Shown here one piece after another: positions 1-51,396 of a stretch of 51,396 nt of DNA. Made by a program: the position numbers and the translations under genes. How positions within the stretch are numbered: the first letter of the stretch is position 1; every line of letters begins with the position of its first letter. Under the pieces are notes generated by a model. It saw nothing but the letters and a program-made list of their open reading frames with translations, ran no database searches and had not been told where the DNA came from. Origin of the DNA: Oscillibacter sp. (GTDB lineage: Bacteria; Bacillota; Clostridia; Oscillospirales; Oscillospiraceae); NCBI GenBank assembly GCA_022652815.1, contig JALCRR010000010.1, forward strand, positions 1 through 51,396, written 5' to 3'.

Positions 1-151
1 CCGCCTTTTTGTCGTGCCATTTTTGTCGTTGCCTAATTTTTTCACTTTACCTATTGACTTTTGTTAGCAGGACTCCTTTTTTCACAAGCTGGAAAGCGCC
101 GAAGCAGGGCTCTGTCACCCCGCTCCGGCGCTTTCCACGGATAATATTCTT
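1..151. other. Window edge, no gene seen; hairpin after lrgB
   Basis: No coding region is supported here. Positions 90-137 form a long hairpin with perfect outer arms TGGAAAGCGCC and GGCGCTTTCCA. It lies just after the lrgB stop on the minus strand and could act as its terminator or 3' stabilising structure, but no T-run follows directly on that strand. Confidence 0.45.
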
Positions 152-841
152 TTAAAGTATTAGAGGAAACAGCAGCGCTGCCAGCGAAGTAAAAATTCCG
201 CACAGGCCAATGGCAAGGCTGCTCATAGCGCCCTCGGTTTCGCCCAGCTCCAGCGCCTTGGCCGTACCCATGGCATGGCTGCAGGCCCCGATGCCCAGTC
301 CCGCCGCCAAGGGATCCCTAACATGGAAAACGCGAATCATCAGCGGGGCCATTAGGTTTCCTAGCATTCCGGTGAAGATCACCGCCACCGCCGTGATGGA
401 CACGACGCCGCCATTGGCTTGGGCAATGGCCATGGCGATGGGGGTAGTTACGGACTTTGGCAGCATGGCCGCGGTCAGCTCCGGCTCAAAGCCAAATAGT
501 CGGCACATTAGAAAAACGCTGACAATGGAGGCCACCGCGCCAGCCAGACATCCCATCAAAATCGGCAAAAGCTGCTTTTTCAACAGGTCTATCTTCGTAT
601 AAACCATCGTCGCAAGGCAGATCGTGATGGGACCGAGAAACAGATTGATGATACTGCCACCCTGATTGTACGCCTCAACAGGGATATGAAATACGGATAA
701 TACGGCAATGATCAGAATGGTTGCCAAAATGACGCTGTTGCAGATGACCAGACCTGTCTTTTTCTGAATTTTCACGCCAACCCAGTAGGCCAGAACCGTT
801 AGAGCAATACCGAAAGCGGAGGACTGAACAAGCTCGCTCAT
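152..841 (-). CDS. lrgB: LrgB family membrane protein
   Basis: This 229-residue integral membrane protein is the LrgB/CidB partner of the LrgAB holin-like system. In studied Gram-positives the system has been tied to control of murein hydrolase activity and to pyruvate movement across the membrane. The sequence is a string of hydrophobic segments with the family's glycine-rich C-terminal part (GLGIGACSHAMGTAKALELGE), which I treat as the recognition motif. The open frame runs further upstream, but the ATG at 841 is chosen because it overlaps the lrgA stop in an ATGA arrangement, as expected for translational coupling. It is the second gene of an lrgA-lrgB pair. The biochemical role in this organism cannot be told from sequence. 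Confidence 0.9.
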   Translation of the reverse strand: MSELVQSSAFGIALTVLAYWVGVKIQKKTGLVICNSVILATILIIAVLSVFHIPVEAYNQGGSIINLFLGPITICLATMVYTKIDLLKKQLLPILMGCLAGAVASIVSVFLMCRLFGFEPELTAAMLPKSVTTPIAMAIAQANGGVVSITAVAVIFTGMLGNLMAPLMIRVFHVRDPLAAGLGIGACSHAMGTAKALELGETEGAMSSLAIGLCGIFTSLAALLFPLIL

Positions 842-1200
842 TGCACACCTCCACGTTTCATCAGCCAGCAGGTAAAGCGCACCGTCATGGTAGTGGCCAG
901 AAAGGTCAGCACCATGGACACTGCACACACAATGACCAGCTGCACCGCATTGCTGCGGATCAGATCGACATAGTTCAGTATACTCACTGCCGCCGGAATA
1001 AAAAAGAAGCCCAGATTACCCACCAGATAATCCGCACTCTCCCGCAGCTGCTCCGGCCGGAGTACGCGGGCAATCAGTGCCGCCAGTAGAATCAGCATAC
1101 CGATAATGCTGGCAGGAAATGTAAATGGCAGGACGCTCTCAATGATCTGACTGACCCAGTACAGGCCAAATACTATCCCAAGCTGTTTTAGAATTTTCAT
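838..1200 (-). CDS. lrgA: LrgA/CidA family holin-like protein
   Basis: This 120-residue protein with about four transmembrane helices matches the LrgA/CidA family. Family hallmarks are visible: the PASIIGMLILL segment near residues 29-39 and NLGFFFIPAAVSI near 66-78. It is the first gene of a two-gene unit, and its stop overlaps the lrgB start by four bases. A promoter is visible directly upstream. The usual LytTR or LysR regulator gene is not adjacent, so how it is regulated is unknown. Confidence 0.9.
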   Translation of the reverse strand: MKILKQLGIVFGLYWVSQIIESVLPFTFPASIIGMLILLAALIARVLRPEQLRESADYLVGNLGFFFIPAAVSILNYVDLIRSNAVQLVIVCAVSMVLTFLATTMTVRFTCWLMKRGGVQ

Positions 1201-1235
1201 GCTTTGACCGCCTTTTTAAAAAAATAATAAATTTC

Positions 1236-1265
1236 ATTTTACACAGTTTTCTATCCGGAAGTCAA
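1236..1265 (-). promoter_or_regulatory. Candidate promoter of lrgAB
   Basis: On the minus strand TTGACT (1260-1265) and TAAAAT (1236-1241) are separated by 18 bases, about 35 bases before the lrgA start. Confidence 0.55.
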
Positions 1266-1317
1266 TTTATTTGCCTGTTCTTTTCGCCGCACCACACGCT
1301 TTTCGTAAAAGACAACA

Positions 1318-1347
1318 AAGGACCCCGCGTCAAGACGCGGGGTCCTT
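1318..1347 (-). terminator. Terminator after the CoA-transferase gene
   Basis: Perfect 14-bp arms AAGGACCCCGCGTC and GACGCGGGGTCCTT form a hairpin 16 bases past the CoA-transferase stop. A T-rich stretch follows on the minus strand. Confidence 0.8.
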
Positions 1348-1362
1348 GTGCTTCTTTCACGG

Positions 1363-2718
1363 TCAAAGCGGCAACTGTGCCCGTAGCTTCTCCCGGAAGT
1401 CGGGATGGGCAATGGCAATCAGCGCCTCCGCCCGCTCTCGGACGGATTTATATTTTAGGTTGGCAACGCCATACTCCGTCACCACATATTGCACCCAGGT
1501 GCGGGGTGTGGTGACGATGCTAGCCACGGGCAGCTGGGGCAGGATTTTGGAGTGCAGCGCGCCCTGATTGTCGGTATAGGTGGAGCGCAGGGCGATGATG
1601 CTCTTGCCGCCCTTGGACCACTGGGAGCCGATGACCCATTCCAGTTGGCCGCCGGTGCCGGAGAACTGCCGCGAGCCGATGCTCTCGGCGTTGACCTGAC
1701 CGGTTAGTTCGATTTCCATGGCGTTGTTGATGGAAACCACATGGTCGTTGCGGGAAATGCTCCGGGGATCGTTCACCCAGTCGATTTCCTTAAAGGAGAA
1801 GGTCGGATTGTCCTTTGCGAAATTCCACAGGTCCTTGTCGCCCACAAAGTAAGCGCCCACGCAGCGGCCGGGATGATCCTGCTTGCAGCGGTTCGTGATA
1901 ACGCCTTTTTTCATCAGATCGACCACGCAGTTGCTGATAACCTCGCTCTGAAGTCCCAGATCCTTCTTTCCCGCATACGCTAAGTTGGAGCCGATGGCAT
2001 TGGCGAGGCCACCCAGACCGAACTGGACACAGCTGCCGTTGTCCACCAGATCGGCGATGTAGCCGGCGATTTTGGCATCCGTCTCGTCCGAACTTGCCGG
2101 GGGCGTCTCCAGCGGGGGATGACTGTTTTCAATAATGCCGTCCACCTCGGAGATGTGGAGCATCATGTGGCCGTCACCCTCACTGACAAACGAGGGGAGC
2201 TGATCGTTGATCTCCACCAAGAGCACATCGCACGCATCCAGTACGCTGCGATGCAGCTGGGCGCCCCAGAGGCTGCGGCTCATCCAGCCGTTTTCGTCCG
2301 GAGCCGAGCAGGAGATCACTACCACCCGGGGCTTCCGGGCGGCAATCCAGGCGCCCGTGGCACTCAGATTGGTGGGGCAGAACACCAGATTGCCCTGCTT
2401 GGCATACTTGCGTTCGCCGCCGGCAAAGAAGTTAGAGCGAAAAAGAACTTGACTTTTCAGCTCCGGCGCCAGCAGGTCGTAGGGCTGCAGCACGAACAGG
2501 GAATTAACCTCCACATGGTCTCCCGTGGTTTTTAGGCGCTGCGCCAGAGCCGTATCAAAGGCCGACGGCCAGTTTGCCGCACCGGTCATTCCCAGCACAT
2601 CACCGCCGCGCACCAAGGTCGCCGCTTCGTCCGCAGTCATCCGCAGGGCGGCGTACGCCTTGTGCCAGTCGGTCATTCCCGCCAGCTTGCCGCGGCGGGT
2701 TGGAATCAGCTTTTGCAT
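1363..2718 (-). CDS. Class I acyl-CoA transferase/hydrolase
   Basis: This 451-residue protein belongs to the acetyl-CoA hydrolase/4-hydroxybutyrate CoA-transferase family, which moves CoA between acyl-CoA and acetate or another acid through a glutamyl-CoA intermediate. The likely catalytic glutamate is E259 in the LQSEVISN segment, and the family's GTGGQLEWVIGS and GGKSI motifs are present near residues 345-360. The length is normal. The ATG at 2718 has a GGAGG eight bases upstream; M15 is a less likely start. It is a single-gene unit with its own promoter, operator and terminator. Substrate cannot be fixed from sequence. Butyrate- or 4-hydroxybutyrate-type transfer are both possible, as is acetyl-CoA hydrolase activity. 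Confidence 0.85.
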   Translation of the reverse strand: MQKLIPTRRGKLAGMTDWHKAYAALRMTADEAATLVRGGDVLGMTGAANWPSAFDTALAQRLKTTGDHVEVNSLFVLQPYDLLAPELKSQVLFRSNFFAGGERKYAKQGNLVFCPTNLSATGAWIAARKPRVVVISCSAPDENGWMSRSLWGAQLHRSVLDACDVLLVEINDQLPSFVSEGDGHMMLHISEVDGIIENSHPPLETPPASSDETDAKIAGYIADLVDNGSCVQFGLGGLANAIGSNLAYAGKKDLGLQSEVISNCVVDLMKKGVITNRCKQDHPGRCVGAYFVGDKDLWNFAKDNPTFSFKEIDWVNDPRSISRNDHVVSINNAMEIELTGQVNAESIGSRQFSGTGGQLEWVIGSQWSKGGKSIIALRSTYTDNQGALHSKILPQLPVASIVTTPRTWVQYVVTEYGVANLKYKSVRERAEALIAIAHPDFREKLRAQLPL

Positions 2719-2750
2719 TAGGTTTTCCTCCGAGTCATCGTTTCGCAGTA

Positions 2751-2771
2751 ATACAACATCAATTGTTGTAT
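2751..2771 (-). promoter_or_regulatory. Palindromic operator of the CoA-transferase gene
   Basis: ATACAACA and TGTTGTAT form a perfect 8-bp inverted repeat with a 5-base spacer. It lies at about +3 to +23 relative to the predicted transcription start, where a bound repressor would block elongation or polymerase escape. No regulator gene is adjacent. Confidence 0.6.
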
Positions 2772-2780
2772 GATGTCGTT

Positions 2781-2809
2781 ATTATATCGCATTTTCTGCC
2801 AAAAATCAA
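2781..2809 (-). promoter_or_regulatory. Promoter of the CoA-transferase gene
   Basis: On the minus strand TTGATT (2804-2809) and a perfect TATAAT (2781-2786) are separated by 17 bases. Confidence 0.75.
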
Positions 2810-2848
2810 CCCAGCCCGCAAGTTTACAGGAAATTAAGATTTACAGGA

Positions 2849-2878
2849 TTGCTTTTTAATATGGTAGCGTGCTATGAT
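2849..2878 (+). promoter_or_regulatory. Promoter of the phospholipase C-like gene
   Basis: TTGCTT (2849-2854) and TATGAT (2873-2878) are separated by 18 bases and sit 30 bases before the TTG start. Confidence 0.6.
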
Positions 2879-2907
2879 ACATTCAGTTTTATTGTTGGAG
2901 GTGTATT

Positions 2908-3456
2908 TTGCAGAAACGAAGCCATAAACTGTTGGCCCGTACGCTGCTTGACGGCTGCGCCGGCTTTTCCAAAAAGCGGTTTGAGCTTGCTTTTGTATTC
3001 GGCTCTTTTCAGCCGGACTGCAATCCCCTTTCTTACCTGAAGGGATCCCTCCGGGCGAAAAAGCTGATGGGACATAATTATTCCAACTCTCAGCGCTACA
3101 TTGACGCCCACATTGACCGGCTTCAGCGCCGCAACCGCTGGACCATCTGGCAGTATTACACACTGGGGAAGCTGACCCACTATCTGGCCGACGCCTTCAC
3201 CTTTCCCCACAACGACACCTACCCCGACTCTCTGGTGGCTCATCGGCACTACGAAGATGCGCTGCGGTGCGATCTTGCCGCTTATCTGAAAAATCGTTCG
3301 CCCGTTCGGGAACGTCCCCAGCAGAATGCGGCTGCCGCCATTGACAACCTGCATCGGCTTTATCTGGATGTGGCCTCTGACCGTCAGCGGGATATTTTTT
3401 ACATTCTGGAGGCCAACAGTCTTTTGATGGCCAGCGTGCTTCCGGCAGGAGCTTGA
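2908..3456 (+). CDS. Zinc-dependent phospholipase C-like protein
   Basis: This 182-residue protein resembles the short zinc-dependent phospholipase C/S1-P1-like proteins common in Clostridia. Metal-binding candidates are visible in order: H6 near the N-terminus, the FGSFQPDCNP segment (about residues 31-40), GHNYSNS (about 55-61), and GKLTHYLADAFTFPHN (about 88-103), where several His and Asp residues line up as in the family. No signal peptide is seen, so a cytoplasmic location is likely. The start is a TTG with GGAGG six bases upstream. It stands alone with its own promoter. The true substrate is unknown and the family call rests on the His/Asp pattern. Confidence 0.7.
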   Translation: MQKRSHKLLARTLLDGCAGFSKKRFELAFVFGSFQPDCNPLSYLKGSLRAKKLMGHNYSNSQRYIDAHIDRLQRRNRWTIWQYYTLGKLTHYLADAFTFPHNDTYPDSLVAHRHYEDALRCDLAAYLKNRSPVRERPQQNAAAAIDNLHRLYLDVASDRQRDIFYILEANSLLMASVLPAGA

Positions 3457-3537
3457 ATTTTGACAAATTGATGCATCCGCAGGCTGACGGATTGTGGTTG
3501 TTTGTCTGATTTGTCACTTTTCTTTTCCGAGAAGCTG

Positions 3538-3546
3538 TGTTATGCT
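3538..3546 (+). promoter_or_regulatory. Possible extended -10 promoter of the aro operon
   Basis: TGTTATGCT fits an extended -10 element with only a weak TTTTCT 17 bases upstream. It would start the transcript near 3552, about 30 bases before the leader peptide. Confidence 0.4.
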
Positions 3547-3581
3547 TTAAACATCTAAAGAGTCCACAGGAGTAACAAAAC

Positions 3582-3680
3582 ATGACGAACATCACCCGTG
3601 CAGCTGAATACCGCTACTTTAGCTTTACCTATTTTTATGGTAAGGCTTATTTCGGTTTGGCTGAAAACGTGTGTGACTGA
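3582..3680 (+). CDS. Tyr/Phe-rich leader peptide of the aro operon
   Basis: This ORF encodes 32 residues behind an AGGAG (3568-3572) nine bases upstream of ATG. Residues 10 to 24 hold five Tyr (10, 12, 17, 19, 23) and four Phe (13, 15, 18, 24), so 9 of 15 are aromatic, and there is no Trp. The composition is like that of PheL-type leader peptides, in which ribosome stalling on scarce charged tRNA controls transcription. It is followed by a strong terminator and then by aroF. The peptide itself probably has no function beyond sensing tRNA-Tyr and tRNA-Phe charging. Confidence 0.9.
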   Translation: MTNITRAAEYRYFSFTYFYGKAYFGLAENVCD

Positions 3681-3745
3681 AGAAACTGCCGCGAAAGACA
3701 GTATGCTCAGGACCCGCAGCCGAACGAAGGCTGCGGGTCTTTTTT
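3601..3745 (+). promoter_or_regulatory. Ribosome-mediated transcription attenuator
   Basis: Four segments give competing pairings. Segment 1 (3601-3609) can pair with segment 2 (3655-3663) in nine pairs, three of them wobble. Segment 2 can instead pair with segment 3 (3717-3725) in nine pairs, one wobble. Segment 3 overlaps the 5' arm of the terminator (3711-3721 with 3729-3739). A ribosome stalled at Tyr/Phe codons between 3609 and 3640 would cover segment 1, free segment 2 to hold segment 3, and allow readthrough. A ribosome reaching the stop at 3680 would cover segment 2 and let the terminator form. The pairings are hand-derived; the mechanism is inferred from the trp/phe attenuator model. 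Confidence 0.85.
3711..3745 (+). terminator. Attenuator terminator before aroF
   Basis: Perfect 11-bp arms GACCCGCAGCC and GGCTGCGGGTC with a 7-base loop are followed by six Ts. It lies between the leader peptide and aroF, not at an operon end. Confidence 0.92.
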
Positions 3746-3772
3746 GTATGTATTTTAAGGAGGAAAAAAATT

Positions 3773-4786
3773 ATGATCGTCATTCTGAAATCGAACCCCA
3801 ATCGGGACCAACTGGAAAGCTTAATTACCTGGCTGCAGGAAAAGGGCATCACCATCCACACCAGCATCGGCGAATCCCACACCATCCTCGGTCTCGTAGG
3901 TGACACCTCCGCCCTGGATATTGATTTGATTGCCGCCCTAGACATCGTGGACGACGTCAAGCGCGTTCAGGAGCCTTACAAGAATGCAAACCGCAAGTTT
4001 CATCCCGCCGACACCGTGGTCAAGGTTCGCGACACCCAGATCGGCGGCGGCAACCTCACCATCATGGCCGGCCCCTGCTCCGTCGAGTCCGAAGAGCAGG
4101 TCGTGACCATCGCCAAGGCTGTGAAGAAGAGCGGTGCCACCATGCTGCGCGGCGGCGCTTTCAAGCCCCGCACCTCCCCGTACTCCTTCCAGGGTCTCGG
4201 CGCCACCGGCATCGAGTACTTGAAGGCCGCCCGGGAAGAGACCGGACTGCCCATCGTCACCGAGCTGATGGATCTTTCTCAGTTGCCTCTTTTCAAGGAC
4301 GTGGACGTGATTCAGATCGGCGCCCGCAACATGCAGAACTTTGATCTTCTCAAGGCTGTTGGCCGTCAGGAAAAGCCCGTGATGATTAAGCGCGGCATGT
4401 CCGCCACCTACGAGGAGTGGCTGATGAGCGCCGAATACGTCATGGCCGGCGGCAACCAGAACGTCATCCTCTGCGAACGCGGCATCCGCACCTTTGAGAC
4501 CTATACCCGCAATACGCTGGATCTTGCCTGCATTCCCGTGCTGCGCAAGCTGACCCACCTGCCCATCATCATCGATCCCAGCCACGCCACCGGCAAGAGC
4601 TGGCTGGTCGATCCCCTTGCCACCGGTGCAGTGGCTACCGGCTGCGACGGACTTCTGATCGAGGTACACAATGACCCTGCGCACGCACTGTGCGACGGCC
4701 CCCAGTCCTTGAAGCCCGAGGTGTTCGACGCTCTGGCGCACAAGCTGCTCAAACTCCATGCGTGCATGCGCGATCTGGAGGCATAA
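3773..4786 (+). CDS. aroF: DAHP synthase (3-deoxy-7-phosphoheptulonate synthase), type I-beta
   Basis: This 337-residue enzyme joins phosphoenolpyruvate and erythrose 4-phosphate, the entry step of the shikimate pathway. Residues 1-75 form a ferredoxin-like regulatory domain of the kind found in Thermotoga-type enzymes, which suggests feedback control by aromatic amino acids. The catalytic barrel carries AGPCSVES (about 99-106), RGGAFKPRTSPYSFQG, KRGMSAT and IDPSHATG, all family signatures for PEP, metal and phosphate binding. ATG follows an AAGGAGG. It is the first structural gene behind the Tyr/Phe attenuator, so it appears to be regulated both at transcript and enzyme level. tyrA follows after three bases. 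Confidence 0.95.
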   Translation: MIVILKSNPNRDQLESLITWLQEKGITIHTSIGESHTILGLVGDTSALDIDLIAALDIVDDVKRVQEPYKNANRKFHPADTVVKVRDTQIGGGNLTIMAGPCSVESEEQVVTIAKAVKKSGATMLRGGAFKPRTSPYSFQGLGATGIEYLKAAREETGLPIVTELMDLSQLPLFKDVDVIQIGARNMQNFDLLKAVGRQEKPVMIKRGMSATYEEWLMSAEYVMAGGNQNVILCERGIRTFETYTRNTLDLACIPVLRKLTHLPIIIDPSHATGKSWLVDPLATGAVATGCDGLLIEVHNDPAHALCDGPQSLKPEVFDALAHKLLKLHACMRDLEA

Positions 4787-4789
4787 ACG

Positions 4790-5626
4790 ATGAATGTCGG
4801 CATCATCGGTCTGGGGCTGATCGGCGGCTCTATGGCCAAGAGCATCAAGGCCCGCACGGGTCACACCGTCTGGGGAATTGATCTGGACCATGAGACCATG
4901 ACCATGGCCCGGATGTGCGGCGCCATCGACGCCCCCCTGACGGACGAAAACCTCCCGCAGTGTGATCTTGTGATGATTGCCCTCCGGCCCCAGGCAATTA
5001 TCGACTGGGTGACAGCCCATGCGGACAAGCTCTCCCAAGGGGCCATTCTGGTGGATCTGTGCGGCGTGAAGCGCACGGTGGTAAACGCGCTGGCTCCCAT
5101 TGCCGAAGCCCGCGGCTTCTCCTACATTGGCGGTCATCCCATGGCCGGCAAGGAGCGGGGCGGCTTTGTCAACGCAACGGACGATCTGTACGCAGGCGCA
5201 TCCATGATTCTGACGCCGGACGATCGGACGGATCTTCCGCTTCTGGAAACGCTGAAGGCGTTTTTCCTGGATCTTGGGTTTGCCACGCTGACCTTCTCGA
5301 CTCCCGAGGAGCACGACCGCATCATCGCGTACACCTCCCAGCTGGCGCATATTACTTCCAGCTCCTACATCAAGTCCCCGGAGGCACAGCGCCGCCGCGG
5401 ATTTTCCGCTGGAAGCTTTCAAGACATGACCCGTGTTGCCCGACTGGACGAGGACATGTGGACCGAGCTGTTTTTGGACGATGCGGACTATCTGACAGAC
5501 GAAGTGGAAGAGCTGGTCTCCCACTTGAATGAGTATCTGGACGCTTTGAAGCGCCGGGACGCTGAAAAGCTCCACGCGCTGCTGAAAGACGGCCGCGAGA
5601 AAAAGGCCTCCGCCGGCGGAAATTGA
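4790..5626 (+). CDS. tyrA: Prephenate dehydrogenase
   Basis: This 278-residue protein oxidises prephenate to 4-hydroxyphenylpyruvate, the tyrosine branch. The N-terminus has the nucleotide-binding GLGLIGGS motif (residues 7-14), and the GGHPMAGKE segment near 113-121 matches the prephenate site. No chorismate mutase or ACT domain is attached; the mutase for this operon is in pheA. It starts three bases after aroF. Its stop codon lies inside the left arm of a palindromic repeat (5620-5663), so the element abuts or has inserted at the gene's 3' end. The last few residues (about RKEKKASAGGN-like) may be altered by that. Confidence 0.93.
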   Translation: MNVGIIGLGLIGGSMAKSIKARTGHTVWGIDLDHETMTMARMCGAIDAPLTDENLPQCDLVMIALRPQAIIDWVTAHADKLSQGAILVDLCGVKRTVVNALAPIAEARGFSYIGGHPMAGKERGGFVNATDDLYAGASMILTPDDRTDLPLLETLKAFFLDLGFATLTFSTPEEHDRIIAYTSQLAHITSSSYIKSPEAQRRRGFSAGSFQDMTRVARLDEDMWTELFLDDADYLTDEVEELVSHLNEYLDALKRRDAEKLHALLKDGREKKASAGGN

Positions 5627-5663
5627 CGAAGCGCCGCCAGCGGCGGAATAAGCGAGTCAATTT
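5620..5663. repeat. Palindromic element at the tyrA 3' end
   Basis: Outer arms AAATTGAC (5620-5627) and GTCAATTT (5656-5663) enclose an inner GC hairpin, CGCCGC with GCGGCG (5632-5643). The sequence AATTGACGAAGCGCCGCCA occurs again at 5730-5748, 109 bases downstream, as an exact 19-base direct repeat. Confidence 0.75.
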
Positions 5664-5670
5664 CGAGGAT

Positions 5671-5715
5671 GCGGCGCGATTGGCGGGTACGTAGTGCCCG
5701 GGAATCGCATTGCCG
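5671..5715. repeat. Long imperfect hairpin between tyrA and aroB
   Basis: GCGGCG-CGATT-GGCGGGTAC on the left pairs imperfectly with GTGCCC-GAATCG-GCCGC on the right around a 3-base loop. Together with the flanking palindrome it makes a strongly structured stretch in the operon mRNA. Confidence 0.55.
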
Positions 5716-5754
5716 CGACGGTGTGCAAGAATTGACGAAGCGCCGCCACGTCGT

Positions 5755-6001
5755 CGCAAGCTGCGCATCCTTCGATTCCGGCTGCGCCGAAATCTCTCTC
5801 GCTCCGCTGCTCCTCCTTTTCGCACCACACCCGCTGCGCTGGGCTGTGGCGCGAGGAATATGGGGAACGTACGCAAGCTGCGCATCCTTCGATTCCGGCT
5901 GCGCCGAAATCTCTCTCGCTTCGCTGCTCCTCCTTTTCGCACCACACCCGCTGTGCTGGGCTGTGGCGCGATGGATTTAGGGAACGCACGCAAGCTGCGC
6001 A
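5755..6001. repeat. Tandem 117-bp repeat, two copies plus a partial third
   Basis: Unit 1 (5755-5871) and unit 2 (5872-5988) begin with the same CGCAAGCTGCGCATCCTTCG and differ at only a few places; a third copy starts at 5989 and breaks off after 13 bases. The period is a multiple of three and the units lack stops in several frames, which makes long false ORFs on both strands. It fills most of the 416-base gap between tyrA and aroB, inside an otherwise tightly packed operon. It looks like an intergenic repeat family and not a protein. Confidence 0.88.
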
Positions 6002-6042
6002 TTTTGATTCATCATTCTTTTAAGCAAAGGAAGGTGCCAAAT

Positions 6043-7113
6043 ATGGCAAGCACGCTGAAAACAGTGGACATTCATGTAGAAAACGGCTACCGCGTGGTCA
6101 TCGGCGGCGGACTGCTGGCGCAGTGCGGACAAATACTGGCAGACGTCGTCGGTCTTTGTCATGCTGCCGTCATTGCGGATTCCACCGTGGCTCCGCTGTA
6201 TCTGGGCACCGTGGAGCAGTCCCTGCGCGATGCAGGCTACTGCGTCTCCTCTTATATCTATCCGGCTGGCGAAGCGCAAAAAAATCTCACAACGCTTTCT
6301 GACATTCTGGAATTTCTGGCGGCGGAGCATCTGACCCGTACTGACTGCGTCATCGCCCTAGGCGGCGGTGTGTGCGGCGATATGGCCGGCTTCGCCGCCG
6401 GCTGCTATCTACGGGGAGTGCGGTTTGTGCAGCTGCCCACCACGCTGCTCGCTGCGGTGGACTCCTCGGTAGGTGGCAAAACAGCGGTAGATTTGAAGGG
6501 TGGAAAGAATCTGGCAGGCCTCTTTCTCCAGCCCTCCGCCGTGTTGTGTGACACGGACTGTCTTTCCTCTCTGCCGCCGGAGATATTCGCCGACGGCGCC
6601 GCCGAGGCAATTAAGACCGGCGTGCTGTCCGACGAGGGGCTGTTTCGCCTCTTCGACACCGACAACTTAACTGGAGATCTTTCCGAGATGATTCACCAGT
6701 GCATCGCGTTTAAAGGCCGGGTTGTGGAAGATGACGAGTTCGACACCGGACTGCGCCGGACGCTGAATCTGGGGCACACGGCAGGACACGCCATTGAAAA
6801 GTGCGCCAAGTTTACGATTTCCCACGGGCATGCGGTGGCAATCGGCATGGTGATCATTGCCCGGGCTGCGGAAAAGCTGGGCTGGTGTCAAGAATCCTGC
6901 GCCGATCGCATTGCCGCAGTGCTTAAGCGCAACGCGCTGCCGGTTTCCACGAACTTTTCCGCCGCAGAACTTGCTGACGCGGCGCTTTCCGACAAGAAGC
7001 GCACCGGCGGAACCATAACGCTGGTGGTTCCCGAGAAAATTGGAACGTGCTGCTTGAAAACGATCCCAGTGGATCAGCTGCAAGACGTATTTGAAGCCGG
7101 ACTGGAGGAATAA
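6043..7113 (+). CDS. aroB: 3-Dehydroquinate synthase
   Basis: This 356-residue NAD- and metal-dependent enzyme turns DAHP into 3-dehydroquinate, the second shikimate step. Family motifs are visible: YPAGEAQKNL, ALGGGVCGDMAGFAAGCYLRG, PTTLLAAVDSSVGGKTAVD, and the zinc-binding LNLGHTAGHAIE and SHGHAVAIGM with their histidines. The frame is open far upstream through the repeat block, but the ATG at 6043 is chosen because AAGGAAGG precedes it and MASTLKTVD is a normal AroB N-terminus. aroA begins one base after its stop. No separate promoter is evident, so it depends on readthrough from the aroF attenuator. Confidence 0.95.
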   Translation: MASTLKTVDIHVENGYRVVIGGGLLAQCGQILADVVGLCHAAVIADSTVAPLYLGTVEQSLRDAGYCVSSYIYPAGEAQKNLTTLSDILEFLAAEHLTRTDCVIALGGGVCGDMAGFAAGCYLRGVRFVQLPTTLLAAVDSSVGGKTAVDLKGGKNLAGLFLQPSAVLCDTDCLSSLPPEIFADGAAEAIKTGVLSDEGLFRLFDTDNLTGDLSEMIHQCIAFKGRVVEDDEFDTGLRRTLNLGHTAGHAIEKCAKFTISHGHAVAIGMVIIARAAEKLGWCQESCADRIAAVLKRNALPVSTNFSAAELADAALSDKKRTGGTITLVVPEKIGTCCLKTIPVDQLQDVFEAGLEE

Positions 7114-7114
7114 G

Positions 7115-8371
7115 ATGGACATCCGGATTACCCCAGGCACTCTGTCCGGCGAGCTTCGCGCCATTCCTTCCAAGTCGGACGCCCACCGAAAGCTGATTCT
7201 GGCGGCGCTGGGGGATTGCCCCACGGTGCTGCATCTGCCGAAATTTTCCGCAGATATTCAGGCAACAGCGGACTGCTTAGCCGCACTGGGTGCAAAAATT
7301 GACCGTCGGGGACAGCTGGTTGCCGTCTCCCCCATCCAGTCCGTGCCGGAAAACCCTCTGTTGGACTGCGGGGAATCCGGCTCCACCCTGCGGTTTTTGC
7401 TGCCGGTGGCGGCTGCTTTGTGCGGCTCCGCCCGATTTACCGGGCGGGGGCGTCTGCCCGACCGTCCCATCGGCGAACTGAAGTCCGCCATGGAATCTCA
7501 CGGGGTGACGTTCTCCGCGCCGAAGCTCCCCTTTACGGTTTCCGGAAAGATGACCGGCGGAGCATTTTCGCTTCCCGGCAATGTGTCCTCCCAGTATATT
7601 ACGGGGCTGCTGCTGGCACTGCCTCTGCTGGGTGAGGACAGCGTTTTGACGTTGACAACGCCGCTGCAGTCTGCGGCCTATGTGGATATTACGCTCCGGG
7701 CGCTGGAGCAGTTTCAGATTCAGGTGGATGCACAGGACGGATGCTACCGGATTCCCGGGAGGCAGTGCTGCTCCTCCCCCGGCATTTTGAACGTAGAGGG
7801 CGACTGGTCCAACGCCGCCTTTTTCCTTACGGCAGGTGCGCTGGGCGCAGCGGTAACGCTGACAGACCTGGACGGCACGTCTCCCCAGGGCGACAAGGCG
7901 ATTGTGAACGCCCTGCGCACCTTTGGTGCCGACGTCCAGGAGGCCGACTCCGCCGTCACCGTCTCGCCTGCACCCTTGACGGGCTGCACCGTAGACATAT
8001 CCGGCATCCCCGATGCGCTGCCGATTCTCTCCGTTTTGGCTGCCTGTGCCGCAGGCACCACCCGATTTATCAACGCGGGGAGACTCCGGCTGAAGGAAAG
8101 TGACCGGCTGAAAACCACCGCAGCCATGCTGACCGCGCTGGGTGGGAATGTGGAAGAGCGTCCCGACGAGCTACTGATCCACGGCGGAACGCCGCTGGTG
8201 GGCGGAACCGTGGATGGCGCCAACGACCACCGCATTGTGATGGCGGCAGCGATTGCCGCCGTGCGCTGTGCCGGAAGCGTAACCATTCTGGGCGCCGAAG
8301 CTGTCAACAAATCCTACCCGTCGTTCTTTGACGATTACTGCGCTTTGGGAGGTATTGCACATGAGCTCTGA
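7115..8371 (+). CDS. aroA: 5-Enolpyruvylshikimate-3-phosphate synthase
   Basis: This 418-residue enzyme transfers enolpyruvyl from PEP to shikimate 3-phosphate. Visible motifs are SKSDAHRKLI near the N-terminus, LDCGESGSTLRFLLP, the sugar-phosphate contacts GRLPDRPIGEL, SSQYITGLLLALP and the C-terminal RLKESDRLKTTA. The residue after the conserved LDCGESGSTLRF glycines is the region that separates glyphosate-sensitive from tolerant classes, but I do not assign a class. ATG at 7115 follows GGAGGAATAAG. The 3' end overlaps the aroC start by 11 bases, indicating coupled translation. Confidence 0.95.
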   Translation: MDIRITPGTLSGELRAIPSKSDAHRKLILAALGDCPTVLHLPKFSADIQATADCLAALGAKIDRRGQLVAVSPIQSVPENPLLDCGESGSTLRFLLPVAAALCGSARFTGRGRLPDRPIGELKSAMESHGVTFSAPKLPFTVSGKMTGGAFSLPGNVSSQYITGLLLALPLLGEDSVLTLTTPLQSAAYVDITLRALEQFQIQVDAQDGCYRIPGRQCCSSPGILNVEGDWSNAAFFLTAGALGAAVTLTDLDGTSPQGDKAIVNALRTFGADVQEADSAVTVSPAPLTGCTVDISGIPDALPILSVLAACAAGTTRFINAGRLRLKESDRLKTTAAMLTALGGNVEERPDELLIHGGTPLVGGTVDGANDHRIVMAAAIAAVRCAGSVTILGAEAVNKSYPSFFDDYCALGGIAHEL

Positions 8372-9455
8372 ATTCGGAAAAATTCTGCGCGTCAGCGTTT
8401 TTGGCCAGTCCCATGGAAAGGCCATCGGCGTGAACATGGACGGGCTACCTGCCGGGGAAGCCATTGACGTTGAGGAGCTACAGGCCTTCTTGAACCGCCG
8501 GGCACCGGGCCGCAACGCCCAGTCCACCGTGCGAAAAGAGGCCGACCAGCCCATCTTTCTCTCCGGCGTAGAGGATGGCAAAACCTGCGGCGCGCCCCTG
8601 TGCGCCATCATTGAAAACAGTGACCAGCACTCCTCCGACTACGAGGAGCTGCGGGACAAGCCGCGTCCCTCCCATGCCGACTATACGGCGTGGGTCAAGT
8701 GGGGCGGACAGGCTGATATGCGGGGCGGCGGTCATTTTTCCGGTCGGCTGACCGCGCCGCTGTGCATTGCCGGCGGCATTGCCAAGCAGATTCTCGCCCG
8801 CCGGGGAATTCATGTGGGCGCGCATCTCGCCTGCGTGGGAACGCAGAGCGACGCACTTTTCCCTCTGTACCCCACGGCAGAGGCGTTTGCCGCCATTGCC
8901 GAAAAGCCGTTTCCCGTCATCGACGACGCGTGCGGTGAGCGTATGAAGGCCGCCATTGCCGACGCTGCCGCCGAGGGCGACAGCATCGGCGGCGTGATCG
9001 AATGTGCGGCCATCGGCCTGCCTGCCGGGATCGGCTCCCCCATGTTTGAGGGTGTGGAAAACCGGCTGTCTGCGGCCATTTTTGGGATTCCCGCCGTTAA
9101 GGGTCTGGAATTCGGCGTCGGGTTTACCTCCGCCAAGCTGCGCGGCAGTGAAAACAACGACCCCTTTACCGTAGAGGACGGAACCATCAAAACGACATCC
9201 AACCGCGCGGGCGGAATTTTGGGCGGCATCACCACAGGAATGCCTGTCACGCTGCGGGTTGCCATCAAGCCCACGCCGTCCATTTCCCGTCCCCAGCAAA
9301 CCGTGAGCCTTTCCAAAATGGAACAGGCCGAGCTTGTCATTCGCGGCCGCCACGACCCCTGCATCGCACACCGGGCTGTTCCGGTGGTGGAGGCGGTCAC
9401 GGCCTGCGTATTACTTGATATGATATTGGAGGAAACACCCCATGGAATTGAATGA
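8361..9455 (+). CDS. aroC: Chorismate synthase
   Basis: This 364-residue enzyme uses reduced FMN to make chorismate from EPSP. The N-terminal FGQSHGKAIGVNMDGLPAG segment, ADYTAWVKWGG with GGGHFSGRLTAP, and the C-terminal RGRHDPCIAHRAVPVVEA segment are diagnostic. The start at 8361 (GGGAGG upstream) overlaps aroA and its 3' end overlaps pheA by 14 bases. A separate supplier of reduced flavin would be needed if the enzyme is monofunctional, as is usual in bacteria. Confidence 0.95.
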   Translation: MSSEFGKILRVSVFGQSHGKAIGVNMDGLPAGEAIDVEELQAFLNRRAPGRNAQSTVRKEADQPIFLSGVEDGKTCGAPLCAIIENSDQHSSDYEELRDKPRPSHADYTAWVKWGGQADMRGGGHFSGRLTAPLCIAGGIAKQILARRGIHVGAHLACVGTQSDALFPLYPTAEAFAAIAEKPFPVIDDACGERMKAAIADAAAEGDSIGGVIECAAIGLPAGIGSPMFEGVENRLSAAIFGIPAVKGLEFGVGFTSAKLRGSENNDPFTVEDGTIKTTSNRAGGILGGITTGMPVTLRVAIKPTPSISRPQQTVSLSKMEQAELVIRGRHDPCIAHRAVPVVEAVTACVLLDMILEETPHGIE

Positions 9456-10578
9456 AATTCGCAACCAGATTGACTCGGTGGACGACCAGCTGCTCAAGTT
9501 ATTCCTGGAGCGCATGGATCTGGCCGAAGAAGTTGCCGCCTATAAAAGCGAACACACGCTGCCGATTTTAAACAAAGAGCGGGAGCGCGCCGTGCTCGCC
9601 AAGGTCACGGAGAATTCCGGTGACAAGGAACGCTATGCCTACCATCTGTTTTCCACGCTTTTTGAGCTGGCCCGCTCCCGTCAGGCAGAGCTGCTCTGTG
9701 CGCCCACGAAGGTGGAAGCCCAGGTGAACGCCTCTTTGGCCGCAGGCAGTGAAGTATTTCCCCAGACGGGGCTGGTTGCCTGTCAAGGTGTGGAGGGTGC
9801 CAACTCTCAAGCCGCCTGCGACCGCATCGTGCCCCGGGGTAACATCGTCTATGTCAAGAGTTTTGAGGCGGTGTTCGCCGCCGTGGAATCCGGGCTGTGC
9901 AAGTTTGGCGTACTGCCTATTGAAAACAGCTCCAACGGCTCTGTCCGCGCGGTGTATGATCTCTTGCAGCGCAAGCATTTCTCCATTGTCCGCTCCACCC
10001 GCCTGTGCATCCGCCACGAGCTTTTGGCGCTGCCCGGTGTGAAAGCGGAGGACATCACGGAGATTTACTCCCACGAGCAGGCCATCGGCCAGTGCTCCAA
10101 GTTTTTGAATGGTCTTGGCGGCGTGCATGTGATTCCCTGCGACAACACCGCCACTGCTGCCAAGATGGTCGCCGAGAGTGGAAACCGCCACGCGGCAGCC
10201 ATCTCCTCCCACGTCTGTGCGGAGCTGTACGGCCTTAGCCCCCTAAACGACAACATTCAAGACAGCGACAACAATTACACCCGCTTTATCTGTATCACCA
10301 AGGACCCCGCCATCTACGCCGGCGCCAACCGCATCAGCTTGATTATCGCCTGCGACAACAAGCCCGGCGCACTGTACGACATTCTTTCCAAGCTGGCGGC
10401 GCTTGGCATTAACATGACAAAGCTGGAATCCTGCCCCGTGACGGGTCGGAACTTCGAGTTCATCTTCTTCCTGGAGCTGGAGGCCAGCGTTCAAGAGCCG
10501 GGCGTTCTGCCCATGCTGGAGGAGTTGGAGCGCTCCTGCCAAAGTTTCCAGTTCCTCGGCTCCTACGCAGAAATCTAA
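9442..10578 (+). CDS. pheA: Chorismate mutase-prephenate dehydratase (P-protein)
   Basis: This 378-residue fusion makes prephenate and then phenylpyruvate. Residues 1-90 are an AroQ-type chorismate mutase (EIRNQIDSVDDQLLKLFLER at the start). Residues 105-285 are prephenate dehydratase with QGVEGANSQAA, LPIENSSNGSV and the NNYTRF catalytic motif. The last 90 residues are an ACT domain for phenylalanine feedback, with PGALYDIL, but the usual ESRP motif reads ESCP. That change might alter feedback strength. The protein gives tyrA its prephenate, so it serves both branches. It overlaps aroC and is followed by aroE/K after three bases. Confidence 0.94.
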   Translation: MELNEIRNQIDSVDDQLLKLFLERMDLAEEVAAYKSEHTLPILNKERERAVLAKVTENSGDKERYAYHLFSTLFELARSRQAELLCAPTKVEAQVNASLAAGSEVFPQTGLVACQGVEGANSQAACDRIVPRGNIVYVKSFEAVFAAVESGLCKFGVLPIENSSNGSVRAVYDLLQRKHFSIVRSTRLCIRHELLALPGVKAEDITEIYSHEQAIGQCSKFLNGLGGVHVIPCDNTATAAKMVAESGNRHAAAISSHVCAELYGLSPLNDNIQDSDNNYTRFICITKDPAIYAGANRISLIIACDNKPGALYDILSKLAALGINMTKLESCPVTGRNFEFIFFLELEASVQEPGVLPMLEELERSCQSFQFLGSYAEI

Positions 10579-10581
10579 ACC

Positions 10582-11826
10582 ATGGACGCAAAGATTTACG
10601 GCCTTTTGGGCCGGACACTGGGGCACAGCTGGTCAGTGCCGATTCACAAGGCGCTTGGATGTGACAGCTACCAGCTTTATGAGCGGGAACCGGAGGCCGT
10701 GGCGGCCTTGCTGGCTCAGAGCAATCTGGGCGGGCTGAATGTGACCATCCCCTACAAGCGCACCGTCATGCCGCTTTGCGATGAGATTGATGAGGCGGCA
10801 CGGGCCATCGGCGCAGTGAACACCTTGGTGCGACGAGCAGACGGGAAGCTGTACGCCTACAACACGGACGCCGCCGGCTTTTGCTACATGGCAGGCCGCG
10901 CTGGAATCGACTTTGCAGGTGCCAAAGCCGTGATTCTTGGCAGCGGCGGTGCCTCCCTAACGGCGCAGGCCATGTCGCGCAAGCTGGGGGCGCGGGAAGT
11001 CGTGGTGATTTCCCGCGCCGGTGCGGACAACTACGGCAATCTGGAGCGCCATGACGACGCTGACATTGTGGTCAATACCACGCCCGTGGGCATGTATCCC
11101 CGGTGCGGCGAGGCAGCCGTCGATCTGACCGCCTTCCCGAAATGCCGGGGCGTGCTGGACGTGATCTACAATCCCCGGCGGACGGCGCTTCTTCTTCAAG
11201 CGGAGGCGCTGGGCATTCCGTATTCCGACGGGCTGCCAATGCTGGTTGCCCAGGCAGTGGCGGCGGAGGAACATTTCTTTGAAAAGTCCATTTCCGCTTC
11301 GGAAACAGAACGGATTTTGTCCAGTCTTCGCCGGGAAATGACCAATATCGTCCTCATCGGAATGCCCGGCTGCGGAAAAAGCACCGTCGGTGAGGCGCTG
11401 GCTCATCTGACAGGCCGGGAAGCCATCGACATTGACGCTGAAATTGTGAAGCGTGCCGGAAAATCCATTCCCGACATCTTTGCGAGTGAAGGAGAAGCCG
11501 CTTTTCGCGCTTTGGAGCGAGAGGAAACAGCCCGGGTGGGTGCGCTCTCCGGAAAGATTATTCTCACCGGCGGAGGCGTTGTAAAGGATCAGAGAAACAA
11601 TGCTCCGCTCCGGCAGAACGGACGCATTTATGAGCTGCAGCGGCCTTTGGACTTGCTGCCCACCGATGGACGTCCCCTGTCTCAAGGCGCCGATCTTGCG
11701 GCGATGGCCCGGGAACGGGCACCGCTGTATGCCCGGTTCCGGGATGCGGTGATTGACAACACCGGCACGGTGGAAGAAACTGCCGAGAAGGTTTGGAGGG
11801 ATTTTTGTGAACATTCTGGTACTTAA
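10582..11826 (+). CDS. aroE-aroK: Fused shikimate dehydrogenase-shikimate kinase
   Basis: This 414-residue protein joins two consecutive pathway enzymes. Residues 1-250 are AroE: the shikimate-binding S-x-S in LGHSWS, the catalytic lysine in NVTIPYK (K59), NTDAAGF, and the NADP loop GSGGAS (120-125). Residues 253-414 are AroK: Walker A GMPGCGKST (260-268), the shikimate-binding DIDAEI, TGGGVV, and the lid with DGRPL. The AroE domain is slightly short. The junction around residue 250 has an in-frame ATG (11338) but no clear ribosome site, so a real fusion is likelier than two genes. Substrate could pass directly from one domain to the other. Confidence 0.93.
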   Translation: MDAKIYGLLGRTLGHSWSVPIHKALGCDSYQLYEREPEAVAALLAQSNLGGLNVTIPYKRTVMPLCDEIDEAARAIGAVNTLVRRADGKLYAYNTDAAGFCYMAGRAGIDFAGAKAVILGSGGASLTAQAMSRKLGAREVVVISRAGADNYGNLERHDDADIVVNTTPVGMYPRCGEAAVDLTAFPKCRGVLDVIYNPRRTALLLQAEALGIPYSDGLPMLVAQAVAAEEHFFEKSISASETERILSSLRREMTNIVLIGMPGCGKSTVGEALAHLTGREAIDIDAEIVKRAGKSIPDIFASEGEAAFRALEREETARVGALSGKIILTGGGVVKDQRNNAPLRQNGRIYELQRPLDLLPTDGRPLSQGADLAAMARERAPLYARFRDAVIDNTGTVEETAEKVWRDFCEHSGT

Positions 11827-12241
11827 CGGGCCGAATCTCAATATGCTGGGCATCCGGGAGCCGGATATTTACGGACACGCGACCTATGCCGATCTGTGCG
11901 GGATGATACAGGGAGAGGCGGATCGTCTGAGTGTCAGCGCGGAATTTTACCAGTCCAACCACGAGGGCGATCTGGTGGATGCCATTCAGGGCGCTTACGG
12001 CAAAAAGGACGGCATCATCATCAATCCCGCCGCCTATACCCACACCAGCGTCGCTCTGCTGGACGCAGTGAAGGCCGTGGGCATTCCCACGGTGGAGGTT
12101 CACATCTCTGACCCCGATCAGCGGGATGAGTTCCGGAAGGTGTCCTATATTCGCAAGGCCTGTGTCGCCACCATCAAGGGGCACGGGCTTGAGGGCTATC
12201 TGGAGGCGCTGCGCCTGCTGTGTGCAAACAAAACAGTCTGA
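11807..12241 (+). CDS. aroQ: Type II 3-dehydroquinate dehydratase
   Basis: This 144-residue enzyme removes water from 3-dehydroquinate to give 3-dehydroshikimate. LVLNGPNLNMLGIREPDIYG at the N-terminus, YQSNHEGDLVD, the catalytic-loop tyrosine region, INPAAYTHTSVAL and EVHISDP are classic type II features. The start is a GTG at 11807 with TTGGAGGG seven bases upstream; it overlaps the aroE/aroK 3' end by 20 bases. It is the last gene of the operon and completes the pathway. Confidence 0.95.
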   Translation: MNILVLNGPNLNMLGIREPDIYGHATYADLCGMIQGEADRLSVSAEFYQSNHEGDLVDAIQGAYGKKDGIIINPAAYTHTSVALLDAVKAVGIPTVEVHISDPDQRDEFRKVSYIRKACVATIKGHGLEGYLEALRLLCANKTV

Positions 12242-12322
12242 TTTTCTGACTGTTCAAGCTAGGCTTGAGCTTGTATGCAAGACACTTCGCATTTCCTCAA
12301 TCCGTGCCGTTTAATCAAAACA

Positions 12323-12359
12323 AAAAAGCAGACGCGCCCAAAAGGCGCGTCTGCTTTTT
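12323..12359. terminator. Bidirectional terminator, aro operon and HAD gene
   Basis: Perfect 16-bp arms AAAAAGCAGACGCGCC and GGCGCGTCTGCTTTTT lie between convergent genes, with T-runs on both strands. Confidence 0.92.
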
Positions 12360-12370
12360 ATTATCATGGT

Positions 12371-13030
12371 TCAATGCGTGAGAATGAATTGCTCCAGCTC
12401 TTGCGCGGTTTTGACCACCGCCACAGCGCCGGCCTCTTTCAGTTCGCCCGGTGCGGCATAGCCGAAAAACTCCACGCCCACACAGTCGATTCCACATTCC
12501 TTGGCGCCCTCGACGTCAAATTTGCGGTCGCCTACCATCAAAATTTCGGGCTTGTCATCCTCAGTAAGGTTCAGCCGACGCAGGGTTTCCCGAATCACGT
12601 CCGCCTTTGTCCAGTCGCCCGGATCAGCGGGGCTGCCCGTGATGACTTCCAGCGACGGGGCATAACCAAAACGGTCACAGATGGCAAGGCACATATCCTC
12701 CGGCTTGGAGGAGGACAGTGCCAGCGCATAGCCCTTGCGTTTCAGATCGGCACACATCTCCGGCAGGCCGGGTGCCGGGACGTTTTCAAACTTGCCGATG
12801 GGCACATAGCGCTCCCGGAACAGTTTAATGGCACGGTTGGCCTCTTCCGGCGTATAGCCGCAGAAGTGCACAAACGAATCCTGCATGGGAGGACCAATGA
12901 ATTTGGTCAGAATGGCATCGCTCGGTGCCGGTCTGCCCAGCTTTTCAAACGCATAATGGAGGCTCTTGAGGATTCCCTCTTTCGAATCCGTCAAGGTTCC
13001 GTCCAAATCAAATAAAATAGTATGATACAT
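12371..13030 (-). CDS. HAD-family phosphatase, phosphoglycolate phosphatase-like
   Basis: This 219-residue protein is a subfamily I HAD hydrolase. The nucleophile motif FDLDGTLTDS is at the N-terminus, SSSKPED is motif II with the serine, and MVGDRKFDVEGA is the acidic motif IV; a cap domain lies between. The sequence is close to PGPase/PMP phosphatase-like proteins, but substrate is uncertain. ATG at 13030 has GAGGTGAG upstream. A weak promoter (TTGCGA 13083-13088, TAGACT 13060-13065, 17-base spacer) precedes it. It faces the aro operon across a shared terminator. Confidence 0.85.
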   Translation of the reverse strand: MYHTILFDLDGTLTDSKEGILKSLHYAFEKLGRPAPSDAILTKFIGPPMQDSFVHFCGYTPEEANRAIKLFRERYVPIGKFENVPAPGLPEMCADLKRKGYALALSSSKPEDMCLAICDRFGYAPSLEVITGSPADPGDWTKADVIRETLRRLNLTEDDKPEILMVGDRKFDVEGAKECGIDCVGVEFFGYAAPGELKEAGAVAVVKTAQELEQFILTH

Positions 13031-13059
13031 CTCACTCACCTCATATTCAGCACAAGGCA

Positions 13060-13088
13060 AGTCTATCATTTTTCCATTTCAATCGCAA
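13060..13088 (-). promoter_or_regulatory. Weak promoter candidate for the HAD gene
   Basis: On the minus strand TTGCGA and TAGACT are separated by 17 bases; each matches four of six consensus positions. Confidence 0.35.
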
Positions 13089-13150
13089 GAGGGGTCGCTT
13101 CCTTTTTTCGACGAAAGTTGATAACGAGGACGGCAATCAGTGCAAAGAAA

Positions 13151-13180
13151 CAGACCGTGCCCAAAAGTGGGCACGGTCTG
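13151..13180 (-). terminator. Terminator after rubredoxin
   Basis: CAGACCGTGCCC and GGGCACGGTCTG make a 12-bp hairpin with a 6-base loop, flanked by A- and T-runs; it is followed by TTT on either strand. Confidence 0.85.
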
Positions 13181-13192
13181 TTTGAGCGAGTC

Positions 13193-13354
13193 TTACTGTT
13201 CCTCGGAAAATTCGTCTTTTGCGGCACCGCACAGGGGGCATACCCAGTCGGCAGGCAGATCGGCAAACTTGGTGCCGGGAGCCACGCCGTGCTCGGGATC
13301 GCCAGCGGCCTCGTCATAGACGTAACCGCAAAGATCGCAGACGTATTTCTTCAT
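13193..13354 (-). CDS. Rubredoxin
   Basis: This 53-residue protein has the rubredoxin CDLCGYVYD and CPLCG motifs, each giving two cysteines for the single iron, and the conserved aromatic/glycine spacing between them ([20 protein letters not shown]). It is a small electron carrier for oxygen and peroxide defence. It lies 12 bases downstream of the reverse rubrerythrin gene, its likely redox partner, and the two share a terminator. The start ATG has AAAGGGATCAT before it. Confidence 0.96.
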
Positions 13355-13366
13355 ATGATCCCTTTC

Positions 13367-13936
13367 TTACTTGCCAAAGTAGCGCTTCAGCAGGCCGGCG
13401 AAAGCCTTGCCATGTCGGGCTTCGTCGCGGGCCATCTCATGGACGGTGTCGTGAATAGCGTCCAGATTGTACTTCTTTGCCAGCTTCGCCAGCTCGAACT
13501 TGCCCATGGTGGCACCGTTCTCGGCTTCCACTCGCATGGAGAGGTTCTTCTCGGAAGAGTCGGTAACGACTTCGCCCAGCAGCTCTGCAAACTTGGCAGC
13601 GTGCTCGGCCTCTTCGATGCCGGCCTTGTACCAGTAGTCGCCGATCTCGGGATAGCCCTCGCGATAAGCCACACGGCTCATTGCCAGATACATGCCGACT
13701 TCGGAGCACTCACCATTGAAGTTGGCGCGCAGACCCTCGACGATTTCCTTCTGTGCATCCTCGGGGACATCGGCACCAAAGACCTTGCCCACGCCGACCA
13801 CATGCTCGGCAGCCCAGGTCATCTCAGTCTTCTGCTCGGTAAACTTGGAGCCGGGAACGCCGCACTGGGGGCACTTCTCGGGGGGATTCTCGCCTTCATA
13901 AACATAGCCGCAAACAGGGCAAACCCACTTTTTCAT
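13367..13936 (-). CDS. Reverse rubrerythrin (NADH peroxidase-type)
   Basis: This 189-residue protein has the rubredoxin domain at the N-terminus ([21 protein letters not shown]) and a four-helix diiron domain after it, the reverse of normal rubrerythrin order. Diiron ligands are visible in [29 protein letters not shown] and [13 protein letters not shown]. In Clostridia such proteins reduce hydrogen peroxide and oxygen with electrons from NADH through rubredoxin. Three consecutive ATGs occur (13942, 13939, 13936); the third is chosen for its eight-base distance from AAGGAGG. It is the first gene of a two-gene unit with rubredoxin. Confidence 0.94.
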
Positions 13937-14093
13937 CATCATGTCCTCCTTAAAATTTTTCAATCATTTTTCATGTTGTTATTTTGTTTCGCTTGGGATG
14001 GTATTAGCATATCAAGATAGTCGCATATTAACAGTGGCATTTGCAACATTAAGAAAATTTTTCTTGTTTTTTTACAGGCTTTTTTAATTGAGG

Positions 14094-14129
14094 AAAACAA
14101 GGGAGGCGATCGCTCGTCCCCCTTGTTTT
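14094..14129 (-). terminator. Terminator after the EF-G-like gene
   Basis: Imperfect arms AAAACAAGGG...GGCGA and TCG...CCTTGTTTT form a hairpin about 100 bases past the EF-G-like stop. A second smaller hairpin, CCTTTTT/AAAAAGG, lies at 14163-14181. Confidence 0.55.
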
Positions 14130-14227
14130 GACCATTTAAATCCAATTTTATTCTAATCCCAGACCTTTTTCCCGAAAAAGGTAGCTTTGCGGAGCAAAAG
14201 TGTTTCTAGTCAAGACGCTGGGATTCT

Positions 14228-16303
14228 TTACTGTGCCGCAGCCAAAGCCTTTGCCTCTGCAATGGCCTTTTCTTGAGCCGCAGGCGGGCAATCCTCGTAA
14301 CGGATGAAGTGGAAGGTGAACGCGCCACGGCTCTGGGTCATAGAACGCAGGTCAATGGCATAATTGCCCATCTCGGCCATGGGTACCTCGGCAGAGATGA
14401 CCTGTTCGCCGTCGCCGGTGGGATCCATGCCCATCACGCGACCCCGACGCTTGTTGAGATCGCCAATCACGTCGCCCATGTAGCTATCGGGCACAGTGAC
14501 CTTCAGCTCGCCGATGGGTTCCAGCAGCACGGGGCTGGCTTCCGGCAGGGCAGCCTTATAGGCCAGCTGCGCTGCAGTCTTAAATGCAATTTCAGAGGAA
14601 TCCACGGGGTGATAGGAGCCATCATAGAGGACAGCTTTCAGATGAACCACGGGATAGCCCGCCAAGGGCCCATGGATGCAGGCTTCTTTCAAGCCTTTTT
14701 CCACAGCCGGGAAGTAGTTTCTGGGCACGCTGCCGCCGAAAACTTCCTCGGCAAACACAAATTCCTCACTCTCGTCATTGGGCTCAAAGCGAACCCAGAC
14801 ATCGCCGTATTGACCGGAACCGCCGGTCTGCTTTTTGAACTTGCCCTGCTTCTCGATCTTCTTACGGATCTTCTCGCGGTAGGCAACGCGGGTGGGTACC
14901 AGCTCGGCCTCCACATTGAAGCGGGTCTTGAGCTTTGCCACCAGCACGTCCAGCTGCATATCGCCTGCGCCGGAGACGACCATCTGATGCGTCTCGGCGT
15001 TGTTGGTCACGGTAAAGGTGGGATCTTCCTCGTTCAATCGGGTCAAACCCTGGGCAATCTTGTCCTCCTGGCCGCGGGTCTTGGGGCAGATGGCCATGGA
15101 ATAGCAGGGCTCCGCAAACGGAATACCCTTGAGCGAGACGACCTTACGGGCATCACACAGGGTATCGCCGGTCTTGACCTTGTCCATCTTGGCAATGGCG
15201 CCGATGTCGCCGCAGGTCAGTTCCTTGACCTCGGTGGCTTTCTTGCCGCGCATCACATACAGATGGCCCAGACGCTCGCCGGCGCCGGTGCGGCCGTTGA
15301 CCAGGTTCATATCCGGCTTAATCTCGCCGGAGAGCACCTTGACATAGGAGTATTTGCCGTACTGATCGGAAACGGTCTTAAAGACATACGCCGTGGGCAC
15401 ACCGCCGGGGGAAACCACGAATTCCTCGGTCTCGCCGTCTTGCCGGGTTGCCTTGTGATAGTTGCCCTCCATGGGGTTGGGCAGCAGATCCACGATGTAA
15501 TCCATCAGCATGAGAGAACCCATGCAGGTCACGCCGCTGCCGCACAGTACCGGGAACAGATTCAGCTCCCGCACGCCCTGGCGCAGTCCTTGAATCATTT
15601 CGGCATAGGTGAAGTCCTCGCCGCCGAAGAATTTTTCCATGAATTCTTCGCTGGTCTCAGCCACGGATTCCTTCAAGGCGTCATTAAATTCGGTGATGAC
15701 GGAGGCCTTATCCTCCGGGACTTCGATCTCTGCGCGCTTGAGGCTCTGCATCTCGTAGGCACGCTTATTCAGCACGTCGATGATGCCGGTGACTTTCTTA
15801 TTCTCGTCCCAGATGGGAACGACCACGGGGGCGATTTTCTTGCCGTAGCGCGCCCGAAGGGCGTCAAATGTGGCGTTATAATCGCTGTTATCCTCGTCGG
15901 TCTTGGAAATATAAATGAAGCGGGGCATATTCCGCTCTTCGCAGTATTTCCATGCCTTTTCCAGACCTACGGAAATGCCGTCCTTGGCAGAGCAGACAAT
16001 GATGGCGGCGTCGGCTGCACGCAGAGCTGCCATGGCCTCGCCGGAAAAATCAAAGGCACCCGGGGTGTCCAGTACGTTGATCTTGCAACCCTTATACTCC
16101 AGCGGAGCAATCGCACCGGAAATAGAGATCTGTCGTTTGGTCTCCTCCGGATCGTAATCGCAGACGGTATTTCCGTCGGCGACCTTGCCCATGCGCTCGA
16201 TGGCACCGGTCATATAGAGCAGGCTCTCTGCCAGGGCAGTCTTACCGTTACCGCTGTGTCCCAGCAGGCAGACGTTGCGAATGTTTTGTACAGAATAGCT
16301 CAT
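14228..16303 (-). CDS. EF-G-like translational GTPase (paralogue class)
   Basis: This 691-residue protein has the full five-domain EF-G plan, with Walker A GHSGNGKT (15-22), switch II DTPG (79-82) and domain IV/V features (GGSGQYGDVWV, NKRRGRVMGMDPTGDGEQVISAEVP). It differs from canonical EF-G at two key spots: the catalytic-His position after DTPG is Ala83 and the G4 motif NKxD is SKTD (133-136). This is the pattern of a secondary EF-G-like class, not of the main translocase, and it lacks the DTPGH of tetracycline-protection proteins. ATG at 16303 follows AAGGAGTGG. A separate canonical fusA is expected elsewhere. Its role is unknown. Confidence 0.88.
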   Translation of the reverse strand: MSYSVQNIRNVCLLGHSGNGKTALAESLLYMTGAIERMGKVADGNTVCDYDPEETKRQISISGAIAPLEYKGCKINVLDTPGAFDFSGEAMAALRAADAAIIVCSAKDGISVGLEKAWKYCEERNMPRFIYISKTDEDNSDYNATFDALRARYGKKIAPVVVPIWDENKKVTGIIDVLNKRAYEMQSLKRAEIEVPEDKASVITEFNDALKESVAETSEEFMEKFFGGEDFTYAEMIQGLRQGVRELNLFPVLCGSGVTCMGSLMLMDYIVDLLPNPMEGNYHKATRQDGETEEFVVSPGGVPTAYVFKTVSDQYGKYSYVKVLSGEIKPDMNLVNGRTGAGERLGHLYVMRGKKATEVKELTCGDIGAIAKMDKVKTGDTLCDARKVVSLKGIPFAEPCYSMAICPKTRGQEDKIAQGLTRLNEEDPTFTVTNNAETHQMVVSGAGDMQLDVLVAKLKTRFNVEAELVPTRVAYREKIRKKIEKQGKFKKQTGGSGQYGDVWVRFEPNDESEEFVFAEEVFGGSVPRNYFPAVEKGLKEACIHGPLAGYPVVHLKAVLYDGSYHPVDSSEIAFKTAAQLAYKAALPEASPVLLEPIGELKVTVPDSYMGDVIGDLNKRRGRVMGMDPTGDGEQVISAEVPMAEMGNYAIDLRSMTQSRGAFTFHFIRYEDCPPAAQEKAIAEAKALAAAQ

Positions 16304-16394
16304 GATCAATCCACTCCTTATATTTGGGCTTTGCTCCGTCCCGGGAATCCCGGAAGCCGGATGAGAATGGGGTTTCCCGTCATTCAATGTAAAA

Positions 16395-16423
16395 ATTATA
16401 CAACAAATAGGGGGTCAATACAA
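16395..16423 (-). promoter_or_regulatory. Promoter of the EF-G-like gene
   Basis: On the minus strand TTGTAT (16418-16423) and TATAAT (16395-16400) are 17 bases apart, giving a leader of about 85 bases with a GC hairpin (CCGGCTTCCGGG region). Confidence 0.65.
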
Positions 16424-16601
16424 TAAAAATTTTGGCACTTTCAACATTTTAGGCAGGTAGTAGAATTTTTAGGCGAAAATTTTCTTTTCTGCGCAAAGAA
16501 TGTGGAAATACTGCGCGGTTGCACGGCGAAATCCGGCCTTTTATCCGCTTCATGCACCAAGAGAAGCCTTTGCCACTGCCATCCGGAGGTGTTTGCCCAG
16601 C

Positions 16602-16638
16602 AAAAAAGCGCCCACTGCCGGGCAGTGAGCGCTTTTTT
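16602..16638 (-). terminator. Terminator after the P-type ATPase-like gene
   Basis: AAAAAAGCGC-CACTGCC pairs with GGCAGTG-GCGCTTTTTT with one mismatch; T-runs are present on both strands. Confidence 0.85.
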
Positions 16639-16685
16639 TAGATGTATGATACGCGGTGTCGCTTTCCGACGGTGGCGCAGTTGCT

Positions 16686-18959
16686 TTAGAATCTTCCAGA
16701 CCAGGAGGACAGCAAGAACACTGGCACCGTCCACAGCAGCAGAAACGCCAGCATAGTCACCGGCGTCATCAACGCAAAGCTGCCGTCAAACGCCAAGTAG
16801 AACGCCAGCAGCGTACCCGCCGCGCTTCCCAGCATGGCAACGATCGTGCTGCTGCGTGCAGCCTTCACCAGTCTCCGGCTGCCCGCCACGACCTCGGCAT
16901 AGGGCATCAAGCCCTCCCGCAGCAGCAGGGCGTGGGGCATGCCCCGGCCCTCCTTTTGCTCGGACAGCGCCAACCGCCCCGCCAGAGGCGGATAGCCCAC
17001 CTTGACTTTTTTGTTAAACTTCCGCTTCAGCAGCGTCGGGGTCAGGTTGGGATCTCGAGATGCTAGAATGGGCATTACATGGTTGCGCCGCAGGACGTGC
17101 AACGCCCAGTCCACATTTTCAGCAGCGGCATACTTGACGGCGAACACGGCAGAGAGCTGATGTTCCACTGCCAGATAGATGCCGGTGTGCAGATTCAAGT
17201 TCCCCGGGAGGCGGACATCCATTTTCCGCATGAAGGACGCCGTGCCCAGAAGCACACTCTCCCCGTGGATGGTGCCGGACCAGCCACCCTCCTCATAAAA
17301 GCTGAAGTCGCTGACCTCGTAATAAGTACCCTGCTCCGAGCGAACCAACTCGTCAAACAGGCGGGCAAGGCCACAGCCAGACTCCCGAATCATAGACGCG
17401 GCATAGGAGGCCGCATGTGGCAAAACCTCGCCATAAACCTTCAGACCGTTGAGTTTGACCGTTCCGGGCGGAAACAGATCTCCGTCCGTGAGAATGATGG
17501 TTTTGCGCCGGGCAATGGCCTCCGCCCCCGCCCAACCGGCCACCGAGCAGCCGTCCTTTTGTAACGCACGGGCAAGCCGCGACCACGGCAGCGCCCAGCA
17601 AAGAGGCATGGCGATGGAGGCCGCCGCCGCCAAAATAGCGGACCAGCAGTGCAGAAAGTCCTGACCGCGGCCCTGGCCCAGTGAGCTGAGTCCGGCAAAG
17701 ACCACCGTTGCAGCCAAAATCACCGGCAGCAGCGCCGTCTGCCACTGAAGAGGCAGGTCGGGCCGGACGGTGTCTGTGTAAAAGCCCTCGATATGTCCCG
17801 GCTGCTTGCAGGCACCCTGGGGAACATCCGTCACAAGGTACGGCGGCTCATCGGTCAGCGCCGCTGTGCGGTAAGCGTCAAAACTGCCCCGGGCTTCCCG
17901 GAACAGCGCCCACTGGGCAATCGACAAAGCGGCACAGGCGGCGATGGCATAGGCTCCGCCCGCCGTGCGGGCGGCGAAAACCGGCGCCGTTGCACAGTCC
18001 GCCGCGGTCACGACGGCAGAAACCGCAATCAGCAGCTCTCCCGTACAACGGCGGTGCGCCAGCATCCGAACCCCCCGGGTGAAAACGCCCCGGCACAAAA
18101 TGGCCACGGCCACCAGCACAGCAAGCTGCACAATGGCCTGTATTTTGAGGTCTCCCGTCCAGCCGGGAATAGCGATTCCCTGCTCGTCCAAAACGGAAAC
18201 CGCCGTCAACAAAACCGTCAGCAAAAGGGACACCATCACGGGGCGGTTTGCCCGTTTTGCCTCGGCGCGGCAGTCGGCGGCCATCTCCTCCAGCGGTTCC
18301 TCCGGTCCGATGGGCTCCGGCTCCTCCGGAGGCTCCGGCTCGGTGGGAGGCTCACTGTCGTTGGCAGGAGCCTTGTCCGGCCGCTGATAGAGTTCTTCCG
18401 TCTCGACATATTCCTTCCGGGAGAAAAGGCCGCGCGTCCGGCGCTTTTTCTCCGGCAGCAGCTCCTGCTCCTCCATCACCGCATTCACGGTGCGGCCCAC
18501 GACCTTTTCCATGGAGACGGGACGGGGCGCACGGGGCAGTTCCTCCGGTATCGGCGGCTGCGCCAGCAGCTTTGCTCTGGCGCGGCGCTGGGCCTCTTGC
18601 TCTAGGGCTGCAGCCTCCGGAGAGCGTTTGGCGACCTGGGGAGGGATTTCCGGCAGGTCATCGATCTCGTCTTCCGGCGGTTCTTCCTCCACCGGGGGCT
18701 TTTCTTTTCGCTTCGGCTTGGGCTGGGCCGGAGGTGTTTTCTCCGGCATCAGAGATACCGGTACCTCCGGCGAGGGCGCCTCCCCAACCGCCTCCTGTTC
18801 CACATCGTTTAAGATCTTCTGGCGACGGCTACCGCCGTATTCCGCCAGAATCTCCTCCAGAGAGAAGTCGGCCTGATCGGAGGCTTCGACTCCCTCCGTC
18901 AGTTTTTTCGCGTCGTTCAGGAGCGCATCATATGCATTTTTTTCGTGATCTGAATCCAT
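16686..18959 (-). CDS. Degenerate P-type ATPase-like membrane protein with disordered N-terminus
   Basis: This 757-residue protein has a charged, proline/glutamate-rich, apparently disordered N-terminus (about 1-235), then hydrophobic segments near 240-257, 272-289, 307-327, 336-352, 408-425, 437-455 and two at the C-terminus (703-724, 728-750). The arrangement after 435 follows a heavy-metal P-type ATPase: a membrane segment with MPLCWALP where CPC-ALP-like motifs sit, ARALQKDG, a strand, then TDGDLFPPG (491-499) where DKTGTLTxG should be. The phospho-accepting aspartate position may survive but the lysine and TGT are gone. GGWSGTIHGESVLLG resembles an N-domain. Catalysis is unlikely. It follows rlmB by 30 bases. 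Function is unknown. Confidence 0.7.
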   Translation of the reverse strand: MDSDHEKNAYDALLNDAKKLTEGVEASDQADFSLEEILAEYGGSRRQKILNDVEQEAVGEAPSPEVPVSLMPEKTPPAQPKPKRKEKPPVEEEPPEDEIDDLPEIPPQVAKRSPEAAALEQEAQRRARAKLLAQPPIPEELPRAPRPVSMEKVVGRTVNAVMEEQELLPEKKRRTRGLFSRKEYVETEELYQRPDKAPANDSEPPTEPEPPEEPEPIGPEEPLEEMAADCRAEAKRANRPVMVSLLLTVLLTAVSVLDEQGIAIPGWTGDLKIQAIVQLAVLVAVAILCRGVFTRGVRMLAHRRCTGELLIAVSAVVTAADCATAPVFAARTAGGAYAIAACAALSIAQWALFREARGSFDAYRTAALTDEPPYLVTDVPQGACKQPGHIEGFYTDTVRPDLPLQWQTALLPVILAATVVFAGLSSLGQGRGQDFLHCWSAILAAAASIAMPLCWALPWSRLARALQKDGCSVAGWAGAEAIARRKTIILTDGDLFPPGTVKLNGLKVYGEVLPHAASYAASMIRESGCGLARLFDELVRSEQGTYYEVSDFSFYEEGGWSGTIHGESVLLGTASFMRKMDVRLPGNLNLHTGIYLAVEHQLSAVFAVKYAAAENVDWALHVLRRNHVMPILASRDPNLTPTLLKRKFNKKVKVGYPPLAGRLALSEQKEGRGMPHALLLREGLMPYAEVVAGSRRLVKAARSSTIVAMLGSAAGTLLAFYLAFDGSFALMTPVTMLAFLLLWTVPVFLLSSWSGRF

Positions 18960-18989
18960 TTGTCTTGCTCCCGCCCGTTTGTTTTCTCT

Positions 18990-19763
18990 TTAATTGCCCA
19001 GACGCTGCCGAACCGCCTCATACATTAAAATTGCAGCCGCAGCAGAGGCATTCAAGGAATTGATTTTTCCCTTCATGGGAATGCTGACCAGAAAATCGCA
19101 GTTTTCCTCCACCAACCGGGTCATGCCGTCGCCCTCGGAGCCGATGACAATGGCTGCGGGGCCTTTCAAGTCGGCTTGATAAAGGGACGTGGTGCCCTTG
19201 GCCGCCGTGCCATAGACCCAGATGCCCTGCTTTTTCAAATCTTTCAAAAGAGCCGGGATGTTTGGCACGCGAGCCACCGGCATATAGGCTACCGCGCCTG
19301 CGGAGGTCTTACCCACCACCGCCGTCAGTCCCGCGCTGCGGCGCTTGGGGATCACGATGCCATGGGCACCGGCGCACTCCGCCGTGCGGATGATGGCACC
19401 CAGATTGTGGGGATCGGAGATCTCGTCACAGATGACGAGCAGGGGCGTTTCTCCCTTGTCGGCAGCAGCTTTCAGAATGCTTTCCACCGTGACGTATTCC
19501 CGCACAGCGGCCAGCGCGATGACGCCTTGATGTGCGTGGGTACGGGACATTCCGTCCAGCTTGCGCCGGTCGGCTTCCACCACCACGACGCCCTTTGCCC
19601 GGGCTGTGGACGCAATGTGTCCCAAAGTCTTGTCCGTCTCGCCCCTGGCAAGGTAAATTTTGTCGATGGTCTCGCCGGCTCGCAGGGCCTCAATGACTGC
19701 GTTGCGGCCCTCGATTAGGCCGTCTGCATCTGCATTCAGCAGATCCTTTTGCTCGTCTGTCAT
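18990..19763 (-). CDS. rlmB: 23S rRNA 2'-O-methyltransferase, RlmB/TrmH (SpoU) family
   Basis: This 257-residue SPOUT-class enzyme methylates a ribose 2'-OH, most likely guanosine 2251 of 23S rRNA. Residues 15-90 are the L30e-like substrate-binding domain (EGRNAVIEALRAG). The knotted catalytic domain has the three SpoU motifs: DPHNLGAIIRTAECAGAHG, VIGSEGDGMTRLV and IPMKGKINSLNASAAAAI. The start ATG follows AAGGAGACTGT. A gene for a P-type ATPase-like protein follows in the same direction. Confidence 0.9.
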   Translation of the reverse strand: MTDEQKDLLNADADGLIEGRNAVIEALRAGETIDKIYLARGETDKTLGHIASTARAKGVVVVEADRRKLDGMSRTHAHQGVIALAAVREYVTVESILKAAADKGETPLLVICDEISDPHNLGAIIRTAECAGAHGIVIPKRRSAGLTAVVGKTSAGAVAYMPVARVPNIPALLKDLKKQGIWVYGTAAKGTTSLYQADLKGPAAIVIGSEGDGMTRLVEENCDFLVSIPMKGKINSLNASAAAAILMYEAVRQRLGN

Positions 19764-19816
19764 ACAGTCTCCTTCATTTAAATGAACGATCTTTCGATTT
19801 TTTGTATTTGTATTTT

Positions 19817-19845
19817 AGTATACCATATGAAGCGGGTACAATAAA
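19817..19845 (-). promoter_or_regulatory. Candidate promoter of rlmB
   Basis: On the minus strand TTTATT (19840-19845) and TATACT (19817-19822) are 17 bases apart, in the divergent region shared with ftsH. Confidence 0.5.
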
Positions 19846-19888
19846 GTGAAATTCACAGAAAATTCAAGAAAAACGGCGTACGGCATCC

Positions 19889-19917
19889 TTGTGAAATCAT
19901 AGGTTCCATGTTATAAT
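19889..19917 (+). promoter_or_regulatory. Promoter of ftsH
   Basis: TTGTGA (19889-19894) and a perfect TATAAT (19912-19917) are 17 bases apart; the mRNA leader would be about 125 bases and contains a CCGCAGAAAGCGG hairpin near 20015. Confidence 0.7.
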
Positions 19918-20048
19918 AGCCGAAAATCAGCTGTTATGCAGCATTTCATTTTTTGTGCCGCTGCGGTGTTTCCGCCGGCGGCACGATACATTTTATATAG
20001 AAAACGGCTTTTCCCCGCAGAAAGCGGGTTTCCGAAAGGAGTTTACGC

Positions 20049-22208
20049 ATGAACCAGAATGACAACAAAAAGAACAATGGAAGCGGCGGCAAGGGCAACA
20101 ACAGCAACAACTGGCGGGGCATTCTCTCCCTGGTGTGCTGGGCTTTGATCTTGACCGCGATTCTCAGCTATGCCGGCACCTATATGAACGGGGCTGCGGA
20201 TGCTGCCAGCTCGGTGGAAATTCCATACAGCAAGGTCGTCACTATGCTGAAGGCCAACCAGGTGGAATCCGTCCGCTTTGACGACACCAAGGATCTAATC
20301 TATGTCACGCCGGACAAGAACTTCACCTACACCGACGAGGACGGCAACGATTATGACAACAAGGACGGCGAGCTGGAGCTTTACGCCGTGCCTGTCACCT
20401 CCGAGGGCATCACCTCCCTAATTGCGCTGTGCGATGACAAGGATGTGGAGTACACCGCCGGGCCGTATACGCCCCAGATGTCCCCCATTCTCACGTTCTT
20501 GATCTCCTATATTGTGCCCTTCGCCCTCATTATGCTGATGTTTTCTCTGGTCATGCGCTGGATGAATAAAAAAGGCGGCATGGGCGGCATCGGCGGAATT
20601 GGTGGTGTGGGCAAGGCCAACGCCAAGGTGTATATGGAAAAATCCACCGGCGTCACCTTCAAGGATGTGGCTGGCCAAGACGAGGCTAAGGAATCCTTGA
20701 CCGAGATCATCGACTTTTTGCACAATCCCCAAAAATACACAGATATTGGCGCCAAGCTACCCAAGGGCGCTTTGCTGGTAGGCCCTCCGGGCACCGGCAA
20801 GACGCTGCTGGCCAAGGCCGTCGCCGGTGAGGCAAGCGTGCCCTTCTTCTCCATCTCCGGCTCCGACTTTGTGGAGATGTTTGTGGGCGTGGGCGCGTCT
20901 CGTGTCCGCGACCTTTTCAAGGAAGCAAGCAAAGTTGCTCCCTGCATCGTGTTTATCGACGAGATCGACACCATCGGCAAATCCCGCGACAACCGCATGG
21001 GCGGCAACGACGAACGGGAGCAGACCCTCAACCAGCTTTTGGCCGAGATGGACGGCTTTGACCCCACCAAGGGCGTCATTCTGCTGGCCGCAACCAACCG
21101 GCCGGAGGTTCTGGATCAAGCACTGCTGCGCCCCGGCCGTTTTGACCGCCGCATTACCGTGGATCGGCCCAATCTGGCCGGACGTATCGCAACGCTGGAG
21201 GTTCACACCCGCAACATCAAGCTGGCCGAGGATGTCAACTTGAAGAAGGTGGCTCTGGCCACCGCAGGCTGCGTGGGCGCTGACCTTGCAAACCTTGTCA
21301 ACGAGGCAGCCCTCCGCGCTGTGCGCAAGGGCCGCAGACTGGTTACCCAGGAGGATCTGCTGGCCGCCTTCGAGCTGGTGATCGCCGGCACGGAGAAAAA
21401 GGGCAGCGTCCTCACAGAATTCGAGAAAAAGCTGGTGGCCTACCACGAAGTGGGTCATGCCATGGTTGCCTATAAGCAGAAAAACTCCGAGCCGGTGCAG
21501 AAGATTACCATTGTCCCCCACACCCAGGGCTCCCTTGGCTACACGCTCTTGATGCCCGAGGAGGACAAGACCGAGCTGCGCACCCGCGATGAGCTGATGG
21601 CCAAGATCACCGTCTCCATGGGCGGCCGCGCCGCCGAGGAAGTGGTGCTGAACACCATGACCAACGGCGCCTCCCAGGACATTCAAGACGCCACCTCCGT
21701 TGCCCGCAACATGGTGGCCATGTACGGCATGTCCGACCAGTTCGGCATGATGGCGCTGGCCTCCCGCAGAAATCAGTATCTGGACGGCGGCTACGGCATG
21801 GACTGCGCCCAGGACACAGCTGCCGCCATGGACGAGGCCGTGAAGAACATTCTGGATGCGTGCTATAAAAAGGCCGTCAAGGTTCTTCAAGAGAATCGGG
21901 ACGACATGGACAAAGTGGTTGCCTACCTTCTGGAGAAGGAGACCATTACCGGCGGCGAAATGGTGGCAATTATCGAAGGTCGGGACCCTGCCACGGCAGA
22001 AGACGCCTACGCCTCCACCCGCCCGGAAGAGATTGAGGCTCCTGCCCGGCACGTCCACATGATCTCCCAGAAGATCGAGTCTCCGGAGAGCACCGCAGAT
22101 GACGCGGCTACCGGTGACGAAACGGTGGAAACGGATGTCGCTCCCCAGGTAGAAAGCAGCGAAACGACGGAACCGCCGGCAGAAACCCCGGAGGATTCCG
22201 GCAAATAA
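20049..22208 (+). CDS. ftsH: ATP-dependent zinc metalloprotease FtsH
   Basis: This 719-residue membrane AAA protease degrades misfolded membrane and regulatory proteins. Two membrane helices bracket a periplasm-type extracellular domain (about 23-42 and 147-169). The AAA module has Walker A GPPGTGKT (245-252), Walker [10 protein letters not shown] and the SRH region [18 protein letters not shown]. The zinc site reads HEVGH (466-470) where HEAGH is commoner, still HExxH. An acidic C-terminal tail of about 70 residues rich in E/T/P extends beyond the usual end. It is a single-gene unit with its own promoter and terminator. Confidence 0.95.
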
Positions 22209-22233
22209 ATTTTCGAATTTCTTGCGTCCATGA

Positions 22234-22277
22234 AAAACGTGCATTCCCGGAATGATTTTTCCGGAGATGCACGTTTT
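22234..22277 (+). terminator. Terminator of ftsH
   Basis: AAAACGTGCAT (22234-22244) pairs with ATGCACGTTTT (22267-22277) with an inner CCGG/CCGG pair; a T-rich stretch follows. Confidence 0.85.
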
Positions 22278-22289
22278 CTTGTTATTTTG

Positions 22290-22729
22290 ACGGCATCGCT
22301 GTGTCAAAAGTCATTTGTCTTTGTATCGTGTGCATATATTGAATGATTATTCTTCCTCCGTGGATTCCCTCATTCGTTTAAAAATGCGTGAAATAGCTGT
22401 CCAGCAGCACTTCTTTTGCAATTTAAACAAACGCAACATATATTTCTTTCGTGTTTATATCCATTGTTTTGTATAATTTTCACATTGTGCTCAGGTATTA
22501 CCTTGCATTTTTTGGAAAGTTTGTGATCAATCCAAAAAACGGACGGCATGTTATGAACTTTTTGTGAATTATAAGCCTTGTTGTTTTCAAAAGATGCGCT
22601 AAAATGACAACAATCACCGCATTCGGGAGCTTTCACAACGACGTGACTTGGCCGATCACAGTACGTGAAATCTCCTGTTTTCTTCAAACGAGGTATGAGA
22701 GAAATTCATAATGGTAAGGAGAGAAACTT
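22290..22729. other. AT-rich intergenic region before the AGCS gene
   Basis: About 440 bases are clearly richer in A and T than the rest of the window. A 105-codon Cys-rich frame on the minus strand (22370-22687) starts with TTG and lacks a ribosome site, so I do not call it a gene. A TATAAT at 22472-22477 with a poor -35 could give the symporter a leader of about 245 bases. I looked for glycine riboswitch features and saw none. Confidence 0.4.
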
Positions 22730-24151
22730 ATGACATTCGCAGATATAATCAATGCGATTGACGGATTTGTTTGGGGTCCTGTCATGCTGGTCCTTCTGGT
22801 TGGTACCGGCGTTTTCCTAACAGTCCGCACTGGATTCCTTCCCTGGCGTAACCTTGGCTATGCACTGAAGAGCGTGACCAGCAAAGAGGCTCGTACCAAG
22901 AGCCGCGGCACCGGCGACGTTTCTCCGTTCTCCGCACTGATGACCGCTCTGGCGGCCACCATCGGCACCGGCAACATCGTGGGTGTTGCAACCGCTCTGG
23001 TTTCCGGCGGCCCCGGCGCTCTGATCTGGATGGAAATTTCCGCTCTGTTCGGCATTACCTCCAAGTTTTCCGAGTGTATGCTGGCCGTGAAATATCGGGA
23101 AGTCAATGAAAAGGGTGAGATGTCCGGCGGCCCGATGTACGTGATGAAAAAGGCCTTTAACAATAAGTTCGGCGTTGTTCTCGGCTTCCTGTTCGCCCTG
23201 TTCGCCGTCATCGCCTCCTTCGGCATCGGCGATATGACGCAGGCCAACTCCATTGCAAACTCCGTGAACGCAACGTTCTCCGTTCCCCATTGGGTGACAG
23301 GCGCCATTATCACGGTTTTGTCTCTGGTCATTGTCATTGGCGGCATCAAGAGCATTTCCAAGGTGTCTTCCGTCGTTGTTCCCGTGATGGCAGTCTTTTA
23401 TCTGATTGCAGGTATCATTGTCATTCTCGGCCACATCACGGCTGTCCCCGCCGCAATCGTGACCATGTTTAAGCTGGCGTTCTCCGTCAAGGCGGTCACC
23501 GGCGGCACTCTCGGCACGATCACAGCGTCCCTTATGAGTGCAGCCCGCTACGGCGTGGCGCGCGGCGTCTTCTCCAACGAGGCCGGCATGGGCTCCGCTG
23601 CTATCACCGCCGCCTCCGCAACGACCGACAACCCCGTCCGTCAAGGCTACATCAACATGACCGGTACCTTCTTCGATACCATCGTCATCTGCACGGTCAC
23701 TGGCCTTGCAATCTGCTCCTCCGGCGTTTTGGGAACGGTTGATGCAGACGGCGCACTGATTACAGGTTCCGCACTGACCATCGCCGCCTTCAAGACCACG
23801 CTTGGCGAGGCCGGCGGCATCCTCGTTACCATCGGCATTGCATTGTTCGCCTTCTCCACCATCATCGGTTGGGAGTATCACGGTGAGAAAGCATTCGAGT
23901 ATCTGTTCGGCATGAAGCCGGTTATGCTCTACCGCATCGCCTTTGCTCTGGTCGCCTTTGTGGGCGCCACCCAGACGCTGGATGTCGTGTGGAACATCTC
24001 CGACATCTTCAATGCACTGATGGCCATTCCCAACTTGATTACCATGCTTGCCCTGTCCGGCGTCATTGCCAAGGACATGAAGGAATTCCAGCCCGAAATT
24101 GCACTGCAGAAGAAGGCTTGGAAAGAAGAAAAGCTTGCCAAAAAGGCCTAA
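22730..24151 (+). CDS. AGCS family sodium:alanine/glycine symporter
   Basis: This 473-residue protein has about 10-11 hydrophobic segments and the AGCS signature GTGNIVGVATAL near residues 83-94, plus GVFSNEAGMGSA, typical of DagA/AlsT symporters. It imports a small neutral amino acid (alanine or glycine, possibly glutamine) driven by sodium. ATG has AAGGAGAG upstream. It is alone between two terminators. Substrate among alanine, glycine and glutamine cannot be told from sequence. Confidence 0.92.
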   Translation: MTFADIINAIDGFVWGPVMLVLLVGTGVFLTVRTGFLPWRNLGYALKSVTSKEARTKSRGTGDVSPFSALMTALAATIGTGNIVGVATALVSGGPGALIWMEISALFGITSKFSECMLAVKYREVNEKGEMSGGPMYVMKKAFNNKFGVVLGFLFALFAVIASFGIGDMTQANSIANSVNATFSVPHWVTGAIITVLSLVIVIGGIKSISKVSSVVVPVMAVFYLIAGIIVILGHITAVPAAIVTMFKLAFSVKAVTGGTLGTITASLMSAARYGVARGVFSNEAGMGSAAITAASATTDNPVRQGYINMTGTFFDTIVICTVTGLAICSSGVLGTVDADGALITGSALTIAAFKTTLGEAGGILVTIGIALFAFSTIIGWEYHGEKAFEYLFGMKPVMLYRIAFALVAFVGATQTLDVVWNISDIFNALMAIPNLITMLALSGVIAKDMKEFQPEIALQKKAWKEEKLAKKA

Positions 24152-24263
24152 GGAAAGTCCTAATTTGCGAACAAGGCCTTGGATGAGCGCACCTGGATTT
24201 CGGCCCCGAATGTAAGCCCCTCTTGCATGCGGTTTCCATGTGTCATGCGCCGTCCGCCTGTTC

Positions 24264-24300
24264 CGGAGCGGTGTCTCGAAAGAGACACCGCTCCGTTTTT
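24264..24300 (+). terminator. Terminator of the AGCS gene
   Basis: Perfect 14-bp arms CGGAGCGGTGTCTC and GAGACACCGCTCCG with a GAAA tetraloop, followed by five Ts. Confidence 0.93.
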
Positions 24301-24333
24301 ATTGGAAATCTGTGAACTTTTTTGCCGCCCGAG

Positions 24334-24361
24334 TTGCTTTTTTGCATTTTAATGGTATGAT
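24334..24361 (+). promoter_or_regulatory. Candidate promoter of the COG0523 pair
   Basis: TTGCTT (24334-24339) and TATGAT (24356-24361) are 16 bases apart. I see no obvious Zur-type palindrome. Confidence 0.5.
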
Positions 24362-24439
24362 ATTGAGTGTTGAATTGGGCTTGTCTCGCGCTTTGCGCAG
24401 GACATGCCCCTCAGATTTTGAAAAAAGGACTTGATTTGC

Positions 24440-25543
24440 ATGACGAAAATTGACATCGTCTCCGGCTTTCTCGGTGCCGGCAAGACGACCCTAATTAAAA
24501 AGCTGCTGGACGAGGCCTATAAGGGTCAGAAGCTGGTGCTGATTGAAAACGAATTCGGCGAGATCAGCATCGACGGCGGCTTTCTGAAAGACTCCGGCGT
24601 TCAGATTTCCGAGATGTCCTCCGGATGCATCTGCTGCTCTTTGGTGGGCGACTTCGGCAAGGCGCTGAAGGACGTTCAAAAGCAGTTTAACCCCGACCGT
24701 ATTCTCATCGAGCCGTCCGGCGTGGGCAAGCTCTCTGACGTGGTGGTTGCTGTGCAAAACACCATTGCCGAGGACCCCGAGCTGGCGCTGAATAGCTTTG
24801 TCACCGTGGCTGACGCCACCAAGGTGAAGGTCTATATGAAGAACTTCGGCGAGTTTTACAACAACCAGGTGGAATCCGCCGGCACCATCATCCTCTCCCG
24901 CACGCAGAAGCTGACTCCCGAAAAGCTGGAGGCAGCCGTTGCCATGCTGCGGGAGAAGAACCCCACCGCCGCCATTTTGACGACCCCCTGGGATCAGCTG
25001 GACGGCAAGGCCATGCTGGCCGCCATCGAAAAGACCTCTCTGGCCGACGAGCTGCTGGCAAAGATCCACGCCGAGCACGAGGCCGAGGATGACGATGACG
25101 ACGATGATGACGACTGCTGCTGCCATGAGCATCACCACGACCACGACCACGAGCACGACCACGAGCATCATCACGACCATGAGGAGCACGAGGAGCACGA
25201 GGAGCACGAGCATCACCACGACCATGACGAGTGCTGCCATGACGAGCACCATCACCATCATCACCATGCCGACGAGGTATTCACGTCCTGGGGTCAAGAG
25301 ACGCCGAAAGCATTCTCCGCCGCAGCGATTGAGGAGATTCTCACCGGGCTGGATTCCGGCGATTACGGCAAGATTCTCCGCGCCAAGGGCATCGTTCCCG
25401 TCGGAGATGGCAAGTGGATCAACTTCGACTATGTGCCCGAGGAGCATGACGTCCGCGAGGGCAGCGCCGATTACACCGGCAGACTGTGCGTCATCGGCTC
25501 TGAGCTGAAAGAGGACAAACTCAAGGAGCTGTTTGGCCTGTAA
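24440..25543 (+). CDS. COG0523 (CobW/ZNG1-like) metal GTPase with giant His/Asp linker
   Basis: This 367-residue G3E GTPase has Walker A GFLGAGKTT (9-17), the metal-binding GCICC motif (63-67) and EPSGVGK (91-97). The G4 motif reads SRTQ instead of NKxD. Residues 210-277 are an extraordinary insert with nine Asp in a row, two Cys clusters (CCC, CC) and about 29 His, ending in a run of seven His. A CobW C-terminal domain follows from about 280. Family members insert or chaperone Zn, Co or Ni; the insert suggests storage or high-affinity capture of Zn or Ni. ATG at 24440 is preferred over upstream starts. It is followed by a second family member, 35 bases away. Confidence 0.92.
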   Translation: MTKIDIVSGFLGAGKTTLIKKLLDEAYKGQKLVLIENEFGEISIDGGFLKDSGVQISEMSSGCICCSLVGDFGKALKDVQKQFNPDRILIEPSGVGKLSDVVVAVQNTIAEDPELALNSFVTVADATKVKVYMKNFGEFYNNQVESAGTIILSRTQKLTPEKLEAAVAMLREKNPTAAILTTPWDQLDGKAMLAAIEKTSLADELLAKIHAEHEAEDDDDDDDDDCCCHEHHHDHDHEHDHEHHHDHEEHEEHEEHEHHHDHDECCHDEHHHHHHHADEVFTSWGQETPKAFSAAAIEEILTGLDSGDYGKILRAKGIVPVGDGKWINFDYVPEEHDVREGSADYTGRLCVIGSELKEDKLKELFGL

Positions 25544-25578
25544 AGGCCGCGGCGACCACTGTAAAGGACTTTTAATTG

Positions 25579-26508
25579 ATGGATATTCCTGTTTATCTGG
25601 TTGTCGGCTTTCTGGATGCCGGCAAGACCAATTTTATCAACGGCTGTCTGGAGGACGGCTTTGCCCGCAAGGACCGCACCCTGCTTCTGTGCTGTGAAGA
25701 GGGCGAGGAGGAATACGAGAAGAACGCGCTGGACAACGTGACGGTGGTCACGGTGGAATCCCAGGAGGCGCTGACCTGCTCGTTTCTGAAAGAGTGTGAG
25801 AAGAAGTACCAGCCCAAGCAGGTGCTGATCGAGTACAACGGCATGTGGATGCTGCAGCCCCTGTTTCAAGACGTGCTGCCCGCCAACTGGGTACTCTATC
25901 AGGTGATGACCTTTGTGCAGGCGGAGACGTTTGAGCTTTACGCCAAAAACATGGGTCAGTTGATGATGGAGAAGATCACCAACGCGGACATGCTGGTATT
26001 CAACCGCTGCACGGAGGAGCTGCGCGCAGCTCTGCGCAAGCGGAATCTGCGCATGGTGAACCGCCGGGCGGACATTTATCTGGAAAACGACGACGGCACG
26101 TCCGAGGATTATCTCACCGGCAACGAGTGCCCCTTTGATTTGAAGCAGGACGTTATTGACATTCCCGACGACGATTACGGCGTGTGGTATGTGGATGTCA
26201 TGGACAAGCCAGAGCGCTACGACGGCAAGCTCGTCCACATGAAGCTGATGGTGTGCCACTCCAAGAAGTACCCCGGCATCGAGTGCCCGGGCCGCTTTGC
26301 CATGGTGTGCTGCGCCAACGACATCACGTTCTACGGTCTTTTGGCCAAGGGCGATGAGCTAAGGAAGTTCAACAACCGGGACTGGGTGGAAGTTACCGCC
26401 CGGATGAGCGTGGAAAAGCATGCGGCCTACAAGGGCAAGGGTCCGGTGATGAACATGGTGTCTGTTGCTCCCTGTGACAAGCCCAAGGAAGAAGTCGTCT
26501 CCTTCTGA
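25579..26508 (+). CDS. COG0523-like GTPase fused to a YcgQ/DUF1980-like domain
   Basis: This 309-residue protein starts with Walker A GFLDAGKTN (about 9-17) of the G3E class, but it lacks the usual CxCC motif and has CC near residue 37. The C-terminal 100 residues include DGKLVHMKLMVCHSK, GRFAMVCCANDITFYGLL and KGKGPVM, matching the conserved C-terminal domain of YcgQ-type proteins (TIGR03943), which normally work with a YcgR permease. No such permease is in the window. Start is ATG 25579 (a TTG precedes it). Likely a metal-handling partner of the upstream gene. The family call for the C-terminal domain rests on the CCA-GLL pattern. Confidence 0.75.
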   Translation: MDIPVYLVVGFLDAGKTNFINGCLEDGFARKDRTLLLCCEEGEEEYEKNALDNVTVVTVESQEALTCSFLKECEKKYQPKQVLIEYNGMWMLQPLFQDVLPANWVLYQVMTFVQAETFELYAKNMGQLMMEKITNADMLVFNRCTEELRAALRKRNLRMVNRRADIYLENDDGTSEDYLTGNECPFDLKQDVIDIPDDDYGVWYVDVMDKPERYDGKLVHMKLMVCHSKKYPGIECPGRFAMVCCANDITFYGLLAKGDELRKFNNRDWVEVTARMSVEKHAAYKGKGPVMNMVSVAPCDKPKEEVVSF

Positions 26509-26544
26509 CGAATTTCAATCCAAACGGTAATATTATGTCGAAAC

Positions 26545-26588
26545 ATTCCGCTCCGTTGTCATATTTTGACGGCGGAGCGGATATTTTT
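26545..26588 (+). terminator. Terminator of the COG0523 pair
   Basis: TCCGCTCCG pairs with CGGAGCGGA, with an inner TGTCA/TGACG helix and a TATTT loop, followed by a T-rich tail. Confidence 0.8.
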
Positions 26589-26605
26589 CTCCATATTTTC
26601 AACGC

Positions 26606-26634
26606 TTGCAGCATTGGCTTGCGGGCATTATAAT
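26606..26634 (+). promoter_or_regulatory. Promoter of the LtaS-like gene
   Basis: TTGCAG (26606-26611) and perfect TATAAT (26629-26634) are 17 bases apart, about 40 bases before the start codon. Confidence 0.75.
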
Positions 26635-26676
26635 GAATACATTCTGTATCTGTCCAATGTGGAAAGGAACTGCCTT

Positions 26677-28572
26677 GTGAAACGAAAAAATATCAAAAAA
26701 GCGCCCCGGTATCAGCTGGGGCTTTTGTCCTCGGTCCTGCTGGCGGTTTTACTGGCCGGCGTGATTACGCTGCTGTGTCTTTGGGTGCAGCCGAACAGCC
26801 TTCGCAATGTGCTGAGCGTCTTTCGCTCCCAGCCGCTTTTGATCGTGCTGAACTGTCTGCCGATCGGCCTTTTGGTGCTGGCCTTTGCCAGCATTTTCGG
26901 GAACGTGTTTTCCTCCGCCTGCCTTGTGGGCACCTGCTGCGCGTTTCTCTCTATGGCCAGCCGCATCAAGATCTCCGTGCGGGACGAGCCGGTTTTCCCC
27001 CGGGATTTTGGCCTTTTGAAAGAGGTTTTCTCTGCTGCGGGCACCTATCGCATCACCTGGCCGTGGGTGGTCATTGCGGTGATTCTGGTCTACATGGTGT
27101 TGACCAAAATTGCCGCCCGCTTTGTGGGCTGCAAGCCGTTTCCCGTGGAGGCGCTTCGCTCCTGGGGTGGACGGATTGCTGGGGCATTCGGATCGCTGGC
27201 AGTTCTGGTGGCTCTGATTTTGACGGTCTATGCCTCGAATGACCTCTACAATTCCTTTACCACCTCCAACCCCTATTACATTCCCACGGTGTTTAACGAG
27301 CTGGGCTTTCCCTACTGCTTCTGCCACAACTTCACCACCTACACGGTGGATCGCCCCGACGGGTACAGCCGCGTGGAGGCTGAAAGTTGGGAAATCGGAG
27401 ATGTGCCCGGTCAAGGAGCAGACGTCAACGTCATTATGGTGATGAACGAGGCATTTTCCGACCTGACAGACTGCGGGGCGTTTTCCTACGCCCCAGAGGA
27501 GGACCCTCTGAAAAACTTCCATGCGGCGCAGGAAAGCGCCCACTGCGTTTCCGGCCATGTGGTGGTGCCCGGCTTTGCCGGCGGCACCGCCAACACGGAA
27601 TTTGACGTACTGACCGGGATGCAGACCAATGCCCTGTCCGCCACCACCACGTCCGCTTTCCGGGCGGTGAATCAGAATCTGGACAGCATGTTTCGCGTAT
27701 TCAACACCGACGGCTATACCACAGAATTTCTTCACCCCGGCGACGCGTGGTTTTACAACCGGGAAAACGTGTATCAATGGCTGGGCGCCCAGTCCATTGA
27801 ATTTGCCAAGGATATGACCAACCCCGCCTACAAGGGTCGCTGGGTGACCGACGACTATATGGCTGGGCAACTTGAAGAGCACTTTGCATCCGCGATTGCC
27901 GCCGGTACACCGCTGTTTAACTACACGACCACCATTCAAAACCACATGTCCTACACCGCCGACAAATACGGCGCGGACTATGCATTTCCCGCCTTGCAGA
28001 CTACGGCGGATCTTTCAAGCGAAGCCGAAACCTTGCTGAAGGTCTATATTGAGGGCGTCCGAGACGCAGACGCCATGCTGGGGCGGCTGACGGACTATTT
28101 CTCCCAGAGCGATGAGCCCGTTGTGCTGGTGTTCTGGGGTGACCATCTGCCCTATCTGGGAGACGGACAGCTGGCCTATAACGAGTTGAACCTCGGTCTG
28201 ACGCCGGAGGACGGCGGCACGGAAAATTACCTGCGCGCCTATGAGACGCCCTATGTCATCTGGGCCAATGACGCCGCCGCGCAGACGCTTGACTGGGACA
28301 AGACGGTGGCCTCTCTGGATTTGCCGGAGGACGGCACGCTCTCTGCCTGCTATCTGGGCAGCACCGTGCTGGAGCTGACCGGCCGCAGTGAGGAAAGTCC
28401 GTGGTTTGCGTATCTTTCCGAGGTGCGGCGGGAACTGCCGGTCATTCAGCGCCAGACCTATATGACCGCAGATGGCACCGTAACTGCCGATTTGACGCAG
28501 GAGCAGCAGACGCTGCTCTCCAAGCTCCGCTGCTGGAGCTATTACAAACTCAAGTACAAGGATGTGGAGTGA
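26677..28572 (+). CDS. LTA synthase-like sulfatase-family membrane enzyme
   Basis: This 631-residue protein has four or five membrane helices in its first 220 residues and then an extracellular alkaline-phosphatase/sulfatase domain. LtaS-type Mn2+ ligands can be placed: the Glu in NVIMVMNEAFSD, the Thr nucleophile in GGTANTEFDVLTG and Asp-His in VFWGDHLPYLG. Such enzymes transfer glycerol phosphate from phosphatidylglycerol to a cell-surface polymer or glycan. The start is a GTG at 26677 with GGAAAGGA upstream; the frame continues upstream through a promoter and is not coding there. The next gene starts at its stop. LtaS proper versus a glycan-decorating phosphotransferase cannot be separated. 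Confidence 0.85.
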   Translation: MKRKNIKKAPRYQLGLLSSVLLAVLLAGVITLLCLWVQPNSLRNVLSVFRSQPLLIVLNCLPIGLLVLAFASIFGNVFSSACLVGTCCAFLSMASRIKISVRDEPVFPRDFGLLKEVFSAAGTYRITWPWVVIAVILVYMVLTKIAARFVGCKPFPVEALRSWGGRIAGAFGSLAVLVALILTVYASNDLYNSFTTSNPYYIPTVFNELGFPYCFCHNFTTYTVDRPDGYSRVEAESWEIGDVPGQGADVNVIMVMNEAFSDLTDCGAFSYAPEEDPLKNFHAAQESAHCVSGHVVVPGFAGGTANTEFDVLTGMQTNALSATTTSAFRAVNQNLDSMFRVFNTDGYTTEFLHPGDAWFYNRENVYQWLGAQSIEFAKDMTNPAYKGRWVTDDYMAGQLEEHFASAIAAGTPLFNYTTTIQNHMSYTADKYGADYAFPALQTTADLSSEAETLLKVYIEGVRDADAMLGRLTDYFSQSDEPVVLVFWGDHLPYLGDGQLAYNELNLGLTPEDGGTENYLRAYETPYVIWANDAAAQTLDWDKTVASLDLPEDGTLSACYLGSTVLELTGRSEESPWFAYLSEVRRELPVIQRQTYMTADGTVTADLTQEQQTLLSKLRCWSYYKLKYKDVE

Positions 28573-29106
28573 TTGCAGCTGAAAACGCGACGGATTGCGC
28601 TGGCGGGCATGCTGTGTGCACTGACAGAGGTGATTTTGCTGCTGGGCGGTGTGATTCCGGTAGCGGTATACGCCTGCCCGATTCTCGCCATGGTGGTGCT
28701 TCTGCCTGTGCGAGAGGAATGTGGCACAAAGCTGTCCCTGTGCGCCTATGGGGCAACTGCGCTTCTGGCGCTGTTGCTGGTGCCGGACAAGGAGCTGGCC
28801 GGGGTGTACCTCTTTTTCGGGTGGTATCCTGCGGCGCAGCCGGCGCTGGACCGCATCGGCTCCCGAGTGGTGCGCTTTATCGCTAAGCTGGGGATTTTCG
28901 TCTGTGCCACTGCCGTGCTGTACGCTCTGCTGATTTTCGTTTTTCAGCTCTCCGCTGTGGTGGGGGAATATGTGGAATCCTCCCGGTGGATTTTACTTTC
29001 CCTGCTGGTGCTGGGCTGCGGCGTCTTTTTCATCACGGATCTGCTGCTGCGGCGAATGGCGCTGCTCTGGCGGGTAAAACTCCGCCGCCGCTGGTTTCAA
29101 TCATAA
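28573..29106 (+). CDS. Predicted five-helix membrane protein
   Basis: This 177-residue protein has hydrophobic segments near 8-30, 31-48, 54-70, 101-126 and 138-158 and a basic C-terminus. The N-terminus, RRIALAGMLCALTEVILLLGG, has the look of ECF-transporter S components, but no ECF A or T gene is near. The start is a TTG directly at the stop of the LtaS-like gene, with AAGGA ten bases upstream, so the two genes are probably translated together. The function is unknown. Confidence 0.65.
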   Translation: MQLKTRRIALAGMLCALTEVILLLGGVIPVAVYACPILAMVVLLPVREECGTKLSLCAYGATALLALLLVPDKELAGVYLFFGWYPAAQPALDRIGSRVVRFIAKLGIFVCATAVLYALLIFVFQLSAVVGEYVESSRWILLSLLVLGCGVFFITDLLLRRMALLWRVKLRRRWFQS

Positions 29107-29143
29107 AAAAGAGGACTTTCCGTTTGGAAAGTCCTCCTTTTTA
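29105..29143. terminator. Bidirectional terminator
   Basis: GAGGACTTTCC (29111-29121) and GGAAAGTCCTC (29126-29136) with loop GTTT, flanked by A- and T-runs, separate convergent genes. Confidence 0.92.
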
Positions 29144-31687
29144 TTGTCTTTCGTGGTCGTGGGACGCCAGTTTGATCTCCTGCCCCCGAACCAACTGGAT
29201 AAAAATTGCGGCCAGCGTGGGGTCGAACTGGGTGCCTTCGCCCTTTTCGATTTCCGAGAGGGCGTAGTCCAGCGGCAGACCCTTGCGGTAGGGGCGGTCG
29301 GTGGTCATGGCGTCAAACACGTCGGCAATGGCAAGGCAGCGGGCAGAAACGGGAATGTTCTCCCCAGCAATTCCCCGGGGATAGCCCTTGCCGTCCCACC
29401 GTTCGTGGTGGCCAAGCGCCGCGGGAATTAGATAGTCCATTTCCGACAGATGGCGGATCATCTCGATGGAGTTGTTGACATGATCCTTCATGATGCTGTA
29501 CTCAGCATCTGTCAGCTTGCCGGACTTATTCAAGATGTCCTCCGGAACGCTGATCTTTCCGATGTCGTGGAGGAGTCCTGCGGCGTAGATGGTGCGCACT
29601 TGATCGTCGTTCAGGCCGGCAGCAACCGCCAGATTTGCGGCATAGCGCGCCACGTTTTTACTGTGGGCATAGGTATAATGATCCTTGGCGTCGATGGCCG
29701 CCGTCAAGGCGGAAATCATGGACAGGGCGCTGCGGTAGCGCTCGCCCTGCAGCTCGATGCGATTCACAATGGAGTCCGTACGCTCCGCCAGTTGCTGGGG
29801 GATGGCCGAGGAGGCGCCGCGGAACAGCACAATCTGATTTTTTCCGCTCTGCTTCGCGTTGAAGGCGGCCAGATCTGCGTTATCCAGCAGCTCCTTGGCG
29901 CAGGCTGCAGCATAGGGAGCCGAGCAGATGCCGATGCTGACAGTCAAGGTCTTGAAGTTCTTGCGCTCCGATACTTCATTGATCGTATGAATCCGACGCA
30001 CGATCTCCTTCGCCACTGTCTGTGCCCGATGGGTATCCTCATGGGGTAGCAGTACGGCGAACACCTTGCCGCTGGAGCGGAACAGGACACCGCCCTCCCC
30101 GATGCAGCGGCGAATTTCTTCGCAGATGCGGCGGAGAGCATCGTTTCCGGCCTCCACGCCATAGAGCTGGTTATAGAGCTTCATATCATCCACGTCGACG
30201 AGAAGAAGGCTCAAGCAGTCATGTTTGCACTCCTCAAACAGCTGCTCCTCCTGCTCGGCAAAATAGCGATAGTTATAGGCCCCGGTTAGCTCGTCAATAC
30301 GAGCCTCGCGGAACATTTTTTCGTAAAGACCGGCGTTTTTCATGGCAATGGAGGCAACGGAACACACGGTTTCCAGATACCCGATCTCCACGTAGTTGTA
30401 GGTTTTATTCCGCTCCTTAGCGGCTAGCAGGACAAGACCCACCACCTCGTCGCCGTCTTTCATGGCGGCGGCGCAGTCGATATTCAGCCGGCGCAGCAGT
30501 TCCTTTTCGCTCTCCCACACGGAGAGGTACAGGGGATTGGATCGGAATTCGGTGACAATCAAATAGTTGTCCTGCTGACGCAGATATGCCACTTGCGGAC
30601 TGTCCGCCGAGATGGAGAAGTTCAACGACGCCAATGGGTTGGAGCAATACTTTCCCTGATAGGCGTTTCCCTCCCGCAGGCAGACGTAGACTCGCTCCGC
30701 CGGAATCTCGCCGAGAATGGCGGCAGACAGCTTTTCCATGATTTCCTGCGTGCTTAGGGATTGGGAGGCATCCGTGGAAAACTGCTTCAAAAGGCGGTTT
30801 TGCTGTTCCTCGCGGGTAAAGAGCGTGTCTGTCAAGCGGCGCACCGCCGAGTACACCATCACCAGAATGCCGGCGAAGATGATGGCCACCATCACCGTAG
30901 CCGTCTCATGGGAAAGGCCCACCAATTGGGTTAGGAACCGTTCCGCAGGTTCGATCACATAGACGCCGGACAGCACGCAGATCAAGGCCAGCATCACCAG
31001 CAGCAGCGACCGGGACACCACCAGTGTCAGCCGGAACATCCGCTTTTTGTAGAGAGCCAGCAACATCATAGCTGCGAAGGCAATGCCGCACAGAGCGTCA
31101 TAGGGGAACGTATTGCCCGGAATGGCAATCTGTACCACGTTGCCGATGCCCATGGTGCACCCGCCCATTACCACCAATAGCAGTCCCGGCGAGTGAATCC
31201 CCTGCTCCCGCAAAATCCGGCGAATCAGACGGACAAGATAAACGGTGAACGCCACATAGAAAAGGCACGGAATCGCAATGTGCCAGCTCATGGAATAGAG
31301 AAACACGGTGCCGTTCTCCGTCGCCGTGGGCGTGGGAGGAGCTAGGAAAAAGTCGGTGGCCGTTACCGCCAGCTCCACGACGTTGATCGCCGTCCAGACA
31401 GCCAAAGAAAAGGGCGCGTTGTGCCTTGTAAAGCGCAGCAAAAAGAGGTAGAAAAACCACTCTACCGCGAACAGAGCCAGAAGGGATACGTAAAACCAAA
31501 AGCGTAATCCCGGCCACATTTGCAGCCGCATGAGTACTGTGCCGCCCAGCCACAGAATGCAGTCCGCCACCAAGAGCATAAATGCCCGGATTTCGGGGGT
31601 CTTTTTCGCCGCCAAAAAGGTGGCCAGCAGCAGTACAAAGCAGCAAAGAGCTGTGATGTTAACTGCGAGAAATGGAACACTGTTCAT
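29141..31687 (-). CDS. Membrane GAF-GGDEF-HD-GYP signalling protein, GGDEF degenerate
   Basis: This 848-residue protein has a seven- or eight-helix N-terminal membrane domain (about 5-285, histidine-kinase N-terminal type), a GAF-like domain (about 300-455), a GGDEF-like domain (465-625) and an HD-GYP domain (655-840). The GGDEF catalytic loop reads SGKVF (539-543), so it should not make cyclic di-GMP, though it might bind GTP. The HD-GYP motifs are intact: LLHDIGK (705-711), HVNNS, and HHERWDGKGYP (760-770), predicting c-di-GMP hydrolysis. Its start overlaps the GH3-family stop, in a three-gene unit with a membrane methyltransferase. Confidence 0.88.
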   Translation of the reverse strand: MNSVPFLAVNITALCCFVLLLATFLAAKKTPEIRAFMLLVADCILWLGGTVLMRLQMWPGLRFWFYVSLLALFAVEWFFYLFLLRFTRHNAPFSLAVWTAINVVELAVTATDFFLAPPTPTATENGTVFLYSMSWHIAIPCLFYVAFTVYLVRLIRRILREQGIHSPGLLLVVMGGCTMGIGNVVQIAIPGNTFPYDALCGIAFAAMMLLALYKKRMFRLTLVVSRSLLLVMLALICVLSGVYVIEPAERFLTQLVGLSHETATVMVAIIFAGILVMVYSAVRRLTDTLFTREEQQNRLLKQFSTDASQSLSTQEIMEKLSAAILGEIPAERVYVCLREGNAYQGKYCSNPLASLNFSISADSPQVAYLRQQDNYLIVTEFRSNPLYLSVWESEKELLRRLNIDCAAAMKDGDEVVGLVLLAAKERNKTYNYVEIGYLETVCSVASIAMKNAGLYEKMFREARIDELTGAYNYRYFAEQEEQLFEECKHDCLSLLLVDVDDMKLYNQLYGVEAGNDALRRICEEIRRCIGEGGVLFRSSGKVFAVLLPHEDTHRAQTVAKEIVRRIHTINEVSERKNFKTLTVSIGICSAPYAAACAKELLDNADLAAFNAKQSGKNQIVLFRGASSAIPQQLAERTDSIVNRIELQGERYRSALSMISALTAAIDAKDHYTYAHSKNVARYAANLAVAAGLNDDQVRTIYAAGLLHDIGKISVPEDILNKSGKLTDAEYSIMKDHVNNSIEMIRHLSEMDYLIPAALGHHERWDGKGYPRGIAGENIPVSARCLAIADVFDAMTTDRPYRKGLPLDYALSEIEKGEGTQFDPTLAAIFIQLVRGQEIKLASHDHERQ

Positions 31688-33294
31688 ACGCCTGCAGCCT
31701 CCCTTCCGGGATGAGTCTGCCAGCGAAGAAGGGCGGTCACATCCAGCATACCGGGATTGATCCGGGGCAAAACTTGATCGGTCGCTGCTTGATACGCCTG
31801 GATGGTGCCGTATTTCAAAATGGTGATTTGCAGCGGATCCATGTTCAGAAGCTTTTTCAGATCCGCATAATCGCTGTCGAAGAACTTGAAGTAAACCGCC
31901 ATGTGCTCTTGAAGCACCTGCCGGACCGTGACATCATGCTCCTGCGCCTCGGGCGTGATCTCCGCGTACATATGCAGGAAGGGAGAGCCGTGCTCGTCAT
32001 ATTCCTTTTTCATCAGCCACTCGCCGATGCCCAGTTTGGAAAGGCGCAGCACCTCCTGCACGGAGGATTCGGTGATGCGGGTAAAGCCCGCGATGTCAAT
32101 GACATCCGGTGTGCGATCCACATAGTTGAAGCGGGGAATGGCGCCGTTTCCGGCGCTGACGCAGTGATAGGTGTCGCCCACGCGGTAGCGCATGAACGCG
32201 CCACCGTGCAGCACGCTGATGACCAGCTCGTAGGTCTCACCGGAGCGCACTTCGTCCATTAGGCATGTCCGGGGCGTGTAGGCGCGATCTTTCCGGGAAC
32301 GACGCATCTCCTCCTGCGGAATGAACTCATAAAAGCAGGCGTCTGGGAAAAAGGGCATACCGTTATGCTCCCACGTCTCGGCGCCGATGCAGGTAAACTC
32401 CGTGCCGGCAGCCAGCTCGGTGGGCACGACACCCCAGGCTTCCGTCAGACGGTCACGGTAGCAGCGGGCGTCCGTGCCGGCATAGAACATGGCCTTGAGA
32501 TGAAAAATGTCCTTGGGCTGGACAGGTCGGTCATCCCGGCGGCTGATATACTTGGCCTGCAAAAACCGAAAAGCGTACTTGGGGGAAACGCTGAGTTTCT
32601 TCCTGCTGCCGCCGCTGTGCTCGGTAATTCTGCCGAAGCTGTCCGTAATATAATTGGCCACGGAGCCGATGCCGAAGAAAAAGTCGATGCCGCCGTTCAT
32701 GCCCATGGCAAAGCCCTTTTTGATGCGCTGGGAGAAGCTCAATCCGTCGGCGGCGTTGTCGTCCGGCAGCCAGACAAATTTGACCTGCTCATTGGCGATA
32801 GAGGGCAGCAGACCCGTGGCGTAGGGCAGCGGTGCGCCGCCGTAGAGCACGCGGTCGCCGCTTTTGAAGTTGTAGGTTCCCTTTTTCGTTGCCGTGGCCA
32901 TCATCAACGAGGCCACCAGATTGTGGCAGTATGTATCCAGCATGGGGCGGGTGTACGGTGCCAGCTTGACGGGGCGCAGGCCACCTTCCCAGGTGGTTTG
33001 AATCCAGACAGCAGGCTCGCTGCACAAAAGATCGCTCCGCTTTGCCAGCAGCGCATCCGCATAGTCTTCGTATGTGGTCAGGGGCAGAAGCGCCCGCAGC
33101 TCGTCGATGGTGTGGGGCTGCTTGTCCCCCAACAGTGACCGGCCAAGGCCGCTGGCCGTCCAGAGTCGGATCTGCTCTTCCATCAGCCGCCGCTGGGTGT
33201 ACATATAGTCGGCGAGACTCATGTCCAAAAAGCCGCAATACTCCCGCCACAGCTGTTCCCGGGGCGTTCGTTTTGTCTGCTCTTCAAAGCGCAT
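31684..33294 (-). CDS. GH3 auxin-responsive promoter-like acyl-adenylating protein
   Basis: This 536-residue protein resembles bacterial members of the GH3 family, which in plants adenylate an acid and join it to an amino acid. The ATP-side pattern WIQTTWEGG-RPVK is a divergent P-loop equivalent; AGTDARCYRDRLTEAWG, YEFIP and MRYRVGDTYHC with DRTPDVIDIAGF are in the expected order. Start is ATG 33294 with AAAGGAGG eight bases upstream; the upstream GTG overlaps that site and is rejected. Substrate is unknown, and its pairing with a c-di-GMP phosphodiesterase is unusual. Confidence 0.8.
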   Translation of the reverse strand: MRFEEQTKRTPREQLWREYCGFLDMSLADYMYTQRRLMEEQIRLWTASGLGRSLLGDKQPHTIDELRALLPLTTYEDYADALLAKRSDLLCSEPAVWIQTTWEGGLRPVKLAPYTRPMLDTYCHNLVASLMMATATKKGTYNFKSGDRVLYGGAPLPYATGLLPSIANEQVKFVWLPDDNAADGLSFSQRIKKGFAMGMNGGIDFFFGIGSVANYITDSFGRITEHSGGSRKKLSVSPKYAFRFLQAKYISRRDDRPVQPKDIFHLKAMFYAGTDARCYRDRLTEAWGVVPTELAAGTEFTCIGAETWEHNGMPFFPDACFYEFIPQEEMRRSRKDRAYTPRTCLMDEVRSGETYELVISVLHGGAFMRYRVGDTYHCVSAGNGAIPRFNYVDRTPDVIDIAGFTRITESSVQEVLRLSKLGIGEWLMKKEYDEHGSPFLHMYAEITPEAQEHDVTVRQVLQEHMAVYFKFFDSDYADLKKLLNMDPLQITILKYGTIQAYQAATDQVLPRINPGMLDVTALLRWQTHPGREAAGV

Positions 33295-33326
33295 GAGTCT
33301 CACCTCCTTTGTTCAAATGTCAGTTG

Positions 33327-33866
33327 TTAGTTTCTTAGAAAAGCTTGCCGGATGCTGGATGCGGAGGGAATCAGAAACGGCGTCGTGCGCCGATAGGTTT
33401 CGTATCCTGCCAGACGGGCAGGGAACACTTTTTGATCTTCAAACCATACCAAAAGTACGTCCAGCGCCGTAAACAGTGCGCCTGCCGTCAGTGGAACACC
33501 CACACTGCCCCACAGGCACAGATACAGTCCCGCAAACCACAGCACCCCGGGATGGCGACACAGGGCATAGACGCCGATGGTGCACACGTCCCGCCGCTCT
33601 TCCTGTCGGACGTAGGCGTCCTTTGCGGAAAGGGCAAAAAACAACGTGTAGACCAGTGCCAGTGCAAACACAGCCGCCAGCGCAAGGGCAATCCCGTGCA
33701 GAGCCGTCCATTCCACAGGGCGGGGTGTTAACAACACCGTTCCCGCGATCAAAGCCGCCGTTCCCGCAGCAAAACAGCATCGCAAAGGGGGAAAATGCCA
33801 TTTCCAATCGTTCCAGTCGTTCAGGAAAAAGAGGCCGAAGGCCAGGCTTCCCAAAAGTAATCCCAT
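33327..33866 (-). CDS. ICMT/PEMT-like membrane methyltransferase
   Basis: This 179-residue protein has four or five hydrophobic segments and the isoprenylcysteine/phospholipid N-methyltransferase pattern near its C-terminus: GVYALCRHPGVLWFAG, a conserved Glu in WFEDQK and a GYETYRRTTPFLIP tail, where RHP and the E-YxxY part bind S-adenosylmethionine. It would methylate a lipid or lipophilic acid at the membrane. It is the first gene of a likely operon with the GH3 and HD-GYP genes (33 bases and an overlap apart). AGGGGG lies before ATG. Confidence 0.72.
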   Translation of the reverse strand: MGLLLGSLAFGLFFLNDWNDWKWHFPPLRCCFAAGTAALIAGTVLLTPRPVEWTALHGIALALAAVFALALVYTLFFALSAKDAYVRQEERRDVCTIGVYALCRHPGVLWFAGLYLCLWGSVGVPLTAGALFTALDVLLVWFEDQKVFPARLAGYETYRRTTPFLIPSASSIRQAFLRN

Positions 33867-33929
33867 GGCAGCCCCCTTCGCTTCCGTGTGGTGTCTGCTT
33901 TAGCTTCGTTATGTAACCCATTTTTCAAC

Positions 33930-33958
33930 ATTATACCGCTTTGGTTGTCGCTTTTCAA
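33930..33958 (-). promoter_or_regulatory. Promoter of the methyltransferase-GH3-HD-GYP unit
   Basis: On the minus strand TTGAAA (33953-33958) and perfect TATAAT (33930-33935) are 17 bases apart. Confidence 0.75.
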
Positions 33959-34128
33959 CAAATTCAAGGCGGGTGTTTTTCACAAATCGTATAAAAAAGG
34001 AGAAGTTACTACATCTGGTGCCAATTTTCAAAAAAAGGTGCTACCGCTAGACAATTATTTGCCATATTTTTACTTTTTTAGAGGCGGGTATTGTCTCGTA
34101 CACCTTTCTTTTGTGCGAATTCACGAAA

Positions 34129-34170
34129 AAAAGCAGGCCGCACAACGGTTTCAGCGTGCGGTCCGCCTTT
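34129..34170 (-). terminator. Terminator after uvrC
   Basis: Arms around GGACCGCAC and GTGCGGCC with one mismatch are followed on the minus strand by a run of Ts, just past the uvrC stop. The gap from 33867 to 34169 holds only this and the promoter at 33930-33958. Confidence 0.7.
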
Positions 34171-36005
34171 CATTTTTCGTTTTTCTTTGTATCTGCGTGA
34201 AAGTACGTCCAGACGGCATGGGCCGTATTCTTGGGAACCACAGCGGAAAGCGTGGCTTCGTCCGCCTCCCGGATGGCTTTCACGCTGCCGAAGTGTTTGC
34301 GCAGCTCCTCCCTGCGCTTTGGTCCCACGCCGGGAACGTCGTCCAACAGGGAATGCAGGCTGCTCTTGCCATGACTTTCGTGGTGAAACGTAATGGCAAA
34401 GCGATGCGTCTCCTCCTGGATCTGACCGATGAGGGAAAAGACCGCCTGGGTTCCTGCGATTCCGATTTCCTCGCCCTCCGGCGTCACCAGGGCGCGGGTG
34501 CGGTGGCGGTCATCCTTGACCATGCCGAAAATGGGAACGGTGCAGGAAAACTCCCGCGCAACCTGCAAAACCGCCTGGGCATGGGTCACGCCGCCGTCGA
34601 TCAAAAACGCATCGGGTAGGGGCAGAAATTTCTCATCTCCGTCTGCGGCCCGCTGGAGTCGGCGGCGCAGCACCTCCTGCATGGAGGCGTAGTCGTCTGG
34701 ATGCCCCTCCAGCGATTTGATCTTAAAGCGCCGATAGGCCGATTTCAGGGGTTTTGTCCCGGCGTAGACCACCATGGACGCCACTATGTCACTGGCGCCG
34801 GTGTTGGAAATATCAAAGGATTCCAGCCGCCCGGGAATGTCCGGCAGGCCGGTCATCTTTGCCAGAAGCTCCAGCGTGTGATTGGATTTTTCCACTACCG
34901 TGGCAGCGCGCTCGGCTTCCTCGGCGGCGTTGCGCTTTGCCATAGCCAGAAGCTCCGCCTTTTCACCCCGCTGGGGAACATGAACCCAGACCTTGTGTCC
35001 GGCGCGCTTGGTCAGCGCCTCGGAAAGCTCCTCGCACTCGCCGGAGTCGGCAGGCAGGAGAATTTCGTGGGGCAGCAGCGCCCTGGGCAGGTAATACTGC
35101 GCCGTGATGGCCGAGAGCAGTTCGTCCTCTTCCTCATCGTTGTGGGAGGAAAACAGCTCCGTCTCCCGTCCGGTGAGCTGGCCGTCCTCCACATGGAGCA
35201 CCGCGTAGCAGCACTTTCCGCCCCGGTAAAGCCCCCAGACGTCAGTATCGGCGCAGATGCCGGCAATGACCGTCTGGCGCTTGGAGAGGGTTGAAATGGC
35301 CGCAATCCGATCCCGGAGCTGGGCGGCACGTTCAAAATGCAGGGTCTCCGCCTCCGTCTCCATCTCCTCTGTCATGGCGCGCAGGAGCTGTTTGCCCTTG
35401 CCCTCCAGCAGCAGGGCAGCTTGATCGATACGACTGCGGTATTCCTCCCCGCTGATGCGGCTTTGGCAGAAGCCGTCGCACCGACCCATATGGAAATTGA
35501 GGCAGGGGCGGTCCTTGTCGATGTCCCGGGGGAACTGCTTGTGGCAGGACGGCAGATGCAGCGCCGCGCACACGGCATCGATGGCTGCCCGGGTTTCAGC
35601 CCGCCCGCCAAAGGGACCAAAGTACCGCGTGCCGTCGTCCGCAAGGCGGCTCACCATGGAAAAACGGGGATATTCCTCTTTGGACAATCGGACAAAAGGA
35701 TAGCCCTTATCGTCCTTGAGCAGAATGTTGTAATAGGGCATATGGCGCTTGATGAGGGAATTTTCCAAAATCAGCGCCTCAAACTCCGTGGAGACGAAAA
35801 TCGTGTCAAAATGGTCCACGTTGGAGACCATTGCTTTCGTCTTTTCGTTATGGGAGGCGGAGTCCTGAAAATACTGGCTGACGCGGTTTTTCAGCTTCTT
35901 CGCCTTGCCGACATAGATCACCTTGCCGGTCTTGTCCATCATCAGATAGACACCGGGCAACAGCGGCAGATCATTTGCCTTTTCCCGCAGCTCGTCCTTT
36001 GTCAC
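34170..36005 (-). CDS. uvrC: Excinuclease ABC subunit C
   Basis: This 611-residue nuclease makes both incisions in nucleotide excision repair. Residues 14-90 are the GIY-YIG domain (LPGVYLMMDKTGKVIYVGKAK), followed by a UVR helix-hairpin (about 195-230), the RNase H-like domain (LESFDISNTGASDIVASMVVY, DAFLIDGGVTHAQA) and a C-terminal helix-hairpin-helix (LDDVPGVGPKRREELRKHFG). Length is typical. The start is a GTG with GGGAGGTGAGGGC before it. It stands alone with its own promoter. Confidence 0.96.
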   Translation of the reverse strand: MTKDELREKANDLPLLPGVYLMMDKTGKVIYVGKAKKLKNRVSQYFQDSASHNEKTKAMVSNVDHFDTIFVSTEFEALILENSLIKRHMPYYNILLKDDKGYPFVRLSKEEYPRFSMVSRLADDGTRYFGPFGGRAETRAAIDAVCAALHLPSCHKQFPRDIDKDRPCLNFHMGRCDGFCQSRISGEEYRSRIDQAALLLEGKGKQLLRAMTEEMETEAETLHFERAAQLRDRIAAISTLSKRQTVIAGICADTDVWGLYRGGKCCYAVLHVEDGQLTGRETELFSSHNDEEEDELLSAITAQYYLPRALLPHEILLPADSGECEELSEALTKRAGHKVWVHVPQRGEKAELLAMAKRNAAEEAERAATVVEKSNHTLELLAKMTGLPDIPGRLESFDISNTGASDIVASMVVYAGTKPLKSAYRRFKIKSLEGHPDDYASMQEVLRRRLQRAADGDEKFLPLPDAFLIDGGVTHAQAVLQVAREFSCTVPIFGMVKDDRHRTRALVTPEGEEIGIAGTQAVFSLIGQIQEETHRFAITFHHESHGKSSLHSLLDDVPGVGPKRREELRKHFGSVKAIREADEATLSAVVPKNTAHAVWTYFHADTKKNEK

Positions 36006-36039
36006 GCCCTCACCTCCCGCACTCTTTCAGATGCGTATT

Positions 36040-36068
36040 AGTATACCAAAAATGGCTACTATGCGCAA
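36040..36068 (-). promoter_or_regulatory. Promoter of uvrC
   Basis: On the minus strand TTGCGC (36063-36068) and TATACT (36040-36045) are 17 bases apart. Confidence 0.65.
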
Positions 36069-36093
36069 CGACTTTGAATGCGGCAAAAAAATA

Positions 36094-36121
36094 GGCGGCT
36101 GCGCACAACTGCGCAGCCGCC
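36094..36121 (-). terminator. Terminator after ptsH
   Basis: Perfect 11-bp arms GGCGGCTGCGC and GCGCAGCCGCC, followed on the minus strand by TATTTTTTT. Confidence 0.92.
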
Positions 36122-36139
36122 GGATACTGTATCGTTTGT

Positions 36140-36403
36140 TTATTCGCCGAAATTGTCCTTGACCAGCTCAACCAGAGCAGCGACAGCTTCCTTCTCGTCA
36201 GTACCGTCAGCAATTAGGGTAATGGTCGTGCCCTTCACGATGCCCAGAGACAGGACACCCAGAAGGCTTTTTGCGTTGACACGGCGGTCTTCCTTCTCCA
36301 CCCAGATGCCGCTTTTGAACTCGTTGGCCTTCTGGATAAAGAACGTAGCAGGACGGGCATGCAGGCCGACCTCGTTATTAACAGTAATCTCCTGAGTATA
36401 CAT
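36140..36403 (-). CDS. ptsH: Phosphocarrier protein HPr
   Basis: This 87-residue protein passes phosphate from enzyme I to sugar permeases of the PTS and, when phosphorylated on Ser46, acts as co-repressor of CcpA. His15 in GLHARPATF and Ser46 in NAKSLLGVL are both present, so it is HPr and not Crh. The upstream-open frame is ignored; ATG at 36403 has AAAGGAGAG before it. It is not next to ptsI and stands alone with a strong promoter. Confidence 0.95.
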   Translation of the reverse strand: MYTQEITVNNEVGLHARPATFFIQKANEFKSGIWVEKEDRRVNAKSLLGVLSLGIVKGTTITLIADGTDEKEAVAALVELVKDNFGE

Positions 36404-36467
36404 GATACAGCTCTCCTTTTCATATGCGTATTTCCGTTTTCGCATAACAGGTCATTTTTCTATTGTC

Positions 36468-36496
36468 ATCATAATCGGTTTTTTCGATCCCGTCAA
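36468..36496 (-). promoter_or_regulatory. Promoter of ptsH
   Basis: On the minus strand TTGACG (36491-36496) and TATGAT (36468-36473) are 17 bases apart. Confidence 0.75.
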
Positions 36497-36644
36497 CGGC
36501 GAATTTCACAAACATTTTCAGAAAACTCTGTCTGATACAAATTATTTTTGGCGTTTTTAACCATGACCTTGTGGATAAAACCCCTCAAATTGTTTATTTT
36601 GTGTGTGTTTTGTGAATTTGCGCAGCTTTTTCTAAAAATTGCGT

Positions 36645-36674
36645 AAAAGAGCTGCGCCACATGGCGCAGCTCTT
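36645..36674 (-). terminator. Terminator after rubrerythrin
   Basis: AAAGAGCTGCGCC (36645-36657) pairs with GGCGCAGCTCTTT (36662-36674) around a four-base loop, 15 bases past the rubrerythrin stop. Confidence 0.85.
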
Positions 36675-36689
36675 TAAAAGCCCAAAAAA

Positions 36690-37223
36690 TCAATAATTGA
36701 AGGCCTTGATCTGGAAATAGCTCTGGGGATGCTTGCAGACTGGGCAGACAGCAGGTGCGTTTTCGGCGATTTCCACATGGCCGCAGTTCCGGCAGAACCA
36801 CATGACCTTCTCGCCCTTCTTGAACACTTCGCCCTTCTTTAGGTTATCCAGCAGTTTGAGATAGCGCTCTTCATGGGTCTTTTCGATCTTGGCAACGCCC
36901 TCAAACTGAGCTGCCAGCTGAAGGAAGCCCTCCTGCTCGGCAGTTTTTGCCATCTCGGCATACATCTGCGTCCATTCCTCGTTCTCGCCAGCGGCAGCAG
37001 CGGTCAGATTCTCCTCGGTGGTGCCGATGCCATTGAGCGCCTTGAACCACAGTTTGGCGTGCTCTTTTTCATTGAGAGCGGTCTCCTCAAAGATTGCAGC
37101 GATCTGCTCGTAGCCGTCTTTTTTTGCCTTGCTGGCATACCAGTCATATTTGTTGCGGGCTTGAGACTCACCTGCAAATGCCTTCCACAGATTGGCCTCC
37201 GTTTTTGTACCTTTCAGTTCCAT
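36690..37223 (-). CDS. rbr: Rubrerythrin
   Basis: This 177-residue protein has the classical order: diiron four-helix domain (residues 1-135, ligands in [27 protein letters not shown] and [14 protein letters not shown]), then a rubredoxin-like domain with CRNCGHVE and [11 protein letters not shown]. It reduces hydrogen peroxide to water in anaerobes. The start ATG follows AAAGGGGAT. It lies 64 bases downstream of perR in the same direction, as expected for a peroxide-stress operon. Confidence 0.96.
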
Positions 37224-37287
37224 GTTTATAAATCCCCTTTCATCTTTGTCTCCGGCTAACGCCGGATTGTTTTATCAATTTTTATTT

Positions 37288-37680
37288 CTATTTGGAATTG
37301 CTCTTGTTTTCGTTTGCGCAGGCCGGACACAATCCGTAAAAGGTCAGACTGTGCTGTCTGACGTGCCTGCCATCGCCTGCGGCTATCTGGTCCAGCGAAC
37401 CATCGTAGGGAATATCCAGATCCGACACTGCCCCGCAGCGGGTACAGCAAAAATGGGTGTGGGGCCGGGTCACTGGATCAAACCGGGCCACCGGGCCGGA
37501 TAGCTCCGTCACCTGTCCGTCCTGCGCCAGCTGGCGCAGATTGCGGTAAACCGTTCCCAGACTTAAGCGGGGCATTTCCGGTTTCAGCCGGGCATAAATC
37601 ATCTCCGCCGTGGGGTGCTCTGTGGTTTGCTGCAGTGCTGCATAGATCTGCTCCCTCTGATAGGAAAACCGCTGCTGCAA
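37288..37680 (-). CDS. perR: Fur family regulator, PerR-like
   Basis: This 130-residue protein has the Fur winged helix (QREQIYAALQQTTEHPTAEMIYARLK, SLGTVYRNLRQLAQDG) and the metal-sensing dimer domain. Zinc cysteines are visible in CCTRCG and CPAC. I choose TTG 37680, because an extended GGAGGTGATG lies eight bases ahead; the ATG at 37686 would be too close to it. PerR rather than Fur or Zur is inferred from the rubrerythrin gene following it and from the peroxide-type operator. Confidence 0.82.
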   Translation of the reverse strand: MQQRFSYQREQIYAALQQTTEHPTAEMIYARLKPEMPRLSLGTVYRNLRQLAQDGQVTELSGPVARFDPVTRPHTHFCCTRCGAVSDLDIPYDGSLDQIAAGDGRHVRQHSLTFYGLCPACANENKSNSK

Positions 37681-37705
37681 AGGCATCACCTCCAAAGCAT
37701 TATTG

Positions 37706-37722
37706 GTAATTGTTACTATTAC
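37706..37722 (-). promoter_or_regulatory. Candidate PerR operator
   Basis: GTAATTGTTACTATTAC is a near-perfect 17-base inverted repeat, 8-1-8, with one mismatch per arm, similar to Fur-family boxes. It overlaps the predicted perR transcription start, suggesting autoregulation. Confidence 0.65.
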
Positions 37723-37723
37723 T

Positions 37724-37752
37724 TTTATAACACCATTTTTTATAAATTGCAA
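37724..37752 (-). promoter_or_regulatory. Promoter of perR-rbr
   Basis: On the minus strand TTGCAA (37747-37752) and TATAAA (37724-37729) are 17 bases apart. Confidence 0.7.
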
Positions 37753-37868
37753 GTGTTTTTTCAGAATGTATCAAAAGAATAATTTTTCCTGTTTTTTGCC
37801 GGATTTTTCGGAGACAATACTCAACGGGTATCGCATACCAAAACTCCGCGCAAAGGAGGAAAACGGCT

Positions 37869-38312
37869 TTGAAAAACTTTTTTGCTCTCCTGCTGGTATC
37901 TCTTCTGGCTGTCGGCACACTGAGCGGCTGCGGCACAGATAAAAAGGGAGACGGTGACACAGGAGCGGGCAGCAATCCCATGACGGGAGACGAAAGCACG
38001 TCTGCCGATCAAGCAGATGACGCCATCGATGGCGACGGCTCCGCAGTCACAGATCCGGATGGAGACGGCGTCGACGAAAACGTCACCGATCCCAACGGCA
38101 GCGGCTCCAATGCGCCCGGTGACACCAGTGTCGCCGGCACGCCGACCACTACCGGCACAACGCCTGGAACTACCACCGGAACCGTGACGAAGCAGCATAG
38201 CCTGGTTCGCGGCGCAACCTATGAACAAATGCTCCGCAACGGCTATGTGCACGACACGGACGGCGATTTGACCGACCATGAAAATGCGGTCACGCCGGGT
38301 ACTGTCTACTAA
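37869..38312 (+). CDS. Low-complexity lipoprotein with DxDGDG loops
   Basis: This 147-residue protein begins with a lipoprotein signal peptide (FFALLLVSLLAVGTLSGC), with lipidation predicted at the Cys of LSGC. The mature part is Asp/Gly/Thr-rich and contains DPDGDGVDE and DTDGDLTDHE, which resemble calcium-binding DxDxDG loops, and a Thr-rich linker. It is surface-anchored and of unknown function. The start is TTG 37869, with AAAGGAGG nine bases upstream; the first residue is read as Met. It is divergent from perR. Confidence 0.75.
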   Translation: MKNFFALLLVSLLAVGTLSGCGTDKKGDGDTGAGSNPMTGDESTSADQADDAIDGDGSAVTDPDGDGVDENVTDPNGSGSNAPGDTSVAGTPTTTGTTPGTTTGTVTKQHSLVRGATYEQMLRNGYVHDTDGDLTDHENAVTPGTVY

Positions 38313-38338
38313 ACAGGCCCCGTGGTTTCTTCCGACAA

Positions 38339-38372
38339 AAAGGTGCCCCATGCGTTTGCATGGGGCACCTTT
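38339..38372 (+). terminator. Terminator of the lipoprotein gene
   Basis: AAAGGTGCCCCATGC and GCATGGGGCACCTTT form a perfect 15-bp hairpin with a GTTT loop. Confidence 0.9.
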
Positions 38373-38689
38373 GTTTGGTGAAGACGTCTTTTCGCCAAGC
38401 AAAGCAAGATTTTTTGAACCCAAGAGTTCAAAAAATTTATGATTAAAAACGAAAGGGAACCATTCCTGGGTTCCTCTCGCAACTCTCTCCCTTCCCGTTT
38501 TCTGAGATCTTAGGGCTTACCGGCGCTTTCATGCAGCGTGCTTTTTTACAAATTAGGTACAAAACGGAATAAAATCATTACAATTTTGTATCACTTTGGC
38601 GTTTTCAGTTGTCTTTTTTCAAGGGACATGATAAACTTCCGAAAAGTGGTGCAGTGGGCGCCGCAGTCAATCTGAAAACGGAGGCATTC
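38373..38689. other. Intergenic region with two small hairpins
   Basis: About 320 bases hold no gene. TTTTTTGAAC/GTTCAAAAAA (38410-38435) and GGAACC/GGTTCC (about 38456-38473) are short hairpins. No clear promoter for the following DUF4230 gene is seen. Confidence 0.4.
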
Positions 38690-39307
38690 ATGGAAGTAAA
38701 AGAGAGAATTCGCCCGGTGAAGGCGCTGAAGTATGCGCTGCTGGGCATCCTTGCGTGCGCAATTGTGGGCGGGGGATGTTTTTTTCTGGGCCGCAGCGCG
38801 GCAAATCAAAAGGAGAACACGCAGCTTTCCGCCGTGGTGCTGGAAAGCCGTCTGAGTGAAATCAATGAGCTTGCCAGTGTGTCGTATTCCTACACCAACA
38901 TGGCACAGTTTGAGTCCAGCAACGATTTTTACGGCATGAAGCTGCCGTTCACCACAAAGCGCTTCATTTTGACCTATGACGGCGAAATTAAGGCCGGCGT
39001 CGATCTGAAAAAGGCCGCCGTCAGCGTGGAGGGAACTGCCGTCACGGTGGATCTGCCCAACGCGGAAATTCTCTCCCACGAGATCGACGAGGACAGCGTG
39101 GAAGTTTTCGATGAGAAAACCAGCATTTTTAATCCCTTCACGGTGGAGGATTTTTCCTCGTTCCAGTCCGATCAGAAGAAGGCCGTGGAGCAAAAAGCCG
39201 TGAACAAGGGGCTTTTGACTGAGGCACAGACCAAGGCAGAGGATTCCGTGCGGATGCTGCTCAGCGCGGCGCTGCCGGAGGATTACACGCTGACGGTGAA
39301 GTCCTGA
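38690..39307 (+). CDS. DUF4230 family single-pass membrane protein
   Basis: This 205-residue protein has one N-terminal membrane anchor (about 15-37) and an extracytoplasmic domain matching the DUF4230 pattern: ELASVSYSYTN, KRFILTYDGEIKAGVDL, VTVDLPNAEILSHEID. The function is unknown. ATG 38690 with GGAGG five bases upstream is chosen over earlier in-frame starts. Confidence 0.8.
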   Translation: MEVKERIRPVKALKYALLGILACAIVGGGCFFLGRSAANQKENTQLSAVVLESRLSEINELASVSYSYTNMAQFESSNDFYGMKLPFTTKRFILTYDGEIKAGVDLKKAAVSVEGTAVTVDLPNAEILSHEIDEDSVEVFDEKTSIFNPFTVEDFSSFQSDQKKAVEQKAVNKGLLTEAQTKAEDSVRMLLSAALPEDYTLTVKS

Positions 39308-39313
39308 CTACAT

Positions 39314-39346
39314 AAAAAGCGAGGGCAAAATTGCCCTCGCTTTTTT
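39314..39346. terminator. Bidirectional terminator
   Basis: AGCGAGGGCAA pairs with TTGCCCTCGCT, flanked by A- and T-runs, between convergent genes. Confidence 0.9.
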
Positions 39347-39353
39347 GTTTACA

Positions 39354-40010
39354 TTACAAATTTTCCAGAATCCACTGCTCCAGCGCTTCCGGGCTGTCGG
39401 AAAGATGCTCCGGGTTCTGCGTCTCCAGCTCCTCCTGGGAGCGGAAGCCCCAAGTGACGCCGCAGGCGCGCAGACGGGCGTTGTGACCCGTCTCAATGTC
39501 CACATCGCTGTCGCCCACGAAGAGCGTTTTGGCGCGGCAGGCGTCCAACTCCTTCAAAAGGGCGTTTAGGCCCGTAGGGTCCGGCTTTACCGGGACGGCG
39601 GGCAACTTGCCCCGAACAATATCGAACACGCCGGGGAAAAAGTGCTCTACAATCGAACGGCTGAATTCATCGGCCTTATTGGAGTAAACCGCAAGCTGCA
39701 CGCCCTTGCTTTTCAGCGTTTGCAACAGGTCGGCAATACCGGCATAGGGCTGGGTTTTGTCCAGATTGTGCTTGCCGTAATAATCGGAAAATTTGGACAG
39801 CGTGGACAAAATCAAAAGCGGGCTACGCTGATCCTCGGGGGAGAACTGCGCCACAAGGTTCGGAATTCCGTGGCCCACCATATGCTTGAACTCCTCCACC
39901 GTATGCTCCGGCCATCCGTTATGGCGGCAGACATAGTTGCCTGCGTCGGTCAGATCGTCAATGGTGTTGAGCAGCGTTCCATCCAGGTCGAATATTACCG
40001 TACGAATCAT
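39354..40010 (-). CDS. HAD-family phosphatase, phosphoglycolate phosphatase-like
   Basis: This 218-residue HAD hydrolase has FDLDGTLLNT, a cap domain, YSNKADEF and KPDPTGLNALL, and FVGDSDVDIETG. It is a paralogue-like counterpart of the gene at 12371-13030 but with different cap sequence. The start ATG 40010 has GAGGG six bases before it. It lies downstream of the his operon in the same direction but a strong terminator lies between, so it is probably separate. Substrate is uncertain. Confidence 0.85.
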   Translation of the reverse strand: MIRTVIFDLDGTLLNTIDDLTDAGNYVCRHNGWPEHTVEEFKHMVGHGIPNLVAQFSPEDQRSPLLILSTLSKFSDYYGKHNLDKTQPYAGIADLLQTLKSKGVQLAVYSNKADEFSRSIVEHFFPGVFDIVRGKLPAVPVKPDPTGLNALLKELDACRAKTLFVGDSDVDIETGHNARLRACGVTWGFRSQEELETQNPEHLSDSPEALEQWILENL

Positions 40011-40091
40011 AGAAACCCTCATTTTCTTCTTTATTCTCATTTCTAACGCTCATTTTAGCAGAATTTCTTTTCCCATACAATCTGCAAAACA

Positions 40092-40126
40092 GACAAGACG
40101 GCGGGTATTTTGCCCGCCGTCTTGTT
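40092..40126 (-). terminator. Terminator of the his operon
   Basis: ACAAGACGGCGGG and CCCGCCGTCTTGT make a 13-bp hairpin with a 7-base loop, immediately after the hisJ stop. Confidence 0.9.
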
Positions 40127-40134
40127 CCATTTTG

Positions 40135-40971
40135 TCACAGAGCACAGGTCAACTGTCCGTGTGCGGTTAACAGCGTGGTCTCGGAAAAGCCCGCTGCCCG
40201 TGCGGCCTCTGCCGCCATGCCATAGCCGTAGGTCACGGTTTTGGCGCTGTGCGCATCCGCCGTTAGGATAACGCGTCCGCCCATGCGCTTCCACTCCTGT
40301 AAAAGAAACTGCGCAGGATAGGGTGATTTTCGATGCCCCCCGCACATAGCGCCGGTATTGATCTCCAGCAGGGTGGCATCCGGGTCGACCGCATGGAGGG
40401 CGTCCAGCGCCGCCCCACGGTAATGCCGATCCTCCTCGTCAAACAGGGCGCCGTCGCCGTTGAGCTTTGTAATGAGGTCAATGTGGCCCAGAATGGTGGG
40501 CTTTTGCACTGCCATGGACGCCACATCCGTGTAATACTGGTTCACCAGTGCAGGAAAGCTGCCGTGAAACTGCTCAATGCAGCACGCGGCCAAAAATTCC
40601 TCTTTCCAGTCCACCGCATAGTATTTCCCACTCTCGGCGTCAAAAAGGTTGTGGACGGAACCAATCCAATAGTCCAATCCCTCCGGCACAGCCTCCTGCG
40701 TCTGCGAATCCTGCTCAATGCCCAGCAGAATTTCCATCCGCCCGGCGTACGCTTCCCGCAGGGCAAGAACCGTTTTGCGGTATTCCGTGAGATCCGCGGG
40801 CAGCGTAGTGCCGGCATCCGCCGGTGATGGGGTGGCACTGTGGCCGGAAAAACCAAAATACTGCACACCCGCGGCACAGGCCGCCGCAGCCATGGTCTCC
40901 GGCGTATCGGCTCCGTCACAGAGGGTGGAGTGGGTATGGACGGAGCAGGCAAAGGGCGTCAGTGCGTTCAC
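40135..40971 (-). CDS. hisJ: Histidinol-phosphatase, PHP type
   Basis: This 278-residue PHP-domain protein hydrolyses histidinol phosphate. Metal-binding motifs are visible: HTHSTLCDG (about 12-20), [22 protein letters not shown] and DAHSA. The start is GTG 40971 in a GTGA overlap with the hisIE stop; the frame continues far upstream but is shadowed by hisIE. It is the last gene of the his operon and completes the pathway. Confidence 0.9.
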
Positions 40972-41603
40972 TGCATCCGCTCCTGCTTGACCTTGTGGTC
41001 CACCACATGACGGCTCTCCAGCTCCCGGGTCACATCCTCCACGGAAATACCCATCTGCACCATCAGCACCATCACATGATAAGCAAGGTCGGCAATTTCG
41101 TAGACGGTCTCCGCCTTGTCTTCCTTGCGTCCGGCGATGATGACCTCGGTGCACTCCTCGCCCACCTTCTTGAGAATCTTGTCCAGGCCCTTGTTGAAAA
41201 GATAGGTGGTGTAGCTGCCGTCCTTGGGGTTGGTCTGACGGCCCCGAATCAGCTCGTAAAGTCCCTCGTAGCTGAAGGCCTTCAACTCATCGGAGAGATA
41301 CAGCTCGTTGAAAAAGCAGCTCTCTGCCCCGGTATGGCAGGCAGGGCCGTCCTTGACCACGTCCACCACCAGCGCATCGCCGTCGCAGTCCGCCGTGATG
41401 GACACAACGTGCTGGGCATTGCCGGACGTCTCGCCCTTGCGCCAGAGCTCCGAGCGACTGCGGCTCCAGAAGCAGGTGCGCTTTTCGTCGATGGTGATGG
41501 CCAGAGATTCCTTGTTCATATAGGCCAGCGTCAAAACTTCCTTGGTATAGTGATCCTGCACGATGGCGGGAATCAGGCCCTTTTCATCAAATTTCAGTTT
41601 CAT
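40968..41603 (-). CDS. hisIE: Phosphoribosyl-AMP cyclohydrolase/phosphoribosyl-ATP pyrophosphatase
   Basis: This 211-residue bifunctional enzyme does steps two and three. Residues 1-110 are HisI with the zinc-binding [11 protein letters not shown] and GPACHTG; residues 115-205 are HisE with [12 protein letters not shown] and a nucleotide-pyrophosphatase helix set ([11 protein letters not shown]). The start ATG has GGGGAG seven bases upstream. It is followed by hisJ and preceded by hisF after 13 bases. Confidence 0.95.
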
Positions 41604-41616
41604 CTCGGTTCTCCCC

Positions 41617-42372
41617 TCAAATTCTCATTTCCACGCCGCATGCGCGCAGATACAGTTTCAGTTCATGGATGTCCACCTGTTTTGTGTGGAAAATAGAGGC
41701 CGCCAGTCCTGCATCGATGCCGGGATGGGTAAAAAGCTGCGAAAAGTCCTCCATTTTTCCCGCGCCGCCGGAGGCGATAATCGGCACGCTGACCTTGGCA
41801 GCCAGTGTATCCAGCATGGCAAGGTCAAAGCCCTGCTTCACGCCGTCGGTGTCGATGGAGTTGAGCACGATCTCCCCCGCGCCCGCCGCGACGCCCTTGA
41901 CCGCCCAGTCCATGGCGTCGATGCCGGTATCCTCTCGACCGCCCTTGGCAAACAGGCGGAACTGACCGTCCACCCTTTTTACGTCCATGGAGAGCACCAC
42001 GCACTGATCGCCGTACTTTTTCGCGGCCTCGCCGATCAGCGACGGATTGCGGATGGCGCCGGAGTTGACGGACACCTTGTCCGCGCCGCATTTGAGCACA
42101 CGGTCAAAATCCTTCACCGTGTTAATGCCGCCGCCGACGGTCAGCGGAATGAAAATTTCGCTGGCCACCCGTCGCAGCACATCGGTGAACAGGGCGCGGC
42201 CTTCAAACGAAGCCGTGATGTCGTAAAACACCAGCTCGTCTGCGCCGGAGTCGTTGTAAAAATGGGCAAGCTCCACGGGGTCTGCCATGTCTCGAAGCCC
42301 CTGAAAGTTCGTGCCCTTGACCACCCGTCCGTCTTTTACGTCTAGGCAGGGGATAATTCTCTTTGCCAGCAT
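41617..42372 (-). CDS. hisF: Imidazole glycerol phosphate synthase, cyclase subunit
   Basis: This 251-residue TIM barrel cyclises the ribonucleotide using ammonia from His[14 protein letters not shown] near the N-terminus carries the catalytic Asp11, and [15 protein letters not shown] and IASGGAGK are the phosphate-binding loops. It pairs with hisH encoded two genes upstream. ATG follows GGAGCGTG. Confidence 0.95.
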
Positions 42373-42386
42373 GGTTTCACGCTCCT

Positions 42387-43142
42387 TTATTCCAGCGGGA
42401 TGTCTTTCTGCTCGTCACGCCGATCGTCCGCCGCGTCCAGACACATGCCGAGATCCAGCCGTCCGTCATAGACCGCCTTGCCCAGAATGGCACCTGTCAC
42501 GCCGATTTCCTTCAATTCCCGGATCTCCTTTACCTCGCTGATGCCACCGGAGGCCACAAGGTTCAGACCTTCGATTTCCTTCAGCTTCCGGTAGGCGTCC
42601 AGATTCGTGCCGGCGAGCATGCCGTCCCGGCTGATGTCGGTGTAGATCACGGTCTGCACGCCTGCGTCAAACAACCGGCGGCAGAAGGCAAAAGAGTCCT
42701 CGCCGCTGGTTTCCGTCCAGCCGTGGGTCGCCACCTTGCCGTCCCGGGCATCCACGCCCACGACAATCTTTTTGCCGTAGCGCCGAGCCATCCGGGCTGT
42801 AAAGTCAAAGTTCTCCACAGCAACAGTGCCGAGGATGCAGCGGTCGACGCCCAGATCCAGATACTGCATGATCCGGTCTTCCGTCCGGATGCCGCCGCCA
42901 ACCTCGATAAAAAGGTGACCCTGCTCCACCAGCGCGCCGATCTCAATGAGGTTGGCGCGTCCCGGCTGGCCGTCCTTCGCGCCGTCCAGATCGACAACGT
43001 GGAGGTACTGTGCGCCGGCGCGGATAAACTTCCGGGCAACGCCGCAGGGCTGAGCGGAATAGACCGTCATCTGGTTATAATCTCCCTGCTGCAGGCGGAC
43101 AGCCTGTCCGTTGCGCAGGTCAATGGCGGGAAAAATCTGCAT
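42387..43142 (-). CDS. hisA: ProFAR isomerase
   Basis: This 251-residue TIM barrel opens the ribose ring of ProFAR to PRFAR. Catalytic Asp is in FPAIDLRNGQAVRL; phosphate loops are in VGGGIRTED and ASGGISEV. The C-terminus has a variable tail. It lies between hisH and hisF with 12- and 14-base gaps. Confidence 0.95.
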   Translation of the reverse strand: MQIFPAIDLRNGQAVRLQQGDYNQMTVYSAQPCGVARKFIRAGAQYLHVVDLDGAKDGQPGRANLIEIGALVEQGHLFIEVGGGIRTEDRIMQYLDLGVDRCILGTVAVENFDFTARMARRYGKKIVVGVDARDGKVATHGWTETSGEDSFAFCRRLFDAGVQTVIYTDISRDGMLAGTNLDAYRKLKEIEGLNLVASGGISEVKEIRELKEIGVTGAILGKAVYDGRLDLGMCLDAADDRRDEQKDIPLE

Positions 43143-43154
43143 GGTTTCTCTCCT

Positions 43155-43766
43155 TTACAGTTCGCTGAAGGCTTTGAGCAGCCGAAGTCCGGCATCGCCG
43201 GATTTTTCCGGGTGAAACTGGGTGCCCCAGACGCTGCCGTTTCGCACAACGCCGGTGACGGCCACATTGCCGTACTGGGAAGATCCCAGCGTGCTGGCCG
43301 CGCAGTTTCTGGCGTAAAAGCTGTGGACATAGTAGACATACTCGCCGTCCTTGAAATACTTAAACAGCGGGTCATCCTTCAAAATTTGCAGGCTGTTCCA
43401 GCCCATGTGGGGAACCTTGAGACTCTTGTCCGTCAGGTCGTCCCGCAGGTCTGCCACCTCGCCGGGTACCAGAGAAAGGCCCGGGTGCTCCCCGTATTCA
43501 AAGCTGCGGTCAAACAAAAGCTGCATGCCAAGACAGATGCCGAGCAGCGGCTTTTTTTGCGCTTCCGCCCGAAGAACGGGCACAAGGCCCGTGGCGTCCA
43601 GCTTTTCTTTGGCGTCACCAAAGGCGCCTACGCCGGGGAGAATGATGCGGTCCGCATCTCGGAGTTTTTGCGCATCGTTCGTGATCTCCGCCTTTAGTCC
43701 CAGCGCCTTGAGGCTGGAGGACAGGGAGAAGAGGTTGCCTACGCCGTAGTCTACAATTGCAATCAT
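43155..43766 (-). CDS. hisH: Imidazole glycerol phosphate synthase, glutaminase subunit
   Basis: This 203-residue class I glutamine amidotransferase has the nucleophile in GICLGMQLLF and the His/Glu pair in QFHPEKS. It feeds ammonia to HisF through the barrel. The N-terminus IAIVDYGVGNLFS is standard. hisB precedes it by 20 bases. Confidence 0.95.
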   Translation of the reverse strand: MIAIVDYGVGNLFSLSSSLKALGLKAEITNDAQKLRDADRIILPGVGAFGDAKEKLDATGLVPVLRAEAQKKPLLGICLGMQLLFDRSFEYGEHPGLSLVPGEVADLRDDLTDKSLKVPHMGWNSLQILKDDPLFKYFKDGEYVYYVHSFYARNCAASTLGSSQYGNVAVTGVVRNGSVWGTQFHPEKSGDAGLRLLKAFSEL

Positions 43767-43786
43767 GGTCGTCGCCTCGCTTTTTC

Positions 43787-44374
43787 TTACAGAGTGCCTT
43801 TCGTGCTGGGAATCTCCCCCGCGTGCTTTGCGTCAACGGACACGGCCTCTTTGAGAGTATGGCCCATGCCCTTGAACACGGCCTCCAAAATGTGGTGGGT
43901 GTTCTCTCCCGCCAGCTCCCGAATGTGGATGGAGGACGGGCACTGACGCACAAAGGCCAGCCAGAATTCCTTGGCAAGCTCCGTATCAAAATCGCCCACG
44001 GTGGCGGAGGGCAGCTCCACGCTCCAGCCCAGATAGTCCCGGCCGGAGAGATCGACGGCGCAGAGCACCAGCGTCTCGTCCATGGGCAGGAGGAACTGGC
44101 CGTAGCGGGTGATGCCGCGCTTGTCGCCCAGTGCCTTGGCAAATGCAGAGCCCAGGCATATGCCGATGTCCTCCACACTGTGGTGGTAGTCCACGTCCGT
44201 GTCGCCGTTGCATTTGACCGTCAGGTCAAAGTCGCCGTGGTGCGCAAAGAGGGTCAGCATATGGTTTAAAAAGCCACAGCCGGAATCAATTTCCGTCTTG
44301 CCGGTGCCGTCCAGATTCAGCGTCAGGTAAATTTTCGTCTCGTTGGTGTCACGCTTGATTTCCGCAGTACGCAT
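43787..44374 (-). CDS. hisB: Imidazoleglycerol-phosphate dehydratase
   Basis: This 195-residue monofunctional enzyme dehydrates IGP to imidazole acetol phosphate. Manganese-binding His motifs GFLNHMLTLFAHHG, DVDYHHSVEDIGICLG and DAKHAGEIP are present. The phosphatase step is supplied by the PHP enzyme hisJ, so this is not a fused HisB. Confidence 0.95.
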   Translation of the reverse strand: MRTAEIKRDTNETKIYLTLNLDGTGKTEIDSGCGFLNHMLTLFAHHGDFDLTVKCNGDTDVDYHHSVEDIGICLGSAFAKALGDKRGITRYGQFLLPMDETLVLCAVDLSGRDYLGWSVELPSATVGDFDTELAKEFWLAFVRQCPSSIHIRELAGENTHHILEAVFKGMGHTLKEAVSVDAKHAGEIPSTKGTL

Positions 44375-44386
44375 GGGCGTTCCTCC

Positions 44387-45454
44387 TTAAAGTTCTTCCA
44401 GCAGCTTGGTCACTTCGTCAATGAGGGCTTCCATCTGCTCCATAGAGCCGATGGAGATGCGGCAGAAGTCCGCGATGCGCGCAGGCGCATCAAAGTGGCG
44501 CACCAGAATGCCGTTTTCCTTCAGCTTTTCATAGAGCGCACCGCCGGGAATCCGGTCTGACTTGGCGAGGATGAAGTTGGCCTGAGACGGCAGGACGGTA
44601 AAGCCCAGCGCCGTCAGCTCACGCACCGTCCACGCGCGGTTCTTTTCAATCTGGGATGTGCACTTTTGGAAGTAGGGCTCATCCGCCATGGCCGCCGCGC
44701 CAGCCACAATGGACAGGCGGTTGACGTTGTAGGGATTGAAGCTGTACTTCACGCGGTTCAAATCCGCAATCAGCTCCGCAGAGCCCAGGGCAAAGCCGAT
44801 GCGCGCACCGGCAAGATTGCGACTTTTGGAAAACGTCTGCAAAATTAGGAGATTGTCGTAGCGGTACAGCAGCGGAATGCAGCTCTCCGCGCCAAAGTCC
44901 ACATAGGCCTCGTCCACAACCACCACGCGATCACGGTTGGCCTCCAGCAGGCGCTGAATGTCTGAGATGGGCACGGTCATGCCGGTGGGAGCGTTGGGAT
45001 TGGCGATAAAGATCGTGCCGGGAAAATCCATGTAGTCATCCACATTTAGGGAAAAATCCTCCCGCAGGGGGATGACCTTGGCGTCCAGATGATAAAATTG
45101 CGCCCAGACCTTGTAAAAGCCGTATGTAATGTTGGCATAGGCGCAGCCCTTGCCCTCGCCGCAAAATGCGCGGAAGGCAAAGCTCAGCAGCTCATCAGAT
45201 CCGTTGCCGGCGATGACCTGCTCGGGCTTCAAGTCGTTGCGTTTGGCAACGGCGGCGCACAGGGCGGCGCAGGTGGGGTCGGAATAGAGGTTCATTTTCA
45301 AAAGCTCCGCCCGGGAAATGGCCTTGAGCACCTTGGGAGAAGGCGGGAAGGGGCTTTCGTTGGTATTCAGCTTGTTATAGGGGATGTTCTGGGGCTGCTC
45401 ACCGGGGGTGTAGGGCTCCAGTGCGGCAGATTCGTTGGAAAGAAAACGGCTCAT
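44387..45454 (-). CDS. hisC: Histidinol-phosphate aminotransferase
   Basis: This 355-residue fold type I PLP enzyme has the PLP lysine in FSKSRNLAGARIG and the ANPNAPTG and RVVVVDEAYVDF patterns. It is 11 bases downstream of hisD. Such enzymes often also act on aromatic keto acids; with TyrA and PheA making hydroxyphenylpyruvate and phenylpyruvate in the aro operon, which lacks an aminotransferase, it could serve both pathways. That is inference. Confidence 0.94.
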   Translation of the reverse strand: MSRFLSNESAALEPYTPGEQPQNIPYNKLNTNESPFPPSPKVLKAISRAELLKMNLYSDPTCAALCAAVAKRNDLKPEQVIAGNGSDELLSFAFRAFCGEGKGCAYANITYGFYKVWAQFYHLDAKVIPLREDFSLNVDDYMDFPGTIFIANPNAPTGMTVPISDIQRLLEANRDRVVVVDEAYVDFGAESCIPLLYRYDNLLILQTFSKSRNLAGARIGFALGSAELIADLNRVKYSFNPYNVNRLSIVAGAAAMADEPYFQKCTSQIEKNRAWTVRELTALGFTVLPSQANFILAKSDRIPGGALYEKLKENGILVRHFDAPARIADFCRISIGSMEQMEALIDEVTKLLEEL

Positions 45455-45464
45455 GGTGTTTCCC

Positions 45465-46751
45465 TCACTTTTCTTGATTTTCGCTGCGGATCAGAACAGA
45501 CCGGGCATGGGCGTGCAGCCCCTCCCGCTCGGCAAAGTCAGCAATGCGGGGGGCCTGGGCGGCAAGCGCCTCCGGCGGATAATAGAGAAAACTGGATTTT
45601 TTCACAAAATCGTCCACGCTCAAAGGACTTGAAAACCGAGCTGTACCGGAAGTCGGCAGGGTGTGATTGGGGCCCGCGAAATAGTCGCCCAGTGCCTCGG
45701 GCACATTGCGGCCCAGGAAAATGCTGCCGGCATTCTTGATGCTTCCCAGCACGGCAAAGGGATCGTCCACGCACAGCTCCAGATGCTCCGGCGCAATGTC
45801 GTTGACCACTTCAATCGCCTTGGCAAGATCGTCGGTCACGATAATCTTGCTGGAGCCATCGATAGATGCGCGGGCAACTTCCTTGCGGGGAAGTTCCTCC
45901 AGCTGAACCTCCAGTTCGCTTTGTACGGCTTTGGCAAGGGCCGGACTGTCCGTCACCAGAACGGCGGAGGACAGCTTGTCATGCTCCGCCTGAGAGAGCA
46001 GATCCGCCGCCACCCAGCGGGGATTGCATTTCCCGTCTGCCAGCACCAGAATTTCGCTGGGGCCGGCGATCATGTCGATATCCACAAGGCCAAAAACCTT
46101 ACGTTTGGCCGTGGCAACAAAGATGCCGCCGGGGCCAACGATTTTATCCACCTTCGGCACGCTCTCGGTGCCGTAGGCCAGTGCGGCTACCGCCTGCGCG
46201 CCGCCGGCTTTGATGATTTTAGTCGCTCCCGCGAGATCGGCGGCGGCCAGCGCCGCATCGGCGATGCTGCCGTCTTTGTCCGGCGCGGTCACCATGACGA
46301 TTTCACTGGCGCCGGCGATCTTGGCCGGAATGATATCCATCAACACAGTGGATGGAAAGGCCACCGGGGTTCCCGGCACGCACACGCCCACCTTTTCAAT
46401 GGGGGTATAGCGCTGACCCATGACGGCGCCGTTTTCCTTGGTCAGCACAAAATTCTGATGCACCTGCTTTTCGTGAAAGGTGCGGATATTGTCCGCCGCC
46501 TCGGAAAGCGTCTCCAGAAAATAGGGGTCCAGACGGGCTTTGGCAGCGTCGATTTCCTCCCGCGTGACCACAAGGTCCTCCACGTCCACGCCGTCAAACC
46601 GCTTTGCGTAGCTTCGCAGCGCGCTATCGCCGTTTTTCCGGACATTAGTCAGAATCTCATCCACAGCCCGGCTGACGTCCTCCTCCGCCCGGATATCCCG
46701 GTTGAGGATCTCTGCCGGGTTCAGCGTGTTGAAATCAAGAATTTTGATCAT
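45465..46751 (-). CDS. hisD: Histidinol dehydrogenase
   Basis: This 428-residue zinc enzyme oxidises histidinol to histidine in two steps. PGTPVAFPSTVLMDIIPAKI, GGAQAVAALAYGTE, GPGGIFVATAKRKVFG and the zinc and base residues in DLLSQAEHDK are visible. It overlaps the hisZ-hisG 3' end by 17 bases. Confidence 0.95.
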   Translation of the reverse strand: MIKILDFNTLNPAEILNRDIRAEEDVSRAVDEILTNVRKNGDSALRSYAKRFDGVDVEDLVVTREEIDAAKARLDPYFLETLSEAADNIRTFHEKQVHQNFVLTKENGAVMGQRYTPIEKVGVCVPGTPVAFPSTVLMDIIPAKIAGASEIVMVTAPDKDGSIADAALAAADLAGATKIIKAGGAQAVAALAYGTESVPKVDKIVGPGGIFVATAKRKVFGLVDIDMIAGPSEILVLADGKCNPRWVAADLLSQAEHDKLSSAVLVTDSPALAKAVQSELEVQLEELPRKEVARASIDGSSKIIVTDDLAKAIEVVNDIAPEHLELCVDDPFAVLGSIKNAGSIFLGRNVPEALGDYFAGPNHTLPTSGTARFSSPLSVDDFVKKSSFLYYPPEALAAQAPRIADFAEREGLHAHARSVLIRSENQEK

Positions 46752-48336
46752 GTTCCGTCACCTCTGCCAGCTTTCCGAGAAGCGTCTCGATCTCGATGTT
46801 TTTGAACTGATAGCTTGCCTTGTTGGCGATAAACCGGGCGGAGATGGGCATGAATTCCGTTAGGACCTTCAGATTGTTTTCCTTCAGGGTGGTGCCGGTC
46901 TCCACAATGTCCACGATCACATCGGAAAGGCCCAGAATGGGAGCCAACTCGATGGAGCCGTTGAGCTTGATGATGTCGATGTCCCGGCCCTGTGCCGCGT
47001 AATACGCCTTGGCAATGTTGACAAACTTAGTGGCCACCCGGAGGGAACGGCCCGGATCATCCTCGAAGTTTTTTGGACCCGCCACGCACATCCGGCATTT
47101 GCCGAGGCCGGTATCCAGCAGCTCATATACATCTGCGCCGGATTCTTCCAAAATGTCCTTGCCCACAATACCGATGTCCGCCGCGCCGTGCTCCACATAA
47201 ATGGCCACGTCGCTGGGTTTCACCAGAAAATACCGAATACCGGCCTTGGGGTTTTCCACCACTAGCTTGCGGGTGTCGTTGTAATTTTCGGGGCAGCCGT
47301 AGCCCACGCCGGCAAGAAGGTCATAGACCTTGTCGCCAAGTCTCCCCTTGGGTAGAGCCACATTCAGCATGACGGTTTTTCCGCCGCCCTGCTCCACTGG
47401 GGGCTCCGGCGCATTCAGGCGCTCCATCTCGTCTAAGTACAGGGCAAAGCCGATGGCGCGAGCGCCGGGGGTAAACTGGCCGATCAGGGGATCGTAGCGT
47501 CCGCCCTTCAAAACCGCCCGGGGAAGCCCCGCGAGATAGCCCTGCAAAACCAGGCCGTTATAATAGTCAATGTCATTGACAAGTGACAGATCCAGCTTGA
47601 GGTTGCCGGTTTTGCCTGCATCCTCCAGCGTGGTGCACAGGGTGTTCAGCTCAGAAAGGGCGGCACCCATGGCGGCATTCAGCGCCAGTTCGTCCGCCGC
47701 GGCAAGGACTTCCTTCCAGTCGCCGGAGAGGGCGGACAGCCGACGCAGTGCGTCGATGCCCTGCCGGGAAAGTCCCGCGCCGGAGGCGCACTTTTGCAGC
47801 TCCTGCACGTTCTTGCTTCTGACGCACTCCAAAAGACGGGGACGCACACTCTCCGGCGCGCCCACCGCGTCCAGAAGTCCCGTGACAAAGCCCATGTGGG
47901 AAAGCTCCAGCACGAAGTCCGCGCCGGTGATGGCCAGCGAGTCAATCGCCAGAGACACCACCTGCGCCGTGGCGGCATCGTCCACTTCGCCCATGCATTC
48001 CAAACCCATCTGGCTGATCTCCCGGAAGGTGTGGCTTTCCAGACTGGGGCGATAGACGTTTTCCGAGTAATAATACCGCTGGCACTGTCCCGGTGCAATC
48101 TGGGCATTTTTGGCGATGGACAGCGTCACATCCGGCTTCAGCGCCAGCAGCCGCCCGTCCAAATCTGTAAAGGTAATGACCTGCTCTGAGGATAGGAACC
48201 GCTGGTTCTCCTGATACAGGCCGTATTCCTCGAACCGGCCCATGTGATATTTGCGGTAGCCCGCCTGCTCGTATAAGACCCGCAGCTGCAAAGACGCCCG
48301 CTCCTGCAGTTTCAAAATTTCCAGATTGAGTTCCAT
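46735..48336 (-). CDS. hisZ-hisG: Fused HisZ-HisG ATP phosphoribosyltransferase
   Basis: This 533-residue protein is the first enzyme of the pathway and joins the regulatory and catalytic subunits in one chain. Residues 1-308 are HisZ, a histidyl-tRNA synthetase paralogue (ALKPDVT, FREISQMGLE, NDIDYYNGLVLQGY, LKGGRYDPLIGQF). A Pro/Gly linker (309-321) leads to short-form HisG (322-533), with NVALPKGRLG, AIYVEHGAADIGIVGKD and a C-terminal D-I-V-E-T-G-T-T-L phosphate-binding loop. Free HisZ and short HisG normally assemble as an octamer that is inhibited by histidine. It is the first gene of the operon. Confidence 0.93.
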   Translation of the reverse strand: MELNLEILKLQERASLQLRVLYEQAGYRKYHMGRFEEYGLYQENQRFLSSEQVITFTDLDGRLLALKPDVTLSIAKNAQIAPGQCQRYYYSENVYRPSLESHTFREISQMGLECMGEVDDAATAQVVSLAIDSLAITGADFVLELSHMGFVTGLLDAVGAPESVRPRLLECVRSKNVQELQKCASGAGLSRQGIDALRRLSALSGDWKEVLAAADELALNAAMGAALSELNTLCTTLEDAGKTGNLKLDLSLVNDIDYYNGLVLQGYLAGLPRAVLKGGRYDPLIGQFTPGARAIGFALYLDEMERLNAPEPPVEQGGGKTVMLNVALPKGRLGDKVYDLLAGVGYGCPENYNDTRKLVVENPKAGIRYFLVKPSDVAIYVEHGAADIGIVGKDILEESGADVYELLDTGLGKCRMCVAGPKNFEDDPGRSLRVATKFVNIAKAYYAAQGRDIDIIKLNGSIELAPILGLSDVIVDIVETGTTLKENNLKVLTEFMPISARFIANKASYQFKNIEIETLLGKLAEVTEHDQNS

Positions 48337-48382
48337 ATGTACCCTCCACGTTTCGCCGGTGTCGGCGGAATATCATGCAACC

Positions 48383-48411
48383 AGTATACTTTACTGTGCT
48401 ATCAAAGTAAA
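48383..48411 (-). promoter_or_regulatory. Promoter of the his operon
   Basis: On the minus strand TTTACT (48406-48411) and TATACT (48383-48388) are 17 bases apart; the leader to hisZ-hisG is about 45 bases and holds no leader peptide or T-box. Confidence 0.75.
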
Positions 48412-48413
48412 GT
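48388..48413 (-). promoter_or_regulatory. Palindromic operator in the his promoter
   Basis: ACTTTACT and AGTAAAGT are a perfect 8-bp inverted repeat with 10 bases between. One arm covers the -35 box and the other abuts the -10 box, so a bound protein would block polymerase. Confidence 0.7.
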
Positions 48414-48522
48414 GGTAATTCGGTAGCAAAATAAATTCTGCTGTTTGCACAAAACCCGGTTTCCTTTTTTTGCCGACTTTCGGCATTTTAGGCAGAAGGC
48501 TCCGCAAAATAGGTACTACTAT

Positions 48523-48564
48523 AAAAATACGGATACAGGGATTTTACTCCCTGCATCCGTATTT
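48523..48564 (-). terminator. Terminator after the CaCA antiporter gene
   Basis: AAAATACGGATACAGGGA pairs with TCCCTGCATCCGTATTTT (one mismatch), with T-runs on both strands. Confidence 0.9.
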
Positions 48565-48583
48565 TGCAACCTTCTTCGATTCC

Positions 48584-49540
48584 TCAGGTCACCAGCAGTA
48601 CAACATAGCCAGCATACACCGCCAGCATCACCACGCCCTGCCAGCGGTAGAACTTGCCTTTCAGCAGAGGCGGAATGACCGCGATGAGGCACAGCGTCAA
48701 ACAGGCGGGCAAATCCAGTGACGTGGTCTGCGCGCCAATGGTCAGATTTCCGCCGGACACCATGGAGCAGATCGGCAGAATCATGGTCAAGTCAATGACA
48801 TTGGCACCGATGATATTGCCCACGGACATGGACGCCTCTTTTTTTGCGATAGCCGTTAGGGTCGTCACCAGCTCTGGAAGGGACGTGCCGATGGCCACCA
48901 GCGTCACACCGATAATGCTGCTGGGCACGCCTAGGGCCAGCGCCAGCGCGCTGCCGTAGTCAATCAGCAGCTGGGAACCCACGATAATGGCTGCAAGGCC
49001 CAGTCCAAAGAACGCCAGCTTTTGAATCATCTGCCGATGGGAGACGGAGCGCCGCTCGCCCTCCATTTCCCGCCGCTGTGCCATGCTGGACTTGGCATCA
49101 TGGATGTTATTGCCGAGGTAAATGATGAACACCGCAAACAGCGCCAGGGATGGCAGCACAGGCAGGTTGCCGCTCCAACACAAAATGGTCAGCAGGATAG
49201 CGCCCAGTGCCATAAGGATTGCCTTGAGGTTAAACTGCTTCTTGCTGACCAGAGAGGGCAGGCACACCACGGAAATGCCCAGAATCAAGCCGATGTTGGC
49301 CGTGACGGAGCCCACGGCGTTGCCCACAGCCAGATCCACTTGGCCTTTTAACACGCCGGTGATGCTGACCGTCAGCTCCGGCAGGGTGGTAGCCAGAGAG
49401 ACAATGGTGGCACCGATGATAAACCGGGGCACGCCGGTGGCCTCCGCAATCCAGACAGCGCCGTCCAGAAACCAGTCGCCGCCCTTGACGATTAGCACAA
49501 GGCCCAGCAGGAATAACAGGATCGTTACAAAAATGTTCAT
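48584..49540 (-). CDS. CaCA family cation antiporter, probable Mn2+ or Ca2+ exporter
   Basis: This 318-residue protein has about ten hydrophobic segments in two inverted halves. The alpha repeats are visible as VSLATTLPELTVSITGVLKGQ with GNAVGSVTANIG and VAIGTSLPELVTTLTAIAKK with GNIIGANVIDLTM, carrying the ion-binding Glu/Asn residues of Na+/Ca2+ exchangers (YrbG type). The upstream leader has a Mn2+ riboswitch, so manganese export is likely. ATG 49540 is preferred; ribosome site is weak (AGAGCGG). Confidence 0.9.
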   Translation of the reverse strand: MNIFVTILLFLLGLVLIVKGGDWFLDGAVWIAEATGVPRFIIGATIVSLATTLPELTVSITGVLKGQVDLAVGNAVGSVTANIGLILGISVVCLPSLVSKKQFNLKAILMALGAILLTILCWSGNLPVLPSLALFAVFIIYLGNNIHDAKSSMAQRREMEGERRSVSHRQMIQKLAFFGLGLAAIIVGSQLLIDYGSALALALGVPSSIIGVTLVAIGTSLPELVTTLTAIAKKEASMSVGNIIGANVIDLTMILPICSMVSGGNLTIGAQTTSLDLPACLTLCLIAVIPPLLKGKFYRWQGVVMLAVYAGYVVLLVT

Positions 49541-49557
49541 AGCTGATACCGCTCTTT

Positions 49558-49640
49558 TCAAAAATTCAAGCGAGGCCCTTATTGTATGTGCTATTTGGAA
49601 AAATATCATTTCTCCTGGCGCATACAATAAAAGTCTCGCT
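49558..49640 (-). terminator. Riboswitch terminator (expression platform)
   Basis: Arms at 49569-49591 and 49618-49640 (AGCGAG...TTATTGTATG with CATACAATAA...CTCGCT) form a long hairpin before a T-rich tail. Its 5' arm shares bases with the P1 helix of the aptamer (49625-49633). Confidence 0.75.
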
Positions 49641-49726
49641 TTTTCAGACGTGTTCCGGGCGGCTGACGCCGCCGTGATGACGGATTCACATCACACGGAT
49701 TCCGTGCAAGCTACTCCCCTTTATTG
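49625..49726 (-). ncRNA. yybP-ykoY (Mn2+) riboswitch aptamer
   Basis: In minus-strand sense the signature AAAGGGGAGTAGC (49710-49721 region) opens the RNA and GCGTCAGCCGCCCGG plus AAAAGCGAGAC closes it, in the order of the RF00080 class. A 9-bp P1 is formed by CAATAAAGG (49718-49726) and CTTTTATTG (49625-49633). Forming P1 takes bases from the terminator's 5' arm, so metal binding would turn expression on. Family call is from remembered consensus. Confidence 0.8.
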
Positions 49727-49743
49727 GGTTCGATTGTCTTAAC

Positions 49744-49772
49744 ATTATATTAATAAGAGAGGAATTAGTCAA
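49744..49772 (-). promoter_or_regulatory. Promoter of the riboswitch-antiporter unit
   Basis: On the minus strand TTGACT (49767-49772) and perfect TATAAT (49744-49749) are 17 bases apart, just inside the end of the upstream gene; the transcript would start about 10 bases before the aptamer. Confidence 0.8.
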
Positions 49773-50901
49773 TTATAACTTTACCGGGCAGGTCATGAAA
49801 GGAAATATCCTTGCGGAAAATCTCCCGACCATCGCGCGTTTTCTCCCCGGCAGGCGTGAAACCATAATCGGTGAAAAATTTTTGAGTCTGGGCGTTACCC
49901 TCTGCTAAGGCCAGACGCAGCTCCTTCCGCCCCAGCGGGCGGTAGGCCTGCACAGCCTGTCCCAGCAACTGGACGCCGTAGCCTTTTGCACGGAAATCCT
50001 GATCCATGCAGTAAAGGGAAATCCAGCCCCAGTCCCGAGCCGCGTCCTTTTCAATGTTCAGCTGCAAAAGTCCGGCGGGATGGCCATTCATGATTGCCAC
50101 CAGCGTCGGGCGCTCTTCCGCCTCCTTTAAAAGCAGCGCATGATCGAGAGGCCGGGAATCGGCGCTGGCTGCCCAGGCGTCGGCAACGCAGGCACGCAGC
50201 CAGTCCGCCTGCTTAGGAAGCTCCAGGGGTTCAAACCGCAGTCCCGGATTTAGGGGGCTTAGGCCTGCGCCGGGCCGCTTTTTCATGCTTGCTCCGGTCA
50301 AGTGGCTGTCGTCATCCCGGAACACCACCTTCAGCGACTGGGCGTCGCCCTCCAGCAAAGAAACCGCCGTGTTGGTACCAAGGGGCGTTTGCCCCAGCTC
50401 CGCGATGGAATAGCCCTGCAGCGTGGCAAGCACGATCCGGATGGCGCAGCCGTGGGAGAACACGGCCACGGTCTTTCCGTCGTTCTTCTCCGCGATCTCC
50501 CGCAAGGCATGCAGCAGACGATCCCGCACCTGCTCGGGCGTCTCCGCGCCGGGAATGTGCCAGCGGTCCAGATGGGCGGAAAAGTCCGACATGGACTGCG
50601 CGTCCCGCAGGGCAATTTCTCCCCAGGTCTTCTGCTCCCACTCGCCCACGCAAATCTCCCGCAGGTCTTTGCGCTTGCGAAGTGGGAGATGCTTGGGCAG
50701 GTAAATCGCGCCGGCTGTCACGCAGGTGCGGTATAGATCACTGGAATAGACCGCATCGATGTGGATGCCCTCAAACCGCTTTTCCAGCGCCGAGATCTGA
50801 CGGTAGCCCCGGCTTGTGATCAGACTGTTGTACTGTCCCTGCGCGATGCGGTACAGGTTGCCCTCCGCCTCCGCATGGCGGATCAGATAAATTTTTGTCA
50901 T
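49765..50901 (-). CDS. Histidine phosphatase-GNAT acetyltransferase fusion
   Basis: This 378-residue protein has a phosphoglycerate-mutase-like histidine phosphatase (1-200): LIRHAEAEGN with catalytic His9, SSDLYRTCVTA, the E-WE motif GEWEQKT and VAVFSHGC. A linker leads to a GNAT acetyltransferase (about 225-365) with LYCMDQDFRAKGYGVQLLGQA as the acetyl-CoA loop and FFTDYGFTPAGE. The phosphatase target and acetyl acceptor are unknown. ATG follows AAAGGCAG. The 3' end overlaps the promoter of the following riboswitch unit. Confidence 0.88.
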   Translation of the reverse strand: MTKIYLIRHAEAEGNLYRIAQGQYNSLITSRGYRQISALEKRFEGIHIDAVYSSDLYRTCVTAGAIYLPKHLPLRKRKDLREICVGEWEQKTWGEIALRDAQSMSDFSAHLDRWHIPGAETPEQVRDRLLHALREIAEKNDGKTVAVFSHGCAIRIVLATLQGYSIAELGQTPLGTNTAVSLLEGDAQSLKVVFRDDDSHLTGASMKKRPGAGLSPLNPGLRFEPLELPKQADWLRACVADAWAASADSRPLDHALLLKEAEERPTLVAIMNGHPAGLLQLNIEKDAARDWGWISLYCMDQDFRAKGYGVQLLGQAVQAYRPLGRKELRLALAEGNAQTQKFFTDYGFTPAGEKTRDGREIFRKDISFHDLPGKVIID

Positions 50902-51039
50902 GGTTCTGCCTTTCTGTTTTTTTCAATTTCAGCTCCTATTATACGGAAAAATCCGCCGTTTGGCAAACCAAATTCCACCTCGGTTTTTTTTCAGTTTTCG
51001 GGTAATCCTAGTGACGTGCCATTAAAGGAGTGACGGAAA

Positions 51040-51219
51040 ATGAAATGTGATACCGGATTCTGGTCCGGGATCGGTGCCGGCTTGGTGGTCGGCATGCTGG
51101 TAGGCATGATGCTGCCCTGCGGCAGAAAGTCCATGAAAACCCAGGTGGGCAAAAAGATTCAGCAGATGGGTGTCGCCGTGGATCACACCGTAGATCAGCT
51201 CATGAACAACCTGCGCTAA
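51040..51219 (+). CDS. Small single-pass membrane protein
   Basis: This 59-residue protein has one glycine-rich helix near residues 8-26 (FWSGIGAGLVVGMLVGMMLP) and an amphipathic tail, resembling short YtxH-like envelope proteins. AAAGGAG lies nine bases before ATG. A terminator follows. Function is unknown. Confidence 0.7.
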   Translation: MKCDTGFWSGIGAGLVVGMLVGMMLPCGRKSMKTQVGKKIQQMGVAVDHTVDQLMNNLR

Positions 51220-51231
51220 AGCGGTGCAGGA

Positions 51232-51262
51232 AAAAGCCGGGGAGCCTTGCTTCCCGGCTTTT
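51232..51262 (+). terminator. Terminator of the small membrane protein gene
   Basis: AAAAGCCGGG and CCCGGCTTTT with inner AG/CT pairs make a hairpin that ends in a T-run. Confidence 0.85.
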
Positions 51263-51358
51263 AAATTTTTTTTAAGCTTATCGTGTTAGCACAGCTGCGC
51301 AAAGATTTGAGCAGATCACGGCATATCATGGAAATATCTCAAGAAAAGAGGTATCTCT

Positions 51359-51396
51359 ATGGCACACACGGAACGATTGGGGTTTAAGGAGTTTCG
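51359..51396 (+). CDS. Start of a gene cut by the window edge
   Basis: ATG at 51359 has AGAGG seven bases upstream and is open for 12 codons (AHTERLGFKEF after Met) until the sequence ends. Too short to identify. Confidence 0.45.
   Translation, partial: MAHTERLGFKEF

Follow-up and report, generated by a model that had tools for sequence, protein, structure and literature searches.

A probable leader-peptide attenuator rich in Tyr and Phe codons upstream of the aroF operon in Oscillibacter and other Clostridia

Results

The shikimate-to-Phe/Tyr operon and its host

The window analyzed here, a 51,396-nucleotide stretch of an Oscillibacter sp. contig (JALCRR010000010.1), carries eight genes on the plus strand that were identified by family matches and run from aroF to a dehydroquinase gene: aroF (DAHP synthase, 3773..4786), tyrA (prephenate dehydrogenase, 4790..5626), aroB (3-dehydroquinate synthase, 5710..7113), aroA (EPSP synthase, 7091..8371), aroC (chorismate synthase, 8328..9455), pheA (chorismate mutase-prephenate dehydratase, 9442..10578), an aroE-aroK fusion (shikimate dehydrogenase and kinase, 10582..11826), and a type II 3-dehydroquinase (11753..12241). 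An earlier sequence-only reading had described a shikimate-to-Phe/Tyr operon of nine enzyme activities; the operon stands, with the family names giving about 10 activities in the eight genes instead. In aroB, the family match covers the open reading frame (ORF) only from residue 127 onward, which places the true start of this gene near 6044-6090. Within the operon, the stretch separating tyrA from aroB holds a tandem repeat of 117 bp (2.1 copies, 94% matches, 5755-6002). Downstream of the last gene, a 17-pair inverted repeat (12323..12359) is listed as a minus-strand terminator for a convergent gene and may possibly also end the aro operon on the plus strand.

The nearest named AroF sequences are those of Candidatus Oscillibacter excrementavium (91%) and Oscillibacter valericigenes Sjm18-20 (88%), by which the former description of the host as a Clostridium-type genome is corrected to Oscillibacter-like. 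Neither trpE nor trpD was found in this genome, which is 96% complete, and the trpE search was positive in all 14 control genomes. Hence, the operon is probably devoted to Phe and Tyr.

Leader ORF, terminator, and alternative pairings ahead of aroF

Upstream of aroF, a 32-codon ORF at 3582-3680 on the plus strand reads MTNITRAAEYRYFSFTYFYGKAYFGLAENVCD up to its stop codon and is preceded, nine bases ahead, by a ribosome-binding site (AGGAG, 3568..3572). As described in the sequence-only reading, five Tyr and four Phe codons fall within 15 codons, namely codons 10-24 of this ORF, with control codons Y10, Y12, F13, F15, Y17, F18, and Y19 followed by Y23 and F24. The locus in this respect resembles leader-peptide attenuators, in which a short ORF with its own ribosome-binding site is rich in codons for the amino-acid products of the operon. 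A probable extended -10 promoter element, TGTTATGCT, was recognized by eye at 3538..3546; it was not picked up by a sigma-70 scan, and a similar TG-N-TAT/TAC-N-CT block occurs at this position in several close relatives.

A further characteristic of such attenuators, an intrinsic terminator between the leader ORF and the first structural gene, is present at 3709..3741 on the plus strand, with a U tract at 3740-3745. With 13 pairs, nine of them GC, it ranks first among the six terminator-like sites in 2700-4200, a region for which shuffled sequences average 1.7 such sites, and so bears out its earlier description as strong. In the attenuation of Escherichia coli pheL and trpL, the strand logic is one of mutually exclusive hairpins, and the same arrangement can be drawn here. 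Strand 1 (3601..3609) forms the outer helix of a hairpin with strand 2 (3655..3663), with all nine base pairs present and at least three of them G-U. Strand 2, as the 5' side of an antiterminator, pairs in turn with strand 3 (3717..3725), which overlaps the 5' arm and loop of the terminator, over nine of nine base pairs, and the 3:4 pairing of the terminator itself (3711-3721 with 3729-3739) has 11 of 11. Within the 1:2 hairpin lies an inner helix of 3621..3629 with 3639..3647, which was absent from the pairings first proposed. The RNA at 3570-3780 folds with z = -4.39, and none of 200 shuffles is equally stable. The leader ORF, the terminator, and the three-way pairings are thereby confirmed as first described.

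None of 4227 Rfam families reached its gathering score at the locus, the weak matches up to E = 10 being unrelated, and the T-box model (RF00230) gave no match in the window, nor at 3480-3800 up to E = 10. A search of the leader DNA against plasmids returned no match. A second DNA match to the leader in the same genome (contig C44) was rejected, as it reflects only a likeness in the Shine-Dalgarno (SD) region, ahead of a gene read by eye as EF-P.

Phe/Tyr-rich leaders in relatives

Regions upstream of aroF were collected in three sets: the host family (110 loci; 159 of the 200 genomes had a match), named organisms (80 loci, partly overlapping the family set), and the class (105 loci; 109 of the 147 genomes had a match). 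The class set was assembled partly by hand, from the 29 loci with the best scores, 40 taken across families (with four genomes represented twice), and 36 completing the list; six matching class genomes were dropped, four with a hit start at residue 61-82 and two with no listed location. Loci with less than 230 nt of upstream sequence were left out, two each from the family and named sets and one from the class set.

In the combined family and named sets, 118 of 181 distinct regions contain an SD-preceded ORF with at least six Phe plus Tyr codons per 15, as against 0/181 reverse complements and 8/905 dinucleotide shuffles under the same rule. A second rule, which excludes TTG starts and ORFs more than 350 nt upstream, finds an SD-preceded ORF, again with six or more Phe plus Tyr codons per 15, 5' of aroF at 83/108 family, 49/78 named, and 49/104 class loci. 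The corresponding counts are 0/324, 1/234, and 0/312 for plain shuffles (0/636 for family and class together) and 0/108, 0/78, and 1/104 for reverse complements. Within the class sample, the leader occurs at least once in 27 of 45 families. Across the sets, leader and terminator are found together at 170 distinct loci. O. valericigenes Sjm18-20 carries the same kind of leader upstream of its aroF, MSTFTFAAEYRYFSFTYYFGKAYFGLAENECV (L129). Judged from sequence comparison, the leader element is far commoner than the first reading supposed.

All 174 distinct leaders obtained with the second rule, identical ones being counted once, contain at least one Phe and at least one Tyr codon, 161 have at least two of each, and 34 contain Trp. 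The run of Phe and Tyr codons is tied to the ORF frame, with a mean of 8.1 compared with 2.1 and 2.7 in the other frames and stops in 0/181 compared with 54 and 111, a comparison to be read with the selection of the leaders for in-frame Phe and Tyr in mind. Among the nine closest leaders, a codon-position test shows no coding signal (12, 12, and 15 variable of 26 positions each), as would be expected under an additional constraint at the RNA level.

The leaders fall into more than one sequence type. A second type, ...SFxFTFGWARFMxAGFFGM..., often with a Trp codon, was seen at seven family loci (L056, L072, L085, L095, L097, L102, and L111), where it has a different conserved terminator (CTCATTGAT...ATCAATGRG) and precedes another AroF group of the same family (AroF start MVVVMKP or similar). 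A third, ...FSWGYYFSAGYFxCKK..., was found at six class loci (L225, L229, L245, L249, L273, and L307), some with Trp and often with a terminator containing GAGACTC or GGCTC downstream; this type possibly reads Phe, Tyr, and Trp. At L015 and L136, which represent one contig stretch, aroF encodes a close AroF relative (71%), and the upstream region is an open reading frame with no leader or terminator.

Covariation of the antiterminator

The 2:3 pairing was examined in 30 loci of the group nearest the window, leaving out L016, which gave no terminator, and L017, which lacked an anchor. Because the MAFFT alignment (A2) misregisters the 5' arm of the terminator, the test was performed on anchored segments, with strand 2 placed by a sequence motif and strand 3 by the terminator register, both blind to their pairing. 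Of 280 cells, 221 pair, where permuting strand 3 gives a mean of 195.6 (sd 4.0), and 23 cells are doubly changed, where permutation gives 7.2 (sd 2.4); neither value was reached in 2000 permutations. For pairs showing a double change, the observed count was reached in 6 of 2000 permutations, and for pair types, a less striking measure, in 40 of 2000. An antiterminator exclusive with the terminator, as leader-peptide attenuators possess, is thus kept by covariation. Conservation in relatives had been proposed as the check on the sequence-only reading, and both the Phe/Tyr-rich leader ORFs 5' of aroF and the antiterminator pairing show it.

Duplex energies across the wider sample agree in direction, with native 2:3 duplexes averaging -15.7 kcal/mol compared with -11.7 for swapped partners (136 loci), and with the duplex better than 95% of shuffles at 72 of these 136 loci. 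For single loci, significance is reached at only 80 of 170, and the window locus taken alone is not significant, being equaled by fractions of 0.10 and 0.44 of the swapped partners and by 0.13 of the shuffles. Strand 2 begins a median of 32.5 nt past the median Tyr/Phe codon and 16.5 nt ahead of the stop codon (80 significant loci), and follows that Tyr/Phe codon at a distance of 15-45 nt at 80% of these 80 loci and 74% of all 170, compared with 44% of shuffled controls.

The 1:2 hairpin, which in leader-peptide attenuators holds the control codons, is present in the window and is kept less evenly among relatives. Across 26 relatives, its outer helix, the one proposed at the outset, is only partly maintained (66.2% of cells paired), and the inner helix is the best-kept part, with 95.3% of cells paired and little variation. 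Covariation of the outer helix relative to shuffles is modest (5/500 for pairs, 34/500 for cells), and one slid control had more doubly changed cells.

Modeling of ribosome positions

In ribosome-mask folding, the ribosome edge was set 12-15 nt beyond the first A-site base. With strand 4 not yet made, a stall at any of the seven Tyr/Phe codons between codons 10 and 19 yields a predicted 2:3 probability of 0.89-0.93. With the ribosome at F24 or at the stop codon this value is predicted to fall to 0.00, and at Y23 it is 0.28 or 0.00. Stalls at the non-aromatic codons 2-9 would likewise free strand 2 in the model. Once strand 4 is present, equilibrium folding gives the terminator a probability of 1.00 in every state; hence, antitermination by this route would have to be kinetic. 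With neither ribosome nor strand 4, 2:3 (0.47) competes with 1:2 (0.38), so that the model alone does not predict termination for an untranslated leader.

T-boxes and leaders at aroF

The host genome contains 15 T-box matches elsewhere, 10 of them above the Rfam cut-off. Read by eye, these (L113-L127) precede genes for AGCS, the Gly-, Val-, Leu-, Ile-, Phe-, Tyr-, His-, Thr-, and AlaRS, AsnB, BCAT, a TrpB-like protein, an ABC substrate-binding protein, and CysE.

A T-box scan of aroF upstream regions covered 80 of the 104 class loci and none of the family or named loci. It found 17 loci with a T-box only, 31 with a leader only, none with both, and 32 with neither, an exclusion with a Fisher p of 0.00012 that ignores kinship. 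Fourteen of the 17 T-box hits reach the Rfam gathering score, with L238, L239, and L299 below it; a T-box match at L245 on the strand opposite aroF was excluded from the counts. Loci scored as "neither" under the second leader rule include L272 and, in part, L291 (Tyr-rich ORFs at -442 and -350), as well as L287 and L301 (five Phe plus Tyr codons). On these scans, T-box and leader exclude each other at aroF in the class. The T-box resembles the leader in serving aroF in other class members and differs in binding tRNA directly.

Trp codons and trpD

The leader in the window lacks Trp, which fits the absence of trpE and trpD matches from its genome. Where a leader has Trp within or close to the run, trpD accompanies it in 9 of 13 cases in the class and 8 of 15 in the family, compared with 14 of 39 and 13 of 76, respectively, for leaders lacking Trp (Fisher p 0.054 for the class and 0.005 for the family, ignoring kinship). 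Eleven of 28 Trp leaders belong to genomes with no trpD match. The tendency of Trp in the leader to go with trpD is suggestive only. In the family, trpD was found in 22 of the 97 genomes searched, which hints at frequent Trp auxotrophy.

Discussion

Taken together, the leader features support the attenuation interpretation first put forward from the sequence, and we consider it very probable that the locus is a ribosome-mediated transcription attenuator of the trp/pheL type, through which the supply of charged Tyr-tRNA and Phe-tRNA controls aroF-tyrA-aroB-aroA-aroC-pheA-aroEK-dehydroquinase. With Tyr and Phe both ample, the leader ribosome would reach the stop codon (3678-3680) and cover strand 2, and terminator 3:4 would form. 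With either in short supply, the ribosome would stall at one of the Tyr/Phe codons between 10 and 19 and occupy strand 1, so that strand 2 could pair with strand 3 ahead of the synthesis of strand 4 and transcription would proceed into the operon. Translation of the leader, stalling, and kinetic antitermination are the inferred steps of this scheme, and control by Tyr as well as Phe is suggested by the codons. Because the Tyr and Phe codons share one frame, a shortage of either should open the switch, and the cell probably bases further synthesis on the levels of both amino acids together.

The alternative that survives best retains the same attenuator and has it respond in practice to Phe alone, with the Tyr codons as passengers or fine-tuning. 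Its precedent is the aroR leader ahead of aroF in Corynebacterium glutamicum, which, in the cited passages, shares with the present leader the Phe and Tyr codons ahead of a DAHP synthase gene and attenuation by stalling, and which, reading Phe-Tyr-Phe, is induced by Phe limitation and unaffected by Tyr availability (PMC11802643, PMC4046766). As described there, aroR has three control residues compared with nine here and belongs to an actinobacterium (PMC11802643, PMC4046766). Four Phe codons also occur in the window's leader, three of them within the productive stretch, but Tyr accounts for four of the seven productive codons, is kept at least once in 174 of 174 distinct leaders (161 with at least two Tyr and two Phe), and matches the presence of tyrA besides pheA in the operon, which makes a response to Phe alone unlikely.

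A leader that works otherwise, as a ribosome-arresting nascent peptide or a functional small protein ahead of a plain 5' terminator, is far less probable. The conserved C-terminal block GKAYFGLA among the closest relatives might suggest a function of the peptide itself, but RNA pairing accounts for this block, which overlaps both the inner helix and strand 2, and at L009 and L011 the ORF stops ahead of the block, yet the sequence of strand 2 persists downstream of the stop codon. The peptides, moreover, diverge widely outside the Phe/Tyr run and have zero matches in NCBIfam or Pfam. That a T-rich stretch merely happens to be open ahead of an ordinary terminator has a negligible probability. 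T-rich DNA does favor Phe codons, and 8/905 shuffles do reach six Phe plus Tyr in 15, but 118/181 real regions carry the leader, with frame specificity and 2:3 covariation.

The mechanism proposed for the Tyr/Phe leader is classical ribosome-mediated attenuation. E. coli pheL (pheA) and trpL (trp) share with it the logic of leader codons, mutually exclusive hairpins, and a terminator. Each serves one amino acid and one terminal branch (PMC11802643), whereas Tyr and Phe, and the common pathway with both branches, would be served here. Closer in gene context is the uORFC-13-1 motif, described from Acholeplasma and environmental sequences only (24 representatives), in which a uORF with at least one Phe codon is followed by a terminator and aroF; sensing of Phe incorporation is proposed for it and, in the cited text, no reading of Tyr (PMC8632094). 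A leader peptide in the place where other Firmicutes carry a T-box also has a parallel in the bacilli, where His leader peptides precede hisS/hisZ, differing as described there in amino acid, in the synthetase genes served, and in lineage (PMC2965389). We found no description of a Tyr/Phe aroF leader in Clostridia among open-license PMC papers. What seems new is the breadth of such leaders in the T-box-rich Clostridia, together with the joint reading of Tyr and Phe.

A broader proposal, which we see as evenly balanced between right and wrong, is that Clostridia-wide aroF attenuators read several aromatic amino acids per leader (Tyr and Phe, and in some lineages Trp), with the set following the synthesis that each lineage retains, and that they alternate with the T-box, such that regulation at this one point has changed over between sensing tRNA directly and stalling the ribosome. 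A possible reason is that a single leader peptide can integrate two or three tRNAs, whereas one T-box reads one. If the proposal holds, the shikimate pathway of many Clostridia, including gut species, would be under a single multi-input RNA switch that has no Rfam match at the locus studied here, and T-box and leader peptide could be compared at one gene inside one bacterial class. The leader sequence would also report which aromatic amino acids a lineage senses, for comparison with its auxotrophies. Phe/Tyr-rich ORFs with a terminator also precede aroF in three records titled as Victivallales, Kiritimatiellae, and Lentisphaerae MAGs (L147, L172, and L196), an occurrence under the labels of other phyla that may reflect horizontal transfer, convergence, or wrong binning.
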